A DNA stretch of 64,000 nt, taken from Mangrovimonas sp. YM274 (GTDB lineage: Bacteria > Bacteroidota > Bacteroidia > Flavobacteriales > Flavobacteriaceae). The number at the start of each line of letters is the position of its first letter. Positions within the stretch are counted from its first letter, which is position 1. The DNA is taken from positions 2,847,501 to 2,911,500 of the forward strand of contig NZ_CP133091.1 of NCBI RefSeq assembly GCF_030908385.1. The letters run 5' to 3'. The position numbers and the translations under genes are program-made. This document shows positions 1 through 64,000 of this stretch, one piece after another. The notes beneath the pieces were generated by a model, which was given only the letters and a program-made list of their open reading frames with translations, had not been told where the DNA came from and ran no database searches.

Positions 1-81
1 GTATCGTTTTTTGCCAAGGAAGAAAAGATTAGTATTGAAGAGTTGAAAGAGATCATTTCCTTAATCGAAAACAAGTCGTAA
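1..81 (+). CDS. BlaI/MecI-family transcriptional repressor, C-terminal end (partial)
   Basis: The first 26 codons are open and end in TAA two bases before the next gene. The peptide (VSFFAKEEKISIEELKEII, then a short Lys-rich end) matches the C-terminal helix of BlaI/MecI winged-helix repressors, which dimerise through this part. In this family the partner membrane protease inactivates the repressor when a signal arrives. The gene directly downstream encodes such a protease, which supports the call. The DNA-binding half lies outside the window, so the identification rests on the tail and the neighbour. Confidence 0.75.
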   Translation, partial: VSFFAKEEKISIEELKEIISLIENKS

Positions 82-83
82 CC

Positions 84-2057
84 ATGGAATATTTATTGAA
101 ATCATCAGCCATTATCATATTATTCTATGCTTGTTATAAATTGTTCCTGCAAAAAGAAACCTTTTTTCAGTCCAACCGCGCATTCTTAATCTTAGGATTG
201 GTTTTGGCGGCCATCTTCCCTTTAATCGTTATTCCTATTTATGTGGAATATACACCTGCACCCGTGACGGCCAATTTCACCCTAGAACCGTTGGCACAAA
301 CTGAATTGGAGGATGCCTGGGAACTAACAGATGTGTTACCTTGGATATATGGTCTTGGGGTAGTATTCTTTTTATCTAAACTCTTGTTTGAAATCAATTC
401 CCTCCTCCTCCTTTTGAAAAACCATCCAAAACAAGCTTTTGGCAAATACACCCTTATAGAAACTAACAAAAATCTAACGCCGTTTTCATTTTTCAACCGT
501 ATTGTTTACAACCCAACCCAATTTACCAAAAGTGAACTCCACCATATCATCAACCACGAAAAAGTGCATGCACAACAACTGCACTCTATAGATGTACTGC
601 TCATTCAATTGGCTACAGCGCTTCTTTGGTTTAATCCATTTATTTGGCTTTACAAAAAAGAACTTTCCCAAAACCTTGAATTTATTGCCGATGGTAATGC
701 ACAACATTATGCCCGTTGTGAAAAGAGCTATCAAATGGTTTTGCTTAAAACCTCAACTACAAATCATCAATTGGCCTTGGCCAACAATTTTTATACATCA
801 TTAATCAAAAAACGAATCGTTATGTTACACAAATCCAAATCACACAAATTAAAGGCCTGGAAGTATAGTTTGATACTGCCTGTCCTAGCTTGGTTTTTAA
901 TGAGTTTCCATACCAAAACCGTGCTTGTTGAAGCCAACGTAAACAATGAGCTCCTCCCCAATGTTCCTGAAACAGCAACCACTATTAATGGAGCTCCAGA
1001 AACTACCGAACTAAAAATTATCATTACCAAAGATTTCTCTGAAAAGGAATTTGAAACTGTCAAAGCTGCGGCGAAAAAAGAAGGTGTGACACTCAGTTTC
1101 AGCAATATTGAACGTAATAGCAAAGGGGAAATCATAGCCATTTCTGCCGAGGCCAAAACTGAAAAGGGATCTAGCAACTTTAACCTTAATGGTACAGAAC
1201 CCATCAAACCTTTTGTGTTCAACTATAACGAGAAGGGTTTTAGTTTTGGAACAGTATCTACAATGAGAGAAGCGAAAGCCTCAACCATTTCAGGAGAAGA
1301 CAAAAACATTTACTTCGTTACCAGAGACACCTTAAAAGAAGAAACTCCGACAAAAATCATCATTAATAAGCAAAATATAACAACGGGAAATAATGATGTC
1401 TACTTTTCCCCAGAAAGCAGTGACTCCATTTATATTGTTAAAGATATTTCAAAAGCAATTTGGACAGATAAAAATGGAAAAACAGTAGATATTCATGCCT
1501 ACCAAAACGACCAGGTAGCCACAACAATGAAATTAAAAAGCTCAGACAACATCCTTTACATAATAGACGGAAAAAAGGCCACTGCTACAGAATTGCACAA
1601 CCTTGCACCCAACGCCATAGAATCTGTAAACGTATATAAAGACAATAAGGCTGTTGAATTATATGGCGCAGAAGGAAAAGAAGGGGTCATTATCATTAAC
1701 ACTAAAGGCAATAATACTTGGACTACAGATGACGGCTCTAGTATCGTTATCAGGAACACATCAGGAAACAAAACTTATGAAATTAGAAATAATGAGCTCT
1801 ACGCCCCCTTTGAAATTTCCAAAGAAACTTCAGACTCCGCATTGGAAGCACATAAAGAGGCTTTGGCAAAAAAAAACGTAACGGTAAAATACTCCAAACT
1901 GAAACGCAATAAAGCAGGAGAGATTATCAAACTAAAAATATCCCTAAGCACCAAAAACGATAAAAAATCAAGTGCCACTTTTGAAGACCCCGATGGTATT
2001 CCAAATATCGTCTTTGGCAAAAACAAAGACAACGTTTTTGTGAAATCGATCAACTAA
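84..2057 (+). CDS. BlaR1-like M56 family metallopeptidase with TonB-plug-like C-terminal region
   Basis: This 657-residue membrane protease is predicted to sense a signal in the envelope and act on the BlaI-type repressor encoded just upstream. The N-terminal third has hydrophobic segments near residues 5-25, 32-53, 84-110 and 165-190. The zinc site is HEKVH at 158-162, with a likely third ligand, Glu199, in LEFIAD. A further hydrophobic segment near 265-280 precedes a long periplasmic part. Residues about 488-540 (LYIIDGKKA, then ESVNVYKD, then GVIIINTKG) resemble the plug of TonB-dependent receptors. Two segments, about 308-390 and 585-655, are similar to each other (KEGVTLSF..RNSKGEII versus KKNVTVKY..RNKAGEII), which suggests an internal duplication. 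The start is ATG, two bases after the repressor stop, so the two genes form an operon. The inducing signal is unknown. Confidence 0.85.
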   Translation: MEYLLKSSAIIILFYACYKLFLQKETFFQSNRAFLILGLVLAAIFPLIVIPIYVEYTPAPVTANFTLEPLAQTELEDAWELTDVLPWIYGLGVVFFLSKLLFEINSLLLLLKNHPKQAFGKYTLIETNKNLTPFSFFNRIVYNPTQFTKSELHHIINHEKVHAQQLHSIDVLLIQLATALLWFNPFIWLYKKELSQNLEFIADGNAQHYARCEKSYQMVLLKTSTTNHQLALANNFYTSLIKKRIVMLHKSKSHKLKAWKYSLILPVLAWFLMSFHTKTVLVEANVNNELLPNVPETATTINGAPETTELKIIITKDFSEKEFETVKAAAKKEGVTLSFSNIERNSKGEIIAISAEAKTEKGSSNFNLNGTEPIKPFVFNYNEKGFSFGTVSTMREAKASTISGEDKNIYFVTRDTLKEETPTKIIINKQNITTGNNDVYFSPESSDSIYIVKDISKAIWTDKNGKTVDIHAYQNDQVATTMKLKSSDNILYIIDGKKATATELHNLAPNAIESVNVYKDNKAVELYGAEGKEGVIIINTKGNNTWTTDDGSSIVIRNTSGNKTYEIRNNELYAPFEISKETSDSALEAHKEALAKKNVTVKYSKLKRNKAGEIIKLKISLSTKNDKKSSATFEDPDGIPNIVFGKNKDNVFVKSIN

Positions 2058-2060
2058 CAA

Positions 2061-2094
2061 AAAAGTCCCAACAATTGCTTGGGACTTTTTTTTA
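2061..2094 (+). terminator. Rho-independent terminator of the BlaI/M56 operon
   Basis: An 11-bp stem, AAAAGTCCCAA (2061-2071) pairing with TTGGGACTTTT (2079-2089), closes a 7-base loop and is followed by a T run. It lies four bases after the M56 stop codon. Confidence 0.9.
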
Positions 2095-2095
2095 T

Positions 2096-2590
2096 TCCTT
2101 AACTCCCAATAGCCATCTCTAAAACCAACATTCGCCACCTTAAAACAAAAGGTCTGGTCTACTTACATTTTCACCATTCTCTATTTCCCCTAAAGATGAA
2201 TTCCTTAAAAAATGGCACTTTTTAGATCATAATTCCCCTAGAGTTTCAAAATACCTCCCAAAAAAGCCCTACAATTATTACATTTTAAAACACAAAACAC
2301 ACTTAAAGCCTACATTTAAAAACAACAATGAAGATATAAGCATGTCAATTTGAAACAAATAGCATTTTATTACTTATAACTTCGAAGCCAATTTCATCAA
2401 TTTCCATTAAAACGTTTGGAAATAAGCTATTCCAACCAATATCTTTAAAAAACAATCAAGAATTGAATCTATTTATTAACCCTTAAAACCTAAAAATTAT
2501 GATAACTCTTGCGAAAATTTTAATCGATATAATATTCTCTATCAAATAACAATTTAGCACCTTTATAGTAAAACTTAGTTCTAGAATAAG
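2096..2590. other. AT-rich intergenic stretch without a recognisable gene
   Basis: About 500 bases separate the M56 terminator from the promoter of the next small gene. Both strands are strongly AT-rich and broken by stops. I see no tRNA-like fold, strong inverted repeat or conserved reading frame. A small RNA cannot be excluded by eye. Confidence 0.5.
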
Positions 2591-2591
2591 T

Positions 2592-2621
2592 TTTGCTATT
2601 TTTAAGTTCTCAATATCTTAG
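2592..2621 (+). promoter_or_regulatory. Bacteroidota-type promoter of the 50-residue protein
   Basis: TTTG (2592-2595) and TATCTTAG (2614-2621) are 18 bp apart, close to the TTTG-N19-TAnnTTTG consensus of Bacteroidota. The -7 box ends four bases before the ATG at 2626, so the transcript probably has almost no leader. Confidence 0.55.
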
Positions 2622-2625
2622 CGGA

Positions 2626-2778
2626 ATGAAAAAACAACTTTTTAAGGGCCTCGCAAAAATGAATAAACTCTTACTTCCAAGTTTTAGCAAACAGCAACTA
2701 GACCTAAGTAAAGCCAACAAACTTCAATTGGCTATTATTGGCTGGCGTACCTATATCACAAAAAATGCGCTGGACTAA
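2626..2778 (+). CDS. small conserved flavobacterial protein (50 residues)
   Basis: This is a basic 50-residue protein with no signal peptide, containing KLQLAIIGWRTYITKNALD near its C-terminus. From memory, peptides of this pattern are widespread in Flavobacteriia and are often labelled SsrA-binding protein. True SmpB is about 150 residues, so that label should not be read as a function. The ATG at 2626 is preferred over an upstream in-frame start at 2593 because a TATCTTAG -7 box sits four bases before it, inside the longer frame. It stands alone between two AT-rich gaps. The function is unknown. Confidence 0.65.
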   Translation: MKKQLFKGLAKMNKLLLPSFSKQQLDLSKANKLQLAIIGWRTYITKNALD

Positions 2779-2849
2779 ACCGCCATAGAACCTATTCTTC
2801 ATCAATAAAAACCAGCTTAAAAACTTAACATTGAAAGTAACCTTCAAAG

Positions 2850-2880
2850 TTGCTCAACTACAATCCATAGGTTAATTTTG
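2850..2880 (+). promoter_or_regulatory. Putative promoter of the gene at 2903
   Basis: TTG (2850-2852) and TAATTTTG (2873-2880) are 20 bp apart and match the Bacteroidota promoter pattern. The ATG is 22 bases further on. Confidence 0.5.
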
Positions 2881-2902
2881 TGTTTACATAAACACACCAA
2901 CC

Positions 2903-3148
2903 ATGGTAGAATATTCTAACCCCAAAGAACTTTTGACTTCCTTTCTTCATCAGCTTGATGATTTTAGTGCTTTAGACACCTTCAAATTCCTTGCGGAAGC
3001 CAGTAACCAACATTATCATAGTTATCAAATAACCTATTGGACTTTAGACAAAGAATTCAAAACACTTTTAGTTGAAATAGATCTTCTTAAAGGAAAAATG
3101 TCTTTTGGACCATGGGGTACTTGCGCTATGGAAACAGTGAAATTATAA
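2903..3148 (+). CDS. hypothetical protein (81 residues)
   Basis: This is a small soluble protein without signal peptide or membrane segment. It has an N-terminal helical part (PKELLTSFLHQLDDF) followed by alternating strands rich in Tyr, Trp and His (YHSYQITYWTLDKEF). I do not recognise the family. The reading frame has its own plausible promoter upstream and a weak hairpin downstream, and its codon use resembles its neighbours, which together support a real gene. No neighbour indicates a role. Confidence 0.5.
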   Translation: MVEYSNPKELLTSFLHQLDDFSALDTFKFLAEASNQHYHSYQITYWTLDKEFKTLLVEIDLLKGKMSFGPWGTCAMETVKL

Positions 3149-3194
3149 GTCGCTTATTTTTACTCCTTAATTTGTCAGTTTTAACAAAACAGAA

Positions 3195-3222
3195 AAAGGC
3201 ACATTCCTAAGAACATGCCTTT
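3195..3222 (+). terminator. Weak hairpin downstream of the 81-residue gene
   Basis: AAAGGCA (3195-3201) pairs with TGCCTTT (3216-3222) around a 14-base loop. There is no long T run, so termination would be weak. Confidence 0.35.
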
Positions 3223-3288
3223 AGTAAAAAATTCCCTAATGCAATTAACTAATAGCATGTCAAATATATCCCATGCTTTTTAATATCT

Positions 3289-3306
3289 TTTACGGGTATC
3301 CGTAAA
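3289..3306. promoter_or_regulatory. Inverted repeat TTTACGG-GTAT-CCGTAAA downstream of the response regulator
   Basis: A perfect 7-bp inverted repeat with a 4-base centre lies 17 bases past the stop codon of the response regulator gene. Almost the same sequence, TTACGG-GAAT-CCGTAA, occurs at 5764-5779 on the other side of the two-gene unit. The size and symmetry fit a dimeric LuxR-type regulator site. That reading is an inference. Confidence 0.45.
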
Positions 3307-3322
3307 CTGAACTATTATTTTC

Positions 3323-3985
3323 TTAAATCAACCCTAAATCCTTTACAATTGACACCAAATGAATGGCATTATTGGCATTAAACTGAAGCCGTAATCGATT
3401 GAGTCGTTTTTCTATAGAACTCAAGCTATTTGGATACACATTGGACTCTTTGAACAACTTACTAATTTGATCCTGCGAATACCCCAGAGACAATTGCCTA
3501 ATCAATTCGATATCAAAATCTTCAATCTCCATCTCTGATTTTTGGCTCAAAGCATGAGAAACCTCCTTTGACAGGTATTTTTTTCCATTATAGACCTCAC
3601 CCAAGGCCTGCTGCAATTCCAGCAAACCTCTGCGTCCCTTGCACACATAAGCATCAACCCCTAAATCCAGCAACTTCTTTACGGTTTGAGTTTTATCTTC
3701 AATGGAGTACACTATTATTTTAAGTTCAGTAAAATCCTCGCGGATTGCCTCCACCAAGCTCTCTCCTGAAGTAAATTCCTGTTCTCTATGATCCGATTTA
3801 AAAGAAAGGTCGGTTATCAATAAATTAAATGGGGCTTTATCTAATTTGGCCTTTTTAAGCTTAAGATAAGCCTCATCACAGTATTGCGCCTGTACCACAG
3901 TGCCAACATTTAAAGTTTGTAATACCGAAGCAACCCCTTGATTGATACTTCCTAAATCGTCAACTATTAAAACTTTACTGAACAT
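3323..3985 (-). CDS. LuxR/NarL-type two-component response regulator
   Basis: This 220-residue regulator has an N-terminal receiver domain with the acidic pair D9-D10, likely phosphoacceptor D59 in LLITDLSF and a conserved Lys in AYVCKGRRG near 116. The C-terminal part (about 155-220) is a LuxR-type helix-turn-helix (LSLGYSQDQISKLFKES, then SSIEKRLNRLRLQF). It should be phosphorylated by the histidine kinase encoded four bases upstream and then bind DNA as a dimer. The flanking TTACGG inverted repeats at 3289 and 5764 are candidate sites. The target genes are not evident in the window. Confidence 0.88.
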   Translation of the reverse strand: MFSKVLIVDDLGSINQGVASVLQTLNVGTVVQAQYCDEAYLKLKKAKLDKAPFNLLITDLSFKSDHREQEFTSGESLVEAIREDFTELKIIVYSIEDKTQTVKKLLDLGVDAYVCKGRRGLLELQQALGEVYNGKKYLSKEVSHALSQKSEMEIEDFDIELIRQLSLGYSQDQISKLFKESNVYPNSLSSIEKRLNRLRLQFNANNAIHLVSIVKDLGLI

Positions 3986-3989
3986 ACTA

Positions 3990-5606
3990 TCAAATTCTTA
4001 TTGATGCCTTAAATCCGGCGTCATTATTACTTTCAAAGGTAATTGAACCTTTAATGGATTTCATACGGTTTTCCGTATTTTGAAGTCCACCTTTCTTATA
4101 AATCGCAGTTCCAACACCATTATCGGTGTACTGAATGGCCATACTTTTTCCTTTTTGCTCAAATTTCAATACCACATAAGAAGCCCTGCTATGCTTTCGC
4201 ATATTAACCATCAACTCCTGCAACACTCTATAAATGGTAGTTTTCTGCAAATTAGAAAAGTGCCTCCAGTCAACTTTGGAAATACTTTGTACGATAACCC
4301 TAACTTCATCATTATTGAACCCTTTCAATAACTCCATCAATGTCTCTGAAAAATTTCCTTCAACATCAATTTCACTATGTTCTTTGGAAATATCTCGGGT
4401 TTTACGGTATACTGCCTCCAGATGGTCCAAGACCTCTTCGGTTTCATTATTAGCCTGTAACTTAGCCATGATTTGATACATATCATTAGCTACCTCATCA
4501 TGCACTTTTTTGGAAATACGCGTTTCGGTTTCATATACTTTCAGGAGCTTCTCCTTATTGTGTTTTACCCTTCCTACAACATAAATTGCAACAAACACCA
4601 AAATCACCAAAATCAGTGTCAAGAAGAGTTTTTGACGCTTAAATTCACTTTCCTCAAACAAACGCTGCTGTTCACTAAACTGATACCGATAATATTCAAA
4701 ATTATCTTTCGCCCTTACACTAGCCTTTTCCAAACTATCCCTTAACTTTTTATACTGAACTACTTCTGGCGTACCATTTAAAAGAACCAATGTCGCCAAG
4801 GTGCTTTCTAAATATTGCGGGTTATTGAGTTGTTTTGCCTGTTCCAAAGCCTTTTGGGCATAATCTTGAGCTGTCTCCCTATCTCCTTTATCTAAATAAT
4901 AATCTGACAAGTGACCATAACTCGTAATAACTCCGGGAATATAATCAATGGTTTTCCTCAAGGACAAAGCTTCCAATAAATTGGAAAGCGCGCCAGGAAG
5001 TGTTAGTTTGGCTTGTGCTAGCCCTAGATTATCCAATACTCGCGCCTTCATCTTAAGGTCTAAACGAGGTGATTTTTCATATGCTTCTTCAAAATACACC
5101 AAGGCCCTGGAGTATTCGTTTTTATCCAAATACAAATTCCCTATATTATTCAACAATGTCGCCTTGCTAGCCTCATCCTCTACCAGTTCGAGACTTTTGC
5201 TGTAGAATTCCAAAGCTTTTGAAAAATTATCCAAACTGCGATAAACAATCCCCAAGTGGTTATAAATACCTATCCTATTTTCCTTTATCATTTCAGGATT
5301 CGTCATCCCATCCAATAACCTTAAAGCTTCCACGCTGGAAATTTCACTATCGGAAAGTAACCCCATTTTCTTTTCTATGCTAGCCAACAACCTTAAATGG
5401 AAAACAGCCTTTTCAATATCCTTTCGCTTTATGCTTTGCTCTTTTTGCTTTGTAAAAAAGTTATAGGCTTTCGCCAGTTGAATATTGGATTTTGGCTGAT
5501 TAACTACTCCATAGTAATAGGTCAAACTATCAACTTTAGATTGCGCATGAAGATGCAGCACCATTCCAAAAAAGAAGAAAGAAAGGATTATAAAGGTTGG
5601 TTTCAT
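3990..5606 (-). CDS. TPR-containing sensor histidine kinase (NarX/LiaS-like)
   Basis: This 538-residue kinase has a signal peptide (MKPTFIILSFFFFGMVLHLHAQ), then about six TPR-like helical repeats (residues 40-300) expected in the periplasm. One membrane segment follows (LFLTLILVILVFVAIYVV, about 325-345), then a cytoplasmic kinase. The dimerisation motif SKKVHDEVAND places the phosphorylated His near 369. The ATPase domain has an N box (QELMVNMRKHS) and a G box (DNGVG). The ATG at 5606 is chosen because the frame upstream encodes a Cys-rich peptide that would spoil the signal sequence. It is co-transcribed with the response regulator, with a 4-base gap. TPR sensors of this kind are common in flavobacteria. 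The ligand is unknown. Confidence 0.87.
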   Translation of the reverse strand: MKPTFIILSFFFFGMVLHLHAQSKVDSLTYYYGVVNQPKSNIQLAKAYNFFTKQKEQSIKRKDIEKAVFHLRLLASIEKKMGLLSDSEISSVEALRLLDGMTNPEMIKENRIGIYNHLGIVYRSLDNFSKALEFYSKSLELVEDEASKATLLNNIGNLYLDKNEYSRALVYFEEAYEKSPRLDLKMKARVLDNLGLAQAKLTLPGALSNLLEALSLRKTIDYIPGVITSYGHLSDYYLDKGDRETAQDYAQKALEQAKQLNNPQYLESTLATLVLLNGTPEVVQYKKLRDSLEKASVRAKDNFEYYRYQFSEQQRLFEESEFKRQKLFLTLILVILVFVAIYVVGRVKHNKEKLLKVYETETRISKKVHDEVANDMYQIMAKLQANNETEEVLDHLEAVYRKTRDISKEHSEIDVEGNFSETLMELLKGFNNDEVRVIVQSISKVDWRHFSNLQKTTIYRVLQELMVNMRKHSRASYVVLKFEQKGKSMAIQYTDNGVGTAIYKKGGLQNTENRMKSIKGSITFESNNDAGFKASIRI

Positions 5607-5952
5607 GCCTCTAAAATAACAATAAAAACAGGAGTATATCTCTTGTCTTTTATTAGAGCAATAAAAAAGACACACCATAACAGGCATGTCTTAATCAGGT
5701 TGGTTATTTGCTTCCAAATAAACTATTGGGGTTACAATGATATATGTTTATAACGGAATATTATTACGGGAATCCGTAACGCTTGTATTTTTTTTAGCCA
5801 TACCAATGTTTCTACCTCTCTTGCCTCAAACCCAACTTCCTGCTCCAATTAATATCCAGACTACAAAAGCCATGATTTTCCGTAACAGGCATACACACCA
5901 ATACCATGAATGGATAAGTTTATAAATTATAAAGTAAAATTAGAACAAAGAC
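5607..5952. other. Intergenic region upstream of the two-component genes
   Basis: This 346-base AT-rich gap lies between the kinase start and the ABC transporter stop. It holds the inverted repeat TTACGG-GAAT-CCGTAA (5764-5779), a possible half-site CCGTAA near 5880, and AAGACA/TGTCTT arms (about 5668-5693) around a 14-base loop. A plus-strand frame at 5737-5925 has no recognisable features and is not called. Confidence 0.5.
5764..5779. promoter_or_regulatory. Inverted repeat TTACGG-GAAT-CCGTAA upstream of the kinase gene
   Basis: This is a perfect 6-bp inverted repeat with a 4-base centre, about 160 bases upstream of the kinase start. It shares its arms with the repeat at 3289-3306. It is a candidate autoregulatory site for the response regulator, by inference. 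Confidence 0.45.
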
Positions 5953-7719
5953 CTATGATGCCACTTCTTCTTTCATAAACTGTACCTCGTATAGATTTTT
6001 GTAGTAGCCATCCGTTCTCTTAAGCAATTCTTTATGGGTTCCCTGCTCCACGATTTTCCCTGCATCCATCACCAAAATCATATCGGCCTTTTTGATGGTT
6101 GCCAATCTATGGGCTATGACAATAGAAGTCCGTCCTTTGGTGATTTTATCTGTAGCATCCTGAATCAATTGCTCGGAATGGGAATCGACTGAAGAAGTCG
6201 CCTCATCCAACACTAACACACTAGGATTTGTTACATAAGCCCTTAAAAAGGATATCAACTGACGTTGGCCCGATGACAACATCACACCACGCTCCTTCAC
6301 ATTATATTGATAGCCATTTGGCAAACTCATAATGAAATCATGAATCCCTATATTTTTTGCTGCGGTTTCCACTTCTTCCTGAGTAATGTCAGGATTGTTT
6401 AAGGTGATATTGTTAAAAATGGTATCAGCAAACAAAAACACGTTCTGTAACACCACCGCAATTTGTGCTCTTAGAGATTTGAGCGTCATATCCTTGATAT
6501 CGATACCGTCAATTAAAATATGTCCACTTTGAATGTCATAAAAACGGTTCAACAAATTAATGATAGTTGATTTTCCTGCTCCAGTAGCCCCAACAATAGC
6601 TACGGTTTGCCCGGCCTTTACCTCAAACGACACGCCTTTTAACACCTCTTCATTTTCTACATAAGAAAACCGCACATTCTTAAAGGAAATATCCCCTTTA
6701 AAATGTTCGGCTTCCAAAGTCCCTATATCGTCAATTTGGGAAGTAGTATCCAACACTTTAAATACCCTATCAGCTGCCACCATCCCCATTTGCAATGTAT
6801 TGAACTTATTGGCTATTTGGTTTAGAGGTCTAAACAACATAGGAATCATCATTATAAAAGCAGTCAATTCTCCCACTGAAGCCGTACTATCATTTATAAC
6901 TTGCAGCCCCCCGTACCATACTACCAGTCCAATGGTTATGGAGGATAGAAATTCTGCTACAGGAAAGAAGATGGAGTTATACCATACCGTTTTCAACCAC
7001 CCCTTTTTATGTCGTTCATTAATGGTCTTAAAGTTTTTGTATTCAATATCCTCCCGGGTAAACAACTGCAAAATTTTCATTCCGGTAACACGTTCCTGAA
7101 CAAAACTATTAAGATTGGATACCTCTGTTCTTACATCCTGGAATGCCAACTTCATGTACTTCTGGAAAATTCTGGTGGCAATTAAAACCAACGGTAAGGT
7201 TGTGAAAACGATTAGTGACAATATCCAATTCATATAAAACATCATACCTCCTACTGCCAACATTTTCAAGACATCACTAAAAATCATAAAGAGGCCTTCT
7301 CCAAAAATATCCGCAATTCGCTCCATATCGGTTACGGCTCGGGTAATCAAAATTCCCACCGAAGAATTGTCAAAATACTTCATTTTGAAACTTAGCATGT
7401 GCTTAAAAAGTTTCACCCTAATATCCTTTACCACAGATTGCCCCAACCAAGAAGCGTAATAAATAAACAATAACTGGCAAACCACTTCCAAAACCAAAAC
7501 CATTACCATTAACAGGATATAGTTTAAGAAGCCATCATACTCGTGTTTCGCCATTTTAGTATCAATGGCCAACTGTAATATTTTTGGCCTTAAAGCTCCA
7601 AAAACAGCAAGTCCTAAAACAAAACACAAACTCCACAAAAACACATTTTTATATGGGCGTGTATAATGCAATAAACGCTTGAATAAGGTGACATCAAAAA
7701 CATTTCCTTTCTTGGCCAT
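5953..7719 (-). CDS. ABC transporter, fused permease and ATPase (MsbA/multidrug type)
   Basis: This 588-residue half-transporter should work as a homodimer or heterodimer exporting lipids or drugs from the inner membrane. Residues 1-320 form a six-helix ABC exporter membrane domain. The ATPase follows, with Walker A GATGAGKST near residue 378, a Q-loop (VVLQNVFLF), the signature LSSGQRQ (a Ser replaces the usual second Gly of LSGGQ), Walker B VLVLDEATSS and the switch His in IAHRLAT. It lies eight bases downstream of truA and is probably co-transcribed. The substrate cannot be read from sequence. Confidence 0.9.
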   Translation of the reverse strand: MAKKGNVFDVTLFKRLLHYTRPYKNVFLWSLCFVLGLAVFGALRPKILQLAIDTKMAKHEYDGFLNYILLMVMVLVLEVVCQLLFIYYASWLGQSVVKDIRVKLFKHMLSFKMKYFDNSSVGILITRAVTDMERIADIFGEGLFMIFSDVLKMLAVGGMMFYMNWILSLIVFTTLPLVLIATRIFQKYMKLAFQDVRTEVSNLNSFVQERVTGMKILQLFTREDIEYKNFKTINERHKKGWLKTVWYNSIFFPVAEFLSSITIGLVVWYGGLQVINDSTASVGELTAFIMMIPMLFRPLNQIANKFNTLQMGMVAADRVFKVLDTTSQIDDIGTLEAEHFKGDISFKNVRFSYVENEEVLKGVSFEVKAGQTVAIVGATGAGKSTIINLLNRFYDIQSGHILIDGIDIKDMTLKSLRAQIAVVLQNVFLFADTIFNNITLNNPDITQEEVETAAKNIGIHDFIMSLPNGYQYNVKERGVMLSSGQRQLISFLRAYVTNPSVLVLDEATSSVDSHSEQLIQDATDKITKGRTSIVIAHRLATIKKADMILVMDAGKIVEQGTHKELLKRTDGYYKNLYEVQFMKEEVAS

Positions 7720-7727
7720 AACTTGCT

Positions 7728-8471
7728 TTATAGTTTTATTGATTCGGGATAAACCACTTCGGTTAGATAAAGTCCATGAGCTGGCACCGAAAAACCAGCT
7801 TCACTTCTACTTTTGGATGCGATAATTTGATGAAGATCTTCCAAGGAAGTTTTTCCAAGACCTATGTTTACCATAGTACCTACAATAGCTCTTACCATAT
7901 TTCGCAAAAACCTGTCCGCAGTAATGATAAAAGTGAGCTCTCCATTATTCTCCATCCACCTTGCCTCCTTAATATCACAAATGTATGTCTTTACATCTGT
8001 ATTACTCTTAGAGAAGCATTGAAAGTCCTCATACTGTTTCAACACTTCACAGGCTTTATTCATTTTATCCACATCCAAAGAGACAGTCATTAAATAAGCA
8101 TAATCAAAAGTAAATACATTTTTACGATTGGATATTTTGTAATGATAAGTTCTTCCTGTTGCATCAAAACGTGCGTGAGCATTCTCCTTAACCCTCAAAA
8201 TATCATGAACGGCAACATCCTTTGGTAAAAATGAATTTAGTCTATACACCAAATTAAGATCCTCAACCACTTTTTCTGTATCAAAATGAGCGAACATTTG
8301 CGAGGCATGTACACCTGCATCTGTTCTTCCAGCCCCTACAATAGCAATCTCTTCCTGCAACAGCATAGACAAAGCCTCTTCCAAAACTTCCTGCACAGAA
8401 ATAGCATTGGGCTGGTTTTGCCAACCGTGATAGGCCTTCCCGTTATATGATAATTCAATAAAATATCTCAA
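7728..8471 (-). CDS. truA: tRNA pseudouridine(38-40) synthase TruA
   Basis: TruA converts U38-U40 in the anticodon arm of many tRNAs to pseudouridine. The 247-residue length is usual for the family. The catalytic motif GRTDAGVHA puts the nucleophile at Asp51, and the later motif FLRNMVRAIVGT is conserved in TruA. The start is TTG at 8471: the frame begins RYFIELSYNG, exactly where TruA proteins begin, and no ATG lies nearby. It is followed eight bases later by the ABC transporter gene. Confidence 0.95.
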   Translation of the reverse strand: MRYFIELSYNGKAYHGWQNQPNAISVQEVLEEALSMLLQEEIAIVGAGRTDAGVHASQMFAHFDTEKVVEDLNLVYRLNSFLPKDVAVHDILRVKENAHARFDATGRTYHYKISNRKNVFTFDYAYLMTVSLDVDKMNKACEVLKQYEDFQCFSKSNTDVKTYICDIKEARWMENNGELTFIITADRFLRNMVRAIVGTMVNIGLGKTSLEDLHQIIASKSRSEAGFSVPAHGLYLTEVVYPESIKL

Positions 8472-8578
8472 TCGAAAATCTTAATTTTGCTTATGAAGCC
8501 ACAAAGATAAAGTTATTCCCGCTAAGGCAGGAATCTAATATTTAAAAAAAGGAAAAGTGGTTTCCAAGACTCTTTAAA

Positions 8579-9070
8579 ATGAAACGGATACTATTACTTT
8601 CAGATACCCATAGCCATATAGACGACAACATTATAAAATATGTCAAGCAGGCCGATGAAGTTTGGCACGCCGGAGATATTGGAGACCTAAAAGTTACCGA
8701 TGCCATAAAAAAGCTTAAACCATTAAGAGGTGTTCACGGTAATATTGATGACACCACTGTAAGAACTGAATTTCCAGAACACAACCGTTTTATGTGTGAA
8801 GAGGTTGACGTATGGATTACCCATATTGGCGGTTATCCACCTCGTTATAACCCAAGGGTGAAACCAGATATTTACGAGAATCCTCCCAGATTATTCATTT
8901 GCGGCCATTCTCATATTCTTAAGGTTATGCCCGATAAAAAACTTAATTTAATTCATATGAATCCGGGTGCTATAGGTATACACGGGTTTCATAAAGTAAG
9001 AACCATGCTTCGATTTACCATCGATGGCGCCAAAATCGACAACTTGGAAGTAATAGAATTTAAACGATAA
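8579..9070 (+). CDS. YfcE/MJ0936-type metallophosphoesterase
   Basis: This 163-residue calcineurin-like phosphoesterase has the metal-binding motifs in order: LLSDTHSH near the N-terminus, GDIGD, GNIDD (GNxD type) and the final GHSH near residue 110. Members hydrolyse phosphodiester or phosphomonoester bonds using two metal ions. The physiological substrate is not known from sequence. It is transcribed alone, divergently from truA, and ends in a strong terminator. Confidence 0.87.
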   Translation: MKRILLLSDTHSHIDDNIIKYVKQADEVWHAGDIGDLKVTDAIKKLKPLRGVHGNIDDTTVRTEFPEHNRFMCEEVDVWITHIGGYPPRYNPRVKPDIYENPPRLFICGHSHILKVMPDKKLNLIHMNPGAIGIHGFHKVRTMLRFTIDGAKIDNLEVIEFKR

Positions 9071-9093
9071 AAGGTCTATAAAGCTACTTTATA

Positions 9094-9125
9094 AAAAAAC
9101 CCAGAGCTTTCACTCTGGGTTTTTT
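9094..9125 (+). terminator. Rho-independent terminator of the phosphoesterase gene
   Basis: AAACCCAGAG (9097-9106) pairs with CTCTGGGTTT (9113-9122) around the loop CTTTCA. T and A runs on either side could make it act for both strands, including the convergent DUF4293 gene. Confidence 0.92.
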
Positions 9126-9154
9126 ACGCACTAAAATAATTAAGATATAAGGTT

Positions 9155-9565
9155 TTATCGCAATCGATCTACAGATTTTACAAGATCTTCATCCTTTTTT
9201 ATGGCTTTATTGGCTAAAACCAAAAATACGATAGAAAATATAGGAAGAAGAATCCCAATACCTTTCTCTGAAACATCAGCTTCTCCAGATAAATTTAGAG
9301 ATTGATATACAAATAATCCTAATAAAATAAAGTTCAATATGATGTTAAGTCGCCCCAAAACAAATTGAGACTTCCTATTTTTATAACTAAAAATCGAGAC
9401 CAAAGATAATATTGCTGACAATAAAAACAAACCTAAATACAATATATTGTCCTTTGCAAAAAATGGTGCTCCTTCCGCGGTTGTCCACAAGTGGAAAACA
9501 AAACTTAAACCGGCCGCAATACCAGTCGCTATCAATAAATAAACAGTTTGAATACGCTGTAACAT
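9155..9565 (-). CDS. DUF4293 family membrane protein
   Basis: This 136-residue integral membrane protein has four hydrophobic segments (about 5-25, 40-60, 70-90 and 105-120) and a charged C-terminus. The opening MLQRIQTVYLL and overall layout match DUF4293, a family restricted to Bacteroidota and typically encoded next to rho, as here (divergent). No biochemical function is known for the family. Confidence 0.85.
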   Translation of the reverse strand: MLQRIQTVYLLIATGIAAGLSFVFHLWTTAEGAPFFAKDNILYLGLFLLSAILSLVSIFSYKNRKSQFVLGRLNIILNFILLGLFVYQSLNLSGEADVSEKGIGILLPIFSIVFLVLANKAIKKDEDLVKSVDRLR

Positions 9566-9786
9566 CTATTTTTTCAAATTTAGCCACAAAACTAAGAGTT
9601 TCTTTTCAAAAGATATATTAAAATATAAAATAAAATTGTATTATTGCATAAGTAAGCTGCTACCCAAAAGGTTTACAGCCTATTAAATCTTCAGATTTTT
9701 TTCTAGTTTTTCCCATTTATTTCAATTTCAGAAAACTTCGAATCAAATCAATTCAGTAAATATTACATTATTTTTTATTAATATAC

Positions 9787-11442
9787 ATGTTTGAAATTTC
9801 GCAATTAAAGGAAAAGAAGCTTTCCGAGTTACAGGAAATCGCTAAACAATTGGAAGTGCCTAAATTCCGCACTCTAAAAAAACTGGATTTGGTATATCAA
9901 ATTTTGGATCACCAAGCAGCCAATCCAGATGCCGTAAAAAAAGAAATCGTTGCCCAAGCAACTAGCACCCCCCCTCAAACTGAGAAAAAGGAAACGGCCC
10001 AAACTCAAAAACCACCCAGAAAAAAAAGAGAACGTATAAAAAAACCTGTTGGACAGAACAAGGAGCAACAGAAAATGGAATTTTCAGAAGGCAAAAAAGA
10101 TTCTGCCCCTGCAGCTAAAGAGCAAAAACCTTCAGAAACCAATACCCCTCCGACTCCTCCCGAACAAAAGAAAACCAACGAAAAAAACACAAAACAACGT
10201 CCAAAAGATTCTGACAAAAAACAGCGTAACGATAACAAACAGAATTCAAGAGACAATAAAAACGACCATCAAGGGAACAACGGAAACAAAGATACAAGAA
10301 ACCGTTACCGTGAGCCTGATTACGAATTTGACGCCATTATTAAAAGTGAAGGTGTCTTAGACATTATGCAAGACGGCTATGGTTTCCTACGCTCATCGGA
10401 TTATAACTATTTATCATCTCCAGATGATATTTATGTATCCCAATCGCAAATTAGATTATTTGGATTAAAAACGGGAGATACTGTTTTAGGACATGTACGT
10501 CCACCTAAAGAAGGCGAAAAATATTTCCCTTTAATTAAAGTAAGTAAAATAAACGGCCAAAAACCAGAAGTGGTAAGAGACCGTGTGTCTTTTGAGCACT
10601 TAACGCCATTATTCCCGCAGGAGAAATTCAACATTGCAGAAAAGCAAGCCACTATTTCTACAAGAATTATGGATTTGTTCTCTCCTATTGGTAAAGGGCA
10701 ACGTGGAATGATTGTTTCGCAACCAAAAACGGGAAAAACAATGCTTCTTAAAGATGTGGCCAATGCAATTGCAGCCAACCACCCCGAAGTATACCAAATG
10801 ATCTTATTGATTGATGAGCGTCCTGAAGAGGTTACCGATATGCAACGAAATGTGCGTGGTGAAGTAATTGCCTCTACATTTGATAAAGAAGCTCACGAAC
10901 ACGTTAAAATTGCCAACATTGTCTTGGAAAAGGCAAAGCGTCTTGTAGAATGTGGTCACGACGTAGTAATTCTTTTAGATTCTATTACAAGATTGGCCAG
11001 AGCCTATAATACCGTACAACCTGCTTCTGGAAAAATATTAAGTGGTGGTGTTGATGCCAATGCGCTTCACAAACCGAAACGGTTCTTTGGGGCCGCACGA
11101 AACATAGAAAATGGAGGTTCTTTAACCATTATTGCTACCGCATTAACGGAAACTGGTTCTAAAATGGACGAGGTTATCTTTGAAGAATTTAAAGGAACTG
11201 GTAACATGGAACTACAATTGGATAGAAAAATTTCTAATCGTAGAATCTTCCCTGCTATCGACCTTACCTCTTCTAGTACACGTAGAGACGATTTATTACT
11301 GGATGATAACACCATTCAAAGAATGTGGGTAATGAGAAAATACCTTGCCGATATGAACCCTGTGGAAGCGATGGAATTCATTAATGATCGATTTAAGCAA
11401 ACCAGAAATAATGAAGAGTTCTTAATCTCTATGAACGGATAG
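9787..11442 (+). CDS. rho: Transcription termination factor Rho with long disordered insert
   Basis: Rho is the hexameric RNA helicase that ends transcription. This 551-residue version has the N-terminal Rho domain ([20 protein letters not shown]), then about 130 residues of Lys, Gln, Asn, Pro and Ser-rich low-complexity sequence (roughly 55-185), then the RNA-binding cold-shock domain ([15 protein letters not shown]). The ATPase follows, with Walker A SQPKTGKT, Walker [15 protein letters not shown] and the Q-loop [16 protein letters not shown]. Without the insert the length would equal typical Rho (about 420). Large inserts are usual in Bacteroidota Rho. It has its own downstream terminator. 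Confidence 0.97.
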
Positions 11443-11473
11443 AAATTGCGAGCTTAAACAATTGTATATTATA

Positions 11474-11505
11474 AAAGCCCATGATTATTAATCATGGGCT
11501 TTCTC
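11474..11505 (+). terminator. Rho-independent terminator after rho
   Basis: A perfect 13-bp stem, AAAGCCCATGATT (11474-11486) with AATCATGGGCTTT (11490-11502), closes a 3-base loop. Confidence 0.92.
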
Positions 11506-11599
11506 TTTAATGACATTAAAGAATACCTGTCTTTTCTTAAATATACTCAATACTCTTGAATGCCTCAATATTACTCTCTCACTTAAGTTTAAAGCAAAA

Positions 11600-11625
11600 A
11601 AAGTCCTTCCCTAAGGAAAGACTTT
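11600..11625 (-). terminator. Rho-independent terminator of rpsT
   Basis: On the minus strand an 11-bp stem (one G-U pair) with a 4-base loop is followed by a T run. It lies 23 bases past the rpsT stop codon. Confidence 0.85.
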
Positions 11626-11647
11626 CTTATCTATCTTTTTCTTCTTC

Positions 11648-11899
11648 TTACAAAGAAGCTACATGCTTAGTCAAACTAGACTTCAAGTTAGCAGCCTTGT
11701 TAGAGTGAATTACATTCTTTTTAGCTAACTTATCAATCATAGAAACAACAGATGGCAAAAACTCCTGAGCCTCTTTAGCCACTTCCATTCCACGTAACCT
11801 TTTGATAGCATTACGAGTTGTCTTGTGCTGATATCTGTTAGTTAAACGCTTAGCTTCGTTACTTCTTATTCTTTTTAATGCTGACTTATGATTTGCCAT
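11648..11899 (-). CDS. rpsT: 30S ribosomal protein S20
   Basis: This 83-residue, Lys/Arg-rich, all-helical protein starts MANHKSALKRIRSNEAKR, the S20 signature. It binds 16S rRNA early in small-subunit assembly. The gene follows the two tRNA-Glu genes on the same strand. Its ATG is only 23 bases after the 3' end of the nearer tRNA, so the mRNA may be released by tRNA processing from a shared transcript. A terminator lies directly downstream. Confidence 0.97.
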   Translation of the reverse strand: MANHKSALKRIRSNEAKRLTNRYQHKTTRNAIKRLRGMEVAKEAQEFLPSVVSMIDKLAKKNVIHSNKAANLKSSLTKHVASL

Positions 11900-11922
11900 T
11901 TTCTTTCTATATTAAAAAATTG

Positions 11923-11994
11923 TAGCCCGTAGGGGAATCGAACCCCTCTTACCAGGATGAAAACCTGGCGTCCTAGCCGATAGACGAACGGGCC
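11923..11994 (-). tRNA. tRNA-Glu (UUC), copy 1
   Basis: This 72-base cloverleaf reads from 11994. The acceptor GGCCCGT pairs with ACGGGCT (first pair G-U), the anticodon stem is CCAGG/CCTGG with loop TTTTCAT (anticodon TTC), and the T-loop is GGTTCGATTCC. CCA is not encoded. It is identical to the copy 86 bases upstream. Confidence 0.97.
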
Positions 11995-12080
11995 ATTAAT
12001 GTTTCGTTTTCGAGAGCGCAAATGTAAAACATATTTATTACACTTACAACTCCTCTCAGTAAATTAATGTACTTTATTTG

Positions 12081-12152
12081 TAGCCCGTAGGGGAATCGAA
12101 CCCCTCTTACCAGGATGAAAACCTGGCGTCCTAGCCGATAGACGAACGGGCC
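12081..12152 (-). tRNA. tRNA-Glu (UUC), copy 2
   Basis: It has the same 72-base sequence as copy 1, on the same strand. The two copies are separated by 86 unrelated AT-rich bases, so this is a tandem gene duplication. CCA is not encoded. Confidence 0.97.
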
Positions 12153-12296
12153 ATTGTATTTATTGAACTTGAAATTATTTCCTTATTCAACTTTGTAATA
12201 CGTTTCAAATAACGAGCAATTTCTCAATTGCGGTTGCAAAAATACAACTATTTTTAAATGCTGCAATACCTAATTCAACTTTTTTAAAAAAAATTT

Positions 12297-13775
12297 CTAG
12301 TAGGCTTTAGCAAACAATACTCTTCCCTTTGAAGGTTTACCCGAATACACACAAACACCTTCCTCTTCTTCCCTATCCAAAGGAATGCAACGAATAGTCG
12401 CTTTTGTCAATTCTTTAATTTGCTGTTCTGTTTCAGGAGTTCCATCCCAATGCGCAGAAATAAATCCTGTTTTGTTTTCCAAAACGTCCTTAAACTCGTC
12501 AAACGTATCAACCTCTGTTATATGGGTATTTCTAAAGTCTAGGGCTTTATTAAATAAAGATTCTTGGATCTCTGTCATCAAACCGTCTACTACCTCTACC
12601 AAATCATCCATGGCTACAGATTGCTTGGAAAGCGTATCTCTTCTCGCCAACTCAACAGTTCCGTTCTCCAAATCCTTTGGACCAATAGCTATGCGCAACG
12701 GCACTCCTTGTAACTCGTATTGTGCAAATTTGGCACCTGGGCGATGCGTTGTTCTATCATCGTATTTACAACTCACACCAATTTTACGCAATTGCTCCAT
12801 AATGGATTGCGCCTTTTCAGAAACAGCCTCCAGCTGTTCTTCCGTTTTATATATAGGAACTATGACCACTTGTATTGGGGCCAAGTTTGGAGGTAATACC
12901 AACCCCTTGTCATCACTATGTGTCATGATCAACGCCCCCATAAGTCGGGTTGACACTCCCCATGACGTAGCCCAAACATAATCCAGTTTTCCCTCACTGT
13001 TGGTAAATTTCACATCAAATGCCTTGGCAAAATTTTGCCCAAGGAAATGTGAAGTTCCTGCTTGAAGTGCTTTTCCATCTTGCATTAAAGCTTCAATACA
13101 GTAAGTCTCTACAGCTCCTGCAAAACGCTCGCTTTCTGTTTTCATGCCTTCAATAACCGGTATAGCCATAAAGTTTTCAGCAAACTTGGCATAAATCTGG
13201 TTCATTTGTATGGTCTCTGCTAGCGCTTCTTCCTTAGTGGCATGTGCCGTATGACCTTCTTGCCATAAAAATTCAGCAGTTCTTAAAAACAATCTAGTAC
13301 GCATTTCCCAACGCACTACATTAGCCCACTGATTGATTAAAATTGGTAAGTCTCTGTAACTCTGAATCCATCCTCTATAAGTATTCCAAATAATAGCTTC
13401 ACTTGTTGGTCTTACCACTAATTCTTCTTCAAGTCTAGCTTCTGGATCAACTCTTAATTTCCCGGTATTGTCAGGGTCATTTTGTAACCTGTAATGAGTT
13501 ACTACAGCACATTCCTTAGCAAAGCCTTCGGCATTTTTTTCTTCGGCCTCAAACAAACTTTTTGGAACAAAAAGTGGAAAATACGCATTTTGATGTCCTG
13601 TTTCCTTGAACATTCTATCCAATTCGGCCTGCATTTTTTCCCAAATTGCGTATCCGTATGGTTTGATTACCATACATCCTCTAACGGCTGAATTCTCAGC
13701 CATATCTGCCTTCACAACCAATTCATTATACCATTTTGAATAGTCTTCGGCTCTGCTTGTAAGATTTTTGCTCAT
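12297..13775 (-). CDS. proS: Prolyl-tRNA synthetase (short, archaeal/eukaryotic-like type)
   Basis: This class II synthetase charges tRNA-Pro. Its 492 residues fit the short ProRS type, without the editing insertion of the roughly 570-residue bacterial type. Class II motifs are visible: [18 protein letters not shown] near the N-terminus, motif 2 around [19 protein letters not shown] with [11 protein letters not shown], and motif 3 near the glycine-rich end of the catalytic domain. The anticodon-binding domain follows ([12 protein letters not shown]). A C-terminal domain ends in RVLFAKAY with two Cys in the last 60 residues. It is divergent from the lipoprotein gene. Confidence 0.95.
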
Positions 13776-13839
13776 CGTAAGTGTTTTGGCACAAAAATTG
13801 CGCTAATGTTAAATACAAGAATAGTTCGGCAAAACTAAC

Positions 13840-13847
13840 TATTTTTG
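13840..13847 (+). promoter_or_regulatory. -7 box of the Trp/Tyr/Gly-rich lipoprotein gene
   Basis: TATTTTTG fits TAnnTTTG. Transcription would begin at about 13853, which excludes the in-frame ATG at 13850 and supports the ATG at 13877. No clear -33 TTTG was found. Confidence 0.4.
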
Positions 13848-13876
13848 TAATGTTCAACAATAAAAATAAAAGAGAT

Positions 13877-14860
13877 ATGCAATTTAAAAGCTACGTCAAA
13901 TCAAAATTGCCATTATTTGTTGTACTGGGTTTTGTATTCCTGTTAACCTCTTGCGGGTCCTACCAATATGCAGGTTATGATAACGATGGTATATACAACT
14001 CAAATGGTGTCGTTTATGAAGAAACTCCTCAAGTAGAAACTTCAGCTAATAATAACGGTTATTATAAAGCTTATTTTACCGAAAAATCCCAACAATATGA
14101 GGAAATCCCACAATCTGAAGAAATCATCTTTACCGATATTGAATCTTATGAAGGGGATTATTACAATGAGCAAGACTCAACCCAAGTAGCAGATTCCTAC
14201 AAAGGATATGCCGGATGGGGTGATAATAGCACTGAAGTATCTATAAACTATTACAACAATTTTGGATATGGTTTTTGGGGATACAACTATTGGGGATATA
14301 ATCCTTATAATTGGAGGTATTGGAATTATTCGCCTTATTGGAATGTTGGTTGGAATTCCGGCTGGGGATGGAACGTTGGCTGGGGATGGGGTTATTATGA
14401 CCCTTGGTACTCTCCTTATTATGGAGGCTATTACGGTGGTTATTATGGATACCCATACTATGGTTACCCTAATTACAGAAGGCCTTACGCCACCTACAAT
14501 GCTGGCAGAAGAGGATATCCTGGAAGTTACAACAATGCTGGAGGAAGAGTGGCAGTAAACCGAAGCAGACAAAACTCTACTTTAACCAGAGATTATAGAT
14601 CCTCTGTAAGAAGAAACACTAACACTTTAACAAGATCTACCAGTAGGTCATCCTCTATTCAAAGTAATAGATCCTCAAATACGGTAAGGAGAAATAGTAA
14701 TTCTAATTTTACAAGAAGAAATAATAATTCCAATGTAAGACCAAGGAACTACTCCACCCCAAGCAGAAGCACTCCTAGCATGCGCAGTGGAGGCTCTTCT
14801 AGAGGTTCTATGGGAACAAGAGGAGGAGGGTCGCGATCTTCTTCAGGAAGAAGACGTTAA
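13877..14860 (+). CDS. Trp/Tyr/Gly-rich lipoprotein of unknown function
   Basis: This 327-residue protein has a lipoprotein signal (FVVLGFVFLLTSCGS, Cys at the cleavage site) and is expected in the outer membrane or periplasm. After an acidic stretch with Gln and Glu (about 30-95), residues about 110-200 are almost only Gly, Tyr, Trp, Asn and Pro (for example WNVGWNSGWGWNVGWGWGYY). The last 110 residues are Arg, Ser, Asn and Gly-rich and very basic. I recognise no enzyme domain. The ATG at 13877 is chosen over two upstream in-frame starts because it gives a clean signal peptide and lies after a -7 box. It precedes the OmpP1 porin by 41 bases and is probably co-transcribed with it. Confidence 0.8.
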   Translation: MQFKSYVKSKLPLFVVLGFVFLLTSCGSYQYAGYDNDGIYNSNGVVYEETPQVETSANNNGYYKAYFTEKSQQYEEIPQSEEIIFTDIESYEGDYYNEQDSTQVADSYKGYAGWGDNSTEVSINYYNNFGYGFWGYNYWGYNPYNWRYWNYSPYWNVGWNSGWGWNVGWGWGYYDPWYSPYYGGYYGGYYGYPYYGYPNYRRPYATYNAGRRGYPGSYNNAGGRVAVNRSRQNSTLTRDYRSSVRRNTNTLTRSTSRSSSIQSNRSSNTVRRNSNSNFTRRNNNSNVRPRNYSTPSRSTPSMRSGGSSRGSMGTRGGGSRSSSGRRR

Positions 14861-14901
14861 TTTTGGCCAAAGTAAATTTATAATCCAATTAACCAAATTG
14901 T

Positions 14902-16422
14902 ATGAAAAAGTTAAGTTTCCTAATTATAGGTGTGCTTTCTATGTCCCAACTTATGGCTCAGGATATTTCCGAAGCACTAAGATATTCTTCTGACGACATA
15001 CAGGGAACCGCTAGATTCAGATCCATGTCTGGTGCATTTGGAGCCCTAGGAGGTGATCTTTCAGCACTAAGTATAAACCCTGCCGGGTCTTCCATTTTTA
15101 CACGAAGTAACATTACGGCTTCATTATCTGTTCAAACCTTAAACAATGATGTAAACTATTTTGGAGGCCATAGGTCTTCTTCCGAATCAAAATTTGACTT
15201 GAACCAAGTAGGGGCCGCATTTGTGTTTACCAATACCAATATCAACTCTCCCTGGCGTAAGTTTGTGCTTGCGGTTAGTTATGACAAAGTTTCTAATTTT
15301 GAAAATGACTGGGTTGCCTCTGGAACCAATACAAGCAATTCCATCGGTTCCTATTTTAGTGGTTACGCACAAGGTTTAAGACTTGATGAAATCTCAGCCT
15401 TTCCTGGAGAATCGTATTCCGAAGCTTATTCCGCAATCGGTTCGGCCTATGGCTACAATCACCAACAGGCTTTTTTAGGTTATGAATCATATATCATAGA
15501 CCCAGAAAATGATGTAGACAGCAATACTACCTATATATCCAACATTGCTCCGGGTTCTTACCAACAACGGTACTATTATTCTGCAAGAGGCTATAACGGA
15601 AAACTATCTTTCAACATGTCTTCTCAATTTAAAGACAAATTGTATTTAGGCCTTAACCTAAACACCCATTTCATTAATTATGAACGTTACACCTATTTAA
15701 ACGAATCCAATAATAATACGGGCTCTTTAATTAATGAAGTAGGTTTTGAAAATGGTTTATATACCATTGGAACCGGTTTTTCCTTCCAACTTGGCGCCAT
15801 AGGAAAGCTAACTGAAGCTTTTAGATTAGGGCTTACGTACACCTCCCCTACTTGGTACACAATAGCTGAAGAAACTACGCAATACCTAGAAACCTATCGA
15901 ATTGAAGCAGGCCAGGAAATAGGACAAGTTATCAATCCAAATATTATCAATATTTTCCCTGACTATAGATTACAGACACCTGGGAAATTTACAGGAAGCT
16001 TAGCCTATGTTTTTGGAGATAGAGGACTTCTTAGTTTTGACTATTCCATTAAAGACTATTCCAATACTAAATTCAGACCAAAATCCGACCCGTATTTTTC
16101 CAGTCAAAATTCTTTAATAAGAAATACACTTTCCACAGCTTCCTCTTATAGAGTTGGTGGCGAATATCGGATACAGCGCATAAGCTTAAGAGCTGGTTAC
16201 AGGTTTGAAGAAAGCCCTTATCAAAATGACAGTCTTTACGGAGACCTAAATGGCTACTCATTCGGAATTGGATACAACTTTGGAAATTTCAAAATTGATG
16301 CAGCTTTCGATCAATCCAAACAAGATATTAACTATCAGCTTTACAACGTAGGACTTACTGATAGTGCGCTAATTGATTCTAAAGTGAGTAATTTTGTAGT
16401 ATCCCTTAGCTTTAATCTTTAA
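14902..16422 (+). CDS. OmpP1/FadL/TodX family outer membrane transport protein
   Basis: This 506-residue beta-barrel protein has a signal peptide (MKKLSFLIIGVLSMSQLMAQ). The following segment (ALRYSSDDIQGTARFRSMSG, then ALGGDLSALSINPAG) is typical of the FadL/OmpP1 N-terminal plug in Bacteroidota. The rest is alternating aromatic beta strands ending in a terminal strand (NFVVSLSFNL). FadL proteins pass hydrophobic molecules such as fatty acids across the outer membrane. The substrate here is unknown. It follows the Trp/Tyr/Gly-rich lipoprotein gene and ends in a strong terminator. Some databases label such proteins hemin receptor, for which I see no support. Confidence 0.9.
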   Translation: MKKLSFLIIGVLSMSQLMAQDISEALRYSSDDIQGTARFRSMSGAFGALGGDLSALSINPAGSSIFTRSNITASLSVQTLNNDVNYFGGHRSSSESKFDLNQVGAAFVFTNTNINSPWRKFVLAVSYDKVSNFENDWVASGTNTSNSIGSYFSGYAQGLRLDEISAFPGESYSEAYSAIGSAYGYNHQQAFLGYESYIIDPENDVDSNTTYISNIAPGSYQQRYYYSARGYNGKLSFNMSSQFKDKLYLGLNLNTHFINYERYTYLNESNNNTGSLINEVGFENGLYTIGTGFSFQLGAIGKLTEAFRLGLTYTSPTWYTIAEETTQYLETYRIEAGQEIGQVINPNIINIFPDYRLQTPGKFTGSLAYVFGDRGLLSFDYSIKDYSNTKFRPKSDPYFSSQNSLIRNTLSTASSYRVGGEYRIQRISLRAGYRFEESPYQNDSLYGDLNGYSFGIGYNFGNFKIDAAFDQSKQDINYQLYNVGLTDSALIDSKVSNFVVSLSFNL

Positions 16423-16441
16423 TCAAGAACTTTTTTAATAA

Positions 16442-16480
16442 AACAGGCCCTTGAATTTAATCTCAAGGGCCTGTTCCTTT
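16442..16480 (+). terminator. Rho-independent terminator after the OmpP1 gene
   Basis: A 13-bp stem, AACAGGCCCTTGA (16442-16454) with TCAAGGGCCTGTT (16463-16475), has an 8-base loop and is followed by CCTTTTT. Confidence 0.9.
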
Positions 16481-16613
16481 TTACCACAAACTACAATATT
16501 CTAACTTTGTTAATTTCCATAAATAGATAAAATGTTTCTTTTACCTAAAGTTCCCAAAAACAATAGGTCTACCCCATAATTAAAATCATTTTCCCAATAG
16601 TATGCTTATACAA

Positions 16614-16650
16614 TAAAAAAAATCCCGAACCATATAGTTCGGGATTTTTT
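16614..16650 (-). terminator. Rho-independent terminator of the giant T9SS cargo gene
   Basis: AAAATCCCGAAC (16619-16630) pairs with GTTCGGGATTTT (16637-16648) around a 6-base loop. A T run follows on both strands. Confidence 0.9.
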
Positions 16651-16679
16651 GTATCGTTTTATTTTATTTTGAACACTTA

Positions 16680-19600
16680 TTAACGTTTCAGGGTAAAGTG
16701 CGCCTTGAACTCTTTGCTCTGCCCCGTCGATGGTTCCACGTACTCCACAACAAACCAGTAGTCGCTGCTCGGCATCGCTGCTCCGTTGTACGTTCCGTCC
16801 CATCCTTCGCTAGATGGTGAGATCTGCTTTATAAGCTTTCCTTGCCTGTCGAAGATGAAGATCCTAGTCGCCGATTGGTCACTAAATCCAACAATGTTCC
16901 AAGTGTCGTTATAACCGTCACCGTTAGGCGTAAAGAATAACGGATAATCCAATACTGTCACTCTGGTGCTAGCCTCTCCACAGCCCAAAATATCTCTTGC
17001 AGTTACCGTATGCTCTCCCCATGGCACGTTCTCGAACACACCGCTCTCCTGCCATGGCCCGTCGTCCAGACTGTACTCATAGCTGCTGTCTCCGCTGGCC
17101 GTGGCCACCACGACATGGTTGTCTGCAAAGGCCTCGGTCACCACTTCCGCTACAATGCTCGGCGGTGCGCTCTCGATCACCTCAGTGGTGTCCGTGCGCT
17201 CACACATGGTCACCGTAGAAGTCGATACGTCGATTACCGTTACACTGTAGATTCCCGCTTCTGTCGGTTCATAGCTACCGCCGGTAGCCCCCGCAATCTC
17301 CTGACCGTTGAAGTACCAGATGAACAGATAGTCAGGTTCCGTTAGCCCTGTCTCCAATACCGGTGGGTCGATCGCCTCGGTTCCGTTGGTATCCAGACAC
17401 AGCACATAGCTGTCGTAAAGGTCGAACACCGGCTGTGGGTTCACCTGAAGGGTCAGCTCTGCCACCGCGTAACAGATGGAGTCCGGTGTGGTATCGTTGT
17501 CCACACGGGCATAGATCACCTGTGGGTTGACCACGTTCTCATAAAGGGTCGGCAATGGGCTTGTACCCGCTTCGGCATCCGCCTCGCTGGCATAGTAGCT
17601 CACCGTATAGTTTGCTGGGTCCTGTCCGTCCAACAGTTCCGCGTCCATGGCAGACAGGTCGAACTGCACGCTGTCGTCGGTCGGATCTCCGTCCACTTCC
17701 ATATTGTCATCACAAAGCTCATAGAGGATGGCCTCCATGTCCGGATTGGCCTCCGCCGCTTCCTGTACCTCCACAAAGAAGCTCTGAGTACTTATCGAAC
17801 AGCCTGTATCCAGATTGGTGATCGCCACAAAGATCTGCTGCGGGTTCACGGTGTTGGTGAACGGGCTCACAAGGTCGTTGTCCCCATTGTCCGCATCCAA
17901 CTGCGATACGTGGTAGCTCACCCCATAGAGCGCAGGGTCCTGTCCGCCCAGCACCTCTTCGTCCTTCTGAGACAGGTCGAAGGCATAGGCCCCTTCCGTG
18001 TTGTTCTCACAGGCCACGATGTCCGTTACGGCAACTGCCTCCGGCAGTGGGTTCACCAAGATATCAAAGTCCACGATCGTATAACAGTCCGTGATGTCGT
18101 TGGCCACGCGCACATAGATGGTCTGTGGGCTGGAAATGTTCCCATAGGCCGTTGGGTCAGGGATTGCATTGGTATCCTGTTCCGCATCAAAAAGGCTCTC
18201 GTGGTAGCTCGCCGATACACCGGCCTCTCCGTTGATGATATAGGTCTCGTTCTCCGTAAGGTCGAACAGCTCCACCTCGTCTCCCGTGTTCTCATCGTCG
18301 CACAGTGCAATATCAGATGGGTCCTGGCTCGGGGTAGGGTTCGGCAATACGCGGATGGTCAAGGTCGTCTGGTCCGTACAGCCCGTGTCCGTATCGGTAA
18401 CCACCACATATAGGGTCTGTGGGTTCGCCGCCACTCCGTTAACCGAAGTGTTCACATAGGCCGTTGGGTCCGGGATCGCATTGGTCCCCGCATCGGCATC
18501 AGCCTGGGTCTCGTAGTAGCTTACGCTCCAGCTCCCCTCATTGCCCGTGATCTCCCCGTCCTTTACCGTAAGGTCGAACACCGTCAGCTCATCCGCAACA
18601 TCGTCGTCGCAAAGCTGCAGCGGCGTTGGCTGCACCGCTACCGGTGGCAGTTCCACACGGATCTCAAACTCGCCCGTGCTCACACAGCCGTTGTCAAGGC
18701 TCTCCAGCCTTACGTATATCATCTGTGGGTTGGTCTGGTTCACATAGCCCCATGGATTGGCGATCGGTGCCGCTCCGGACTCTGCGTCCGCCATGGTAAG
18801 GTGGTAGCTAAGCTCGAACTGCGATGGGTCCTGCGCACCGAGGATCTCGGCATCCATACCGGTCAAATCGAAGCTTGCATAGCCGTCCGTGTTCGTATCG
18901 CAGATTACATAGTCCTCGATGGCCGTTGGCACTACCGGTGACGGCAGTACGTTAAGCTGTAGGCCAACCACGCTGTGGCAGCCCGTTACCATGTTCTCCG
19001 CTCTGGCATATACCACCTGGGCATTGGCCACTATATTGTCATAAGGGCTCAAGAGCACATTGTCCCCGCTCTCGGCATCCGATATCGTCTCATGGTAGGT
19101 GATGGCAATGTCCAGCTCACCGTTGATGATCTCCTGCGTGCGCTCCTCCAAATCGAAGCTCGCATAGCCGTCGTTGTCACCGTCACATTCCTCCAATGGC
19201 GTCGGGTCTGCCTCCGGTGACGGGATCGGGTTCACCCTCAGGTCCAGGATCACCGTGCTGTAGCAGCCCGTATTGCTGTTCTCCGCTCTCACGAAGATCG
19301 TCTGTGGGTTGGCAATGTTCGTATAGGGGCTCACAAGGGCATTGTCGCCGTTTTCGGCATCTGCCAGCGTAAGGTGGTAGCTCAGTACAATACCCACCTG
19401 TCCGCCAAGGATCCCGTCGGTACTCTCCTCTAGTACAAAGGACTCCTGCTCGTCGCCCGGGTTGTTGTAGTCACAAAGCTCCAATGGCAGCGGCTGCATC
19501 AATACCGGCAGGGCGTTCACGATAAGCTCCAATGGTACGACCTTGTGGCAGCCGTTGGCACTATCCTCAACGCGTACCCACACCTGCTGTGCAAACGGTA

Positions 19601-22600
19601 CCGTATTGGTAAAGCTCAATGGGTTGGGGATGGCAGAGGTGCCCGATTCGGCATCGTCCTCAGTCAGGTAATAGGATACGCCGTACTGTACCGGGTCAAG
19701 CCCGTCAAGTACCTCCGCGTCCTTGAGCGTCAAATTGAACTGTGCATAGCCGTCGCCGGAGGCGTCGTCGCAGACCTCAAGGGCCGTTGGCTCCTCCAAC
19801 TGTGGGGTTGGGTGCACCACAAGCACAAGCTCCACGATCGTCGCACAGTCCGTTGCGATCGTTGCGCTCTCAACACGCACATAGAGCGTCTGGGTATTGG
19901 CCACAATATTGTTGTAAGGGCTCGACAGGGCGTTAACGCCGTTGTCCGCATCCGCCTGCGTCTCGTGATAGGTAAGTACCAGTCCCGTCGTACCTCCCGT
20001 GATACCGGCATCCGCATCAGACAGGTCGAACACGCCAAAACCGTCGCTGTCCGCATCACAGTACTCCAATGGATCTGGAATGTTAGCCTCTGGGGCCTGT
20101 TCCACTACAAGGCCCAAGGTCGTCGTGCTGTAACAGCCCGTTTGGATATCTTCTATGCGTACGAAAACCGTCTCGCCCGTAGTCCCGAAATAAGGGATTG
20201 CAAGGGCATTGGCTCCAGACTCGGCATCGGCCAGGGAGCCATGGTAGCTCACCGCATAGGCAGGATTGTTTCCGTTGATCTCCGTATTCTTTATCGTAAG
20301 GTCAATGTCAGTCATTCCGTCAGGAACGTTGTCGTCACACACCTCCAATGGGGTTGGCGCCACATAACTTGGCAGTGGGTTCACCTCAAGCTGGAAACTT
20401 GTGGTCCCGTAACAGTCCGGATAGGCAGGGTCCTCTACCCTTACATAAATGGTCTGTGGGTTTGTTGTGTTTCCATAGGCCGATGGCGTGGTGATCGCTC
20501 CCTGTGCCAATTCGGCATCCGAAAGACTGGTATAATAGCCTACATTGTATACCGATGGGTCCTGCGCCCCCAGGATAAAACTGTCCTGAACGGTTAGGTC
20601 GAAAGTAGCTTGCTCTGGGACAGAAGGATCTTCTGTACAAAGTGACAAACCTGATACTTCGAAAGCCTGAGCCCTATAATTTACTACCAAATTGAAGACA
20701 GGGTTTGCAGATGCAATATAACAATTGGAATCTCCTATACTTTCTACCCGAACATAAATAGGCTGAGGATTAACCGTATTGACATATGGACTTACTAAAG
20801 CTCCTGTACCTGCATCGGCATCAGCAGAACTTGTATAATATGTCACTAAAAAGTTACTACTCGGCTGTAATCCTAAAATTCCAAAATCCTGAGAGTTCAA
20901 ATCAAAAGATTCAAAGCCATCATTACTAATATCGTCACAAAGTTCTAAATCCAGAACTGGGTTTATAGTAGGCTGCCCCGTTACATTTAAAGTAAAAGAC
21001 AACACTTCATAACATCCAGAATCTAAATACTCTACTCTAATATAAATACTTTGACCATCGGTTCCCGAATATGCTCCTGATGTTGTAACTTCATTAATAT
21101 CATCCTCAGCATCTTGTTGAGTTTCATGGAAGGTAACTTCCAATTCATCTAGGTTGGTTGCACTAGCCAATACAACAGATGTATTGGATTCTAAATCGAA
21201 AATATATGGAGGTACTCCGTTATCACACACATATAAATTGTTTGGAGCTTCCGTAACGATTTCAGGCAATACTTCAATACATACTTCTTCTGAATATTCA
21301 CAGCCAAAACTATCAACAGATGTATAGGTATAACAATGCATTCCTGCAGTTGAAGGTTGCACTGTAATAACATTATCCGTTGTATCTATGATTGAAGCAT
21401 CTGCCCCCCACGATTCACTTTCAATATCAGCGGTAAAGGATAACTCAGGAGGTTGAATATTAGGATCAAAATTCATTCCCCAAGAGAAAATATACCCATT
21501 ATCTATACTCAAATTATCAACAATTTCAATACACCAATCTCCATTTAATGGACTTCCTATTAAGGATGCAAAGGACTCTATTGGCAAATAGGTTCCTGGA
21601 GCCCAAGAATTGCCAGGAGGATTTGACCCTGCCGTAATTGTTGGCGCATTTTGAAGCAATGTCGTTCCTGACATGGACCAACAATAATCAGCTCCTACAC
21701 CTGGAGTATTTGAATTATCATCGTTGGCGCCTCCAAAATACGTTCCTCCACCAGCCTGTACAAACAATTCGGCTTCCTGACCATTTGGAGAAATAATTGT
21801 AATGTCCAAGTCTCCTGAATAAGAGTGTTCCATATTCACACAAACATCCAATAATTGATTGGCATCTGTCAAGGTTTGATCTGAAGCAAAGCAATCTACC
21901 GTGATACATGTACTATAAACCGCTCCCGAACCATCAGGCAAAAAGGTAGTTCCACTTACTGGAGGGGTACATTCATTTATATATTCAACCGCATTTACAA
22001 CACCATCAATTGTGGTTGAATCTCCAAAACAGATCACACTTTCAGCAGCTTCAGTTCCTGTAAAATCAGGTGCTGGCGCAACCTGTATCACTTGATTAAT
22101 TAAATTCGTATTAGCACAACCCTCTGGATCCACACTGGTGTTACCGTCCCTTACATTCAAGTTAAGAAGGTATACTCCTGGCTCGGAAAAAGTAAATGAT
22201 GCTGTCTGCCCCTCTACTATTTGTCCATCACTAGACTCCCACTCATAGGTTGCTCCCGTACCATCAAATTCAAAATCTCCACTACCGGTAACTGTTACTG
22301 GCTCATTAATACACACTTCAATATAGCCGTCGTCATTAGGTTCCGGAGTAGCCGAATCCAGTTGTGACACAACCGTTTGACAAGGTGTCATACACGATAT
22401 TTCTGCAGCCCATCCTGTTGTAACACCTGAGTCGTTTGATACAAACTGAATGGTTAAACATCCTGACGTATTATCTGGTGTTGCGGTTACAAACCCAGGA
22501 TTATTAGCCCCATCAAAAGTTCCAAAAGCATCCGCTGCTACACTATCCCCATCATATATGGTCATAGTATCTGCGCCTAATTGCGTACTAAAGGCTGTAA

Positions 22601-22802
22601 AATTAAGCTGTACAAGCTGCCCATCACTTTCAGGACATATGGTAATAACAATATCTTCTCCCGAAGCATAATTTCCTGCGGCTCCTCCTGAATCATAGAA
22701 CATACCAGAACACTGAGAAAATGTTCCATCCTGCATCACGAGGTCCTGTGAAAATGAGACAAAAGAAGATATCAAGAAAAATACAAGTAACGTTTTTTTC
22801 AT
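16680..22802 (-). CDS. Giant multidomain secreted protein with T9SS type B sorting domain
   Basis: This 2040-residue protein should be exported by Sec (signal peptide MKKTLLVFFLISSFVSFSQ) and then by the type IX system to the cell surface or medium. In order: a CUB-like domain (20-136); a PKD-like domain (about 140-245); a proprotein-convertase-P-like domain (about 300-445, with SGDLDITIISPNGQEAEL and LNGDWCIEIVDN). Next come 13 tandem modules of 85-105 residues (about 520-1795), then Ig-like segments. The C-terminal type B sorting domain starts at FFTPNGDGYNDTW (about 1954). Each module reads roughly LEVCDD..DG...FDL, then SYHET..DAE.G, then NPQTIYVRVE...GCY. No catalytic residues are evident, so an adhesive or structural role is likely. 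GC content rises sharply from module 3 to the end of the gene. Confidence 0.93.
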   Translation of the reverse strand: MKKTLLVFFLISSFVSFSQDLVMQDGTFSQCSGMFYDSGGAAGNYASGEDIVITICPESDGQLVQLNFTAFSTQLGADTMTIYDGDSVAADAFGTFDGANNPGFVTATPDNTSGCLTIQFVSNDSGVTTGWAAEISCMTPCQTVVSQLDSATPEPNDDGYIEVCINEPVTVTGSGDFEFDGTGATYEWESSDGQIVEGQTASFTFSEPGVYLLNLNVRDGNTSVDPEGCANTNLINQVIQVAPAPDFTGTEAAESVICFGDSTTIDGVVNAVEYINECTPPVSGTTFLPDGSGAVYSTCITVDCFASDQTLTDANQLLDVCVNMEHSYSGDLDITIISPNGQEAELFVQAGGGTYFGGANDDNSNTPGVGADYCWSMSGTTLLQNAPTITAGSNPPGNSWAPGTYLPIESFASLIGSPLNGDWCIEIVDNLSIDNGYIFSWGMNFDPNIQPPELSFTADIESESWGADASIIDTTDNVITVQPSTAGMHCYTYTSVDSFGCEYSEEVCIEVLPEIVTEAPNNLYVCDNGVPPYIFDLESNTSVVLASATNLDELEVTFHETQQDAEDDINEVTTSGAYSGTDGQSIYIRVEYLDSGCYEVLSFTLNVTGQPTINPVLDLELCDDISNDGFESFDLNSQDFGILGLQPSSNFLVTYYTSSADADAGTGALVSPYVNTVNPQPIYVRVESIGDSNCYIASANPVFNLVVNYRAQAFEVSGLSLCTEDPSVPEQATFDLTVQDSFILGAQDPSVYNVGYYTSLSDAELAQGAITTPSAYGNTTNPQTIYVRVEDPAYPDCYGTTSFQLEVNPLPSYVAPTPLEVCDDNVPDGMTDIDLTIKNTEINGNNPAYAVSYHGSLADAESGANALAIPYFGTTGETVFVRIEDIQTGCYSTTTLGLVVEQAPEANIPDPLEYCDADSDGFGVFDLSDADAGITGGTTGLVLTYHETQADADNGVNALSSPYNNIVANTQTLYVRVESATIATDCATIVELVLVVHPTPQLEEPTALEVCDDASGDGYAQFNLTLKDAEVLDGLDPVQYGVSYYLTEDDAESGTSAIPNPLSFTNTVPFAQQVWVRVEDSANGCHKVVPLELIVNALPVLMQPLPLELCDYNNPGDEQESFVLEESTDGILGGQVGIVLSYHLTLADAENGDNALVSPYTNIANPQTIFVRAENSNTGCYSTVILDLRVNPIPSPEADPTPLEECDGDNDGYASFDLEERTQEIINGELDIAITYHETISDAESGDNVLLSPYDNIVANAQVVYARAENMVTGCHSVVGLQLNVLPSPVVPTAIEDYVICDTNTDGYASFDLTGMDAEILGAQDPSQFELSYHLTMADAESGAAPIANPWGYVNQTNPQMIYVRLESLDNGCVSTGEFEIRVELPPVAVQPTPLQLCDDDVADELTVFDLTVKDGEITGNEGSWSVSYYETQADADAGTNAIPDPTAYVNTSVNGVAANPQTLYVVVTDTDTGCTDQTTLTIRVLPNPTPSQDPSDIALCDDENTGDEVELFDLTENETYIINGEAGVSASYHESLFDAEQDTNAIPDPTAYGNISSPQTIYVRVANDITDCYTIVDFDILVNPLPEAVAVTDIVACENNTEGAYAFDLSQKDEEVLGGQDPALYGVSYHVSQLDADNGDNDLVSPFTNTVNPQQIFVAITNLDTGCSISTQSFFVEVQEAAEANPDMEAILYELCDDNMEVDGDPTDDSVQFDLSAMDAELLDGQDPANYTVSYYASEADAEAGTSPLPTLYENVVNPQVIYARVDNDTTPDSICYAVAELTLQVNPQPVFDLYDSYVLCLDTNGTEAIDPPVLETGLTEPDYLFIWYFNGQEIAGATGGSYEPTEAGIYSVTVIDVSTSTVTMCERTDTTEVIESAPPSIVAEVVTEAFADNHVVVATASGDSSYEYSLDDGPWQESGVFENVPWGEHTVTARDILGCGEASTRVTVLDYPLFFTPNGDGYNDTWNIVGFSDQSATRIFIFDRQGKLIKQISPSSEGWDGTYNGAAMPSSDYWFVVEYVEPSTGQSKEFKAHFTLKR
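17410..21245 (-). repeat. Coding tandem repeat array: 13 modules of about 260-315 bp
   Basis: Reading the protein, I count 13 successive modules, each opening with a Cys-Asp motif (CDD, CDN, CDG, CDA or variants) and ending with a Pro-rich linker before the next. Conserved positions are FDL, SYY or SYH, DAE or DAD, PY or PTAY, NPQ.IYVRVE and GC. At DNA level, modules 3-13 share recurring GC-rich stretches, for example around the NPQTIYVR codons. Modules 1-2 are AT-rich and more divergent. Confidence 0.88.
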
Positions 22803-22823
22803 AATTAATTTTGTAGTGAGGGG

Positions 22824-23300
22824 TTATTTTTGAAATTGAGACTTTATAATAATGAAGTAATTAGTATTATCTACTCTATACATTTGTCCCGAATGACCAT
22901 TTACATTGAACAAATATTTTAATGGATTAAAATTTTCAGGACTAAAAACTGTATCCCTTTTTAAATTGTCCACATAATAGTTACACAAAGGAACTTCAGA
23001 CAAAAGGGGACATTCTTTTTGATCTTGAGGATTTGAAATCATTTGAATCGCTATACGGTTTCTAAGCAAATTCTTTATATCCTTAACGCGTTGTGGATAA
23101 TTAAAAACATATTTCTTTGATTGATTCCCGTATACCTCATCAATCTGCGTTAATTCCTTTGTAGAAAAAGGGGCATTAACATTGTCCTTATATACCACGT
23201 GGGTAACGGTTTGCCTATTTTGAGGAGTCTGCGAGACCGAATAATTAATGGAAAAAAAAGTAAAACCTACGATAAGTAGGGAGGGTAGTTTTAATTTCAT
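22824..23300 (-). CDS. Small secreted protein of unknown function, upstream partner of the giant T9SS protein
   Basis: This 158-residue protein has a clear signal peptide (MKLKLPSLLIVGFTFFSINYSVSQ) and a mature part of about 134 residues with two Cys close together (KECPLLSEVPLCNYY). There is no lipobox and no T9SS sorting domain. It ends 21 bases before the giant cargo gene on the same strand, so the two are probably one operon and may act together at the envelope. I do not recognise the family. It is not a PorP/SprF-like barrel, which is the more usual neighbour of such cargo genes. Confidence 0.7.
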   Translation of the reverse strand: MKLKLPSLLIVGFTFFSINYSVSQTPQNRQTVTHVVYKDNVNAPFSTKELTQIDEVYGNQSKKYVFNYPQRVKDIKNLLRNRIAIQMISNPQDQKECPLLSEVPLCNYYVDNLKRDTVFSPENFNPLKYLFNVNGHSGQMYRVDNTNYFIIIKSQFQK

Positions 23301-23449
23301 ATTGAGTTTAGCTTTTAAAAAGTGCGGAATTTAAGGATTTTTTAATAAAACATTAGCACTCTATTAATGATTTTAACACTTGCTTTGTGTAATGATATAA
23401 CAGCTCAAATTAAAAAACCCCTACCCGCAATTTGATTTTTTTAATTGCT

Positions 23450-23457
23450 TATCTTTG
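23450..23457 (+). promoter_or_regulatory. -7 box of the folE promoter
   Basis: TATCTTTG is a perfect TAnnTTTG. A TTTG lies 15 bp upstream (23431-23434), shorter than the usual 19 bp. The predicted leader to the ATG is about 32 bases. Confidence 0.55.
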
Positions 23458-23494
23458 CAATCTGTTTAATAAGAGCTTATTTTGAATTTTTGAA

Positions 23495-24172
23495 ATGAAA
23501 ATAGAAAACGACATAGAAGATTTTGAAGCTTTAGGGAACGATCATATTGGTACTTCGGCAAATACACCGATGAGAGAAGATGCCTTCAAACTTTCCAATG
23601 ATGAAAAAATCGATATCATCAAGGATGATGTGCGCCATATCATGGAAACTTTAGGTTTAGACCTAACCGATGACAGTTTAAAAGGCACCCCAATGCGTGT
23701 TGCCAAAATGTTCGTAAAAGAAATTTTTGGAGGTCTTAATCCCGACAAAAAACCTAATGCTTCTACTTTTGATAACAAATACAAATATGGAGAAATGTTG
23801 GTGGAAAAAAACATCACCGTATACTCCACTTGTGAGCACCACTTGCTTCCAATCGTAGGAAAGGCCCATGTTGCCTACATCTCTAACGGAACGGTAGTAG
23901 GGCTTTCAAAAATGAACCGTATTGTTGATTATTTTGCCAAACGTCCACAAGTACAGGAACGTTTGACCATTCAAATAGTAAAAGAACTTCAAGAGGTTTT
24001 AAATACCGAAGATGTTGCCTGTGTTATCGATGCTAAACATTTATGTGTGAACTCTAGAGGAATCAGAGATGTGGACTGCAGCACAGTAACTTCGGAATTT
24101 GGCGGAAAATTTAAAGAGAAAGAAACCCGTAGAGAATTTCTGGATTATATTAAATTAGACACCCAATTTTAG
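23495..24172 (+). CDS. folE: GTP cyclohydrolase I
   Basis: FolE converts GTP to 7,8-dihydroneopterin triphosphate, the first step of folate synthesis and also of queuosine synthesis (queE lies at 39.7 kb). The 225-residue protein has an acidic, poorly conserved N-terminus. The conserved core follows: GTPMRVAKMF, the zinc ligands in STCEHHLLP, LSKMNRIVDYFAKRPQVQERL and the last zinc Cys in KHLCVNSRG. It is a homodecameric cytosolic enzyme in known cases. cysS follows after 27 bases, suggesting an operon. Confidence 0.97.
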   Translation: MKIENDIEDFEALGNDHIGTSANTPMREDAFKLSNDEKIDIIKDDVRHIMETLGLDLTDDSLKGTPMRVAKMFVKEIFGGLNPDKKPNASTFDNKYKYGEMLVEKNITVYSTCEHHLLPIVGKAHVAYISNGTVVGLSKMNRIVDYFAKRPQVQERLTIQIVKELQEVLNTEDVACVIDAKHLCVNSRGIRDVDCSTVTSEFGGKFKEKETRREFLDYIKLDTQF

Positions 24173-24199
24173 TTTAAAAACCTAACGTAATATATCAGC

Positions 24200-25681
24200 A
24201 TGCAACTTTACCAGCAACAACCTATTTCTATATACAATTCACTTAGCGGACAAAAAGAAGCGTTCAAACCTATCAACGACGGCTATGTAGGCATGTACGT
24301 TTGCGGGCCTACAGTTTATAGCAATGTCCATTTAGGAAATGTAAGAACCTTTATGTCCTTTGATGTTATCTTTAGATATCTAAAGCATCTTGGCTATAAA
24401 GTTCGTTATGTTAGAAATATTACAGATGCTGGTCACTTAGAGAATGATGCTGATGTTGGTGAAGACCGTATTGCCAAAAAGGCACGTTTGGAACAAATTG
24501 AACCTATGGAAGTTGTACAACGTTACACCGTTGATTTCCACAACATCCTAAATACTTTCAATTTTTTACCACCGAGCATTGAGCCTACGGCAACAGGTCA
24601 TATCATAGAGCAAATTGAACTCATCAAAAAAATCATTGATAATGGGTTGGCTTACGAGGTAAATGGGTCTGTTTATTTCGATGTTTTAAAATACAACGAA
24701 ACCAAGCCTTATGGTATCTTGAGTAAGCGTAATGTAGAAGATTTAATTCACAACACGCGTGCTCTTGATGGACAAACAGATAAGAAAAACCCGCAAGATT
24801 TCGCCCTTTGGAAAAAAGCAGAACCACAGCACATCATGCGTTGGCCTTCCCCTTGGAGCGATGGATTCCCTGGATGGCACTTGGAGTGTACGGCCATGAG
24901 CACCAAATATTTGGGAGAACAATTTGATATTCACGGAGGCGGAATGGATTTAAAATTCCCTCACCACGAATGTGAAATCGCTCAGGCAGAAGCTTGCAAC
25001 AGCCATGCTCCAGTAAACTATTGGATGCATGCCAACATGTTGATCATGAACGGTAAAAAAATGGCAAAGTCTACTGGAAATTACATTTTGCCAAACGAAA
25101 TTTTCTCTGGAGACAATCCTCATATTACAAAAGCTTACTCACCGAGTGTAGCTCGTTTCTTTATGCTTCAGGCGCACTATAGAAGTGTCTTGGATTTTAC
25201 CAATAATGGCTTATTGGCAAGTGAAAAAGGTTTCTACAGGCTTATGGATGCCATAAATGTATTGGATAGTATTACTCCTTCGGGCAATTCTACATTCAAT
25301 GTTTTGGAATGGAAACAGAGCTGCTACGACGCTATGAACGATGACTTTAACACCCCTATTTTGGTTGCCAACCTGTTTGAGGCCGTTAAGTTCATCAATC
25401 AATTGAAAGAAGGAAGCGCGAGTATTTCCGAAGAAGATTTAAAGACTTTAAAGGAAACCATCCATGCCTTTGTTTTTGACATTTTAGGTTTGGTGAATGT
25501 AACTTCAGAAGATTCTGGAACAGATAAACTTTCTGGCGCTGTAGAACTATTGATCAAATTAAGACAGGAGGCAAGAGCCAACAAGGATTTTGCCATGTCC
25601 GACAAAATTAGAGATGAATTGGCTGAAGCAGGCATTCAGTTAAAAGACGGTAAAGACGGCACCACTTTTACGACCAACTAA
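24200..25681 (+). CDS. cysS: Cysteinyl-tRNA synthetase
   Basis: This class I synthetase charges tRNA-Cys. The 493-residue length is normal. Zinc ligand Cys35 is in YVCGPTVY, the HIGH-type motif is HLGN at 44-47, and further zinc ligands lie in WHLECTAMS and HHECEIAQ. The second signature is KMAKS ([11 protein letters not shown], about residue 283). A helical C-terminal domain follows. It lies directly after folE and ends in a clear terminator. Confidence 0.97.
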
Positions 25682-25709
25682 TTGGTTGTACAATCTAACT
25701 ATATCATAA

Positions 25710-25734
25710 AAGGGTGCAATAGTATTGCGCCCTT
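25710..25734 (+). terminator. Hairpin terminator after cysS
   Basis: AAGGGTGCAA (25710-25719) pairs with TTGCGCCCTT (25725-25734), including one G-U pair, around a 5-base loop. It is followed by ATTTAATTA rather than a pure T run. Confidence 0.75.
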
Positions 25735-25755
25735 ATTTAATTATAATTTAGCCTC

Positions 25756-25977
25756 ATGAAAAAGTTGCTCATTGCTCCTTTTCTATTTCTTATAAAGGTA
25801 TATCAAACAATGATATCCCCGTTTACACCGTCTACTTGCCGTTACCAACCAACCTGCTCACACTACACCAAAGAAGCTCTCCAAAAACACGGCCTTTTTA
25901 AAGGCGGTTGGCTCTCCTTAAAACGGATTTTGAGCTGCCATCCGTGGGGAGGCAGTGGTTATGACCCTGTTCCCTAA
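25756..25977 (+). CDS. yidD: Membrane protein insertion efficiency factor YidD
   Basis: This 73-residue, Cys-rich protein has the full YidD pattern: a short hydrophobic N-terminus, [20 protein letters not shown], then [20 protein letters not shown] and a final GGSGYDPVP. It is a membrane-associated factor that assists YidC-dependent insertion. A -7-like box TAATTTAG (25744-25751) ends four bases before the ATG, so the mRNA may be leaderless. It stands between cysS and lgt on the same strand. Confidence 0.95.
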
Positions 25978-26056
25978 CCCAACACATTAATTTACCAAAA
26001 CCATAACGTGTAGTCTTTTTCAAAGTGCTATATTTACCCTTGAAAATTTTTATCAT

Positions 26057-26887
26057 ATGCATTTTTTATCCTTCGTTTGGGACCCTTCAAAAGGAATCGA
26101 TTTAGGCTTTTTTACCTTACACTATTATAGCATGATGTGGATTGTGGCATTTGTTCTTGGACTTGCCATTATGAAACGTATCTACAAGCATGAAAACCAA
26201 AGCGACGCCTCTTTGGATTCGCTTTTTATTTATTCTGTAGTAGGTATTATGCTGGGTGCTCGATTGGGACATGTGATTTTTTACCAACCAGAACTGTTCA
26301 AAGAAGACTTTTTCAGCATCTTTTTACCGTTCAGTTTTAAAGGCGGCATTCACTTTACTGGCTTTCAAGGTTTGGCCAGTCACGGGGCTGCCATTGCCAT
26401 GATTGTTTCCATGTATCTTTATAATAAAAAAGTACTTCACAAATCAGTTCTATGGATTTTGGATCGCGTGGTAATTCCTGTAGCTTCTGGTGCTGTATTT
26501 GTAAGATTAGGAAATTTCATCAATTCTGAAATCATCGGAAAACCAACAGGGAGTGATTATGGCGTGATCTTTAAGCAATTGCCTCAAGACATGCAAGTGC
26601 CCAGACACCCTGCGCAGCTTTACGAATCCTTCTCATATGTATTCGTATTTTTGATTTTGTGGTATTTCTACTGGAAAACCAACAAAAGCGAACAACAAGG
26701 CTTTTTGTTTGGTTTGTTCCTAGTGCTTTTGTGGACCATCCGTTTCTGTGTAGAATTTGTGAAGGAAGCCCAAAATGCAGAACGTGCCGATTGGGCGTTG
26801 AACACAGGCCAATGGCTTAGTATTCCATTTATTCTTATTGGCCTTTACTTCATGTTTGTATACAAACCGAAAACTGAATTGAGCTAA
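26057..26887 (+). CDS. lgt: Prolipoprotein diacylglyceryl transferase
   Basis: Lgt transfers diacylglycerol from phosphatidylglycerol to the lipobox Cys of prelipoproteins, the first step of lipoprotein maturation. The 276-residue protein has about seven membrane segments, the motif GARLGHVIFY and the Lgt signature around VRLGNFINSEIIG. HPAQLYES follows near residue 190. Several lipoproteins in this window would be its clients, including the one encoded next door. The DUF192 gene starts two bases after its stop, so the two are co-transcribed. Confidence 0.96.
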   Translation: MHFLSFVWDPSKGIDLGFFTLHYYSMMWIVAFVLGLAIMKRIYKHENQSDASLDSLFIYSVVGIMLGARLGHVIFYQPELFKEDFFSIFLPFSFKGGIHFTGFQGLASHGAAIAMIVSMYLYNKKVLHKSVLWILDRVVIPVASGAVFVRLGNFINSEIIGKPTGSDYGVIFKQLPQDMQVPRHPAQLYESFSYVFVFLILWYFYWKTNKSEQQGFLFGLFLVLLWTIRFCVEFVKEAQNAERADWALNTGQWLSIPFILIGLYFMFVYKPKTELS

Positions 26888-26888
26888 A

Positions 26889-27383
26889 ATGCGTAAAATA
26901 TCTTTTGGCGGCCTTCTTCTCCTTTCCATGTTTATGGCCCTAACGGCTATATCCTGTAAGGACGAGCCCAAGGTTGTCAAAGAGATTATTGTTGAATTTA
27001 AGAAAGAAGGCACGCTTAGTCTTTACAAAGCAGCTTCCGACTCCCTAGTAAAAACCATTGCCATTGAAATTGCAGACGACGACTACCAAACCCAAACGGG
27101 GTTGATGTATCGCAACAGCATGGAAAACGATCAAGGCATGTTGTTTATATTTCCAAGGGAAGAATTCCATAGTTTTTATATGAAAAACACACGGATTCCT
27201 TTGGACATTATCTTTATTGATAAAGATAAAACCATTATCAATATCCACAAAAATGCCAAACCTTTTGACGAAAGTTCCCTGCCGTCTACTGCCCCAGCCC
27301 AATATGTCTTGGAAATTAATGGAGGTCTGTCTGGCGAATGGAATTTAAGTGCTGGAGACCGTATCGATTTTACCAAACTCTAA
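26889..27383 (+). CDS. DUF192 family lipoprotein
   Basis: This 164-residue lipoprotein has a signal and lipobox ending LTAISC (Cys at about 23) and one DUF192 domain (about 50-160). Diagnostic DUF192 stretches are QTQTGLMYRNSM, GMLFIFP, FYMKNTRIPLDIIFID and YVLEINGG. The domain is a small beta barrel with unknown biochemical function. It is the last gene of the lgt unit. Its final 39 bases overlap the end of the convergent GNAT gene. Confidence 0.9.
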   Translation: MRKISFGGLLLLSMFMALTAISCKDEPKVVKEIIVEFKKEGTLSLYKAASDSLVKTIAIEIADDDYQTQTGLMYRNSMENDQGMLFIFPREEFHSFYMKNTRIPLDIIFIDKDKTIINIHKNAKPFDESSLPSTAPAQYVLEINGGLSGEWNLSAGDRIDFTKL

Positions 27384-27836
27384 AGACAACGGTGGACAAC
27401 TATAAATGATTTCTGTTTCACCATAGGGTGTTGTGATATTGTCACTTTTTTCAAAGCCACTTTTCACATAAAAATCATGTAATGTTTCATCTTCAATAGC
27501 TAACCAAAAGCCATTTTGAGGATAAGATTCCCTTATTAACCTAAGCCATTCTGAACCCAATTTCTGTCCTCTAAAGGCTTCCATGGTGTAAATAAAACCT
27601 AAATAAAGGTATCCTTTGGTGAACCAATTTTCAGCCCCCCTTTTGTAATACAATAAATCTGGTGGGCATTGCTTAAACACAAGCCCTCCCACCATAATTT
27701 GATTGTTGTTTGTAATTACATACAGTTTCGTAGTTTCTTGAATGTCTTCCCAAAACGGCTCGATTGCGTCTTGCCAATCCCGAGGAAGTTTTTCAAAAAA
27801 AAGATCAACTTTATCCGTGTAGTCTAATAGTTCCAT
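27345..27836 (-). CDS. GNAT-family acetyltransferase-like protein
   Basis: This 163-residue soluble protein fits a single GNAT fold: an acidic N-terminal helix region, strands KLYVITNNNQIMVGGLVFK, then the acetyl-CoA motif region IYTMEAFRGQKLGSEWL (variant of the usual Q/RxxGxG/A) and a late FYVKSGFEKS. It would transfer an acyl group to an unknown amine. A GTG lies directly before the ATG at 27836. I use the ATG. It starts right after the stop of the ATP-grasp gene, so the two proteins probably serve one pathway. Its 3' end overlaps the DUF192 gene by 39 bases. Confidence 0.72.
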   Translation of the reverse strand: MELLDYTDKVDLFFEKLPRDWQDAIEPFWEDIQETTKLYVITNNNQIMVGGLVFKQCPPDLLYYKRGAENWFTKGYLYLGFIYTMEAFRGQKLGSEWLRLIRESYPQNGFWLAIEDETLHDFYVKSGFEKSDNITTPYGETEIIYSCPPLSLEFGKIDTVSST

Positions 27837-27839
27837 CAC

Positions 27840-29135
27840 CTATAGCAGTCCCCAAGACCATAATTTATCGGAATCCTCAAACCAACGATCACCAATATCG
27901 GTTCTGTAATATCCATTGTTAATGATGACGTTTTGAATCCTGTTATACATTAATCGCTGGGCATCTTTCATGGTGAGCCCTGAACCTGTAACCAACACCG
28001 CAATTCCGGTATTTCCGGTAATCAACCATTCATTATTCACGTTCTTTAAGTGCATTGGATGCACCCCTTCCTTGACGTTCTTTTTAAACACCACCACGGC
28101 ATCTTTTGAAAAGAGTTCAAAGGATTTTTTATCGTTAAACGGGAAGGGAGGCACTACAATAAACGCCCCCACATGAAAGCCTTTCTTTAAAGAAATCCTA
28201 AACTGTTGCCCTGAGGCTATTTTATATAGCATTTCGCCAATTGGCTCAACAATGGAGGACCGTTGAATAAAGATTTGTGGATAGCCAAAACGTGAGGTAA
28301 ACTCCAAAGGATAAATTCCTTTGCCATTAACGATACAATTCAGGTCGATATGCCCCACAAACTTATGTTTCGACAAGGTGGTTTTAAAATGTCTTAAAGT
28401 AGCTTCAAAAATTGGCGATTTGTCAGCCCAAAACATGCTCGTACCCATTTCTCCTGTAGACACCCCAAGCTCCTTTGGAAATAGCTTCTTATGCTCAAAC
28501 GTGATGTTGATTGGTGCTAGAAAATCGGTACCATTGAAAAAGGCAGAAACCCCAATCTCTACACCCTTTACTTTTTTCTGTAATTGAAACGTTCCAAATT
28601 GGTCTCCCCAAGATTTTTCGTATGCTTTCAAAACCCTAATGACATCCAAACCTTCATCATCACTCCCCACAAACAGCAATTGTTTGATGTCCTGAGTTTC
28701 GCCACAGGGTTTAATAACATAAGCATTGGGATGCTGTTGAATGTATTGAATAGCCTCTTGAAAACTAAAGAATTCCTTATAAGGCAAGGTTTTTATCTTG
28801 TGGCGCTTCAATTCGCTTTGGCCAAAATCCCTATCGAGTTCCAATCTATCGGTATATTCAGTGCCACCAAACACCAATTTACCTTGAGCCCGCAAGTCTT
28901 CACATTCCCTTCCGTAACCGGTATAGTCAAAAATTATAAGATCGGCCCAATCGACTTGCGCTTTCCAATCCCTAACTTTTTTAAGGAACCCGAAGCCAAT
29001 TTCTCGGGAGTCCTTATCTTCAATACACATTTTTACTTGATTGCCTTCTAGTGAAGCTGCATAGGCAATATCCAATATTTCTCCCCATCGAGAAACAAAG
29101 AGGAGTTTTCTAGGAGATGTATGTTGTGCTTTCAC
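27840..29135 (-). CDS. PurD-like ATP-grasp ligase of unknown substrate
   Basis: This protein of about 431 residues resembles phosphoribosylamine-glycine ligase (PurD) in length and plan. There is an N-terminal Rossmann-like part (KLLFVSRWGEILDIAYAAS), an ATP-grasp domain (YVIKPCGE, FQLQKKVKGVEIGVSAFF, GHIDLNCIV, PLEFTSRFGYPQ) and a C-terminal part (GNTGIAVLVTGSGLTMKDA, IGDRWFED). It lacks the GGREH nucleotide-loop motif of true PurD at the N-terminus, so purine synthesis is doubtful. The longest frame begins at TTG 29150, but that TTG is the end of a TATTTTTG -7 box (29155-29148), so I prefer the GTG at 29135. The start is uncertain. It is paired with the GNAT gene. Confidence 0.75.
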   Translation of the reverse strand: MKAQHTSPRKLLFVSRWGEILDIAYAASLEGNQVKMCIEDKDSREIGFGFLKKVRDWKAQVDWADLIIFDYTGYGRECEDLRAQGKLVFGGTEYTDRLELDRDFGQSELKRHKIKTLPYKEFFSFQEAIQYIQQHPNAYVIKPCGETQDIKQLLFVGSDDEGLDVIRVLKAYEKSWGDQFGTFQLQKKVKGVEIGVSAFFNGTDFLAPINITFEHKKLFPKELGVSTGEMGTSMFWADKSPIFEATLRHFKTTLSKHKFVGHIDLNCIVNGKGIYPLEFTSRFGYPQIFIQRSSIVEPIGEMLYKIASGQQFRISLKKGFHVGAFIVVPPFPFNDKKSFELFSKDAVVVFKKNVKEGVHPMHLKNVNNEWLITGNTGIAVLVTGSGLTMKDAQRLMYNRIQNVIINNGYYRTDIGDRWFEDSDKLWSWGLL

Positions 29136-29254
29136 ACTCCAAAAAGTCAAAAATAATCATAAACGTAATGTCTAATTTTTCAATTCAAAATTAGTCAAAT
29201 AATCGATTCAAAAATTAGAGGGCAGCGTAATTTTTAGTTAACAATTAGCCAATA

Positions 29255-29283
29255 AAAAAGGCTACCAAAACGGTAGCCTTTTT
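29255..29283 (-). terminator. Rho-independent terminator of secDF
   Basis: AAAAAGGCTACC (29255-29266) pairs with GGTAGCCTTTTT (29272-29283) around a 5-base loop, 20 bases past the secDF stop. Confidence 0.93.
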
Positions 29284-29303
29284 CAAATTATATAAAGAAA
29301 TTG

Positions 29304-32300
29304 TTAGTCTTCTTTTGGTGCTTCACCTTTATCTTTTAAAGAATCATACATGATAGGCGTTGCAATGAATACAGAAGAGTAAGTACCTACTACTACCCCA
29401 ACAATCAATGCAAACAACAAACCTCTCAATGAATCTGCTCCAAAGGTAAACATGGCCAACAATACTACCAAAGTAGTAAGGGAGGTGTTCAAGGTTCTAC
29501 TCAACGTGCTGTTAATTGCAGTGTTGATATTAGTTCCTCCTTTAAAGCCAAGTTTCTCTGCAAGCACTTCTCTAATACGGTCAAATACAACCACGGTATC
29601 GTTAAGCGAGTAACCAATTACCGTTAAGATGGCCGCGATGAAAGCTTGATCGATTTCCATGCTGAATGGCATGAAAGAATGCGTGATAGAGAATACACCC
29701 AATACAATGATAATATCGTGGAATACCGCCGCAACAGCACCCAATGAGAATTGCCATTTCTTGAAACGCAACAAGATGTATAGGAATACTACAACCAAAG
29801 ATCCTAATACTGCCCAGAAAGATTCTTTCTTGATATCATCGGCAATGGTTGGACTTACTTTACTTGACAATACTTTACCAATACCGTTTTTACCATCGGC
29901 AAAATCTTGGTAAGCCATTCCTGAAGGCAAGTAAGGCGTCAAGGCGTCAAATAACATTGTTTGTACTTCCTCATCAGCTTCTGCTGAGTTTTCGTTTACT
30001 TTATATTTAGTAGAAATTTTCAACTGGTGTGAGTTTCCGATAGTTTTTACTTCAGCACTACCAAACTTATCCATCAAATTAGCTTTAACTTCTTCTGGCT
30101 TCACGTCTTCAGTAAAACGCACTTGGTAAGTTCTACCTCCAACGAAATCGATACCTTGATCCAAACCTTTAGTAGCTAAAGACCCGATGCTCAATACCAA
30201 TAAAATTCCAGAAATGATGTAAGCAACTTTTCTTTTGGTGATAAAGTTGATGTTCATGTTTTTGAACAATCCTTTTGTCAATCCAGTAGAGAATTCTAAA
30301 GACTTCCCTTTGTTTACATACCAGTCTACTAACAATCTTGTAATGAAAATTGCAGTGAACAACGATGTTACGATACCAATTAATAAAGTAGTTGCGAATC
30401 CTTTGATTGGCCCTGTACCGAATACAAATAAAATGATTGCCGTAAGACCTGTAGTGATGTTAGCATCTAAAATTGAAGACAATGCGTTTGCGAAACCGTC
30501 TTTAATAGCTTCTTGTTGTGTCTTACCTGCAGCAATTTCTTCCCTGACACGCTCAAAGATAAGTACGTTAGCATCTACCGACATTCCGATAGTCAATACG
30601 ATACCCGCTAAACCAGGAAGTGTCAATACTGCACCCAATCCAGAAAGCACACCAAAAATCAACAAGATGTTGAACATTAATGCGATATCCGCAAAGCTAC
30701 CCGCAACACCATAGTAAAGAATCATCCACACCAATACTAAAGCCAAGGCAATCATGAATGATTTGACACCGGAGTCAATAGCTTCCTGACCTAAAGATGG
30801 TCCAACCTCATCAGCTTGAACAATATCAGCAGATGCAGGCAATTTACCAGCTCTCAATACGTTTGCTAAATCCACTGCTTCATTTAATGTGAAAGCACCA
30901 GAAATTTCAGAGTTACCTCCAGAAATAGGTCCCGTACTTACACCAGGTGCAGAATACACAATATTATCTAATACAATCGCAATTTGGCTTTGTTGTTGGT
31001 AAGCTCTACCGGTCATTTCTTCCCAAATCTTAGCACCTTTACTGTTCATTTGCATGCTTACAGAAGGCTTCCCTAATTGGTTGTAAGATTGACGTGCATC
31101 TGTAATTACGGCACCACTCAATTCTGGCTCGTTTTCTCTGTTTCCAACCAATGCATATAAATCTACATAGTCACTATCCTTAGGTTGGATACCCCATGCA
31201 AATTTCACATAACGTTGCTCTGCTGGCAACAAAGCTCTTACTTTTGGATTGTTTAAATAAGATAGAATTAAATCTTTGTCCTTAGCTTCAAATGTTGCTA
31301 CTGAAGCACCTCCTGCTCCGTAACCTCTCAATAAATCCAAAATTGGATTCGCTTCCACATCTGTAGAATCAGCAGAAGTTTCACCTACCAATTTATCCAA
31401 TAAATCAGCATTTCCTTCTTCTGTAGTTGTAGAATCTGTTGCCGTTTCAGCAACCTCCGCTACTTCTGTTTCCGTTTTCTTATCTACATTTACAATTGGC
31501 TTCAACACCTCATTGGCTTGTGCCAAGAAAGGCAAGAACTGCTCACCTCTATAAGCATCCCAAAACTCTAATTGAGCTGTACTTTGTAATAATTTTTTAA
31601 CACGCTCTACATCCTTGGCTCCTGGAAGCTCTACAAGGATACGACCTGAGTTTCCTAAACGTTGAATGTTTGGTTGTGTTACACCAAACTTATCGATACG
31701 CTTGCGCAATACTTCAAACGCAGACACAATAGATTCGTCAACCTTCTTTTGAATGACATCCTTAACTTGATCGTCAGACATATCGATAGTAACTTCTTCA
31801 CTCAAAGTACGGTTGGCGAAAATGTCTGGAGACGCCAATTTTGTATCTCCTTTGATAGCGTCAAACGCTGTAAAGAAAGACTCCAAATATGGCTCTTGAG
31901 CATCTTTTTGGATTTCCTCAGCATCAGATAATGCTTTGTTGAATACGGGATCTGTAGTATGGTTAGCCAATCCTTCCAAGATATCCTTAACCGAAATCTC
32001 CAAGATTACGTTGATACCTCCTTTAAGGTCCAAACCAAGGTTCATAGCCTTGTCCTTAACCTCATTATAGGTATAATCTGCAATACCTATATCAAATACT
32101 TTGATACCTTGTCTTTTTCCGTCCACCTCAACTTTATAGGTTTGAAGTGAATCCAAATAACGAATCTCCTCAGCATTGATTTCTTCTGGAGAATCGTATT
32201 TACTAAATGCTGCTTCCTCGGCAGCTGCGTCTATTTGATTGGATTTAAAGGTAAATGATAATTGATAGATACTTACCAGTCCAAACAATAGTGCAAACAA

Positions 32301-32324
32301 TTTTACTAATCCTTTGTTTTGCAT
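29304..32324 (-). CDS. secDF: Protein translocase subunit SecDF (fused SecD-SecF)
   Basis: SecDF uses the proton gradient to pull secreted proteins out of SecYEG. This 1006-residue chain joins SecD (about 1-640) and SecF (about 660-1006), the usual arrangement in Bacteroidota. SecD features are the first membrane segment, DLKGGINVILEI, the periplasmic P1 head (LRKRIDKFGVTQPNIQRLG) and six-helix RND-like bundle with TIGMSVDANVLIFERVREE. SecF features are GLDQGIDFVGGRTYQVRF and YSLNDTVVVFDRIRE. A poorly conserved Glu/Thr-rich stretch (about 260-310) lies in the periplasmic region. It has a strong promoter and terminator of its own. Confidence 0.97.
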   Translation of the reverse strand: MQNKGLVKLFALLFGLVSIYQLSFTFKSNQIDAAAEEAAFSKYDSPEEINAEEIRYLDSLQTYKVEVDGKRQGIKVFDIGIADYTYNEVKDKAMNLGLDLKGGINVILEISVKDILEGLANHTTDPVFNKALSDAEEIQKDAQEPYLESFFTAFDAIKGDTKLASPDIFANRTLSEEVTIDMSDDQVKDVIQKKVDESIVSAFEVLRKRIDKFGVTQPNIQRLGNSGRILVELPGAKDVERVKKLLQSTAQLEFWDAYRGEQFLPFLAQANEVLKPIVNVDKKTETEVAEVAETATDSTTTEEGNADLLDKLVGETSADSTDVEANPILDLLRGYGAGGASVATFEAKDKDLILSYLNNPKVRALLPAEQRYVKFAWGIQPKDSDYVDLYALVGNRENEPELSGAVITDARQSYNQLGKPSVSMQMNSKGAKIWEEMTGRAYQQQSQIAIVLDNIVYSAPGVSTGPISGGNSEISGAFTLNEAVDLANVLRAGKLPASADIVQADEVGPSLGQEAIDSGVKSFMIALALVLVWMILYYGVAGSFADIALMFNILLIFGVLSGLGAVLTLPGLAGIVLTIGMSVDANVLIFERVREEIAAGKTQQEAIKDGFANALSSILDANITTGLTAIILFVFGTGPIKGFATTLLIGIVTSLFTAIFITRLLVDWYVNKGKSLEFSTGLTKGLFKNMNINFITKRKVAYIISGILLVLSIGSLATKGLDQGIDFVGGRTYQVRFTEDVKPEEVKANLMDKFGSAEVKTIGNSHQLKISTKYKVNENSAEADEEVQTMLFDALTPYLPSGMAYQDFADGKNGIGKVLSSKVSPTIADDIKKESFWAVLGSLVVVFLYILLRFKKWQFSLGAVAAVFHDIIIVLGVFSITHSFMPFSMEIDQAFIAAILTVIGYSLNDTVVVFDRIREVLAEKLGFKGGTNINTAINSTLSRTLNTSLTTLVVLLAMFTFGADSLRGLLFALIVGVVVGTYSSVFIATPIMYDSLKDKGEAPKED

Positions 32325-32358
32325 TTTTAATTATTTATTGGTCAATTTTTTAATCGGG

Positions 32359-32388
32359 CAAATATAGAATTTACCCTTGATTTGACAA
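32359..32388 (-). promoter_or_regulatory. secDF promoter
   Basis: On the minus strand TTG (32388-32386) and TATATTTG (32366-32359) are exactly 19 bp apart, matching the Bacteroidota consensus. The predicted leader to the ATG is about 30 bases. Confidence 0.7.
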
Positions 32389-32521
32389 TTATTCTAAATG
32401 ATTTTGTAAGTGGTTAGCCGTTTATGGAATTACACCATAAAGCGAACTTTGTTTTTGAGGCTTCCATTGTACTTTTTGATTGACATTGAAAGCTTCTTTT
32501 GAGATAATTAGTGGGAAGAAT

Positions 32522-33160
32522 TTATCCTAAGCTCCCATTGATACTGGGGCCAGCCCTTACTTCTGGGATTTTTTTGGATATATTGTCTATTGCAAGTGCA
32601 ATATTTTTATAGAATTTATAAGCTACCTTAATGTCTGATGAAACCGTTTCAATACTGAACACCTCCACAGATAAGGATTCGTGTGCCATGAAAGAACGAT
32701 CGTGGTCTGCTTTCAATTCCACAGCCATCTTTCCGCCTAAATCAAAAGCGGAATGATCTCCCTTGTGGATTTCATAAACATCTAGATCATACTTAATCGA
32801 AGGATCGTTAACTGGAACTTTTGGAAATTGCCCTTTATGCTCAACTCCAGTATACCCCAACTCCAACAAATCATCTTCTGCCAATAACTTTTTGATACTG
32901 GCTACATCTGTATCGCTGTAATAGGTAATTTTTAACTGTCCGTCTTGAAGTTCACTAACCTTAATATGTTCAACCCCTACTTGTTGTAGTTGTTCGGTTA
33001 ACTCTACAATGGTCCTTTTGGCTTCTACAGATGATACATCCCCATTGGCAAACTGCAGCACGATTTCCTGATTTGGAACAGGATTGTGCTGTTTTGTAGC
33101 AATTCCCCCTAAAAGTGAAAGGATAATTATTAAAGTACTAATGTACCATCTTGAATTCAT
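32522..33160 (-). CDS. Membrane-anchored protein with SecD-P1-like segment (212 residues)
   Basis: An N-terminal hydrophobic anchor (WYISTLIIILSLLGGIA) is followed by an extracytoplasmic part. Residues about 30-110 (VELTEQLQQVGVEHIKVSEL, later DVASIKKLLAEDDLLELG) follow the same pattern as the SecD P1 head encoded 200 bases away (VLRKRIDKFGVTQPNIQRLG, later DVERVKKLLQSTAQLEF). This similarity is seen by eye only. The rest is unrecognised. The ATG at 33160 is preferred over an ATG at 33208 because a TATATTTG box lies four bases before it, inside the longer frame. It is upstream of secDF on the same strand. Confidence 0.65.
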   Translation of the reverse strand: MNSRWYISTLIIILSLLGGIATKQHNPVPNQEIVLQFANGDVSSVEAKRTIVELTEQLQQVGVEHIKVSELQDGQLKITYYSDTDVASIKKLLAEDDLLELGYTGVEHKGQFPKVPVNDPSIKYDLDVYEIHKGDHSAFDLGGKMAVELKADHDRSFMAHESLSVEVFSIETVSSDIKVAYKFYKNIALAIDNISKKIPEVRAGPSINGSLG

Positions 33161-33262
33161 GCGCCAAATATATAAAAATTTCAAGATTGAACTCACTGAA
33201 TCCCGCATAAATTAAGGTGCTATATCAGATTAAAAACCTCCTTACAAATAGCTTCTTACAAA

Positions 33263-33288
33263 AAAAGGCTGCCTAATGGCAACCTTTT
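33263..33288 (-). terminator. Rho-independent terminator of mdh
   Basis: AAAAGGCTGCC (33263-33273) pairs with GGCAACCTTTT (33278-33288), with one G-U pair in the minus-strand RNA, around a 4-base loop. Confidence 0.85.
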
Positions 33289-33310
33289 CAATCTTTTATT
33301 GTTTGGGTGA

Positions 33311-34237
33311 TTACACGTCCAACAAACCGTTGGTTTTTGTAACTCCTTCTGCACTAGCAGCCATATGTGCTTTTTCAGCATCACTCAATTCAATTTCTAC
33401 GATGCTTTCAATACCGTTTCTACCTAAAATTACTGGTACCCCGATACACAAGTCAGACAAACCGAACTCACCTTCCAACAACGCAGAACATGGGAACATT
33501 TTCTTTTGGTCGCAAGCAATAGCCTGTACCAAAGCGCTTACTGCAGCACCTGGCGCATACCAAGCAGAAGTACCTAATAATTTGGTTAAAGTAGCTCCAC
33601 CAACCTTAGTATCTTCCTTAACTTGATTCAATCTTTCTTCAGATAAGAACTCAGTTACTTTAATACTATTTCTAGTAGCATGAGCTGTTAAAGGCACCAT
33701 ACCTGTATCGCTATGTCCACCAATTACCATTCCGTCTACATCACTGATAGGCGCTTCCAAAGCCTCTGCCAATCTGTACTTGAAACGTGCTGAATCCAAA
33801 GCTCCTCCCATACCGATGATACGGTTTTTAGGAAGTCCTGAAGTTTTGTGCACCAAATAAGTCATAGTATCCATTGGGTTACTCACCACAATGATGATTG
33901 TATCTGGTGAATTTGCAATCAAGTTTTCAGATACTGTCTTAACAATTCCGGCGTTGATTCCAATCAATTCCTCACGAGTCATTCCTGGTTTACGAGGAAT
34001 TCCTGAAGTGATCACACAGATATCACTACCTGCTGTTTTTGTGTAATCGTTGGTAACTCCTGTAATCTTGGTATCAAACCCGTTTAAAGAAGCTGTTTGC
34101 ATCAAATCCATAGCTTTACCTTCCGCAAAACCTTCTTTGATATCCAACAAAACCACTTCACTTGCAAAATCCTTAATTGCAATATATTCCGCGCAACTGG
34201 CACCAACCGCACCAGCCCCAACTACTGTTACTTTCAT
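33311..34237 (-). CDS. mdh: Malate dehydrogenase
   Basis: This 308-residue NAD-dependent enzyme interconverts malate and oxaloacetate in the citric acid cycle. The nucleotide motif GAGAVGASCAEY is at 7-18. Substrate arginines lie in SGIPRKPGMTREEL and in NRIIGMGGALDSARFKYR. The catalytic His is in VIGGHSDTGMVPL. The length and sequence match the LDH-like type of malate dehydrogenase found in Bacteroidota rather than the E. coli type. A TAATTTTG box (34284-34277) about 40 bases upstream could be its promoter. Confidence 0.95.
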   Translation of the reverse strand: MKVTVVGAGAVGASCAEYIAIKDFASEVVLLDIKEGFAEGKAMDLMQTASLNGFDTKITGVTNDYTKTAGSDICVITSGIPRKPGMTREELIGINAGIVKTVSENLIANSPDTIIIVVSNPMDTMTYLVHKTSGLPKNRIIGMGGALDSARFKYRLAEALEAPISDVDGMVIGGHSDTGMVPLTAHATRNSIKVTEFLSEERLNQVKEDTKVGGATLTKLLGTSAWYAPGAAVSALVQAIACDQKKMFPCSALLEGEFGLSDLCIGVPVILGRNGIESIVEIELSDAEKAHMAASAEGVTKTNGLLDV

Positions 34238-34475
34238 ATAAAAAATTTTTTAGTATTTGTTGATTTTAAGTGTTCCCAAAATTACGAATTTTTATACGGT
34301 TAAGGAAGCCCAAACAAATAAAATAACCTTGATAATTCAAACTATTTTGGAAGGCTTACGAAAACCAAAAAAACAGGGATTACCGTCCTCAACTTTCACC
34401 AATTTAAACTTAAACCCACAAAAAAAACCCGTACTTTTATTGGTTTCTTTTTTAATTAAAAATCAGTACACAAAA

Positions 34476-34811
34476 ATGGAAGTTATCAAAGCAGAGGAAG
34501 GGTTTCAACCTGTCAATTCCAATCCCAATATCCAACGAAAAGTTATTCACCTAAATGACTTGATGGTTACCATTATCGATTTTCACAATGGCCCAATGGA
34601 AGTCCCAGATCCTTTTCATCATCACCCCCACGAACAAATCACTTATGTAGCGTCTGGCTCTTTAAAGTTTTTTATTGAAGACAGACAATACACGCTGCAT
34701 ACAGGCGATAGTTTTAAAGTAGCTTCCAACCTGAAACATTCCATACAAACCCTTACGGAACATGTTAGGTTAATTGATAGTTTTTCACCTATCAGGAAGG
34801 ATTTTCTATAA
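34476..34811 (+). CDS. Cupin-domain protein (111 residues)
   Basis: A single small cupin barrel. The first cupin motif is seen as DPFHHHPHEQITYVASG, with His and Glu placed for a metal ion, and the second as LHTGDSFKVASNLKHSI. The HHHPHEQ arrangement predicts a bound divalent metal, but enzymatic function cannot be assigned. The ATG at 34476 is used because the upstream in-frame extension is AT-rich and unlike coding sequence. It is a single gene between mdh (divergent) and gyrB (convergent). Confidence 0.85.
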   Translation: MEVIKAEEGFQPVNSNPNIQRKVIHLNDLMVTIIDFHNGPMEVPDPFHHHPHEQITYVASGSLKFFIEDRQYTLHTGDSFKVASNLKHSIQTLTEHVRLIDSFSPIRKDFL

Positions 34812-34813
34812 AT

Positions 34814-34843
34814 AAAAAAGAGTGCTTAAAAGCACTCTTTTTT
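34814..34843. terminator. Bidirectional terminator between the cupin gene and gyrB
   Basis: A 14-bp stem, AAAAAAGAGTGCTT (34814-34827) with AAGCACTCTTTTTT (34830-34843), serves both convergent genes. The two-base gap means the innermost pairs must open to form the loop. Confidence 0.9.
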
Positions 34844-34862
34844 ATCTTATTTCTGTTTGCAA

Positions 34863-36833
<1,971 letters not shown>

Positions 36834-36920
36834 TTACAAAACCCTGTATTTCAACCAGTTTAAAAAACTCAGGTTTACTAATGCATTAAAACACAGGAAC
36901 TATTTTTATAATGCTACATA

Positions 36921-36964
36921 AAAAAATGCCTTGTACGGCATCTTTTTGTGTACTTACAAAGATA
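36921..36964 (-). promoter_or_regulatory. gyrB leader: -7 box followed by terminator-like hairpin
   Basis: Reading the minus strand, TATCTTTG (36964-36957) is a perfect -7 box about 155 bases before the gyrB ATG. About ten bases downstream comes a hairpin, ATGCC (41-37) with GGCAT (30-26), followed by a run of T. A transcript starting here would carry a terminator-like structure at its very 5' end. It could be an attenuator, a stabilising 5' hairpin or chance. Confidence 0.4.
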
Positions 36965-37041
36965 AGAAATTAAGATACCATTAAAAAGGATTTTAGAGAG
37001 TTTGACTCAAAATTATCAACAATTGTTAATTACTCAAAAGT

Positions 37042-37074
37042 GTCTTAAAATGGCTTAAAATGGTCTTAAAATTG
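37042..37074. repeat. Three tandem copies of CTTAAAAT(G/T)G
   Basis: GTCTTAAAATGG, CTTAAAATGG and TCTTAAAATTG follow each other with a period of about 10-11 bases, one helical turn, upstream of the gyrB promoter box. This spacing would put the copies on one face of the DNA. Confidence 0.6.
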
Positions 37075-37111
37075 ATTTTTACGGTTTTTACCTTCCATTT
37101 AAAAACAGAAA

Positions 37112-37147
37112 AAACCTAAAATCTCGCAGAAACGATCTTTTAGGTTT
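37112..37147 (-). terminator. Putative terminator of asnB
   Basis: AAACCTAAAA (37112-37121) pairs with TTTTAGGTTT (37138-37147). A small inner TCG/CGA stem and a T-rich run follow on the minus strand. The stem is AT-rich, so strength is uncertain. Confidence 0.6.
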
Positions 37148-37179
37148 CAAAAACAAAACTACGAAATCTAATTGAGACC

Positions 37180-38844
37180 TTAATAGGCCTCTGCATGCAC
37201 ATTTGCAACAGCTCTTCCTGATGGATCATTCATGTTTTTAAAGGCCTCATCCCACTCTAAAGCAACTTTTGTGCTACAAGCCACACTAGCTTCCTGTGGT
37301 ACCGATAAAGCGGCCGCATCACTTGGGAAATGTTCTGCAAAAATGGAACGGTAATAGAACTCCTCTTTATTCGTTGGCGTTTGAATTGGAAACTTATACT
37401 TAGCATTGGCCAATTGTTCATCGGTTACGGCTTCGCCCACCAATTCCTTCAAAGTATCAATCCAACTATAACCAACACCATCGCTGAATTGTTCCTTTTG
37501 TCTCCATGCAACACTTTCTGGCAAATAGCTTTCAAAGGCCTTTCGAACGACCCACTTTTCCATACGCTCACCATTGATCATTTTATCCTGCGGATTGATA
37601 CTCATGGCCACATCCATAAATTCCTTGTCCAAAAACGGCACACGCCCTTCAATGCCCCAAGCCGCCAAACTTTTATTGGCCCTTAAGCAATCGTACATAT
37701 GAAGTTTGCTCAACTTACGTATGGTTTCCTCATGAAACTCCTGTGCATTTGGAGCCTTATGAAAATATAAATAGCCTCCAAATAGCTCATCGGCTCCTTC
37801 TCCAGACAATACCATTTTAATCCCCATAGACTTGATCACTCTGGCCATTAAATACATAGGCGTACTTGCCCTAATGGTTGTAATATCATAGGTTTCTAGG
37901 TTATAGATGACATCCCGAATAGCATCCAAGCCTTCTTGAATAGTAAACTTTATTTCATGGTGCACTGTTCCAATATGGTCCGCCACTTTTCTGGCAGCCG
38001 CTAAATCTGGTGAGCCCTCCAACCCTACAGAAAAGGAGTGCAATTGAGGCCACCAAGCATCAGATACATCATCGCTTTCAATACGCTTTTGAGCATATTT
38101 TTTAGCAATAGCAGATGTTACTGAAGAATCCAAGCCTCCAGACAGCAGTACGCCGTAAGGCACATCACTCATCAATTGTCTGTGTACAGCAGCTTCTAGG
38201 GCTTCCTTAATTTTTTCAATACTGGTTTCATTATCCTTTACAGTATCAAAATCAACCCAGTCTCTTTTATACCATTGCACAAACTCCCCATCGCTACTAT
38301 GTAAATAATGCCCCGGAGGAAACAATTCAATTTTAGTACAAATGCCCTCAAGCGCTTTCAATTCGGAAGCTACATAAAAAGTACCATTGGCATCCCAACC
38401 TATATATAAAGGAATGATCCCCACATGGTCACGAGCCACAAAATATTCATCCTTGTCTGCATCATATATGGCAAAGGCAAAAATGCCGTTTAGTTCATCT
38501 ACAAAATCAACTCCCCGTTCTTTATAAAGCGCCAAAATAACCTCGCAATCACTTTCAGTTTTAAACTCATAACGATCAGCAAACTGCTTACGTAATACCC
38601 TATGGTTATAAATTTCACCGTTGGCAGCCAATACCAACTTACCATCATCACTCAAAAGCGGTTGTTTTCCAGAAGCGGGATCAACAATAGCCAAACGTTC
38701 ATGCGCCAAAATTGCCTTTTCATTATTAAAGATCCCATTCCAATCTGGTCCGCGGTGACGGATTCGTTTTGACATCTCCAATACTTGGGGTCTTAAATCT
38801 TCTGCTTTCTGTTTTAAATCGAATGCACATACAATTCCACACAT
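37180..38844 (-). CDS. asnB: Asparagine synthase B, glutamine-hydrolysing
   Basis: AsnB makes asparagine from aspartate, glutamine and ATP. The 554-residue protein begins MCGIVCAFD, so Cys2 is the N-terminal nucleophile of the class II glutaminase domain (about 1-190, with RHRGPDWNG and ANGEIYNH). The synthetase domain follows with the PP-loop VLLSGGLDSSV and the later VLSGEGADELFGGY. The length equals E. coli AsnB (554). It is divergent from the DUF2911 gene. Confidence 0.96.
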   Translation of the reverse strand: MCGIVCAFDLKQKAEDLRPQVLEMSKRIRHRGPDWNGIFNNEKAILAHERLAIVDPASGKQPLLSDDGKLVLAANGEIYNHRVLRKQFADRYEFKTESDCEVILALYKERGVDFVDELNGIFAFAIYDADKDEYFVARDHVGIIPLYIGWDANGTFYVASELKALEGICTKIELFPPGHYLHSSDGEFVQWYKRDWVDFDTVKDNETSIEKIKEALEAAVHRQLMSDVPYGVLLSGGLDSSVTSAIAKKYAQKRIESDDVSDAWWPQLHSFSVGLEGSPDLAAARKVADHIGTVHHEIKFTIQEGLDAIRDVIYNLETYDITTIRASTPMYLMARVIKSMGIKMVLSGEGADELFGGYLYFHKAPNAQEFHEETIRKLSKLHMYDCLRANKSLAAWGIEGRVPFLDKEFMDVAMSINPQDKMINGERMEKWVVRKAFESYLPESVAWRQKEQFSDGVGYSWIDTLKELVGEAVTDEQLANAKYKFPIQTPTNKEEFYYRSIFAEHFPSDAAALSVPQEASVACSTKVALEWDEAFKNMNDPSGRAVANVHAEAY

Positions 38845-38960
38845 AATATTAAGTTTTAATTACATGTCAAATATTAATTTATGATGTCACAATAAAAACA
38901 TTAAGCATGATTATGCTTTCAATTTGAAACTTTTGTAATAATTTTATATAAAAAACGTTA

Positions 38961-39022
38961 TTCAAAATGTATCATTTTCACCTATCCCCATTTCAATTAT
39001 CAATTCAAAATGTATGATTTTT
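38961..39022. repeat. Direct repeat of an AAAATGTAT-ATTTT palindrome in the asnB/DUF2911 divergent promoter region
   Basis: TTCAAAATGTATCATTTT (38961-38978) recurs as TTCAAAATGTATGATTTT (39004-39021), 43 bases apart (about four helical turns). The first copy contains the perfect inverted repeat AAAATG-TAT-CATTTT. The position between divergent genes suggests operators, by inference. Confidence 0.45.
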
Positions 39023-39076
39023 CGGAATCTATTTTTCTAAAATCTTATATCTTTAAACAATCAAAAAAACTTTTTT

Positions 39077-39613
39077 ATGAAAAACAGAATCATTACAACC
39101 CTTTTACTAGCGTTTACTCTATTGCTATCAGAAGGCATTGCAGCTCAAGAATTCAGTGACTTAGACAAAAGCCCGATGGATGCAGTAGCATACCCTACTA
39201 GTCACAGAGAAAGCAACAAAGCAATAAAAGTTATATATAGTAGACCACAATTAAAAGGACGCCCACTAAGCAAATTGACTCCAGATGCTAAAGTTTGGCG
39301 TACTGGCGCCAACGAAGCAACCGAAATTACATTTTACAAAGACGTTAATTTTGCAGGAAAGGATGTAAAAGCAGGTACTTATTCCATGTTTACCATTCCC
39401 GGAGACAAGCAATGGACCATTATTTTGAATTCTGCAACCAATGTTTGGGGCGCTTATTCTTATGATGAATCTCAAGATATTGCACGAGTGACTGTTCCTG
39501 TTAGCGAAGACAAAAAAGCTCTAGAAGCATTTTCTATTACTTTTGACAAGGATGCCACCATGTATTTAGGATGGCATACCCTACGCGTTGCAATCCCAAT
39601 ACAAGTAAAATAG
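39077..39613 (+). CDS. DUF2911 family secreted protein
   Basis: This 178-residue protein has a signal peptide (ITTLLLAFTLLLSEGIAAQ) and one DUF2911 domain (about 40-178). Typical stretches are VIYSRPQLKGR, VWRTGANEATEITF, AGTYSMFTIPG and YLGWHTLRVAIPI. The family is common in Bacteroidota, probably periplasmic, and has no known activity. A TATCTTTA box (39048-39055) lies about 20 bases upstream. It has its own strong terminator. Confidence 0.9.
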   Translation: MKNRIITTLLLAFTLLLSEGIAAQEFSDLDKSPMDAVAYPTSHRESNKAIKVIYSRPQLKGRPLSKLTPDAKVWRTGANEATEITFYKDVNFAGKDVKAGTYSMFTIPGDKQWTIILNSATNVWGAYSYDESQDIARVTVPVSEDKKALEAFSITFDKDATMYLGWHTLRVAIPIQVK

Positions 39614-39626
39614 AAATTCTACAAAC

Positions 39627-39660
39627 AAAAAAAGGCCTTGAATTTTCAAGGCCTTTTTTT
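39627..39660. terminator. Bidirectional terminator between DUF2911 gene and queE
   Basis: A 16-bp arm, AAAAAAAGGCCTTGAA (39627-39642), pairs with TTCAAGGCCTTTTTTT (39645-39660). Both convergent genes end beside it. Confidence 0.93.
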
Positions 39661-39662
39661 TG

Positions 39663-40292
39663 TTAAGGTATATTTAAATATTTATGGGTTTGTAAGGACA
39701 CTTTCCACTTTGGGTTCTTCATAACATAATCCACAATTTCCGGAATCACCTTTTCACGCTTACTCCACTCTGGCTGTAGATATAAAATACAGTCTTTGTT
39801 TACTTTGGCCGCTTGTTCTTCAGCAAAACGGAAGTCGTCCATATTATAAACAATGACTTTAAGCTCATTGGCATTATCATACACTTTTTGAGTTGGTAGT
39901 TTTAATTTTTTTGGAGACAAACAAATCCAGTCCCAAGTTCCGCTCAATTCATAAGCTCCAGATGTTTCAATATGAACTTTTAACCCTTTTTCCTTCAACT
40001 GCCGTGTCAGCGCTGTCATATCCCATGTCAAGGGCTCGCCACCAGTAACCACAATGGTATCGCTATATTTTGCAGCGTTTTCTACAATCTTGGACGTTTC
40101 GGTGGGTGGATGAGTTTCGGCATTCCAGCTTTCCTTAACATCGCACCAATGGCATCCAACATCACAACCACCTACACGAATAAAGTAAGCCGCTGTCCCT
40201 TTATAAAATCCTTCCCCCTGAATGGTGTAAAACTCCTCCATCAAAGGCAGCATTAGTCCCTTGTCTACCAAGGCCTGTACATCTTGTTTCAT
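39663..40292 (-). CDS. queE: 7-carboxy-7-deazaguanine synthase QueE
   Basis: This radical SAM enzyme makes 7-carboxy-7-deazaguanine in queuosine synthesis. The 209-residue protein opens with the substrate motif EEFYTIQGEGFYKGT. The iron-sulfur Cys residues are in CDVGCHWCD (CX3CX2C), and VVTGGEPL is the SAM-binding motif. The ATG at 40292 is chosen because the longer frame starts at TTG 40301, inside the -7 box TATCTTTG (40306-40299). The mRNA therefore has almost no leader. FolE, which supplies the precursor pathway, is at 23.5 kb. Confidence 0.95.
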   Translation of the reverse strand: MKQDVQALVDKGLMLPLMEEFYTIQGEGFYKGTAAYFIRVGGCDVGCHWCDVKESWNAETHPPTETSKIVENAAKYSDTIVVTGGEPLTWDMTALTRQLKEKGLKVHIETSGAYELSGTWDWICLSPKKLKLPTQKVYDNANELKVIVYNMDDFRFAEEQAAKVNKDCILYLQPEWSKREKVIPEIVDYVMKNPKWKVSLQTHKYLNIP

Positions 40293-40298
40293 AGAGTG

Positions 40299-40306
40299 CA
40301 AAGATA
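40299..40306 (-). promoter_or_regulatory. -7 box of queE
   Basis: TATCTTTG on the minus strand, six bases before the ATG. No good -33 element was found. Confidence 0.55.
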
Positions 40307-40396
40307 GGTTACTAGTAGAAGTTTCTTGTTAAAATATTGAAAAGATTTTCCAGCGTATTGCTGCAAGATTAGTACTTTTATAAAAATTTTGGGACT

Positions 40397-41929
40397 ATGG
40401 GCAAAACGGAAGACTTTCTCAATATCATTCAAGAAGGAAACACTTTTAAAGGAGACTATATCACGGTGGGATCGGCCATGTTGGATGGAAACACATTGCC
40501 CAAAGCTTTTGTAAATATTCCTTTAAAAACCATGAACCGTCACGGCCTTATTGCCGGTGCCACGGGAACCGGAAAAACCAAGACCCTGCAGGTGTTGGCG
40601 GAAAATTTATCAGAAAAAGGAATTCCTGTATTGCTAATGGACATTAAAGGTGACCTTAGTGGTTTAGCCAAACCAAGTCCAGGTCATCCAAAAATTGAAG
40701 AACGCCACGAACTCATTGGCCTTCCTTTTAAAAGTAAAGCCTTTCCGGTTGAAGTCCTCACCCTTTCCGAACAAGATGGCGTTCGGTTGAGAGCTACAGT
40801 GAGTGAATTTGGCCCCGTGTTGATTTCCCGAATTTTGGATGTTTCCGAAACCCAAGCAGGGATAATCGCCGTTATCTTTAAATACTGTGACGACCACCAA
40901 TTGCCGCTGTTGGACTTGAAGGATTTCAAAAAGATCCTTCAATATGCTACCGATGAGGGCAAAGAAGAATTTGAAGCTGCCTATGGACGTATTTCAACTT
41001 CATCTACGGGAGCCATTTTGAGAAAAATTGTGGAACTGGAACAACAGGGAGGCGATTTGTTTTTTGGTGAACGCTCGTTTGACCCCCAAGATTTGTTACG
41101 TGTAAACGAAGAAGGCAGAGGGTACATTAACATCATCCGCCTTACAGATATTCAGGATCGACCTAAACTGTTTTCAACATTTATGTTAAGCCTTTTGGCT
41201 GAAATCTATTCTACATTTCCAGAACAAGGTGATGGCGAAAGGCCAGAATTGGTATTATTTATCGATGAGGCCCATCTTATTTTTGATGAAGCTTCCAAAG
41301 CCTTGCTCAACCAAATAGAGAGTATCATAAAACTTATTAGAAGTAAAGGTGTCGGGATTTATTTTGTAACGCAATATCCTACCGATGTACCAGAATCCGT
41401 TTTGGGACAATTGGGACTTAAAATACAGCATGCCCTAAGAGCCTTTACTGCCAAAGACCGAAAAGCTATTAAGCTTACCGCTGAAAACTATCCTCAAACA
41501 GACTATTACGATACAACGGAAGTCCTTACTTCTTTGGGAACAGGTGAAGCCTTGGTTTCGGCATTGGATGAAAAAGGAAGACCAACGCCTTTAGCAGCAA
41601 CCATGATGCGTGCTCCTATGAGCCGCATGGACATTCTAACCGAAACAGAGTTAAGTGAATTGCTCTCCAAGTCTAATTTGATCAAAAAATATAATGAGAC
41701 TGTTGACAGAGAAAGTGCCTATGAACTTCTAAACAAAAAAATTGAAGTAGCTCAAGCCAAAGAATCTCAAGAAAAAGCCCAACAGGAACAAAAAGCCATG
41801 GAGAAAGCTCAAAGAAAGCAGACAACTTCTCCCAAACGCGACACCTCCATGGATCCTTTAATTAAAGTATTGACCAGCGCCACTTTTATCCGTGGTGTCT
41901 TCGGTATACTCAACAAAGTTTTAAAATAA
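40397..41929 (+). CDS. HerA-like ATPase, DUF853 (YjgR) family
   Basis: This 510-residue P-loop ATPase of the FtsK/HerA group has Walker A GATGTGKTKT (about 54-63), LLMDIKGDLSGLAKP, Walker B LVLFIDEAHLIFDE (about 290-303), the sensor YFVTQYPTDVP and an arginine-rich RAFTAKDRKAIK. These features match DUF853. The C-terminal 70 residues form a Gln, Lys and Ala-rich helix (AQAKESQEKAQQEQKAMEKA) likely to be a coiled coil. The cellular role is unknown, although relatives of HerA work on DNA ends. It leads a run of same-strand genes to 45.5 kb. Confidence 0.88.
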   Translation: MGKTEDFLNIIQEGNTFKGDYITVGSAMLDGNTLPKAFVNIPLKTMNRHGLIAGATGTGKTKTLQVLAENLSEKGIPVLLMDIKGDLSGLAKPSPGHPKIEERHELIGLPFKSKAFPVEVLTLSEQDGVRLRATVSEFGPVLISRILDVSETQAGIIAVIFKYCDDHQLPLLDLKDFKKILQYATDEGKEEFEAAYGRISTSSTGAILRKIVELEQQGGDLFFGERSFDPQDLLRVNEEGRGYINIIRLTDIQDRPKLFSTFMLSLLAEIYSTFPEQGDGERPELVLFIDEAHLIFDEASKALLNQIESIIKLIRSKGVGIYFVTQYPTDVPESVLGQLGLKIQHALRAFTAKDRKAIKLTAENYPQTDYYDTTEVLTSLGTGEALVSALDEKGRPTPLAATMMRAPMSRMDILTETELSELLSKSNLIKKYNETVDRESAYELLNKKIEVAQAKESQEKAQQEQKAMEKAQRKQTTSPKRDTSMDPLIKVLTSATFIRGVFGILNKVLK

Positions 41930-41969
41930 ACCTTTAACCTAATATTAATTACAAACCATTTTTTAAGAA

Positions 41970-42524
41970 ATGTACAAATCTATTTTAAGCCTCAGCATTC
42001 TATCAATTTTAGCGGTAAGTTGTAAAAAGGAACAAGATCCTTTTGCCATTGAAAAGCAACATATTGGATTACTTACTGATTCGACACAAGTTAAAGATCT
42101 CAAAATGATTTTTGCTCAGGATTCCGTTGCTCAACCAATTACAGGCGATGAATATATGAGTGGAGGTAGCGATATAGAAATTTTCACAAAAACGGGAGAC
42201 AAATTATTGGTATTAACACCAACCCAAGCTCTCGATTCTACAGCCACCATAGAAAGTGTTCGCATCATGGACCCTAGATATAAAACGGCAAAAAGTATTT
42301 CTACTGTGAGTACATTCAAAGAGATCCAGGATTCTTATAAAATTTCAAGAATCAGCAACCTTATCAATACTGTTGTGGTGTTTGTAGATGAAATCAATGC
42401 CTCATTTACCATTGACAAGAAAGAATTGCCTGCCAACTTAAGATTTGACATGAATTTAAAGATTGAAAAATCACAAATTCCTGACAGTGCAAAAGTGAAA
42501 TACTTTTTCGTACACTGGAATTAG
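41970..42524 (+). CDS. Lipoprotein of unknown function
   Basis: This 184-residue lipoprotein has the signal ILSLSILSILAVSCKKE, with Cys at the lipobox. The mature part is a mixed alpha/beta protein with a Ser/Thr-rich middle and no motif that I recognise. Features are VKDLKMIFAQDSV, a loop GDEYMSGGSDIEIF and a final KVKYFFVHWN. It lies 40 bases after the HerA-like gene and 17 before the YitT gene, on the same strand. An envelope role is likely, but nothing more can be said. Confidence 0.75.
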   Translation: MYKSILSLSILSILAVSCKKEQDPFAIEKQHIGLLTDSTQVKDLKMIFAQDSVAQPITGDEYMSGGSDIEIFTKTGDKLLVLTPTQALDSTATIESVRIMDPRYKTAKSISTVSTFKEIQDSYKISRISNLINTVVVFVDEINASFTIDKKELPANLRFDMNLKIEKSQIPDSAKVKYFFVHWN

Positions 42525-42541
42525 ACATATGAACTAAAGCA

Positions 42542-43507
42542 ATGAATCCTTTTTTTTCAAAACTACTCGCCAACATTGCGCGCAAACGCCTTGAAATAGA
42601 TCAAAAGCCTGTTTCTAAAAAGCAAATCGAGCCAATGGTTAAATCCATACGGGTAGAATTGTCACATGCCATTAGGTCTTACTTTTACATTTGCATTGGC
42701 GTATTTTCGGCAGGTTTTGGATTAAAAGGGTTTTTATTGCCTAATCGCTTCATTGACGGCGGCGCTACGGGTATTTCACTTTTGTTGGAAAATATCACCC
42801 ACATTGAATTGGGCTATCTCCTTGTCTTGGTCAACATTCCTTTTTTAATCTTGGGCGCTCTCACTTTCAACATTAAGTTCGCCTTAAAAAGTATTAGTGC
42901 CATTGCCTTTTTGGCCTTTGTAGTCCATTTTGTGGAGTACCCCACCATTACCGATGACAAACTGCTCATTGCTGTATTTGGAGGTTTTTTCCTAGGGTTG
43001 GGAATTGGAATGGCCATGCGTGGCGGCAGCGTTATAGACGGCACCGAAGTTTTGGCCATCTATTTAAGTAGAAAACTATCTATGACTGTTGGTGATGTCC
43101 TCTTGGTGACCAATATTATTATCTTTTCATTTGGAGCTTATATTCTTTCAATAGAAACAGCACTCTACGCCATCCTCACCTATCTTGCTGCTGCCAAGAC
43201 TGTTGATTTTGTTGTTGACGGTGTGGAAGAATATGTTGGCGTGACCATTATTTCTGAAAAACATGAAGAAATACGAATCATGCTTATTGAAAAGTTACGC
43301 CGCGCCTGTACCATTTATGCGGGAAAAGGCGGTTATGGCCAACACGGAAAAAGCTACGACAAAGACATTATTTATACTGTAGTTACCCGTTTGGAATTGG
43401 CTAAATTACACACCGAAACTGATAAGATAGACAAAAACGCTTTCATTATTATGGGAGTTGTCAAGGACATTAAAGGAGGCATGATCAAGAGAAAACCATT
43501 AAAATAA
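42542..43507 (+). CDS. YitT family membrane protein with DUF2179 domain
   Basis: This 321-residue protein has five or six membrane segments (about 42-225), including the YitT motif GFLLPNRFIDGGATGISLLL and GIGMAMRGGSVIDGTEVLA. A cytosolic C-terminal DUF2179 domain (about 228-315, GVEEYVGVTIISEKHEEIR and VVTRLELAKL) follows. YitT proteins are presumed transporters with unknown substrate. The N-terminal 30 residues are basic and extra-membranous. The next cupin gene begins five bases after the stop, so they share an mRNA. Confidence 0.9.
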   Translation: MNPFFSKLLANIARKRLEIDQKPVSKKQIEPMVKSIRVELSHAIRSYFYICIGVFSAGFGLKGFLLPNRFIDGGATGISLLLENITHIELGYLLVLVNIPFLILGALTFNIKFALKSISAIAFLAFVVHFVEYPTITDDKLLIAVFGGFFLGLGIGMAMRGGSVIDGTEVLAIYLSRKLSMTVGDVLLVTNIIIFSFGAYILSIETALYAILTYLAAAKTVDFVVDGVEEYVGVTIISEKHEEIRIMLIEKLRRACTIYAGKGGYGQHGKSYDKDIIYTVVTRLELAKLHTETDKIDKNAFIIMGVVKDIKGGMIKRKPLK

Positions 43508-43512
43508 AGTTG

Positions 43513-43875
43513 ATGAAAAATTATACCGTCCAAGACAATCCTTTTGTTGTCCCTACCGATGATGGCAAAGTGATTAAGGAACATTTTGGAGTAGCCACCA
43601 ATGGCGATAACCAATTAAGTATTGCCCATATGGTTGCACCTCCCGGCTGGAGCGAACCATTCCAAACACCAGAATTTGATGAATATACTTTTATTATAAA
43701 AGGGCAAAAGCAATTCATTATTGAAGGAGAAATCATTGTACTAAAAGCAGGGCAATCCATAAAAATTAACAAGCATACAAGAATACAATACTCCAATCCA
43801 TTTACAGAACCATGCGAATACCTTGCCATTTGCAAACCCGCATTTTCAATGGAATTGGTCAACAGGGAATCATAA
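43513..43875 (+). CDS. Cupin-domain protein (120 residues)
   Basis: A single cupin barrel. Motif 1 is seen around EPFQTPEFDEYTFIIKGQKQF and motif 2 around LKAGQSIKINKHTRIQYSNP. Compared with the cupin at 34.5 kb, the metal-binding His residues of motif 1 are missing, so it may not bind metal, or may do so differently. The ATG at 43513 is used; a TTG lies directly before it. Its stop overlaps the start of the hydrolase gene (TAATG), which indicates translational coupling. Confidence 0.85.
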   Translation: MKNYTVQDNPFVVPTDDGKVIKEHFGVATNGDNQLSIAHMVAPPGWSEPFQTPEFDEYTFIIKGQKQFIIEGEIIVLKAGQSIKINKHTRIQYSNPFTEPCEYLAICKPAFSMELVNRES

Positions 43876-44702
43876 TGAAAAATACTTTGGTAAAACTTGT
43901 GGGACTAAGTGTGAATACCTCAAGTTTCATATCGAAATCTTTTGCTGCTGAAAAGGCCTTGGATATATTTTCAACCCCTTTAAAGGGAAAGCCTAATGAA
44001 GAACAATCTGATTTTTTAAACACCGCTTTCAAGGAAGAATTGCAACACAACAACACCCCAATTATGACCTATCGGTGGTTGGGAAAGAAGGAAACAATTT
44101 TATTGGTTCATGGTTGGGAAAGCAATTCGGCTCGATGGAAAAACCTCATCCTAGAATTAAAGGCAAAGGATTATAACATCGTCGCTTTAGACGCTCCTGC
44201 TCATGGCAATTCAGGAAGCAAGCGCTTCAATGCCCTCCTCTATGCTGAATTTATACATGTGGTGGCAAAAAAATACAACCCAAGCATTATTATTGGGCAT
44301 TCGGTTGGCGGCATGGCTTCGGTTTATTTTCAACATACCCACCAGATTTCTTCCGTAAAAAAAATGATCTTGTTAGGAGCTCCTTCAGAATTTTCTGGAA
44401 TTCTCAATCGCTATGTAGAAATGTTAGGATACAATAGAAGAGTGACCAATCAACTGAACTCGATAATCAGAGATCGATTCGGCGTTACTCCTAAGGAATT
44501 TTCTACATCAAAATTCATTTCTAGCATCAAACCTAAAACCTTGATTATTCATGATGAATTGGATAAAATCATTCCTTACCAAGACGCTCTCCTACTAAAG
44601 AATGCTCACAGCAACAGTAAATTGATTACTACCAATGGTTTTGGGCATTCACTCAACAATGCTACGGTAAGCAATTATATTCATTCCTTTTTAGAGGGTT
44701 AA
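43875..44702 (+). CDS. Alpha/beta-fold hydrolase
   Basis: This 275-residue serine hydrolase has the oxyanion region ILLVHGWESNSARWKNLI, the nucleophile elbow GHSVGG (Ser in IIIGHSVGGMAS), a likely acid in TLIIHDELDKIIPY and the catalytic His in GFGHSLNN near the end. It is cytosolic, with no signal peptide. The substrate is unknown. An ATG overlapping the cupin stop is used as the start, since the upstream in-frame extension lies inside the cupin gene. Relatives include esterases and haloperoxidase-like proteins. Confidence 0.9.
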   Translation: MKNTLVKLVGLSVNTSSFISKSFAAEKALDIFSTPLKGKPNEEQSDFLNTAFKEELQHNNTPIMTYRWLGKKETILLVHGWESNSARWKNLILELKAKDYNIVALDAPAHGNSGSKRFNALLYAEFIHVVAKKYNPSIIIGHSVGGMASVYFQHTHQISSVKKMILLGAPSEFSGILNRYVEMLGYNRRVTNQLNSIIRDRFGVTPKEFSTSKFISSIKPKTLIIHDELDKIIPYQDALLLKNAHSNSKLITTNGFGHSLNNATVSNYIHSFLEG

Positions 44703-44706
44703 ATAC

Positions 44707-44714
44707 TATCTTTG
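44707..44714 (+). promoter_or_regulatory. -7 box of rluF
   Basis: TATCTTTG ends four bases before the rluF ATG, inside the short gap after the hydrolase stop. It gives rluF its own start of transcription with practically no leader. Confidence 0.55.
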
Positions 44715-44718
44715 CGCT

Positions 44719-45477
44719 ATGGAAGATCAATTAAAACGACTTAATAAATACCTTAGCGAAGTTGGCTATTGCTCAAGAAGGGAAGCCGATAAACTTATTG
44801 GTGCAGGACGTGTGACCATAAATGGAAAGGTTCCTGAAATGGGCACAAAAGTAGCTCCCACGGACGAGGTACATGTAGACGGAAAATTAATCAAAAATAC
44901 CAAAGAAAGGTTCGTATACCTAGCTTTCAACAAACCTGTTGGTATTGTATGTACTACCGATACCCGAGTTGAAAAAGACAATATCATTGACTTTATAAAT
45001 TACCCTAAACGTATTTTCCCTATAGGAAGATTAGATAAACCTAGTGAAGGATTAATCTTGTTGACCGATGACGGTGATATCGTAAACAAAATTTTGAGAG
45101 CCAGCAACAACCACGAAAAGGAATATATTGTAACTGTTGACAAACCTATTTCGCAAACGTTTATTGAGCGCATGTCTAACGGTGTTCCTATTCTGGATCA
45201 AGTTACCAGAAAATGTAAAGTTGAAAAGTTAGGCAAATATGAATTCAAGATTGTATTAACCCAAGGGCTTAACCGACAAATACGCCGCATGTGTGAATAC
45301 TTGGGCTACGAAGTACAAACCTTAAAGCGTGTAAGAATCATGAATATCAATCTTGATGTACCTCTTGGAGCATACCGTGAACTTACCAAAGAGGAAATGA
45401 ACAGACTTGAAAAGTTATTACAAGGTTCAACCAAAAGCTATACCCCAAAACCACCAACAAGACGTAAAAATCCTTAG
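44719..45477 (+). CDS. rluF: 23S rRNA pseudouridine synthase RluF
   Basis: This 252-residue enzyme of the RsuA/RluB/E/F family has an S4 RNA-binding domain (RLNKYLSEVGYCSRREADKL), then the catalytic domain with IGRLDKPSEGLILLTDDGD (catalytic Asp in RLDK). The stretches KEYIVTVDKPI, MSNGVPILDQVTRKCKV and QIRRMCEYLGYEV favour RluF, which modifies U2604 of 23S rRNA (and tRNA-Tyr in E. coli). The short basic C-terminal tail is shorter than in E. coli RluF. Confidence 0.88.
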   Translation: MEDQLKRLNKYLSEVGYCSRREADKLIGAGRVTINGKVPEMGTKVAPTDEVHVDGKLIKNTKERFVYLAFNKPVGIVCTTDTRVEKDNIIDFINYPKRIFPIGRLDKPSEGLILLTDDGDIVNKILRASNNHEKEYIVTVDKPISQTFIERMSNGVPILDQVTRKCKVEKLGKYEFKIVLTQGLNRQIRRMCEYLGYEVQTLKRVRIMNINLDVPLGAYRELTKEEMNRLEKLLQGSTKSYTPKPPTRRKNP

Positions 45478-45487
45478 ATATTTATAA

Positions 45488-45514
45488 AAAAAGGAGCTCG
45501 ATGAGCTCCTTTTT
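45488..45514. terminator. Bidirectional terminator between rluF and folD
   Basis: AAAAAGGAGCTC (45488-45499) pairs with GAGCTCCTTTTT (45503-45514) around a 3-base loop, with A and T runs on both sides. Confidence 0.93.
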
Positions 45515-45535
45515 TATTATATATAAGCAAAACTT

Positions 45536-46420
45536 CTATTTTGCTACTTGATGTCTTTCTCTTGCCAATAAGGTATTTTTAAGTAACATGGCAATTGTCA
45601 TAGGCCCTACACCACCTGGAACAGGGGTAATATAACTAGCCTTAGGACTTACACTTGCAAAATCCACATCACCAGCCAAACGGTAACCTGCTTTTTTAGT
45701 CTCATCTGGCACACGAGTAATTCCAACATCGATAATTACCACACCATCCTTAACCATATCACCTGTAAGGTATTCTGAAATACCAATAGCGGCTACGATA
45801 ATATCGGCACTACGAGTAATGTCTGCCAAGTTTTTAGTACGACTATGAACCACAGTAACTGTAGCGTCACCAGCCTTACGCTTTTGGCTCATTAAGATAC
45901 TCATAGGGCGACCAACAATATGGCTGCGCCCCATAACCACCACATTTTTACCTGAGGTTTCTATATTGTAACGCTCCAACAATTCCATAATCCCGAATGG
46001 AGTCGCCGGTAAAAAGGTTGGTAAATCCAAAGCCATTCTTCCTACGTTTGTAGGGTGGAATCCATCAACATCTTTATCAGGATCGATTGCCATCAATACT
46101 TTTTGCTCATCGATATGCTTCGGCAAAGGTAACTGAACGATAAATCCATCGATATCATCATTCGTGTTTAATTCATGGATTTTTTCCAATAAAACGGCTT
46201 CCGTGGTTTCTTCTGGCAGGTCTATCAAAGTTGAATGAAACCCGATTTTCTCACAAGCTTTAACCTTAGCATTCACGTAAGTCATACTCGCACCATCGGT
46301 CCCTACTAAAATCGCAGCTAAATGTGGTACTTTCTCACCATTAGCAATCATGCCTTGAACATCGACCGCTATCTCATCTTTAATATCATTGCTGATTTTC
46401 TTACCGTCTAAAATTGTCAT
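45536..46420 (-). CDS. folD: Bifunctional methylenetetrahydrofolate dehydrogenase/cyclohydrolase
   Basis: FolD interconverts 5,10-methylene-, methenyl- and 10-formyl-tetrahydrofolate, using NADP. The 294-residue protein has the catalytic [14 protein letters not shown] (Tyr and Lys of the active site), the substrate motif [13 protein letters not shown], the nucleotide motif [12 protein letters not shown] and the C-terminal [16 protein letters not shown]. It lies 100 bases downstream of ffh on the same strand and shares a terminator with rluF. Confidence 0.97.
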
Positions 46421-46520
46421 TTCTTCCGTTTTGGTTGGTCACTCGCAGAATAGACCAAAAACTTTTCATTAAAACCTCACCCGCCTGCGTACAGGGAGAC
46501 AACCTTTATAAGTTGATATT

Positions 46521-47849
46521 TTATCTCATATTCTTCATGGCCTGCATCATGCGTTTACCGCCGCCACCTTGCATCATCTTCATCATTTTGCTCATTTGGT
46601 TAAATTGCTTCAGCAATTGATTAACCTCTTGAACCGATGTTCCTGAACCTTTACCTATACGTTTTTTACGACTGGCATTGATAATTGAAGGGTTAGAACG
46701 CTCTTCTGGAGTCATAGAATGGATTATCGCTTCAATTCCTTTAAAGGCATCATCATCGATATCTATATCCTTCATCATTTTACCTGCACCAGGAATCATC
46801 CCGATAAGGTCCTTCATATTACCCATTTTCTTGATTTGTTGAATCTGCTTTAGGAAATCATCAAACCCGAACTGGTTCTTTGCAATTTTCTTTTGAAGTT
46901 TACGTGCTTCCTGCTCATCAAACTGCTCTTGCGCACGTTCAACTAAGGACACAACGTCTCCCATCCCCAAAATACGGTCGGCCATACGTGAAGGATAGAA
47001 CACGTCTATCGCTTCCATTTTCTCACCTGTACCAATAAACTTGATTGGTTTATTTACAACAGACTTAATTGAAATAGCAGCTCCACCACGAGTATCCCCG
47101 TCTAATTTAGTAAGGATAACACCATCGAAGTTCAATACATCGTTAAAGGCTTTTGCCGTGTTCACCGCATCTTGACCAGTCATGGAATCTACCACAAACA
47201 ATGTTTCTTGTGGCTGGATAGCATTATGGATGTTTGATATTTCGGTCATCATGGCCTCATCTACAGCCAAACGACCCGCGGTATCGATAATTACCACATT
47301 AAATCCGTTGGCTTTTGCATGGGCAATACCGGCTTGAGCAATAGCAACCGGATCAGGATTTCCCTTGTCGCTATAAACCTCAACATTAATCTGCTCCCCT
47401 ACTACGTGCAACTGATCAATCGCCGCTGGACGGTAGACATCACAGGCAACCAATAACGGACGCTTGGTTTTCTTGTTTTTAAGGTAATTTGCTAATTTTC
47501 CTGAAAAGGTAGTTTTACCAGACCCCTGTAGACCAGACATCAAAATAACGCTTGGGTTTCCAGATAGGTTAATTCCTTCGGCATCACCTCCCATTAACTC
47601 GGTCAATTCATCCTTGACCAATTTTACCATTAATTGCCCTGGTTGTAAAGACGTTAAAACATCTTGGCCAAGAGCTTTTTCTTTTACCCTATTGGTAAAT
47701 TCTTTGGCAATTTTAAAGTTAACATCGGCATCTAACAAAGCACGTCTTACTTCCTTTAGGGTTTCAGCAACATTTACTTCGGTAATACTTCCATGCCCCT
47801 TAAGAACGTGTAAGGCTTTATCTAACTTTTCACTTAAATTATTAAACAT
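46521..47849 (-). CDS. ffh: Signal recognition particle protein Ffh
   Basis: Ffh is the GTPase of the signal recognition particle, which binds signal sequences and 4.5S RNA. The 442-residue protein has the N domain, GTPase motifs GLQGSGKTTFSGKLA (G1), DTAGRLAVDE (G3), TKLDGDTRGGA (G4 region), and the Met-rich M domain ending MSKMMKMMQGGGGKRMM. The start at 47849 is ATG, with a TAACTTTG -7 box 25 bases upstream. Confidence 0.97.
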   Translation of the reverse strand: MFNNLSEKLDKALHVLKGHGSITEVNVAETLKEVRRALLDADVNFKIAKEFTNRVKEKALGQDVLTSLQPGQLMVKLVKDELTELMGGDAEGINLSGNPSVILMSGLQGSGKTTFSGKLANYLKNKKTKRPLLVACDVYRPAAIDQLHVVGEQINVEVYSDKGNPDPVAIAQAGIAHAKANGFNVVIIDTAGRLAVDEAMMTEISNIHNAIQPQETLFVVDSMTGQDAVNTAKAFNDVLNFDGVILTKLDGDTRGGAAISIKSVVNKPIKFIGTGEKMEAIDVFYPSRMADRILGMGDVVSLVERAQEQFDEQEARKLQKKIAKNQFGFDDFLKQIQQIKKMGNMKDLIGMIPGAGKMMKDIDIDDDAFKGIEAIIHSMTPEERSNPSIINASRKKRIGKGSGTSVQEVNQLLKQFNQMSKMMKMMQGGGGKRMMQAMKNMR

Positions 47850-47874
47850 ATTATTCCTGAAATTTTAAGAAGTG

Positions 47875-47882
47875 CAAAGTTA
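47875..47882 (-). promoter_or_regulatory. -7 box of ffh
   Basis: TAACTTTG on the minus strand, 25 bases before the ffh ATG. No clear -33 element. Confidence 0.45.
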
Positions 47883-47927
47883 ACAATTTGTAATATATTA
47901 AAGAAGTAAACCTCTTAATTCTAAAAG

Positions 47928-47960
47928 AAAAAAGGGCTACTATGGCGAGTAACCCCTTTT
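47928..47960 (-). terminator. Terminator of the LamG lipoprotein gene
   Basis: On the minus strand AAAAGGGGTTACT pairs imperfectly with AGTAGCCCTTTT around a 6-base loop and is followed by TTCTTTT, 30 bases past the stop. Confidence 0.7.
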
Positions 47961-47989
47961 AACAACCTAAAAACTAAAAAAAAACTATC

Positions 47990-50305
47990 TTAAAGACACG
48001 TGAAGCAATCTGCTTCCAGTGTAAATAACTCACCTACTTCGTTTGGACTGAGGGTTCTTTTATAAACCCTTAAATCATCCAAATGACCAATGAACCATTG
48101 ACCCGAAATGTAATTTTCCAATGGGCTTTCATCAATATTGAAATCTGAATTTTCATCAACACTTCTCATCACACCATCTCGATAAAGCCTCACAGTATTT
48201 TGTGCATCAACTGTAAGCACTAGATGATGCCAATTGGTAATATCATACCATAAATCTGTGCTAGCATTCCAATCCATATCCCAGAGACCGTAACCGTCTG
48301 TAGTATCACTCACCACAGGAGTATTTCCATCGTAAACAGCCAATTGAAAACCCTCATATGGAGTTGCCCCCTTTTGAAACAGTTGTTCATAATTACTCAT
48401 TTCTGTATTTTGCATTTTAAACCATAGACTTACTGAAAAGCTATCTCCTTGAATTAATTGATTTTGCTCTGTCACGGCTATTGAGAAATAATCTTCACCA
48501 GAAAATGCTACCGCACAGCTTGGGTTTCCGTTTCTATCCTCCACAAAATTGAAAGTCTCCCCATCTGCTTCACTACCGTCCATTAAATTAATAGCTTCAT
48601 TGGAAAAAGGCATATAAATGATCAAATCATTGGTCATGATTCCGGGATTTGCACAATCATTACAATCCTCTACTTTCAATTCCACCTCAAAAATTTCAAA
48701 AGTATCCGTGCCCGCCAAGGTTACTCTCGCATAAATAATTTGCGGATTGGATAGGTTGGTATATGGTGAGATTAATTGATTTAATTGCATTTCAGCATCC
48801 GAAACAGTTTCATAAAAGTCTACCTCAACCTCATCGGTTACACAATTTTCGTAAACAGTGTTCAAATCAAAACTAGCTATACCGTCAAATGGCTCTTCAT
48901 CACAAATGCTGATTTCGGCATCATAATAACATTCAAAAGCCGATTCACTTTCACAATCCTGTGTTAAGGACAACTGGGAATCCCCGATTGCAAATAGTAA
49001 GGCATCCTCTTCGCACCCCATAAGTTGCCAAACACCGTTATATGTATCCATTTCTGAAAAACTAATATTCAAAAATATGTTCCCTTCCTCCATATAAAGT
49101 TCCCAGGTACCTGAATAACTATTGTCTCCATCCGTTTCTAATTGATTATTGTCACTGAACAGGAAAAGAGTTGATGATGGCGGCAAACTATTTAGATTTG
49201 GCATAAGGGCGCATTCTTGCAAATATTCCTGCACTTCTTCAAGACTACAATCTTCACCCTCCTCACATTCCTGTTCCAAAACTATGGTTGTTTGTGTATC
49301 TCCAATCACCTGCTCCAACTCCAATTGCTCATCACTACAAGCCACCACTAACCAATTGCCTTCCAAGTCATCTGAAAAAGCAGTTAATTCAGATAAAGTT
49401 ACAATCACTCCTTGATCGGACGTAGAGGTTTGCCAACTACCAGCAATAGCAACTGTTGTATCTCCATCCTCAATAGATAGACTTCCGTTTTCTTCAAAGT
49501 AAACTTTCAATGACCCAAAATCATCAGAACCGTTATAACTTTCCACTTCCCAGTAGCAATTTGTTAAATAGCTATCCACATCGACTTCCAAACAACTATC
49601 ATCATTACAACTTGAAGCTGCATTTTCTATGGCCTCTAATAAAGCATCATTGGAGCTTACCTCCACCACATTGCCATTTGCCATCACCATACTAATAGGA
49701 TAATTTAAACTAGCCAACACTTGTGCATCGTTAGAGATCTGCAATCCTTGGAGCAATTCATAGAGTTCCCAGTCACTTTCAATGGTAACGGTATCAATAA
49801 TTTGGGAGTTGGTGTCAAACACCGAAAATGATATTGGATAAACAAAATCGATACAATCAATAACCTCAAATGCATTTTCACATTCATCAACCCAAGCTTC
49901 CAGTTCCTCCTCATTTTCTATAGTTATCACTGTATAGTCATTCAGCATAATGGTAATGGGATACATAAATTCCAGCGTATCGTCATCGGTTTCATACTCA
50001 TCAAAAAGATCCTCAATCTCCTGTAAATCCTCTAACGAATTGATCGTGATAGACGTTTCGTTAACCAAGACAGTAACAGGCAAATCAACCGACAAACAAC
50101 TGGCGTTGTCCAAAATATCATCCAAAGTGCCATTATTTGCAGTGGTCAACTCCAAAATATTGACTAGCTCGGCATTAAAATTTACAACATCAGTTGCGTC
50201 TGGTTCATTTGGCGCCGCATCATTATCTTGACAAGACACAGCCATAATTAGGCATAAAAGGCAAAAAAAGGTATTCTGAAAAAATTGGTTGGTAATACGA
50301 TTCAT
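47990..50305 (-). CDS. Large multidomain lipoprotein with LamG domain and a T9SS-type repeat module
   Basis: This 771-residue surface lipoprotein has the signal FCLLCLIMAVSCQDN (lipobox Cys). Residues about 60-235 hold four strand-helix repeats (for example YPITIMLNDYTVITIENEEE and YPISMVMANGNVVEVSSND). Two lipocalin-like segments follow, each with a strand such as GSWQTSTSDQGVIVTLSEL or GTWELYMEEGNIFLNISFSE. One module (about 463-550) is like those of the giant protein at 16.7 kb, with SICDEEPFDGIASFDL and NPQIIYARV. The C-terminal LamG/concanavalin-like domain (about 557-771) contains FSVSLWFKM and WHHLVLTVDA, suggesting sugar or protein binding. It is divergent from the ECF sigma operon and has a matching promoter. 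Confidence 0.85.
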   Translation of the reverse strand: MNRITNQFFQNTFFCLLCLIMAVSCQDNDAAPNEPDATDVVNFNAELVNILELTTANNGTLDDILDNASCLSVDLPVTVLVNETSITINSLEDLQEIEDLFDEYETDDDTLEFMYPITIMLNDYTVITIENEEELEAWVDECENAFEVIDCIDFVYPISFSVFDTNSQIIDTVTIESDWELYELLQGLQISNDAQVLASLNYPISMVMANGNVVEVSSNDALLEAIENAASSCNDDSCLEVDVDSYLTNCYWEVESYNGSDDFGSLKVYFEENGSLSIEDGDTTVAIAGSWQTSTSDQGVIVTLSELTAFSDDLEGNWLVVACSDEQLELEQVIGDTQTTIVLEQECEEGEDCSLEEVQEYLQECALMPNLNSLPPSSTLFLFSDNNQLETDGDNSYSGTWELYMEEGNIFLNISFSEMDTYNGVWQLMGCEEDALLFAIGDSQLSLTQDCESESAFECYYDAEISICDEEPFDGIASFDLNTVYENCVTDEVEVDFYETVSDAEMQLNQLISPYTNLSNPQIIYARVTLAGTDTFEIFEVELKVEDCNDCANPGIMTNDLIIYMPFSNEAINLMDGSEADGETFNFVEDRNGNPSCAVAFSGEDYFSIAVTEQNQLIQGDSFSVSLWFKMQNTEMSNYEQLFQKGATPYEGFQLAVYDGNTPVVSDTTDGYGLWDMDWNASTDLWYDITNWHHLVLTVDAQNTVRLYRDGVMRSVDENSDFNIDESPLENYISGQWFIGHLDDLRVYKRTLSPNEVGELFTLEADCFTCL

Positions 50306-50328
50306 AGTAAATAAAAGTTCATTTTCAA

Positions 50329-50361
50329 TAATAGAACAAGAACCTTCAAAAAATTCCTACC
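50329..50361 (-). promoter_or_regulatory. Candidate ECF-sigma promoter of the LamG lipoprotein gene
   Basis: On the minus strand GGTAGGAA (50361-50354), 17 bp, TTCTATTA (50336-50329). The same GGTAGGAA-N17-TTATATAG lies upstream of the anti-sigma gene at 50955. Distance to the ATG at 50305 is about 24 bases from the downstream box. Confidence 0.6.
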
Positions 50362-50404
50362 ATAACATTTATTTTTAATAAGTTTATGACCTGAAAATCA
50401 AACT

Positions 50405-50923
50405 ATGCCCAAACAATTACATGATAACATCTGTGCCGAACACCTGTTTTCGTCGTTGTTTAAAAAATATTCTAAAGATCTTCATGATTTTTTATACTTC
50501 AAGTTTGGGGAGCGCTTAAACCCTAGTGATAAAGTTCAAGATGCCTTTATCAAACTATGGGAAAATTGTGCCAAAATTCCACCCAGCAAAGCCAAAAGTT
50601 TTTTGTTTACCACAGCAAACAATTTAATGCTAAACGAGGCTGCTCACCAAAAGGTTGTCTTTAAACACCAACAAATAAAACCAAAGTCCTACACTACCGT
50701 TACGCCTGAATTTTTAATGCAGGAAGAAGAATATTTAAAAAAGCTGGAAAAAGCATTGAGCAACCTTACCGAAGCGCAAAGAGTCGCTTTTATGATGAAT
50801 AGAGTTGAAGGGAAACGTTTCAAGGAAATTGCGGCACTTTTGGACATTTCTACAAAAGCCGTTGAAAAGCGTATTTATGGTGCCTTAAAAAAATTGCAAG
50901 AGGACATAGAAGGATTTAAATAA
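50405..50923 (+). CDS. ECF-family RNA polymerase sigma factor (FecI-like)
   Basis: This 172-residue ECF sigma factor has region 2 at about 15-80 (LFKKYSKDLHDFLYFKFG and DKVQDAFIKLWEN) and region 4 at about 105-165 (LEKALSNLTEAQRVAFMMNR, then FKEIAALLDISTKAVEKRIY). It directs polymerase to a small regulon when released by the FecR anti-sigma encoded 78 bases downstream. Candidate targets in this window are the FecR gene itself and the divergent lipoprotein gene, which share a promoter-like sequence. Confidence 0.93.
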   Translation: MPKQLHDNICAEHLFSSLFKKYSKDLHDFLYFKFGERLNPSDKVQDAFIKLWENCAKIPPSKAKSFLFTTANNLMLNEAAHQKVVFKHQQIKPKSYTTVTPEFLMQEEEYLKKLEKALSNLTEAQRVAFMMNRVEGKRFKEIAALLDISTKAVEKRIYGALKKLQEDIEGFK

Positions 50924-50954
50924 AACCAATAATTTAAAGTATTTATCAAAAATA

Positions 50955-50987
50955 GGTAGGAAATTGAAAAGCCCAACTGTTATATAG
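50955..50987 (+). promoter_or_regulatory. Candidate ECF-sigma promoter of the fecR-type gene
   Basis: GGTAGGAA (50955-50962), 17 bp, TTATATAG (50980-50987), then 14 bases to the FecR ATG. It lies after the sigma gene, so anti-sigma and receptor can be raised separately from sigma. Confidence 0.6.
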
Positions 50988-51001
50988 GTGTAACGAATAC
51001 C

Positions 51002-51895
51002 ATGGAAAGAGACGAATTGATACAGAAATGGCTAGACCACAGCCTTACCAAAGAAGAACATGAAGCTTTTAAAAAGCTTGATGATTATGGTGCTTTGGTA
51101 CAATTGAACCGATCTCTTCAACATTTTCAAGCCCCTAGCTTTAATGTTGATGAAGCGCATTCAAATGTATTGGGTCGTATTTCCAAAAAGAAGAAAGCAT
51201 TTCGATTCCCAAAGTCTATTTATCGAATTGCAGCCGTTTTAGCCATCTCTTTAGGCATCTATTACGTTGTCACTTCTCAAGACACTACTGTCACTACCTT
51301 AGCTTCCGAAAAGTCAACCATCTCACTACCGGACAAATCAATCGTCACACTAAACGCTTTGTCATCGGTTGTTTATAATAAACGGCATTGGGAGCAAAAA
51401 AGAGAAGTACTATTGGACGGAGAAGCTTTCTTTAGAGTAGCAAAAGGAGCCTCCTTTGATGTAAAAACAGAACTTGGGACAGTAACGGTATTTGGAACAC
51501 AGTTTAACGTTAAAGAACGTAACAATTTTTTTGAGGTTATATGCTATGAAGGTTTAGTAGGCGTTACCTACGACAACAAAGAAACCAAATTACATCCCGG
51601 AGATCATTTTTTAGTAAGAAATGGCCAACGCATAAAAACGGAAACCTCAAACAGCTCCGGCCCTTCCTGGCTTCAAAATGAAAGTTACTTTAAAAGTACA
51701 CCATACAGTGAGGTTCTTGCTGAGTTTGAAAGACAGTACAACGTGACAATCAACCTCCAAAATATAGATACTTCGCAATTATTCACAGGAAGTTTTACAC
51801 ATAAAAATATGGATGTTGCCTTAAAATCCATTACCTTACCACTCCAATTAAGATTTACTAAAACAGCTAATACCATTACTTTGATACGTGAATAA
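51002..51895 (+). CDS. FecR-family anti-sigma factor
   Basis: This 297-residue single-pass membrane protein has a cytosolic N-terminus of about 70 residues (sigma-binding), one membrane segment (IYRIAAVLAISLGIYYVV), then the periplasmic FecR domain (about 95-190: ISLPDKSIVTLNALSSVVY, VLLDGEAFFRVAKG, GTQFNVKERNN). A C-terminal DUF4974-like part (YSEVLAEFERQYNVTINL) follows. FecR proteins pass a signal from the TonB-dependent receptor to the sigma factor. The gene order sigma-FecR-receptor is standard. Confidence 0.93.
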   Translation: MERDELIQKWLDHSLTKEEHEAFKKLDDYGALVQLNRSLQHFQAPSFNVDEAHSNVLGRISKKKKAFRFPKSIYRIAAVLAISLGIYYVVTSQDTTVTTLASEKSTISLPDKSIVTLNALSSVVYNKRHWEQKREVLLDGEAFFRVAKGASFDVKTELGTVTVFGTQFNVKERNNFFEVICYEGLVGVTYDNKETKLHPGDHFLVRNGQRIKTETSNSSGPSWLQNESYFKSTPYSEVLAEFERQYNVTINLQNIDTSQLFTGSFTHKNMDVALKSITLPLQLRFTKTANTITLIRE

Positions 51896-54203
51896 AAAGG
51901 AAGTTATTTTTCTTTTCATATCATTGTTCTTTTTAGGCATCAACAAAATAGTAGGGCAGCAAAATTCCAAAGCCGAAGTCCCCCTTACATCTATTTTAAG
52001 CACTTTAGAGGACCGCTACAACATTCATTTTAGCTACATAGACAAAACGGTCGATTCCATTTACACAACATTACCTCCCGATCATATCTCACTGGAGGAA
52101 GCCTTGGCACTGCTTAAAGCAAATACCAATTTAGACTTCATTCTCATAGACAAAAAAAGTGTCGTTATATCTAAACGGATCAATCCTTTGAGCGAGGTTA
52201 TCACCCAAAAATTAGAAGAGGTCGTTGTCAGCAACTATTTAACTCGAGGTATTTCTCTTAAAAATGATGGTAAAGTGACTATTGAGACTAAAAAATTTGG
52301 AATTCTGCCTGGACTAATTGAACCAGACATTTTACAGACAATTCAGGCCTTACCAGGGATTATAAGTGTTAATGAAACCGTTTCCAACATTAATGTGCGC
52401 GGAGGTACACACGATGAAAATCTAATTCTATGGGACGGCATAAAGATGTATCAATCCGGTCATTTTTTTGGACTAGTTTCCGCTTTCAATCCTTATTTGA
52501 CCAAATCTGTAGACGTTTCCAAAAATGGTACCAGTGTAAGGTTTGGAGATGGCGTTTCAAGTTTAATCAACATGAAACAATCCAACAGCCTTGACCAAGA
52601 TTTTAAGGCTGGCACAGGCTTTAACCTTATTAGCGCCGATATATTCTCAAAAATACCGCTTTCTGAACAGACAGAAATCCAAATTGCAGCGCGACGCTCC
52701 ATTTCAGATTTGCTCATTACCCCAACCTACGATCAATACTACGAAAAGGCTTTTCAAGATTCTGATCTATCGGGATACAATAACGAAACCTCCCAGGTTA
52801 CCAGAAACAATGAGCATTTTTACTTTTATGATATCTCCACCAAATTTTTATATGACATAACTGATTCCGATCAATTACGGTTTAATTTTTTAACCATTCG
52901 AAACGACTTAAATTACGACAAACAAACAGACAACAACGGTACTCTTGAAACCCTAAAAAGTAGCCTTCAACAGGACAATCTAGCCTTGGGAACCGAATAT
53001 TTGAAATATTGGAACAGCAAATTAACCACAACTACTCAGGTATATTGGTCTAGTTATCATTTAAACACAACCAACCACGATCTTATTAACGACCAGCGCC
53101 TAAAACAAAAAAATAAAGTGAGTGATTTAGGCATTAGAATTAATGCTACAAACCATTTGGACAAAAACCTAAAAATTCATGGTGGTTATCAATTTAATGG
53201 GGTTGTGGTGACAAATTCTGAAGATGTCAATAATCCCCAATATCAAGACTACTCAAAGGAAATTAACCGCACCCATTCACTTTATGGTGAGGCCGAATTT
53301 ACATCGGCCAATAAAAACACTTATGCTCGTATTGGATTGCGAACCAATATCATTGAAAAATTCAATGATGTCTACACAGAACCTAGGTTATCTGTAAGCC
53401 ATAAACTAAACAAAGACTTTAGAGCCGAAGTTCTGGCTGAATTTAAAAGTCAAACAATGGCACAAATTATAGATTTACAAAATGACTTTTTGGGTATTGA
53501 AAAACGACGCTGGATGCTTTCTAACGGTGATAATATTCCAATTATTGAAAGCAAGCAAGCGTCTGCTGGTATTCATTATAACAAAAACAAACTGCTTATT
53601 AGCACTGAAGTATTTGTAAAAAACGTGGAAGGTATCAACAGTAGAAGTCAAGGCTTTCAAAACCAATATCAGTTTCTAAACACTACGGGATCGTACTTTG
53701 TAAAAGGCATAGATTTTTTAATCCACAAACAATTTAAATCAACAAGCGCTTGGCTGAGCTATTCCAACAGTAGTAACAACTATAATTTTGAAGAGTTCAA
53801 TGAAGGCAACAACTTCCCAAATAACCTAGATATTAAACACGCCCTTACATTTGCCGGCACCTACCAAATGAACAATCTTAAAGTGGCTCTTGGAGTGAAT
53901 TGGCATAGCGGCAAACCTACTACTCTGCCTGCAAGTATTCAGGACACTTCCAACAACACTATTGAATACAGCTCTCCAAACAGCAACAACCTAAAAGACT
54001 ATTTAAGAACAGATGTTTCTGCCAATTACTCCTTCAGAACAAGTCAATCTTCGCACGCCATCATAGGTATGTCCATATGGAATTTACTCAACCGCAAAAA
54101 CGTAGTAAACACCTATTATACTTTAAATGAAGATACTGTCTCTAAAGTGGACATTATTTCTCTTGGGATTACTCCAAATGTAAGTTTCAGATTAAATTTT
54201 TAA
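51888..54203 (+). CDS. TonB-dependent receptor with STN signalling domain (FecA-like)
   Basis: This 771-residue outer-membrane receptor has a signal peptide (VIFLFISLFFLGINKIVGQ), then an STN domain (about 30-95: RYNIHFSYIDKTVD, then LEEALALLKANTNLDFIL) that contacts FecR. Next are the plug (about 105-235: LQTIQALPGIISV, SNINVRGGTHDENLILWDG) and a beta barrel ending VSFRLNF. The start is GTG at 51888, overlapping the last eight bases of the FecR gene. No ATG lies nearby, and GTG gives an intact signal peptide. The substrate is unknown; both the transport and the signalling functions are expected. It converges on argS with a 14-base gap. Confidence 0.92.
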   Translation: MNKKEVIFLFISLFFLGINKIVGQQNSKAEVPLTSILSTLEDRYNIHFSYIDKTVDSIYTTLPPDHISLEEALALLKANTNLDFILIDKKSVVISKRINPLSEVITQKLEEVVVSNYLTRGISLKNDGKVTIETKKFGILPGLIEPDILQTIQALPGIISVNETVSNINVRGGTHDENLILWDGIKMYQSGHFFGLVSAFNPYLTKSVDVSKNGTSVRFGDGVSSLINMKQSNSLDQDFKAGTGFNLISADIFSKIPLSEQTEIQIAARRSISDLLITPTYDQYYEKAFQDSDLSGYNNETSQVTRNNEHFYFYDISTKFLYDITDSDQLRFNFLTIRNDLNYDKQTDNNGTLETLKSSLQQDNLALGTEYLKYWNSKLTTTTQVYWSSYHLNTTNHDLINDQRLKQKNKVSDLGIRINATNHLDKNLKIHGGYQFNGVVVTNSEDVNNPQYQDYSKEINRTHSLYGEAEFTSANKNTYARIGLRTNIIEKFNDVYTEPRLSVSHKLNKDFRAEVLAEFKSQTMAQIIDLQNDFLGIEKRRWMLSNGDNIPIIESKQASAGIHYNKNKLLISTEVFVKNVEGINSRSQGFQNQYQFLNTTGSYFVKGIDFLIHKQFKSTSAWLSYSNSSNNYNFEEFNEGNNFPNNLDIKHALTFAGTYQMNNLKVALGVNWHSGKPTTLPASIQDTSNNTIEYSSPNSNNLKDYLRTDVSANYSFRTSQSSHAIIGMSIWNLLNRKNVVNTYYTLNEDTVSKVDIISLGITPNVSFRLNF

Positions 54204-54217
54204 GAAGCCCCTAGGAT

Positions 54218-55996
54218 TTACATACGCTCAGGAACATTAATTCCTAAGAGACTAAAAGCATTCTTAACTACTACACCAACCATTTTTGACAATTGCACTC
54301 TAAAGTTTTTATCATTGTCATTGTCGGCACCAAGAATAGATACATTTTGGTAAAAAGAATTAAACTCCTTTACCAGATCATAAGTATAATTAGCAATTAA
54401 TGCCGGGCTATGGTTGAAAGCTGCGTTTTGCACCACTTCTGGGAACAACTGTAGTTGCTTTAAAAGCTCTTTTTCCTTTTCGTGCAATTCAATATCAGCA
54501 TATGCTCCTTCTAATGCACTTCCTGCTTTTCTCAAAATAGATTGAATTCTAGCGTAAGTATACTGAATAAATGGCCCTGTATTTCCTTGAAAATCGATAG
54601 ACTCTTTTGGATCGAACAAGATTCGTTTTTTAGGATCTACCTTTAAGATATAATATTTCAAAGCTCCCAAACCTATAGTTTTATAGAGTTCTATTTTTTC
54701 TGCTTCGGTATACCCATCCAATTTTCCTAATTCATCCGAAATTTCTTTGGCTGTAGCGGCCATTTCATCCACCAAATCATCAGCATCCACTACGGTTCCT
54801 TCTCTACTTTTCATTTTTCCGGAAGGCAAATCCACCATTCCATAACTTAGGTGATAAAGATTTTTGGCCCAGTCAAATCCTAGCTTTTTTAGAATCAAAA
54901 ACAACACTTGGAAATGATAATCCTGTTCGTTACCTACAGTATACACCATCCCGCCAACATCCGGATGGTCCTTGATTCGCTGAATAGCAGTACCAATATC
55001 CTGAGTCATGTAAACGGCCGTTCCATCAGCTCTTAGCACCAACTTTTCATCCAACCCATCTTCTGTCAAGTCGCACCACACAGAACCGTCCTCTTTCTTA
55101 TAAAACACTCCAGATTTTAACCCTTCGGTCACAAACTCCTTTCCTAACAAATAAGTTTGGCTTTCGTAATAAAGATGGTCAAAATCGACACCTAAATTCT
55201 TGTACGTAATGTCGAAACCATCATACACCCAACCGTTCATTTTGGTCCATAAATCAACAACTTCTTTATCTCCTGCTTCCCATTGACGCAACATATCTTG
55301 GGCTTCCAATAGAATAGGCGCTTGCTTTTTGGCGTCTTCTTCAGATAGTCCCTGAGCAACTAAATCTTGGATTTCATTTTTGTACTCCTGATCGAACTTC
55401 ACATAATAGTTTCCTACCAGTTTATCACCTTTCAAACCTGTACTTTCAGGGGTTTCACCATTACCATATCGTTTCCAAGCCAACATACTTTTACAGATGT
55501 GAATTCCACGATCGTTGATAATTTGTGTTTTGTAGACTTTTTTACCCGAAGCCTTCAATATTTCAGCAACACTATATCCTAACAAATTATTTCTAATATG
55601 TCCCAAGTGCAATGGCTTATTGGTATTTGGTGAAGAATATTCTACCATAATAGCCTTATCGTTAGGCTCTGGTGTTACAAAGCCGTAGTCCTCATTTCCT
55701 GCAATGGATGTAAAGAAGTTTAAATAATAAGCATCATCAATTTCAACATTCAAAAATCCCTTTACAACATTATAGGCCTTCACCTCCTCAACATGCTCCA
55801 CCAAATAGGCTCCAATCTGTTCTCCTATTTGGACAGGATTGCCCTTTACCACGCGTAACATAGGAAACACCACGACAGTAATATCTCCTGCAAACTCCTT
55901 ACGGGTTGCCTGAAATTCCACAGCTTCCAATTCAGCATTAAATATATCTTTAACAGCTTGTTTTACGTATTTTGATAAAGTGTCTTGAAGGTTCAT
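54218..55996 (-). CDS. argS: Arginyl-tRNA synthetase
   Basis: This class I synthetase charges tRNA-Arg. The 592-residue protein has the N-terminal Add1 domain, the HIGH-type motif HLGHIRNN (in TNKPLHLGHIRNNLLGYS) and a KMSKS variant GKMKSREG. The DALR anticodon-binding domain follows (FIQYTYARIQSILRKAG), ending LLGINVPERM. It has a strong promoter of its own. Confidence 0.97.
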   Translation of the reverse strand: MNLQDTLSKYVKQAVKDIFNAELEAVEFQATRKEFAGDITVVVFPMLRVVKGNPVQIGEQIGAYLVEHVEEVKAYNVVKGFLNVEIDDAYYLNFFTSIAGNEDYGFVTPEPNDKAIMVEYSSPNTNKPLHLGHIRNNLLGYSVAEILKASGKKVYKTQIINDRGIHICKSMLAWKRYGNGETPESTGLKGDKLVGNYYVKFDQEYKNEIQDLVAQGLSEEDAKKQAPILLEAQDMLRQWEAGDKEVVDLWTKMNGWVYDGFDITYKNLGVDFDHLYYESQTYLLGKEFVTEGLKSGVFYKKEDGSVWCDLTEDGLDEKLVLRADGTAVYMTQDIGTAIQRIKDHPDVGGMVYTVGNEQDYHFQVLFLILKKLGFDWAKNLYHLSYGMVDLPSGKMKSREGTVVDADDLVDEMAATAKEISDELGKLDGYTEAEKIELYKTIGLGALKYYILKVDPKKRILFDPKESIDFQGNTGPFIQYTYARIQSILRKAGSALEGAYADIELHEKEKELLKQLQLFPEVVQNAAFNHSPALIANYTYDLVKEFNSFYQNVSILGADNDNDKNFRVQLSKMVGVVVKNAFSLLGINVPERM

Positions 55997-56016
55997 TTTG
56001 CTTATTTTTAAGTGTG

Positions 56017-56045
56017 CAAAGATAGCACTTTTAACAGTATTACAA
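56017..56045 (-). promoter_or_regulatory. argS promoter
   Basis: On the minus strand TTG (56045-56043), 18 bp, TATCTTTG (56024-56017), with about 20 bases to the ATG. Confidence 0.65.
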
Positions 56046-56554
56046 TAACATTCATTGACAACAAGACTTCTTTGATTAACGCCATAAATAGGTATTCGTA
56101 AAACTAAAAAGGATAAGCTTCAATTAAATCTTGAAAAGAGATCGTTCAAATTTGCATAAGTACTAATTGGGCCTACAACACAAACACCTTAACAGACTAT
56201 ATAACAGGCACTTAAAAATTAAACTGGATATTATTGAAAAGAATCATGAAATCAAGCAAAATTCCTCAGAAAAATTGCCAATTTATTGCATTTCGTCGAT
56301 AGTTTCATTTTTTAGTAGGAGATACCGTTCACTTTATCTAATTTTTTAGCATTAAAACCCAAAAATTAGATTTTTACTTGGCTTTTAAAGATTTTTGAAG
56401 GGAGCTATTAATCAAAGTCCCAAATATTGATGATACTTAATATTCAACCCCTAGTAGGATTGTTATTATTGTATTTTGTGTCCTTACTTCACCTCTCCCT
56501 CAAGGCAAGTTGGCTTAAAAACAGTATTGCAATAAGTAAAACATTATTTGGAAA
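56046..56554. other. AT-rich intergenic region between argS and the orphan kinase gene
   Basis: About 500 bases with no convincing gene. A 60-codon plus-strand frame begins at TTG 56167 and lacks any recognisable feature. Candidate signals are TAGGTATTCGTAAA (56089-56102), resembling half of the inverted repeats near the two-component genes, and AGTAGGAT-N17-GTGTCCTTA (56453-56486), similar to the ECF-type promoters at 50.3 and 50.9 kb. Confidence 0.45.
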
Positions 56555-58618
56555 ATGAAACAGTTAATCACCCTAGCTGCTTTATTTTCTGCCCTTCTTA
56601 GTTACTCGCAAACTAGGGAGATAGACAGCCTTACCCTAGAATTAGCGTATCAAAAACAAGATTCCATCAAGGTTGAGACCTCCTTATTACTTATAAAAAA
56701 CCTTTACAAGTCCAAAGAGTATCAAAAGGCTTCAATGTTTATCGATCAAACAGAGCGCTTGTCAAAATCACTTAATTACACCAAGGGTATTGCTGAGTCT
56801 GTTTACTACAAGGCATTGATTTATTCTCAAAGAGGAGATTACTACAACTCTATCGACAGCTTTAACCGGTCAAAAAGATTATACCAACAACTTAACGACA
56901 CTTTAGGAATTGCCAAGGTGAGCAACTGTATGGGTCTTATTGAAATTAAGCGAGGTAATTACATTGTAGGTTTGGAAAATTCGCTTTCAGCCATCAATAT
57001 CTTTGAAACCAAAAATCTCAGGGACGAATTAAGTTCAGCCTACAACAATTTGGCCGAAGCCTACTATAAAACACAACAAATAGACAAGGCTATTGAATTT
57101 AATTTAAAAGCCTTAAGCGTTCGCGAACAACTACAAGATAGTACCGGCATTAAAATGTCAACCAAAAATATTGCACACTTATATTCCTTAAGAAGAGAAC
57201 ACCGCAAGGCCATTGAGTATTACGAAAAAGCTATGAACTTACTCAACCCCGAAAAAGACCTAGATCTTAAGGGAGAAATACTACCCAGAATAGGTGAAGA
57301 GTACTTACGCTTTAAAGATTATGACAAGGCTGCCGAATATTTGGTTGAGGGTTTAAAATTCAATCGAAGAAGAAATAACAAAGAAGGCCTAATAAGGTCT
57401 CTTAACTCTGTTGGAAAATTAAACCTTGAACAAAACAAAACGCGACTGGCCGAAAAACAATTGGACGAAGCCTATGCATTAGCTAAGGATGGCAGTTACA
57501 AGCTGGAATTACTAAAAAATTACGAACTCCACAAGCAACTGGACTCCATGCAGGGCCAATTCCACAATGCCTTTTTCTGGCAAGGCAAATACTATGGACT
57601 TAAAGAAGAACTCAATAAGCAGAATCAACCAAAAATTCCTGTTAACACAGACGCCATCATAAAAGATGAACAGTCGCATGCCATTGCAGATCAGGAAGAA
57701 CCTTCTTCCGTTATACCTGCCCTATCCTCTAAAAACAGTAAGGAAGTTAAAAAGCTAAAACTTATTTCCTATGTCTTGGTGGCTGCCTTTTTAATAGCAC
57801 TAACGTTTTTAATGCTCATCTATTTAAGAAGAAAAAGTAGATTGGCATACACCAAGGAACTCGAAGAAAAGAACAAGCAAATCCAAATGCAAAACGAGGC
57901 TATTTTAGAACAATCCCTTCATTTGGAAGAAATCAACAAAGTGAAGGACCGTTTATTTTCTATTGTTTCTCACGATTTAAAGGATTCTGTATCCTCTATA
58001 AAAGGCTTTATTGATCTATTAAAAGAGGATAGTTTATCAAAAGAGGAATTCTACGAGCTTATCCCAGAGCTTAGCGAGAATGCCAATAACGCTTCCCTGT
58101 TACTATTTAATTTATTGAACTGGTCCAAATCGCAAATGCAAAATCTGGAACCAAACCCTGAGCTGTTCAATATCCAAGAAGTCTTTCAAACCAAAATCAG
58201 TTTGATTGAACAAAAGGTCGAGCAAAAACGGATCGTTTTAATCGACGAGTCCCAACGTGATTTCATCTACGCCGACAGAAGCATGGTTGAGATTGTCATT
58301 CAAAACCTATTGACCAATGCCGTGAAGTTCAGTAAAGTTGGAGATATCATAACGGTTTCCAATGTTGACAGAAATGGCAAATCCCTAATTTGTGTGGAAG
58401 ACACAGGTGTCGGGATTTCACCTGAAAACATGGAGAAGCTCTTCAAAAACAATACCTTCACCACTGTTGGCACAAAAAGCGAAAAAGGCACTGGCTTAGG
58501 ACTTACCATCTGTAAAGAATTGGTAGAATTGAACCACGGAAAAATTTGGGTAGAAAGCACTCCTAATGTAGGAAGCAAGTTTTTTGTGGAATTGCCCAAA
58601 ACGAAGCCCTCCAAGTAA
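56555..58618 (+). CDS. TPR-containing sensor histidine kinase (orphan)
   Basis: This 687-residue kinase has a signal peptide (LITLAALFSALLSYSQ), a periplasmic TPR superhelix (about 40-345, for example YNNLAEAYYKTQQIDKAIEF) and one membrane segment (ISYVLVAAFLIALTFLMLIYL, about 403-423). A coiled coil (about 430-465) leads into HisKA with LFSIVSHDLKDS, His473 the phosphorylated residue. The HATPase domain has IVIQNLLTNAVKFS (N box), CVEDTGVGIS (G1) and KGTGLGLTICKELVE (G2). No response regulator gene is adjacent, so its partner is elsewhere. It differs from the kinase at 4-5.6 kb, which has a NarX/LiaS-like core. Confidence 0.9.
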   Translation: MKQLITLAALFSALLSYSQTREIDSLTLELAYQKQDSIKVETSLLLIKNLYKSKEYQKASMFIDQTERLSKSLNYTKGIAESVYYKALIYSQRGDYYNSIDSFNRSKRLYQQLNDTLGIAKVSNCMGLIEIKRGNYIVGLENSLSAINIFETKNLRDELSSAYNNLAEAYYKTQQIDKAIEFNLKALSVREQLQDSTGIKMSTKNIAHLYSLRREHRKAIEYYEKAMNLLNPEKDLDLKGEILPRIGEEYLRFKDYDKAAEYLVEGLKFNRRRNNKEGLIRSLNSVGKLNLEQNKTRLAEKQLDEAYALAKDGSYKLELLKNYELHKQLDSMQGQFHNAFFWQGKYYGLKEELNKQNQPKIPVNTDAIIKDEQSHAIADQEEPSSVIPALSSKNSKEVKKLKLISYVLVAAFLIALTFLMLIYLRRKSRLAYTKELEEKNKQIQMQNEAILEQSLHLEEINKVKDRLFSIVSHDLKDSVSSIKGFIDLLKEDSLSKEEFYELIPELSENANNASLLLFNLLNWSKSQMQNLEPNPELFNIQEVFQTKISLIEQKVEQKRIVLIDESQRDFIYADRSMVEIVIQNLLTNAVKFSKVGDIITVSNVDRNGKSLICVEDTGVGISPENMEKLFKNNTFTTVGTKSEKGTGLGLTICKELVELNHGKIWVESTPNVGSKFFVELPKTKPSK

Positions 58619-58643
58619 AAAGCTGCCATAACCCATCAAAATA

Positions 58644-58670
58644 CAACAAAGTAGCTACCTTCCTTTGTTG
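58644..58670. terminator. Hairpin between the orphan kinase gene and ctlX
   Basis: CAACAAAG (58644-58651) pairs with CTTTGTTG (58663-58670), with a GTAGCTAC palindrome inside. T-rich sequence follows only on the minus strand, so it may terminate ctlX. Confidence 0.45.
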
Positions 58671-58703
58671 CATTAAATAATTACAAAATTTAAAAAGTGA
58701 TCA

Positions 58704-59651
58704 TTAAGCCAATCTTAATCCTGTACGCGGCAAAAACACTTCCGCCATCATACAACGGGCACTTCCACCTCCACAAGTTTCAATAGTTTCAAGCGAACTA
58801 GACAAAATAGCGCAGTGCTTTTCAATTTTAGCAATTTGGTCTTTGGTCAAACTATCGTATGCCGATTGACTCATCACCAAGAAACGCTGGTCATTTTCAC
58901 CTTTTACCTGGAGCATATTGCCTGCAAACTGGTGCATTTGAGCCTCTGTAATGACAATAACTTCCTTACCATCGGTTTTCAAGTGATTGGTTACATTTTT
59001 ACGCTCCTTTTTATCATCGATACTGTCCAAACATATTACAGCAAAGGTTTCAGCCAAACACATCATTACATTGGTGTGGTAAATAGGCAAACGCTTCCCC
59101 TCCACTGTCTGAAAAGCCGTAAATACTACTGGCGTATATTCAAAATCTTCACAAAACTCTATAAACAACTCTTCATCTGCTCTAGCAGACAACGCACAAT
59201 AAGCCTTTCTGTTTACACGATCCAAAAGCAAACTACCAGTGCCTTCCAAAAACACACCTTCCTCTTCTGCACTAGTATAATCTACGATGTTTTCAATAGT
59301 AAACCCTTCCTTTTCCAAGGTCTCTAAAACATCTTCGCGACGTTCCCTTCTCCTGTTTTCAGCAAACATAGGATATAAAGCCACATCGCCGTTTTCGTGA
59401 AAGCTTACCCAATTATTAGGAAAAATGGAATCTGGCGTATCCAAAGAGGGATCGTCATTTACCACAACCACATTAATCCCAACCGCACGCAGCTTTTCAA
59501 CAAAAGCATCAAATTCCTTTTGAGCCTTTGTATTGATTTCTGCTTGTACCAAATCCAAATCTTCCTGGAAGTAGTTATTTACAGCTGTCTGTTCGTTCAT
59601 CCTGAAATTTACAGGGCGAATCATTAAAATGGTATTTGTAGTTTGTGGCAT
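58704..59651 (-). CDS. ctlX: Citrulline utilization hydrolase CtlX
   Basis: This 315-residue member of the amidinotransferase/arginine deiminase superfamily has the first acidic residues in DSIFPNNWVS, an active-site His in PIYHTNVMM and the nucleophile Cys in GGGSARCMMAEV near the C-terminus. The sequence matches CtlX, reported to hydrolyse citrulline to ornithine, carbon dioxide and ammonia. It is a cytosolic single gene. Confidence 0.88.
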   Translation of the reverse strand: MPQTTNTILMIRPVNFRMNEQTAVNNYFQEDLDLVQAEINTKAQKEFDAFVEKLRAVGINVVVVNDDPSLDTPDSIFPNNWVSFHENGDVALYPMFAENRRRERREDVLETLEKEGFTIENIVDYTSAEEEGVFLEGTGSLLLDRVNRKAYCALSARADEELFIEFCEDFEYTPVVFTAFQTVEGKRLPIYHTNVMMCLAETFAVICLDSIDDKKERKNVTNHLKTDGKEVIVITEAQMHQFAGNMLQVKGENDQRFLVMSQSAYDSLTKDQIAKIEKHCAILSSSLETIETCGGGSARCMMAEVFLPRTGLRLA

Positions 59652-59741
59652 ACTAGTAAAAATTTGCAGGCAAATTTAAACTTTTTTGAATGAGATACTT
59701 GTCAAAAATGTTAAGATTCAAAAAGCAAACTCAAGAGCAAG

Positions 59742-60323
59742 CTACATAAGGATTTTAATATTAGCGTAGGAATTGGCCATAGCTTTTTCTTGCTGGGATT
59801 GATCTAGCCACTCCACCTTGGTGATCCCCTCATTTTCTTGAGGTTCTAATTTGCCATCGTAAGTTGTTGTCATTTCAAACCAATGGGTAATCTTTATTTT
59901 GTGCTTTCCATTACGTTTAAAAATGTGGTAAGTAATATCTAAGGGCTTTGTAATTTCAAGTCCTGTAACCCCTGTTTCCTCCTCGACTTCTCTAACAGAT
60001 GTCTCTTCGATAGACTCTTTACCTTCAGCTTTACCTTTAGGCAAATCCCATTTTTTATTACGGTAAATAAATAGTACCTCTCCTTTATCATTAACAACCT
60101 TCCCGCCTCCGGCAACCACATTAGGCAGCTTCTTTAGGAACTTTTTCAAAAGTTTGTTGGGATTTTTGTGAATAAGCCTCACCTCTTCCAAAGCGGTTGT
60201 ATTGAGTTCCTTAATTACCTTACTTATGTTAACTGTATCTAGCAGGTAATTTTTAAAATTGGTTTCCTCACTAACAACCGTCGTTAATATAATTGGTTTG
60301 TCGTTGACAAAGACTTGGTACAT
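59742..60323 (-). CDS. NUDIX hydrolase
   Basis: This 193-residue protein has an N-terminal extension (about 1-65) of unknown role and a NUDIX domain with a full Nudix box (GKAEGKESIEETSVREVEEETGV). The box binds the metal that helps to cleave nucleoside diphosphates linked to another moiety. The specific substrate is unknown. It is divergent from pyrE, with 123 bases between them. Confidence 0.9.
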   Translation of the reverse strand: MYQVFVNDKPIILTTVVSEETNFKNYLLDTVNISKVIKELNTTALEEVRLIHKNPNKLLKKFLKKLPNVVAGGGKVVNDKGEVLFIYRNKKWDLPKGKAEGKESIEETSVREVEEETGVTGLEITKPLDITYHIFKRNGKHKIKITHWFEMTTTYDGKLEPQENEGITKVEWLDQSQQEKAMANSYANIKILM

Positions 60324-60434
60324 TGATTATGCTGATAGTTATAAAGCTGTAAAAATATTACTTTTTAATTCATACAGAGGAATTCCAATTTAATTTTATT
60401 TGAAATTTTCAAATTTACTTATGCCAAAAATGTG

Positions 60435-60442
60435 TAGTTTTG
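60435..60442 (+). promoter_or_regulatory. -7 box of pyrE
   Basis: TAGTTTTG ends four bases before the pyrE ATG, so the transcript probably begins at or next to the start codon. Confidence 0.5.
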
Positions 60443-60446
60443 TCCT

Positions 60447-61091
60447 ATGATTTTTAATAAACATACCGCCAAAAAAACCGCAGAAGTTTTATTGCAAATC
60501 AACGCTATAAAACTTAGCCCAAAGGAACCGTTTACTTGGGCTTCTGGATGGAAATCACCCATCTACTGCGACAATAGAATTATTTTGTCCTACCCGCTTA
60601 TCCGCAACTATATCCGCGAAACCATGGCCAAACAAATTGAAAAGCAATATGGGAAGCCAGATGTCATTGCAGGCGTTGCCACTGGAGCCATAGGGATAGG
60701 AATTCTGGTAGCTGAGTACTTAGGACTACCATTTGTTTATGTGAGACCAGAGGCAAAATCGCATGGACGCCAAAATCAAATTGAAGGCCACCTTGAAAAA
60801 GGACAAAATGTTGTTGTGGTTGAAGATTTGATCAGCACAGGAAAAAGTAGCTTAAATGCTGTAAAAGCACTTAAAGATGCCGAGGTAAACGTAAAAGGCA
60901 TGATTGCCATTTTTACTTATGGCTTCGAAGTTTCCAAGCAAAGTTTTGAAGAAGCTGACATCCTATTGCAAACTTTAGGCAACTATGAAAGTTTGTTGGA
61001 TCAGGCTTTAGAAACCAACTATATCACCAAAAAGCAACAGGAGCTTTTGGCGCAATGGAATGCCAATCCTAGTGAATGGAGTGCTAATTGA
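60447..61091 (+). CDS. pyrE: Orotate phosphoribosyltransferase
   Basis: PyrE joins orotate and PRPP to give orotidine 5'-phosphate in pyrimidine synthesis. The 214-residue protein has the PRPP-binding motif VVVVEDLISTGKSS, the GVATGAIGIG loop and YVRPEAKSHGRQNQIEG with the flexible-loop Lys and His. A small SRPBCC gene follows after 22 bases and is probably co-transcribed. Confidence 0.96.
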   Translation: MIFNKHTAKKTAEVLLQINAIKLSPKEPFTWASGWKSPIYCDNRIILSYPLIRNYIRETMAKQIEKQYGKPDVIAGVATGAIGIGILVAEYLGLPFVYVRPEAKSHGRQNQIEGHLEKGQNVVVVEDLISTGKSSLNAVKALKDAEVNVKGMIAIFTYGFEVSKQSFEEADILLQTLGNYESLLDQALETNYITKKQQELLAQWNANPSEWSAN

Positions 61092-61113
61092 TATAGGAAT
61101 TAAAAAATAAGTT

Positions 61114-61509
61114 ATGAATTTAGAATCTCCAAAAGTAATAGTAGATAAAACGCCTCAAGAAACCTTTGATTTCTTATCGGAAGTCAAAAATTTCGAAAAG
61201 TTAATGCCAGAAAACATTAGCAAATTTGAAATCTTAGGGGACGATACGTTTTTGTTTGCCCTTAAAGGAATGCCTGAAATTATTTTGAAAAAGAAAGAAA
61301 CCGAAGCACCCAATAAAATTGTATTGGGAGCTGATGGAGGGAAAATGGACTTTTCATTAACAGGAAACATTCAGGAAACTACAGACAATAAAAGTGAGGT
61401 GCAGTTGGCTTTTGCAGGCGATTTCAACCCTATGATGGCGATGATGGTTAAAGGACCTATCTCCAAGTTCATAGAAACGCTTGTAACCAAAATGACAACC
61501 TCCGTTTAA
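61114..61509 (+). CDS. SRPBCC-fold (START/polyketide cyclase-like) protein
   Basis: This 131-residue protein fits one SRPBCC helix-grip domain. The opening VIVDKTPQETFDFLSEVKNF and FEKLMPENISKFEILG are typical, and a C-terminal helix (MMVKGPISKFIETLVTKM) closes the cavity. Such proteins bind hydrophobic ligands. No ligand can be inferred. It follows pyrE closely and overlaps birA by four bases at the convergent ends. Confidence 0.82.
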   Translation: MNLESPKVIVDKTPQETFDFLSEVKNFEKLMPENISKFEILGDDTFLFALKGMPEIILKKKETEAPNKIVLGADGGKMDFSLTGNIQETTDNKSEVQLAFAGDFNPMMAMMVKGPISKFIETLVTKMTTSV

Positions 61510-62237
61510 TATAACAAGGTTATTTCTTTTAGATCGAATGTTTTAATAATTTCGTCCTCCAAAAGAACCTCCAAGCTCCCTGAGTTTGTAACACCTTTGA
61601 TAAAACCAGCAAATAAATGGCCTTCTACATCCTTAAATGTTGAAGGCTTATTTATTCTAAACAGGCGTTTCTCATACATTTTTTTCAATTCATGCCCTTC
61701 ACCATGTTCCAACAGGGTAAAGTAATCTTTCATTTTTTGCACGATCATATTCAAAATTTCATCGCGATCATAAATTTTTCCTGTCATTAAACGCATGGAA
61801 GACGCTTGTGGTAAATTGGGATACTCGGTTTGGTTAACGTTTAAGCCAATACCAATAATAGTATGCTCAATCCGGTTTTGTTTTATGACATTTTCAATGA
61901 GAATTCCTGCAATTTTTTTGTTTTCTGACAAAATGTCGTTTGGCCATTTTATCTTCACCCTTTTTAAATTACAGTACTTCAACACATCAGAAACAGCCAA
62001 GGCAACTGCCATACTGATATAAAACTGTTGTTCAATTTTCAAAAATGAAATATCCTTAAGTACACTAGCAGTAAGGTTTTTGCCCTCTTGTGCGGTCCAT
62101 TGCGTCCCCATTTGCCCCCTCCCCTCTGTTTGTCTTTCGGTCAAGACAACGGTATAATCTTCAAGCACTTGGGCAGCACTCAATTTCCTTAAATAACTGT
62201 TTGTGGAATCAATGGCACTAAGTTTGATAATGTGCAT
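61506..62237 (-). CDS. birA: Biotin-[acetyl-CoA-carboxylase] ligase BirA
   Basis: BirA attaches biotin to the biotin carrier domain of acetyl-CoA carboxylase through biotinyl-AMP. The 243-residue protein contains IDSTNSYLRKL, the GRGQMGTQW biotin/ATP loop, KIKWPNDILSENKKIAGIL and GIGLNVNQ. It lacks the N-terminal DNA-binding domain of E. coli BirA, so it is a ligase only. It is divergent from rsfS. Confidence 0.95.
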   Translation of the reverse strand: MHIIKLSAIDSTNSYLRKLSAAQVLEDYTVVLTERQTEGRGQMGTQWTAQEGKNLTASVLKDISFLKIEQQFYISMAVALAVSDVLKYCNLKRVKIKWPNDILSENKKIAGILIENVIKQNRIEHTIIGIGLNVNQTEYPNLPQASSMRLMTGKIYDRDEILNMIVQKMKDYFTLLEHGEGHELKKMYEKRLFRINKPSTFKDVEGHLFAGFIKGVTNSGSLEVLLEDEIIKTFDLKEITLLY

Positions 62238-62305
62238 TAGGATAATATTTCTTAATTTATAATATTCTTAATAAAAATTAAGGTTCAAAAGAACCAAAAA
62301 AATAA

Positions 62306-62313
62306 TAACTTTG
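62306..62313 (+). promoter_or_regulatory. -7 box of the rsfS-ftsH operon
   Basis: TAACTTTG lies 20 bases before the rsfS ATG. The -33 element is unclear. Confidence 0.5.
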
Positions 62314-62333
62314 CACAAAACTAAATCAATTTA

Positions 62334-62705
62334 ATGGCTAAAAAAAACAGTAATGTAGACCAATTAATAGCAACAATATTAGCTGGTATTGAAGATGTTA
62401 AAGGAAAGGAGATTACAATTCTAGATTTACGAGAAATTGAAAACACTGTCTGTGATTATTTTATTGTTTGCGAAGGAACTTCCAATACGCAGGTAAACGC
62501 CATAGTCAATTCCATCCAAAAAAAGGTTAGTAAAACATTAAAAGATAACCCATGGCATGTTGAAGGTGTCGACAATGCTGAATGGGTACTCATCGATTAT
62601 GTTAATGTAGTAGTACACGTGTTCCAAAAACACATAAGGGAGTACTATGACATAGAGAGCCTTTGGGGAGACGCAAAAACAACCGTTATAGAAACCAGTT
62701 ACTAA
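62334..62705 (+). CDS. rsfS: Ribosome silencing factor RsfS
   Basis: RsfS binds ribosomal protein L14 and blocks subunit joining in poor conditions. The 123-residue protein has the family motifs [50 protein letters not shown] and [20 protein letters not shown]. It is followed ten bases later by ftsH, a common arrangement in Bacteroidota. Confidence 0.96.
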
Positions 62706-62715
62706 AAGAGCATTA

Positions 62716-64000
62716 ATGGCAAACGACAATAAGAACACCAATAAAAAACCAAAATTTAACCTCTATTGGATTTATGGAATCGCAATATTGGGAATTTTAG
62801 CAGTACAATTATTTGCGGGTGGTTTTGGAAGTGAAGCTACGGCAACCACAACCCCTCAACAGTTTTTGGAATTCCTTAAAGATGGTGATGTTTCCAAAAT
62901 TGAAATTATCAATAAAAGAGAAGCCAAGGTTTATTTAACCGACGAAGCCGAACAAAAAGAAATTCATAAAAAAACAGTTCCAAACAGTATTTTCCCGACC
63001 GTTTCGCCTTTGCCAAATTATTCATTTGAATTTGGTGACCTTCAAAACTTTGAAAAAGGCATAAATGAAACTATTAAGGACAATAATTTAAATACCGAAG
63101 TAAAATATAAAACAGAAGAGAACCTTTGGGGCAATTTCCTAATTTCTCTGTTACCGTTTGTATTAATTATTGCCGTATGGATATTTATCATGCGCCGTAT
63201 GTCTTCAGGTGGTGCAGGAGGAGCTGGAGGCCAGATTTTCAATATTGGAAAATCCAAAGCCAAACTCTTTGATGAAAAAACAGATGTAAAAACATCCTTT
63301 AAAGATGTAGCCGGATTGGAAGGTGCTAAGGAAGAAGTACAAGAAATTGTAGATTTCCTTAAAAATCCAGAAAAATACACTTCATTAGGAGGAAAAATCC
63401 CTAAAGGAGCCTTATTGGTAGGCCCTCCTGGTACCGGTAAAACTTTATTGGCAAAAGCCGTTGCAGGTGAAGCCAAAGTACCGTTCTTCTCATTATCTGG
63501 ATCTGACTTTGTGGAAATGTTTGTTGGAGTTGGAGCATCTAGGGTAAGAGACTTATTTAAGCAAGCTAAAGAAAAGTCGCCTTCCATCATTTTTATTGAT
63601 GAAATTGATGCGATAGGTAGAGCTCGTGGTAAAAGTAATTTCTCAGGTTCTAATGATGAACGTGAAAACACACTTAACCAACTTTTGACTGAAATGGACG
63701 GTTTTGGAACCAATACCAACGTTATTGTATTGGCCGCTACCAACAGAGCCGATGTTTTGGATAAAGCCCTAATGAGAGCAGGTCGTTTTGACCGTCAGAT
63801 TTTTGTGGATCTTCCAGATGTAAGGGAACGTAAAGAAATTTTTGAAGTTCACTTGAGACCAATCAAGCAATCTGAAAAATTGGATATCGATTTTCTTGCC
63901 AAACAAACCCCAGGATTTTCAGGAGCTGATATTGCCAATGTATGTAACGAAGCAGCCTTAATTGCCGCTAGAAATGGTAAGAAAGCGGTAGATAAGCAAG
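62716..64000 (+). CDS. ftsH: ATP-dependent zinc metalloprotease FtsH (partial, 3' end beyond window)
   Basis: FtsH is a membrane-bound AAA protease that degrades misfolded and regulatory proteins. About 428 codons are present. After a short basic N-terminus come a membrane segment ([19 protein letters not shown]), a periplasmic domain (about 45-140) and a second membrane segment (about 143-162). The AAA domain has Walker [14 protein letters not shown], Walker [13 protein letters not shown] and the second region of homology ([19 protein letters not shown]). The HEXXH protease site lies beyond the window. The ATG at 62716 is ten bases after the rsfS stop. Confidence 0.97.

Follow-up and report, generated by a model that had tools for sequence, protein, structure and literature searches.

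The two matching sites on either side of an ECF sigma factor gene in Mangrovimonas sp. YM274 are, we are fairly sure, target promoters of that sigma factor, which would act with its neighbours as a unit similar to FecI/FecR/FecA and drive the fecR-tonB genes, a divergent lipoprotein gene and distant genes for giant T9SS proteins. The locus most likely represents a surface-signalling regulon of the FecI/FecR type for surface adhesins. The whole stretch of DNA analysed, hereafter the window, covers 64,000 nucleotides (contig NZ_CP133091.1, positions 2,847,501 to 2,911,500), and its relevant features are collected in Table 1.

An earlier note on this DNA had pointed out that the 8-mer GGTAGGAA is found once on each strand within 600 bp, followed each time at the same distance by a second box. 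Both observations are correct, as the copies lie 594 bp apart and a gap of 17 bases separates GGTAGGAA from TTCTATTA on the minus strand and from TTATATAG on the plus strand. Regarding the distances to the ATG, the 14 bases given for the plus-strand copy were borne out, but the second box of the minus-strand copy ends 23 bases before the ATG and not 24. The pairing and the fixed spacing of the form first proposed, GGTAGGAA-N17-TTNTAT, also hold, but the comparison of relatives revealed a better core, GGTAGGAA-N15-TGTTNTA, in which the spacer is 15 and the second box reads TGTT(A/C/T)TA. The fecR start codon is found 15 nt downstream of the end of the refined element (50986).

Table 1. Features of the window (strand in the third column; promoters are predicted)
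Feature	Position	Strand	Details
2040-aa repeat protein (CUB, PKD, P-domain) with T9SS type B sorting domain	16680..22802	-	
158-aa protein with apparent signal peptide	22824..23300	-	no known family
Third promoter of the same type	23394..23425	-	GGTAGGGG, 15-bp spacer, TGTTATATC; 96 nt before the 158-aa gene
Lipoprotein 3'UTR	47928..47989	-	TTTTTTAGTTTTTAGGTTGTT, then intrinsic terminator 47960-47928
Divergent lipoprotein, 771 aa	47990..50305	-	Pfam Laminin_G_3 3e-17
ECF-type promoter of the divergent lipoprotein gene	50330..50361	-	GGTAGGAA 50361-50354, 15-bp spacer, TGTTCTATT 50338-50330
ECF sigma factor, 172 aa	50405..50923	+	Pfam Sigma70_r2 and r4_2; sigma2 and sigma4 only
ECF-type promoter of fecR-tonB	50955..50986	+	GGTAGGAA 50955-50962, 15-bp spacer, TGTTATATA 50978-50986
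FecR-type sigma regulator, 297 aa	51002..51895	+	Pfam FecR 4e-17, FecR_C 9e-11
TonB-dependent receptor, 771 aa	51888..54203	+	FecR_C-like N-terminal domain (aa 31-94), then Plug

On its own, the 8-mer does not stand out: the window contains 3 copies, where 1.58 would be expected. The pattern GTAGGR-N16-TGTTNTA has four exact matches in the 3.82-Mb genome, three of them in the window, namely the two sites described above and a third one at 23425 on the minus strand. The fourth (3307780) is antisense within a murB-like gene and was rejected as a chance match. Most of the one-mismatch matches in the genome fall inside genes, and with a spacer one base longer the GTAGGR/TGTTNTA pattern had no exact match in the genome. 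A genome-wide search had been proposed in the earlier note; in relatives the TGTT form exceeded the backwards control, but the loose TTNTAT form following GGTAGGAA-N17, with two mismatches allowed, did not. Therefore, the boxes need TGTT in their definition to be useful.

The lipoprotein-sigma-FecR-TonB unit sits between ffh and argS, and across Flavobacteriaceae the same gene order is seen again in orthologous as well as paralogous loci. The sigma factor scored 101.8 bits against NCBIfam TIGR02985, under the cut-off of 126.4. Besides the FecR_C-like domain and Plug, the N-terminal region of the receptor gave no match to the STN model of Pfam, and no SusD was found after the receptor by Pfam and the list of open reading frames, in which argS follows on the opposite strand. 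The lipoprotein starts with SCQDND, followed in the alignment by N-terminal repeats with a conserved P-V/I-T/S; its LamG-type domain occupies aa 612-757, and a repeat of about 80 aa (aa 463-545) is common to the giant T9SS protein (BLAST, 7e-9). In relatives, nearly all the divergent genes encode lipoproteins with an SCQ(D/E/N) start, often CQDE, which is kept even where the remaining sequence has diverged to 15-30% identity. The residues from the cysteine onwards, CQDND in the window and CQDE or CQEE in most relatives, resemble SDDFE and QKDDE (PMC5080379), although CQDND does not strictly match the minimal LES motif, K-(D/E)2 or QA-(D/E)2, of the same source. The predicted structure of the lipoprotein (pLDDT 72, pTM 0.35) found only generic jelly-roll and lectin-like folds in the PDB, with low TM-scores, which we read as a probable reflection of its LamG domain and nothing more.

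The promoter pair is deeply conserved in Flavobacteriaceae. A weight matrix derived from twelve relatives (24 sites) was scored on a separate collection of 74 non-duplicate named loci of the family. Results showed that, with a spacer of 15, the fecR promoter reaches at least 10 bits in 72/74 loci and at least 7 bits in 74/74, and the divergent lipoprotein promoter at least 10 bits in 52 of the 61 loci having the lipoprotein. With spacers of 14 and 16, none of the 74 loci reaches 10 bits, a score attained by shuffled sequences in 4 of 2960 trials. The other lipoprotein loci (9/61) scored no match, and most of them seem due to faulty gene models, such as an over-long sigma ORF; gene starts came from a simple gene caller, and a wrong choice of start appears to be the source of most misses. 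In 38 systems from relative genomes, the fecR and lipoprotein promoters usually share the motif with a spacer of 15. Moreover, the TGT of the second box is invariant in 101 aligned promoter pairs, whose consensus is (G)GTAGG(A/G) and TGTT, and the spacers of the two promoters of one locus show about 49% identity. No copy of the motif points towards the sigma gene in any of the 101 loci. The alignment of these intergenic regions, which the earlier note had called for, thus found neither a motif that is missing from orthologous loci nor one that occurs at random, the two outcomes it had named against its own reading: both promoters keep the motif family-wide, with diverged spacers.

We also observed that the fecR start codon lies at a nearly fixed distance from TGTTnTA, 16-17 nt in most loci (50986-51002 in the window), implying an almost leaderless mRNA.

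The strict pattern was also searched genome-wide. In 60 relatives it gave 70 matches versus 14 for the backwards control, mostly in genomes having a FecR-type locus, and in seven genomes accessed by way of their loci it gave 35 versus none. The third site of the window precedes the genes of the 158-aa protein and of the 2040-aa giant, whose C-terminus matches TIGR04131 with 116 bits (cut-off 35) in addition to CHU_C, as expected of T9SS type B cargo. Homologous pairs of the two genes carry a site of this third type 89-101 nt upstream in three relatives (G001, G007, G010) and in six further genomes (L295-L300), and in G017 no recognisable motif was found upstream of the 158-aa gene. Homologues of the 158-aa gene are present in 5/40 relatives, all five with a closely related sigma locus; the structure predicted for this protein alone was unusable (pLDDT 40). 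In the genome of the window, a paralogue of the giant with 2097 aa has a one-mismatch site 35 nt upstream, at 776 kb. The motif also recurs before T9SS type A giants adjoining an rRNA-methyltransferase-like gene, before a small protein of 61-67 aa and before further lipoproteins, and one relative, G021, has it before three T9SS type A proteins. The earlier note had proposed that the regulon includes the divergent lipoprotein alongside the TonB receptor. Family-wide conservation of the motif in both promoters supports this proposal, but its limit to these two has to be amended, as giant T9SS proteins are included.

The two giant paralogues, one at 778 kb and the other, in the window, at 2865 kb, aligned with identical scores in several of their internal parts, which suggests that recent gene conversion or repeat duplication may have taken place.

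Among the 38 systems of relatives, the -35 box varies with the class of the locus, being GGTAGGA, GGTAGGG(T) or xxCAGG. With kinship only partly corrected in both comparisons, this class changes 9 times on the sigma tree versus 27.7 times with shuffled labels, and the -35 boxes within one locus match each other at 7.19/8 versus 6.35/8 in permuted pairs. Considering that a long and strict bipartite element is common to several promoters, it might be the operator of a DNA-binding activator or repressor acting over housekeeping promoters instead of a sigma promoter, and sequence alone does not fully separate the site of a sigma factor from that of an activator. We find such an operator improbable. 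The element is asymmetric, has one orientation and an invariant spacing, and its 3' box is usually 13-35 nt from start codons, as a core promoter requires. In addition, the -35 class follows the sigma gene, and only sigma and FecR are constant regulator genes of the locus.

In one paralogous sigma class (L083, L084, L087, L088, L089), the same TGTT box is preceded by a -35 box of the form xxCAGG(A/G) or xxAAGG, and the lipoprotein gene is then followed by further secreted-protein genes.

We infer that the sigma factor encoded between the two sites reads them, because it lies in the same locus, because the -35 class follows the sigma tree and because of a natural deletion in a genome of the same genus, G002 (loci L164 and L294). 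There, ffh adjoins argS and the sigma-FecR-TonB-lipoprotein locus is gone, except that the terminator of the lipoprotein gene and 25 residues of the receptor end persist between the two genes. G002 has also lost the 158-aa and giant genes, whose promoter and leader remain beside folE. The joint loss of the sigma locus and its distal targets, a single case, supports that they belong to one system. The sites could also be genuine ECF promoters whose main reader is a different ECF sigma factor in the cell. Genomes hold several paralogous ECF/FecR systems that recognise similar sites, so cross-reading between them is possible, and the ECF regulons of Flavobacterium psychrophilum are thought to overlap (PMC9723704). 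However, a main role for another sigma factor seems quite unlikely, considering that the -35 class goes with the sigma gene found beside it, that sigma locus and distal targets disappeared together in G002 and that genomes lacking a FecR-type locus have few strict matches. Finally, a chance resemblance in AT-rich intergenic DNA, with which the ordinary frequency of the 8-mer and the unenriched loose form would agree, has next to no probability and is refuted by the conservation data, namely the exact spacing kept family-wide in both promoters against the few shuffles reaching the threshold and the matches without any control counterpart in the seven genomes.

Reading of the sites by the neighbouring sigma factor would fit the following mechanism. 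The N-terminal domain of the TonB-dependent receptor, in the periplasm, would pass a ligand event on to FecR in the membrane, and FecR would free or activate the sigma factor. The active sigma factor would then initiate transcription at GGTAGGAA-N15-TGTTNTA, and the output would be more fecR-tonB (regulator and receptor), the divergent surface lipoprotein and the distant giant T9SS-secreted adhesin-like proteins. The sigma gene, lacking such a promoter, is presumably transcribed from a housekeeping promoter. The sites, their fixed geometry, conservation and positions and the gene families are directly observed, and from them we infer which way the signal runs and an adhesive function for the targets.

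The regulon may also extend to small RNAs. In eleven Psychroserpens-type genomes (L184, L186, L190, L196, L202, L204, L205, L209, L217, L229, L259), which cluster together on the sigma tree beside Ichthyenterobacterium, the lipoprotein gene is absent and its promoter is kept between sigma and ffh. Pairwise identity in this orphan promoter is 0.82 for the -35 box, 0.85 for the -10 box and 0.62 for the spacer. In 8/11 genomes, the RNA predicted from it is 86-91 nt long and contains GTTAGTTTTAGTTTTTAGTTGGTT followed by an intrinsic terminator, with a conserved U-rich core. The element formed by GTTAGTTTTAGTTTTTAGTTGGTT and the terminator corresponds to the lipoprotein 3'UTR in the window and in other relatives, and the 3'UTR of the window is homologous to the candidate RNA. 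A Psychroserpens-type ancestor may have deleted the lipoprotein coding sequence and kept the ECF promoter and the 3'UTR with its terminator, by which an mRNA gene would have become the gene of a small RNA of about 90 nt. This apparent turning of a protein gene into a small-RNA gene under the same promoter would constitute a natural case of such a change.

A second candidate RNA is found near guaA in 9/201 genomes of the family, with no control matches, and consists of a core, TTCATGTGTTTAGGTTGGTTTTTTGATTTTGAT, and an intrinsic terminator. A GGTAGGG-type motif lies 41-123 nt upstream in 8/9 genomes, and the 33-nt core is near-invariant across the loci (L173, L174, L176, L177, L317-L325). The GGTAGGGT sigma class would thus have a second ECF-driven small RNA near guaA with a related UUUAGGUUGGUU core. 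That the ECF regulon has small-RNA arms, in which both RNAs would be regulators dependent on an envelope signal in Bacteroidota, is a proposal to which we give about even chances. In E. coli, the envelope-signal ECF factor Sigma-E drives the small RNAs MicA, RybB and MicL. The candidates described here are likewise ECF-linked; they are found in Bacteroidota and predicted from sequence, and neither matched Rfam where it was searched.

The locus shares with E. coli FecI/FecR/FecA the presence of an ECF sigma factor, a FecR-family membrane regulator and a TonB receptor in one place. In E. coli, the receptor operon is transcribed by the ECF sigma factor and the sigma gene is not autoregulated (PMC9249621). 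The same arrangement is seen here, by motif only, as the promoter precedes the receptor operon (74/74 above 7 bits) and is never directed towards sigma (0/101). On the contrary, fecR joins here the receptor under the ECF promoter, and the divergent lipoprotein and the distant T9SS giants would be co-regulated. The promoter boxes also differ from those of E. coli Fec. Bacteroides Sus/PUL ECF-anti-sigma systems similarly combine an ECF sigma factor, an anti-sigma, a TonB receptor and a surface lipoprotein, but here the receptor is not followed by a SusD partner, and the lipoprotein gene is divergent, its product belonging to an unrelated family with a LamG domain. In Porphyromonas gingivalis, SigP is driven by a two-component system and controls machinery genes, and it is not known to have a FecR or TonB receptor partner. 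ECF control of type IX secretion genes, described for PorX/PorY-SigP (PMC4800418), is a feature that would be shared with the locus studied here, in which FecR and a TonB receptor accompany the sigma factor.

Classical ECF promoters have AAC at -35 and CGT at -10 (PMC8103513), unlike the boxes found here, (G)GTAGG(A/G) and TGTT. In the same family, an ECF-type motif of Flavobacterium psychrophilum, SM6, is also T9SS-linked, but it has a CGT -10 box and drives components of the T9SS machinery (PMC9723704), whereas the TGTT box precedes T9SS cargo and surface lipoproteins. The nearest published motifs, classical AAC/CGT and SM6, are therefore different from this one. Our literature search, which covered few subscription papers, found no description of the motif or of the regulon, and an earlier description is possible.

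As of 2020, all ECF factors of B. thetaiotaomicron still lacked a known motif (PMC7366714), and the recognition sites of Bacteroidota ECF factors are nearly unknown. The motif described here provides a sharp site that can be put to the test and whose variants are specific to paralogues. It would also place surface lipoproteins and adhesin-like T9SS giants, as a small regulon, under a receptor-coupled sigma factor. In marine Flavobacteriaceae, these sites very probably switch on the lipoprotein, the receptor operon and the giant adhesin-like proteins together.
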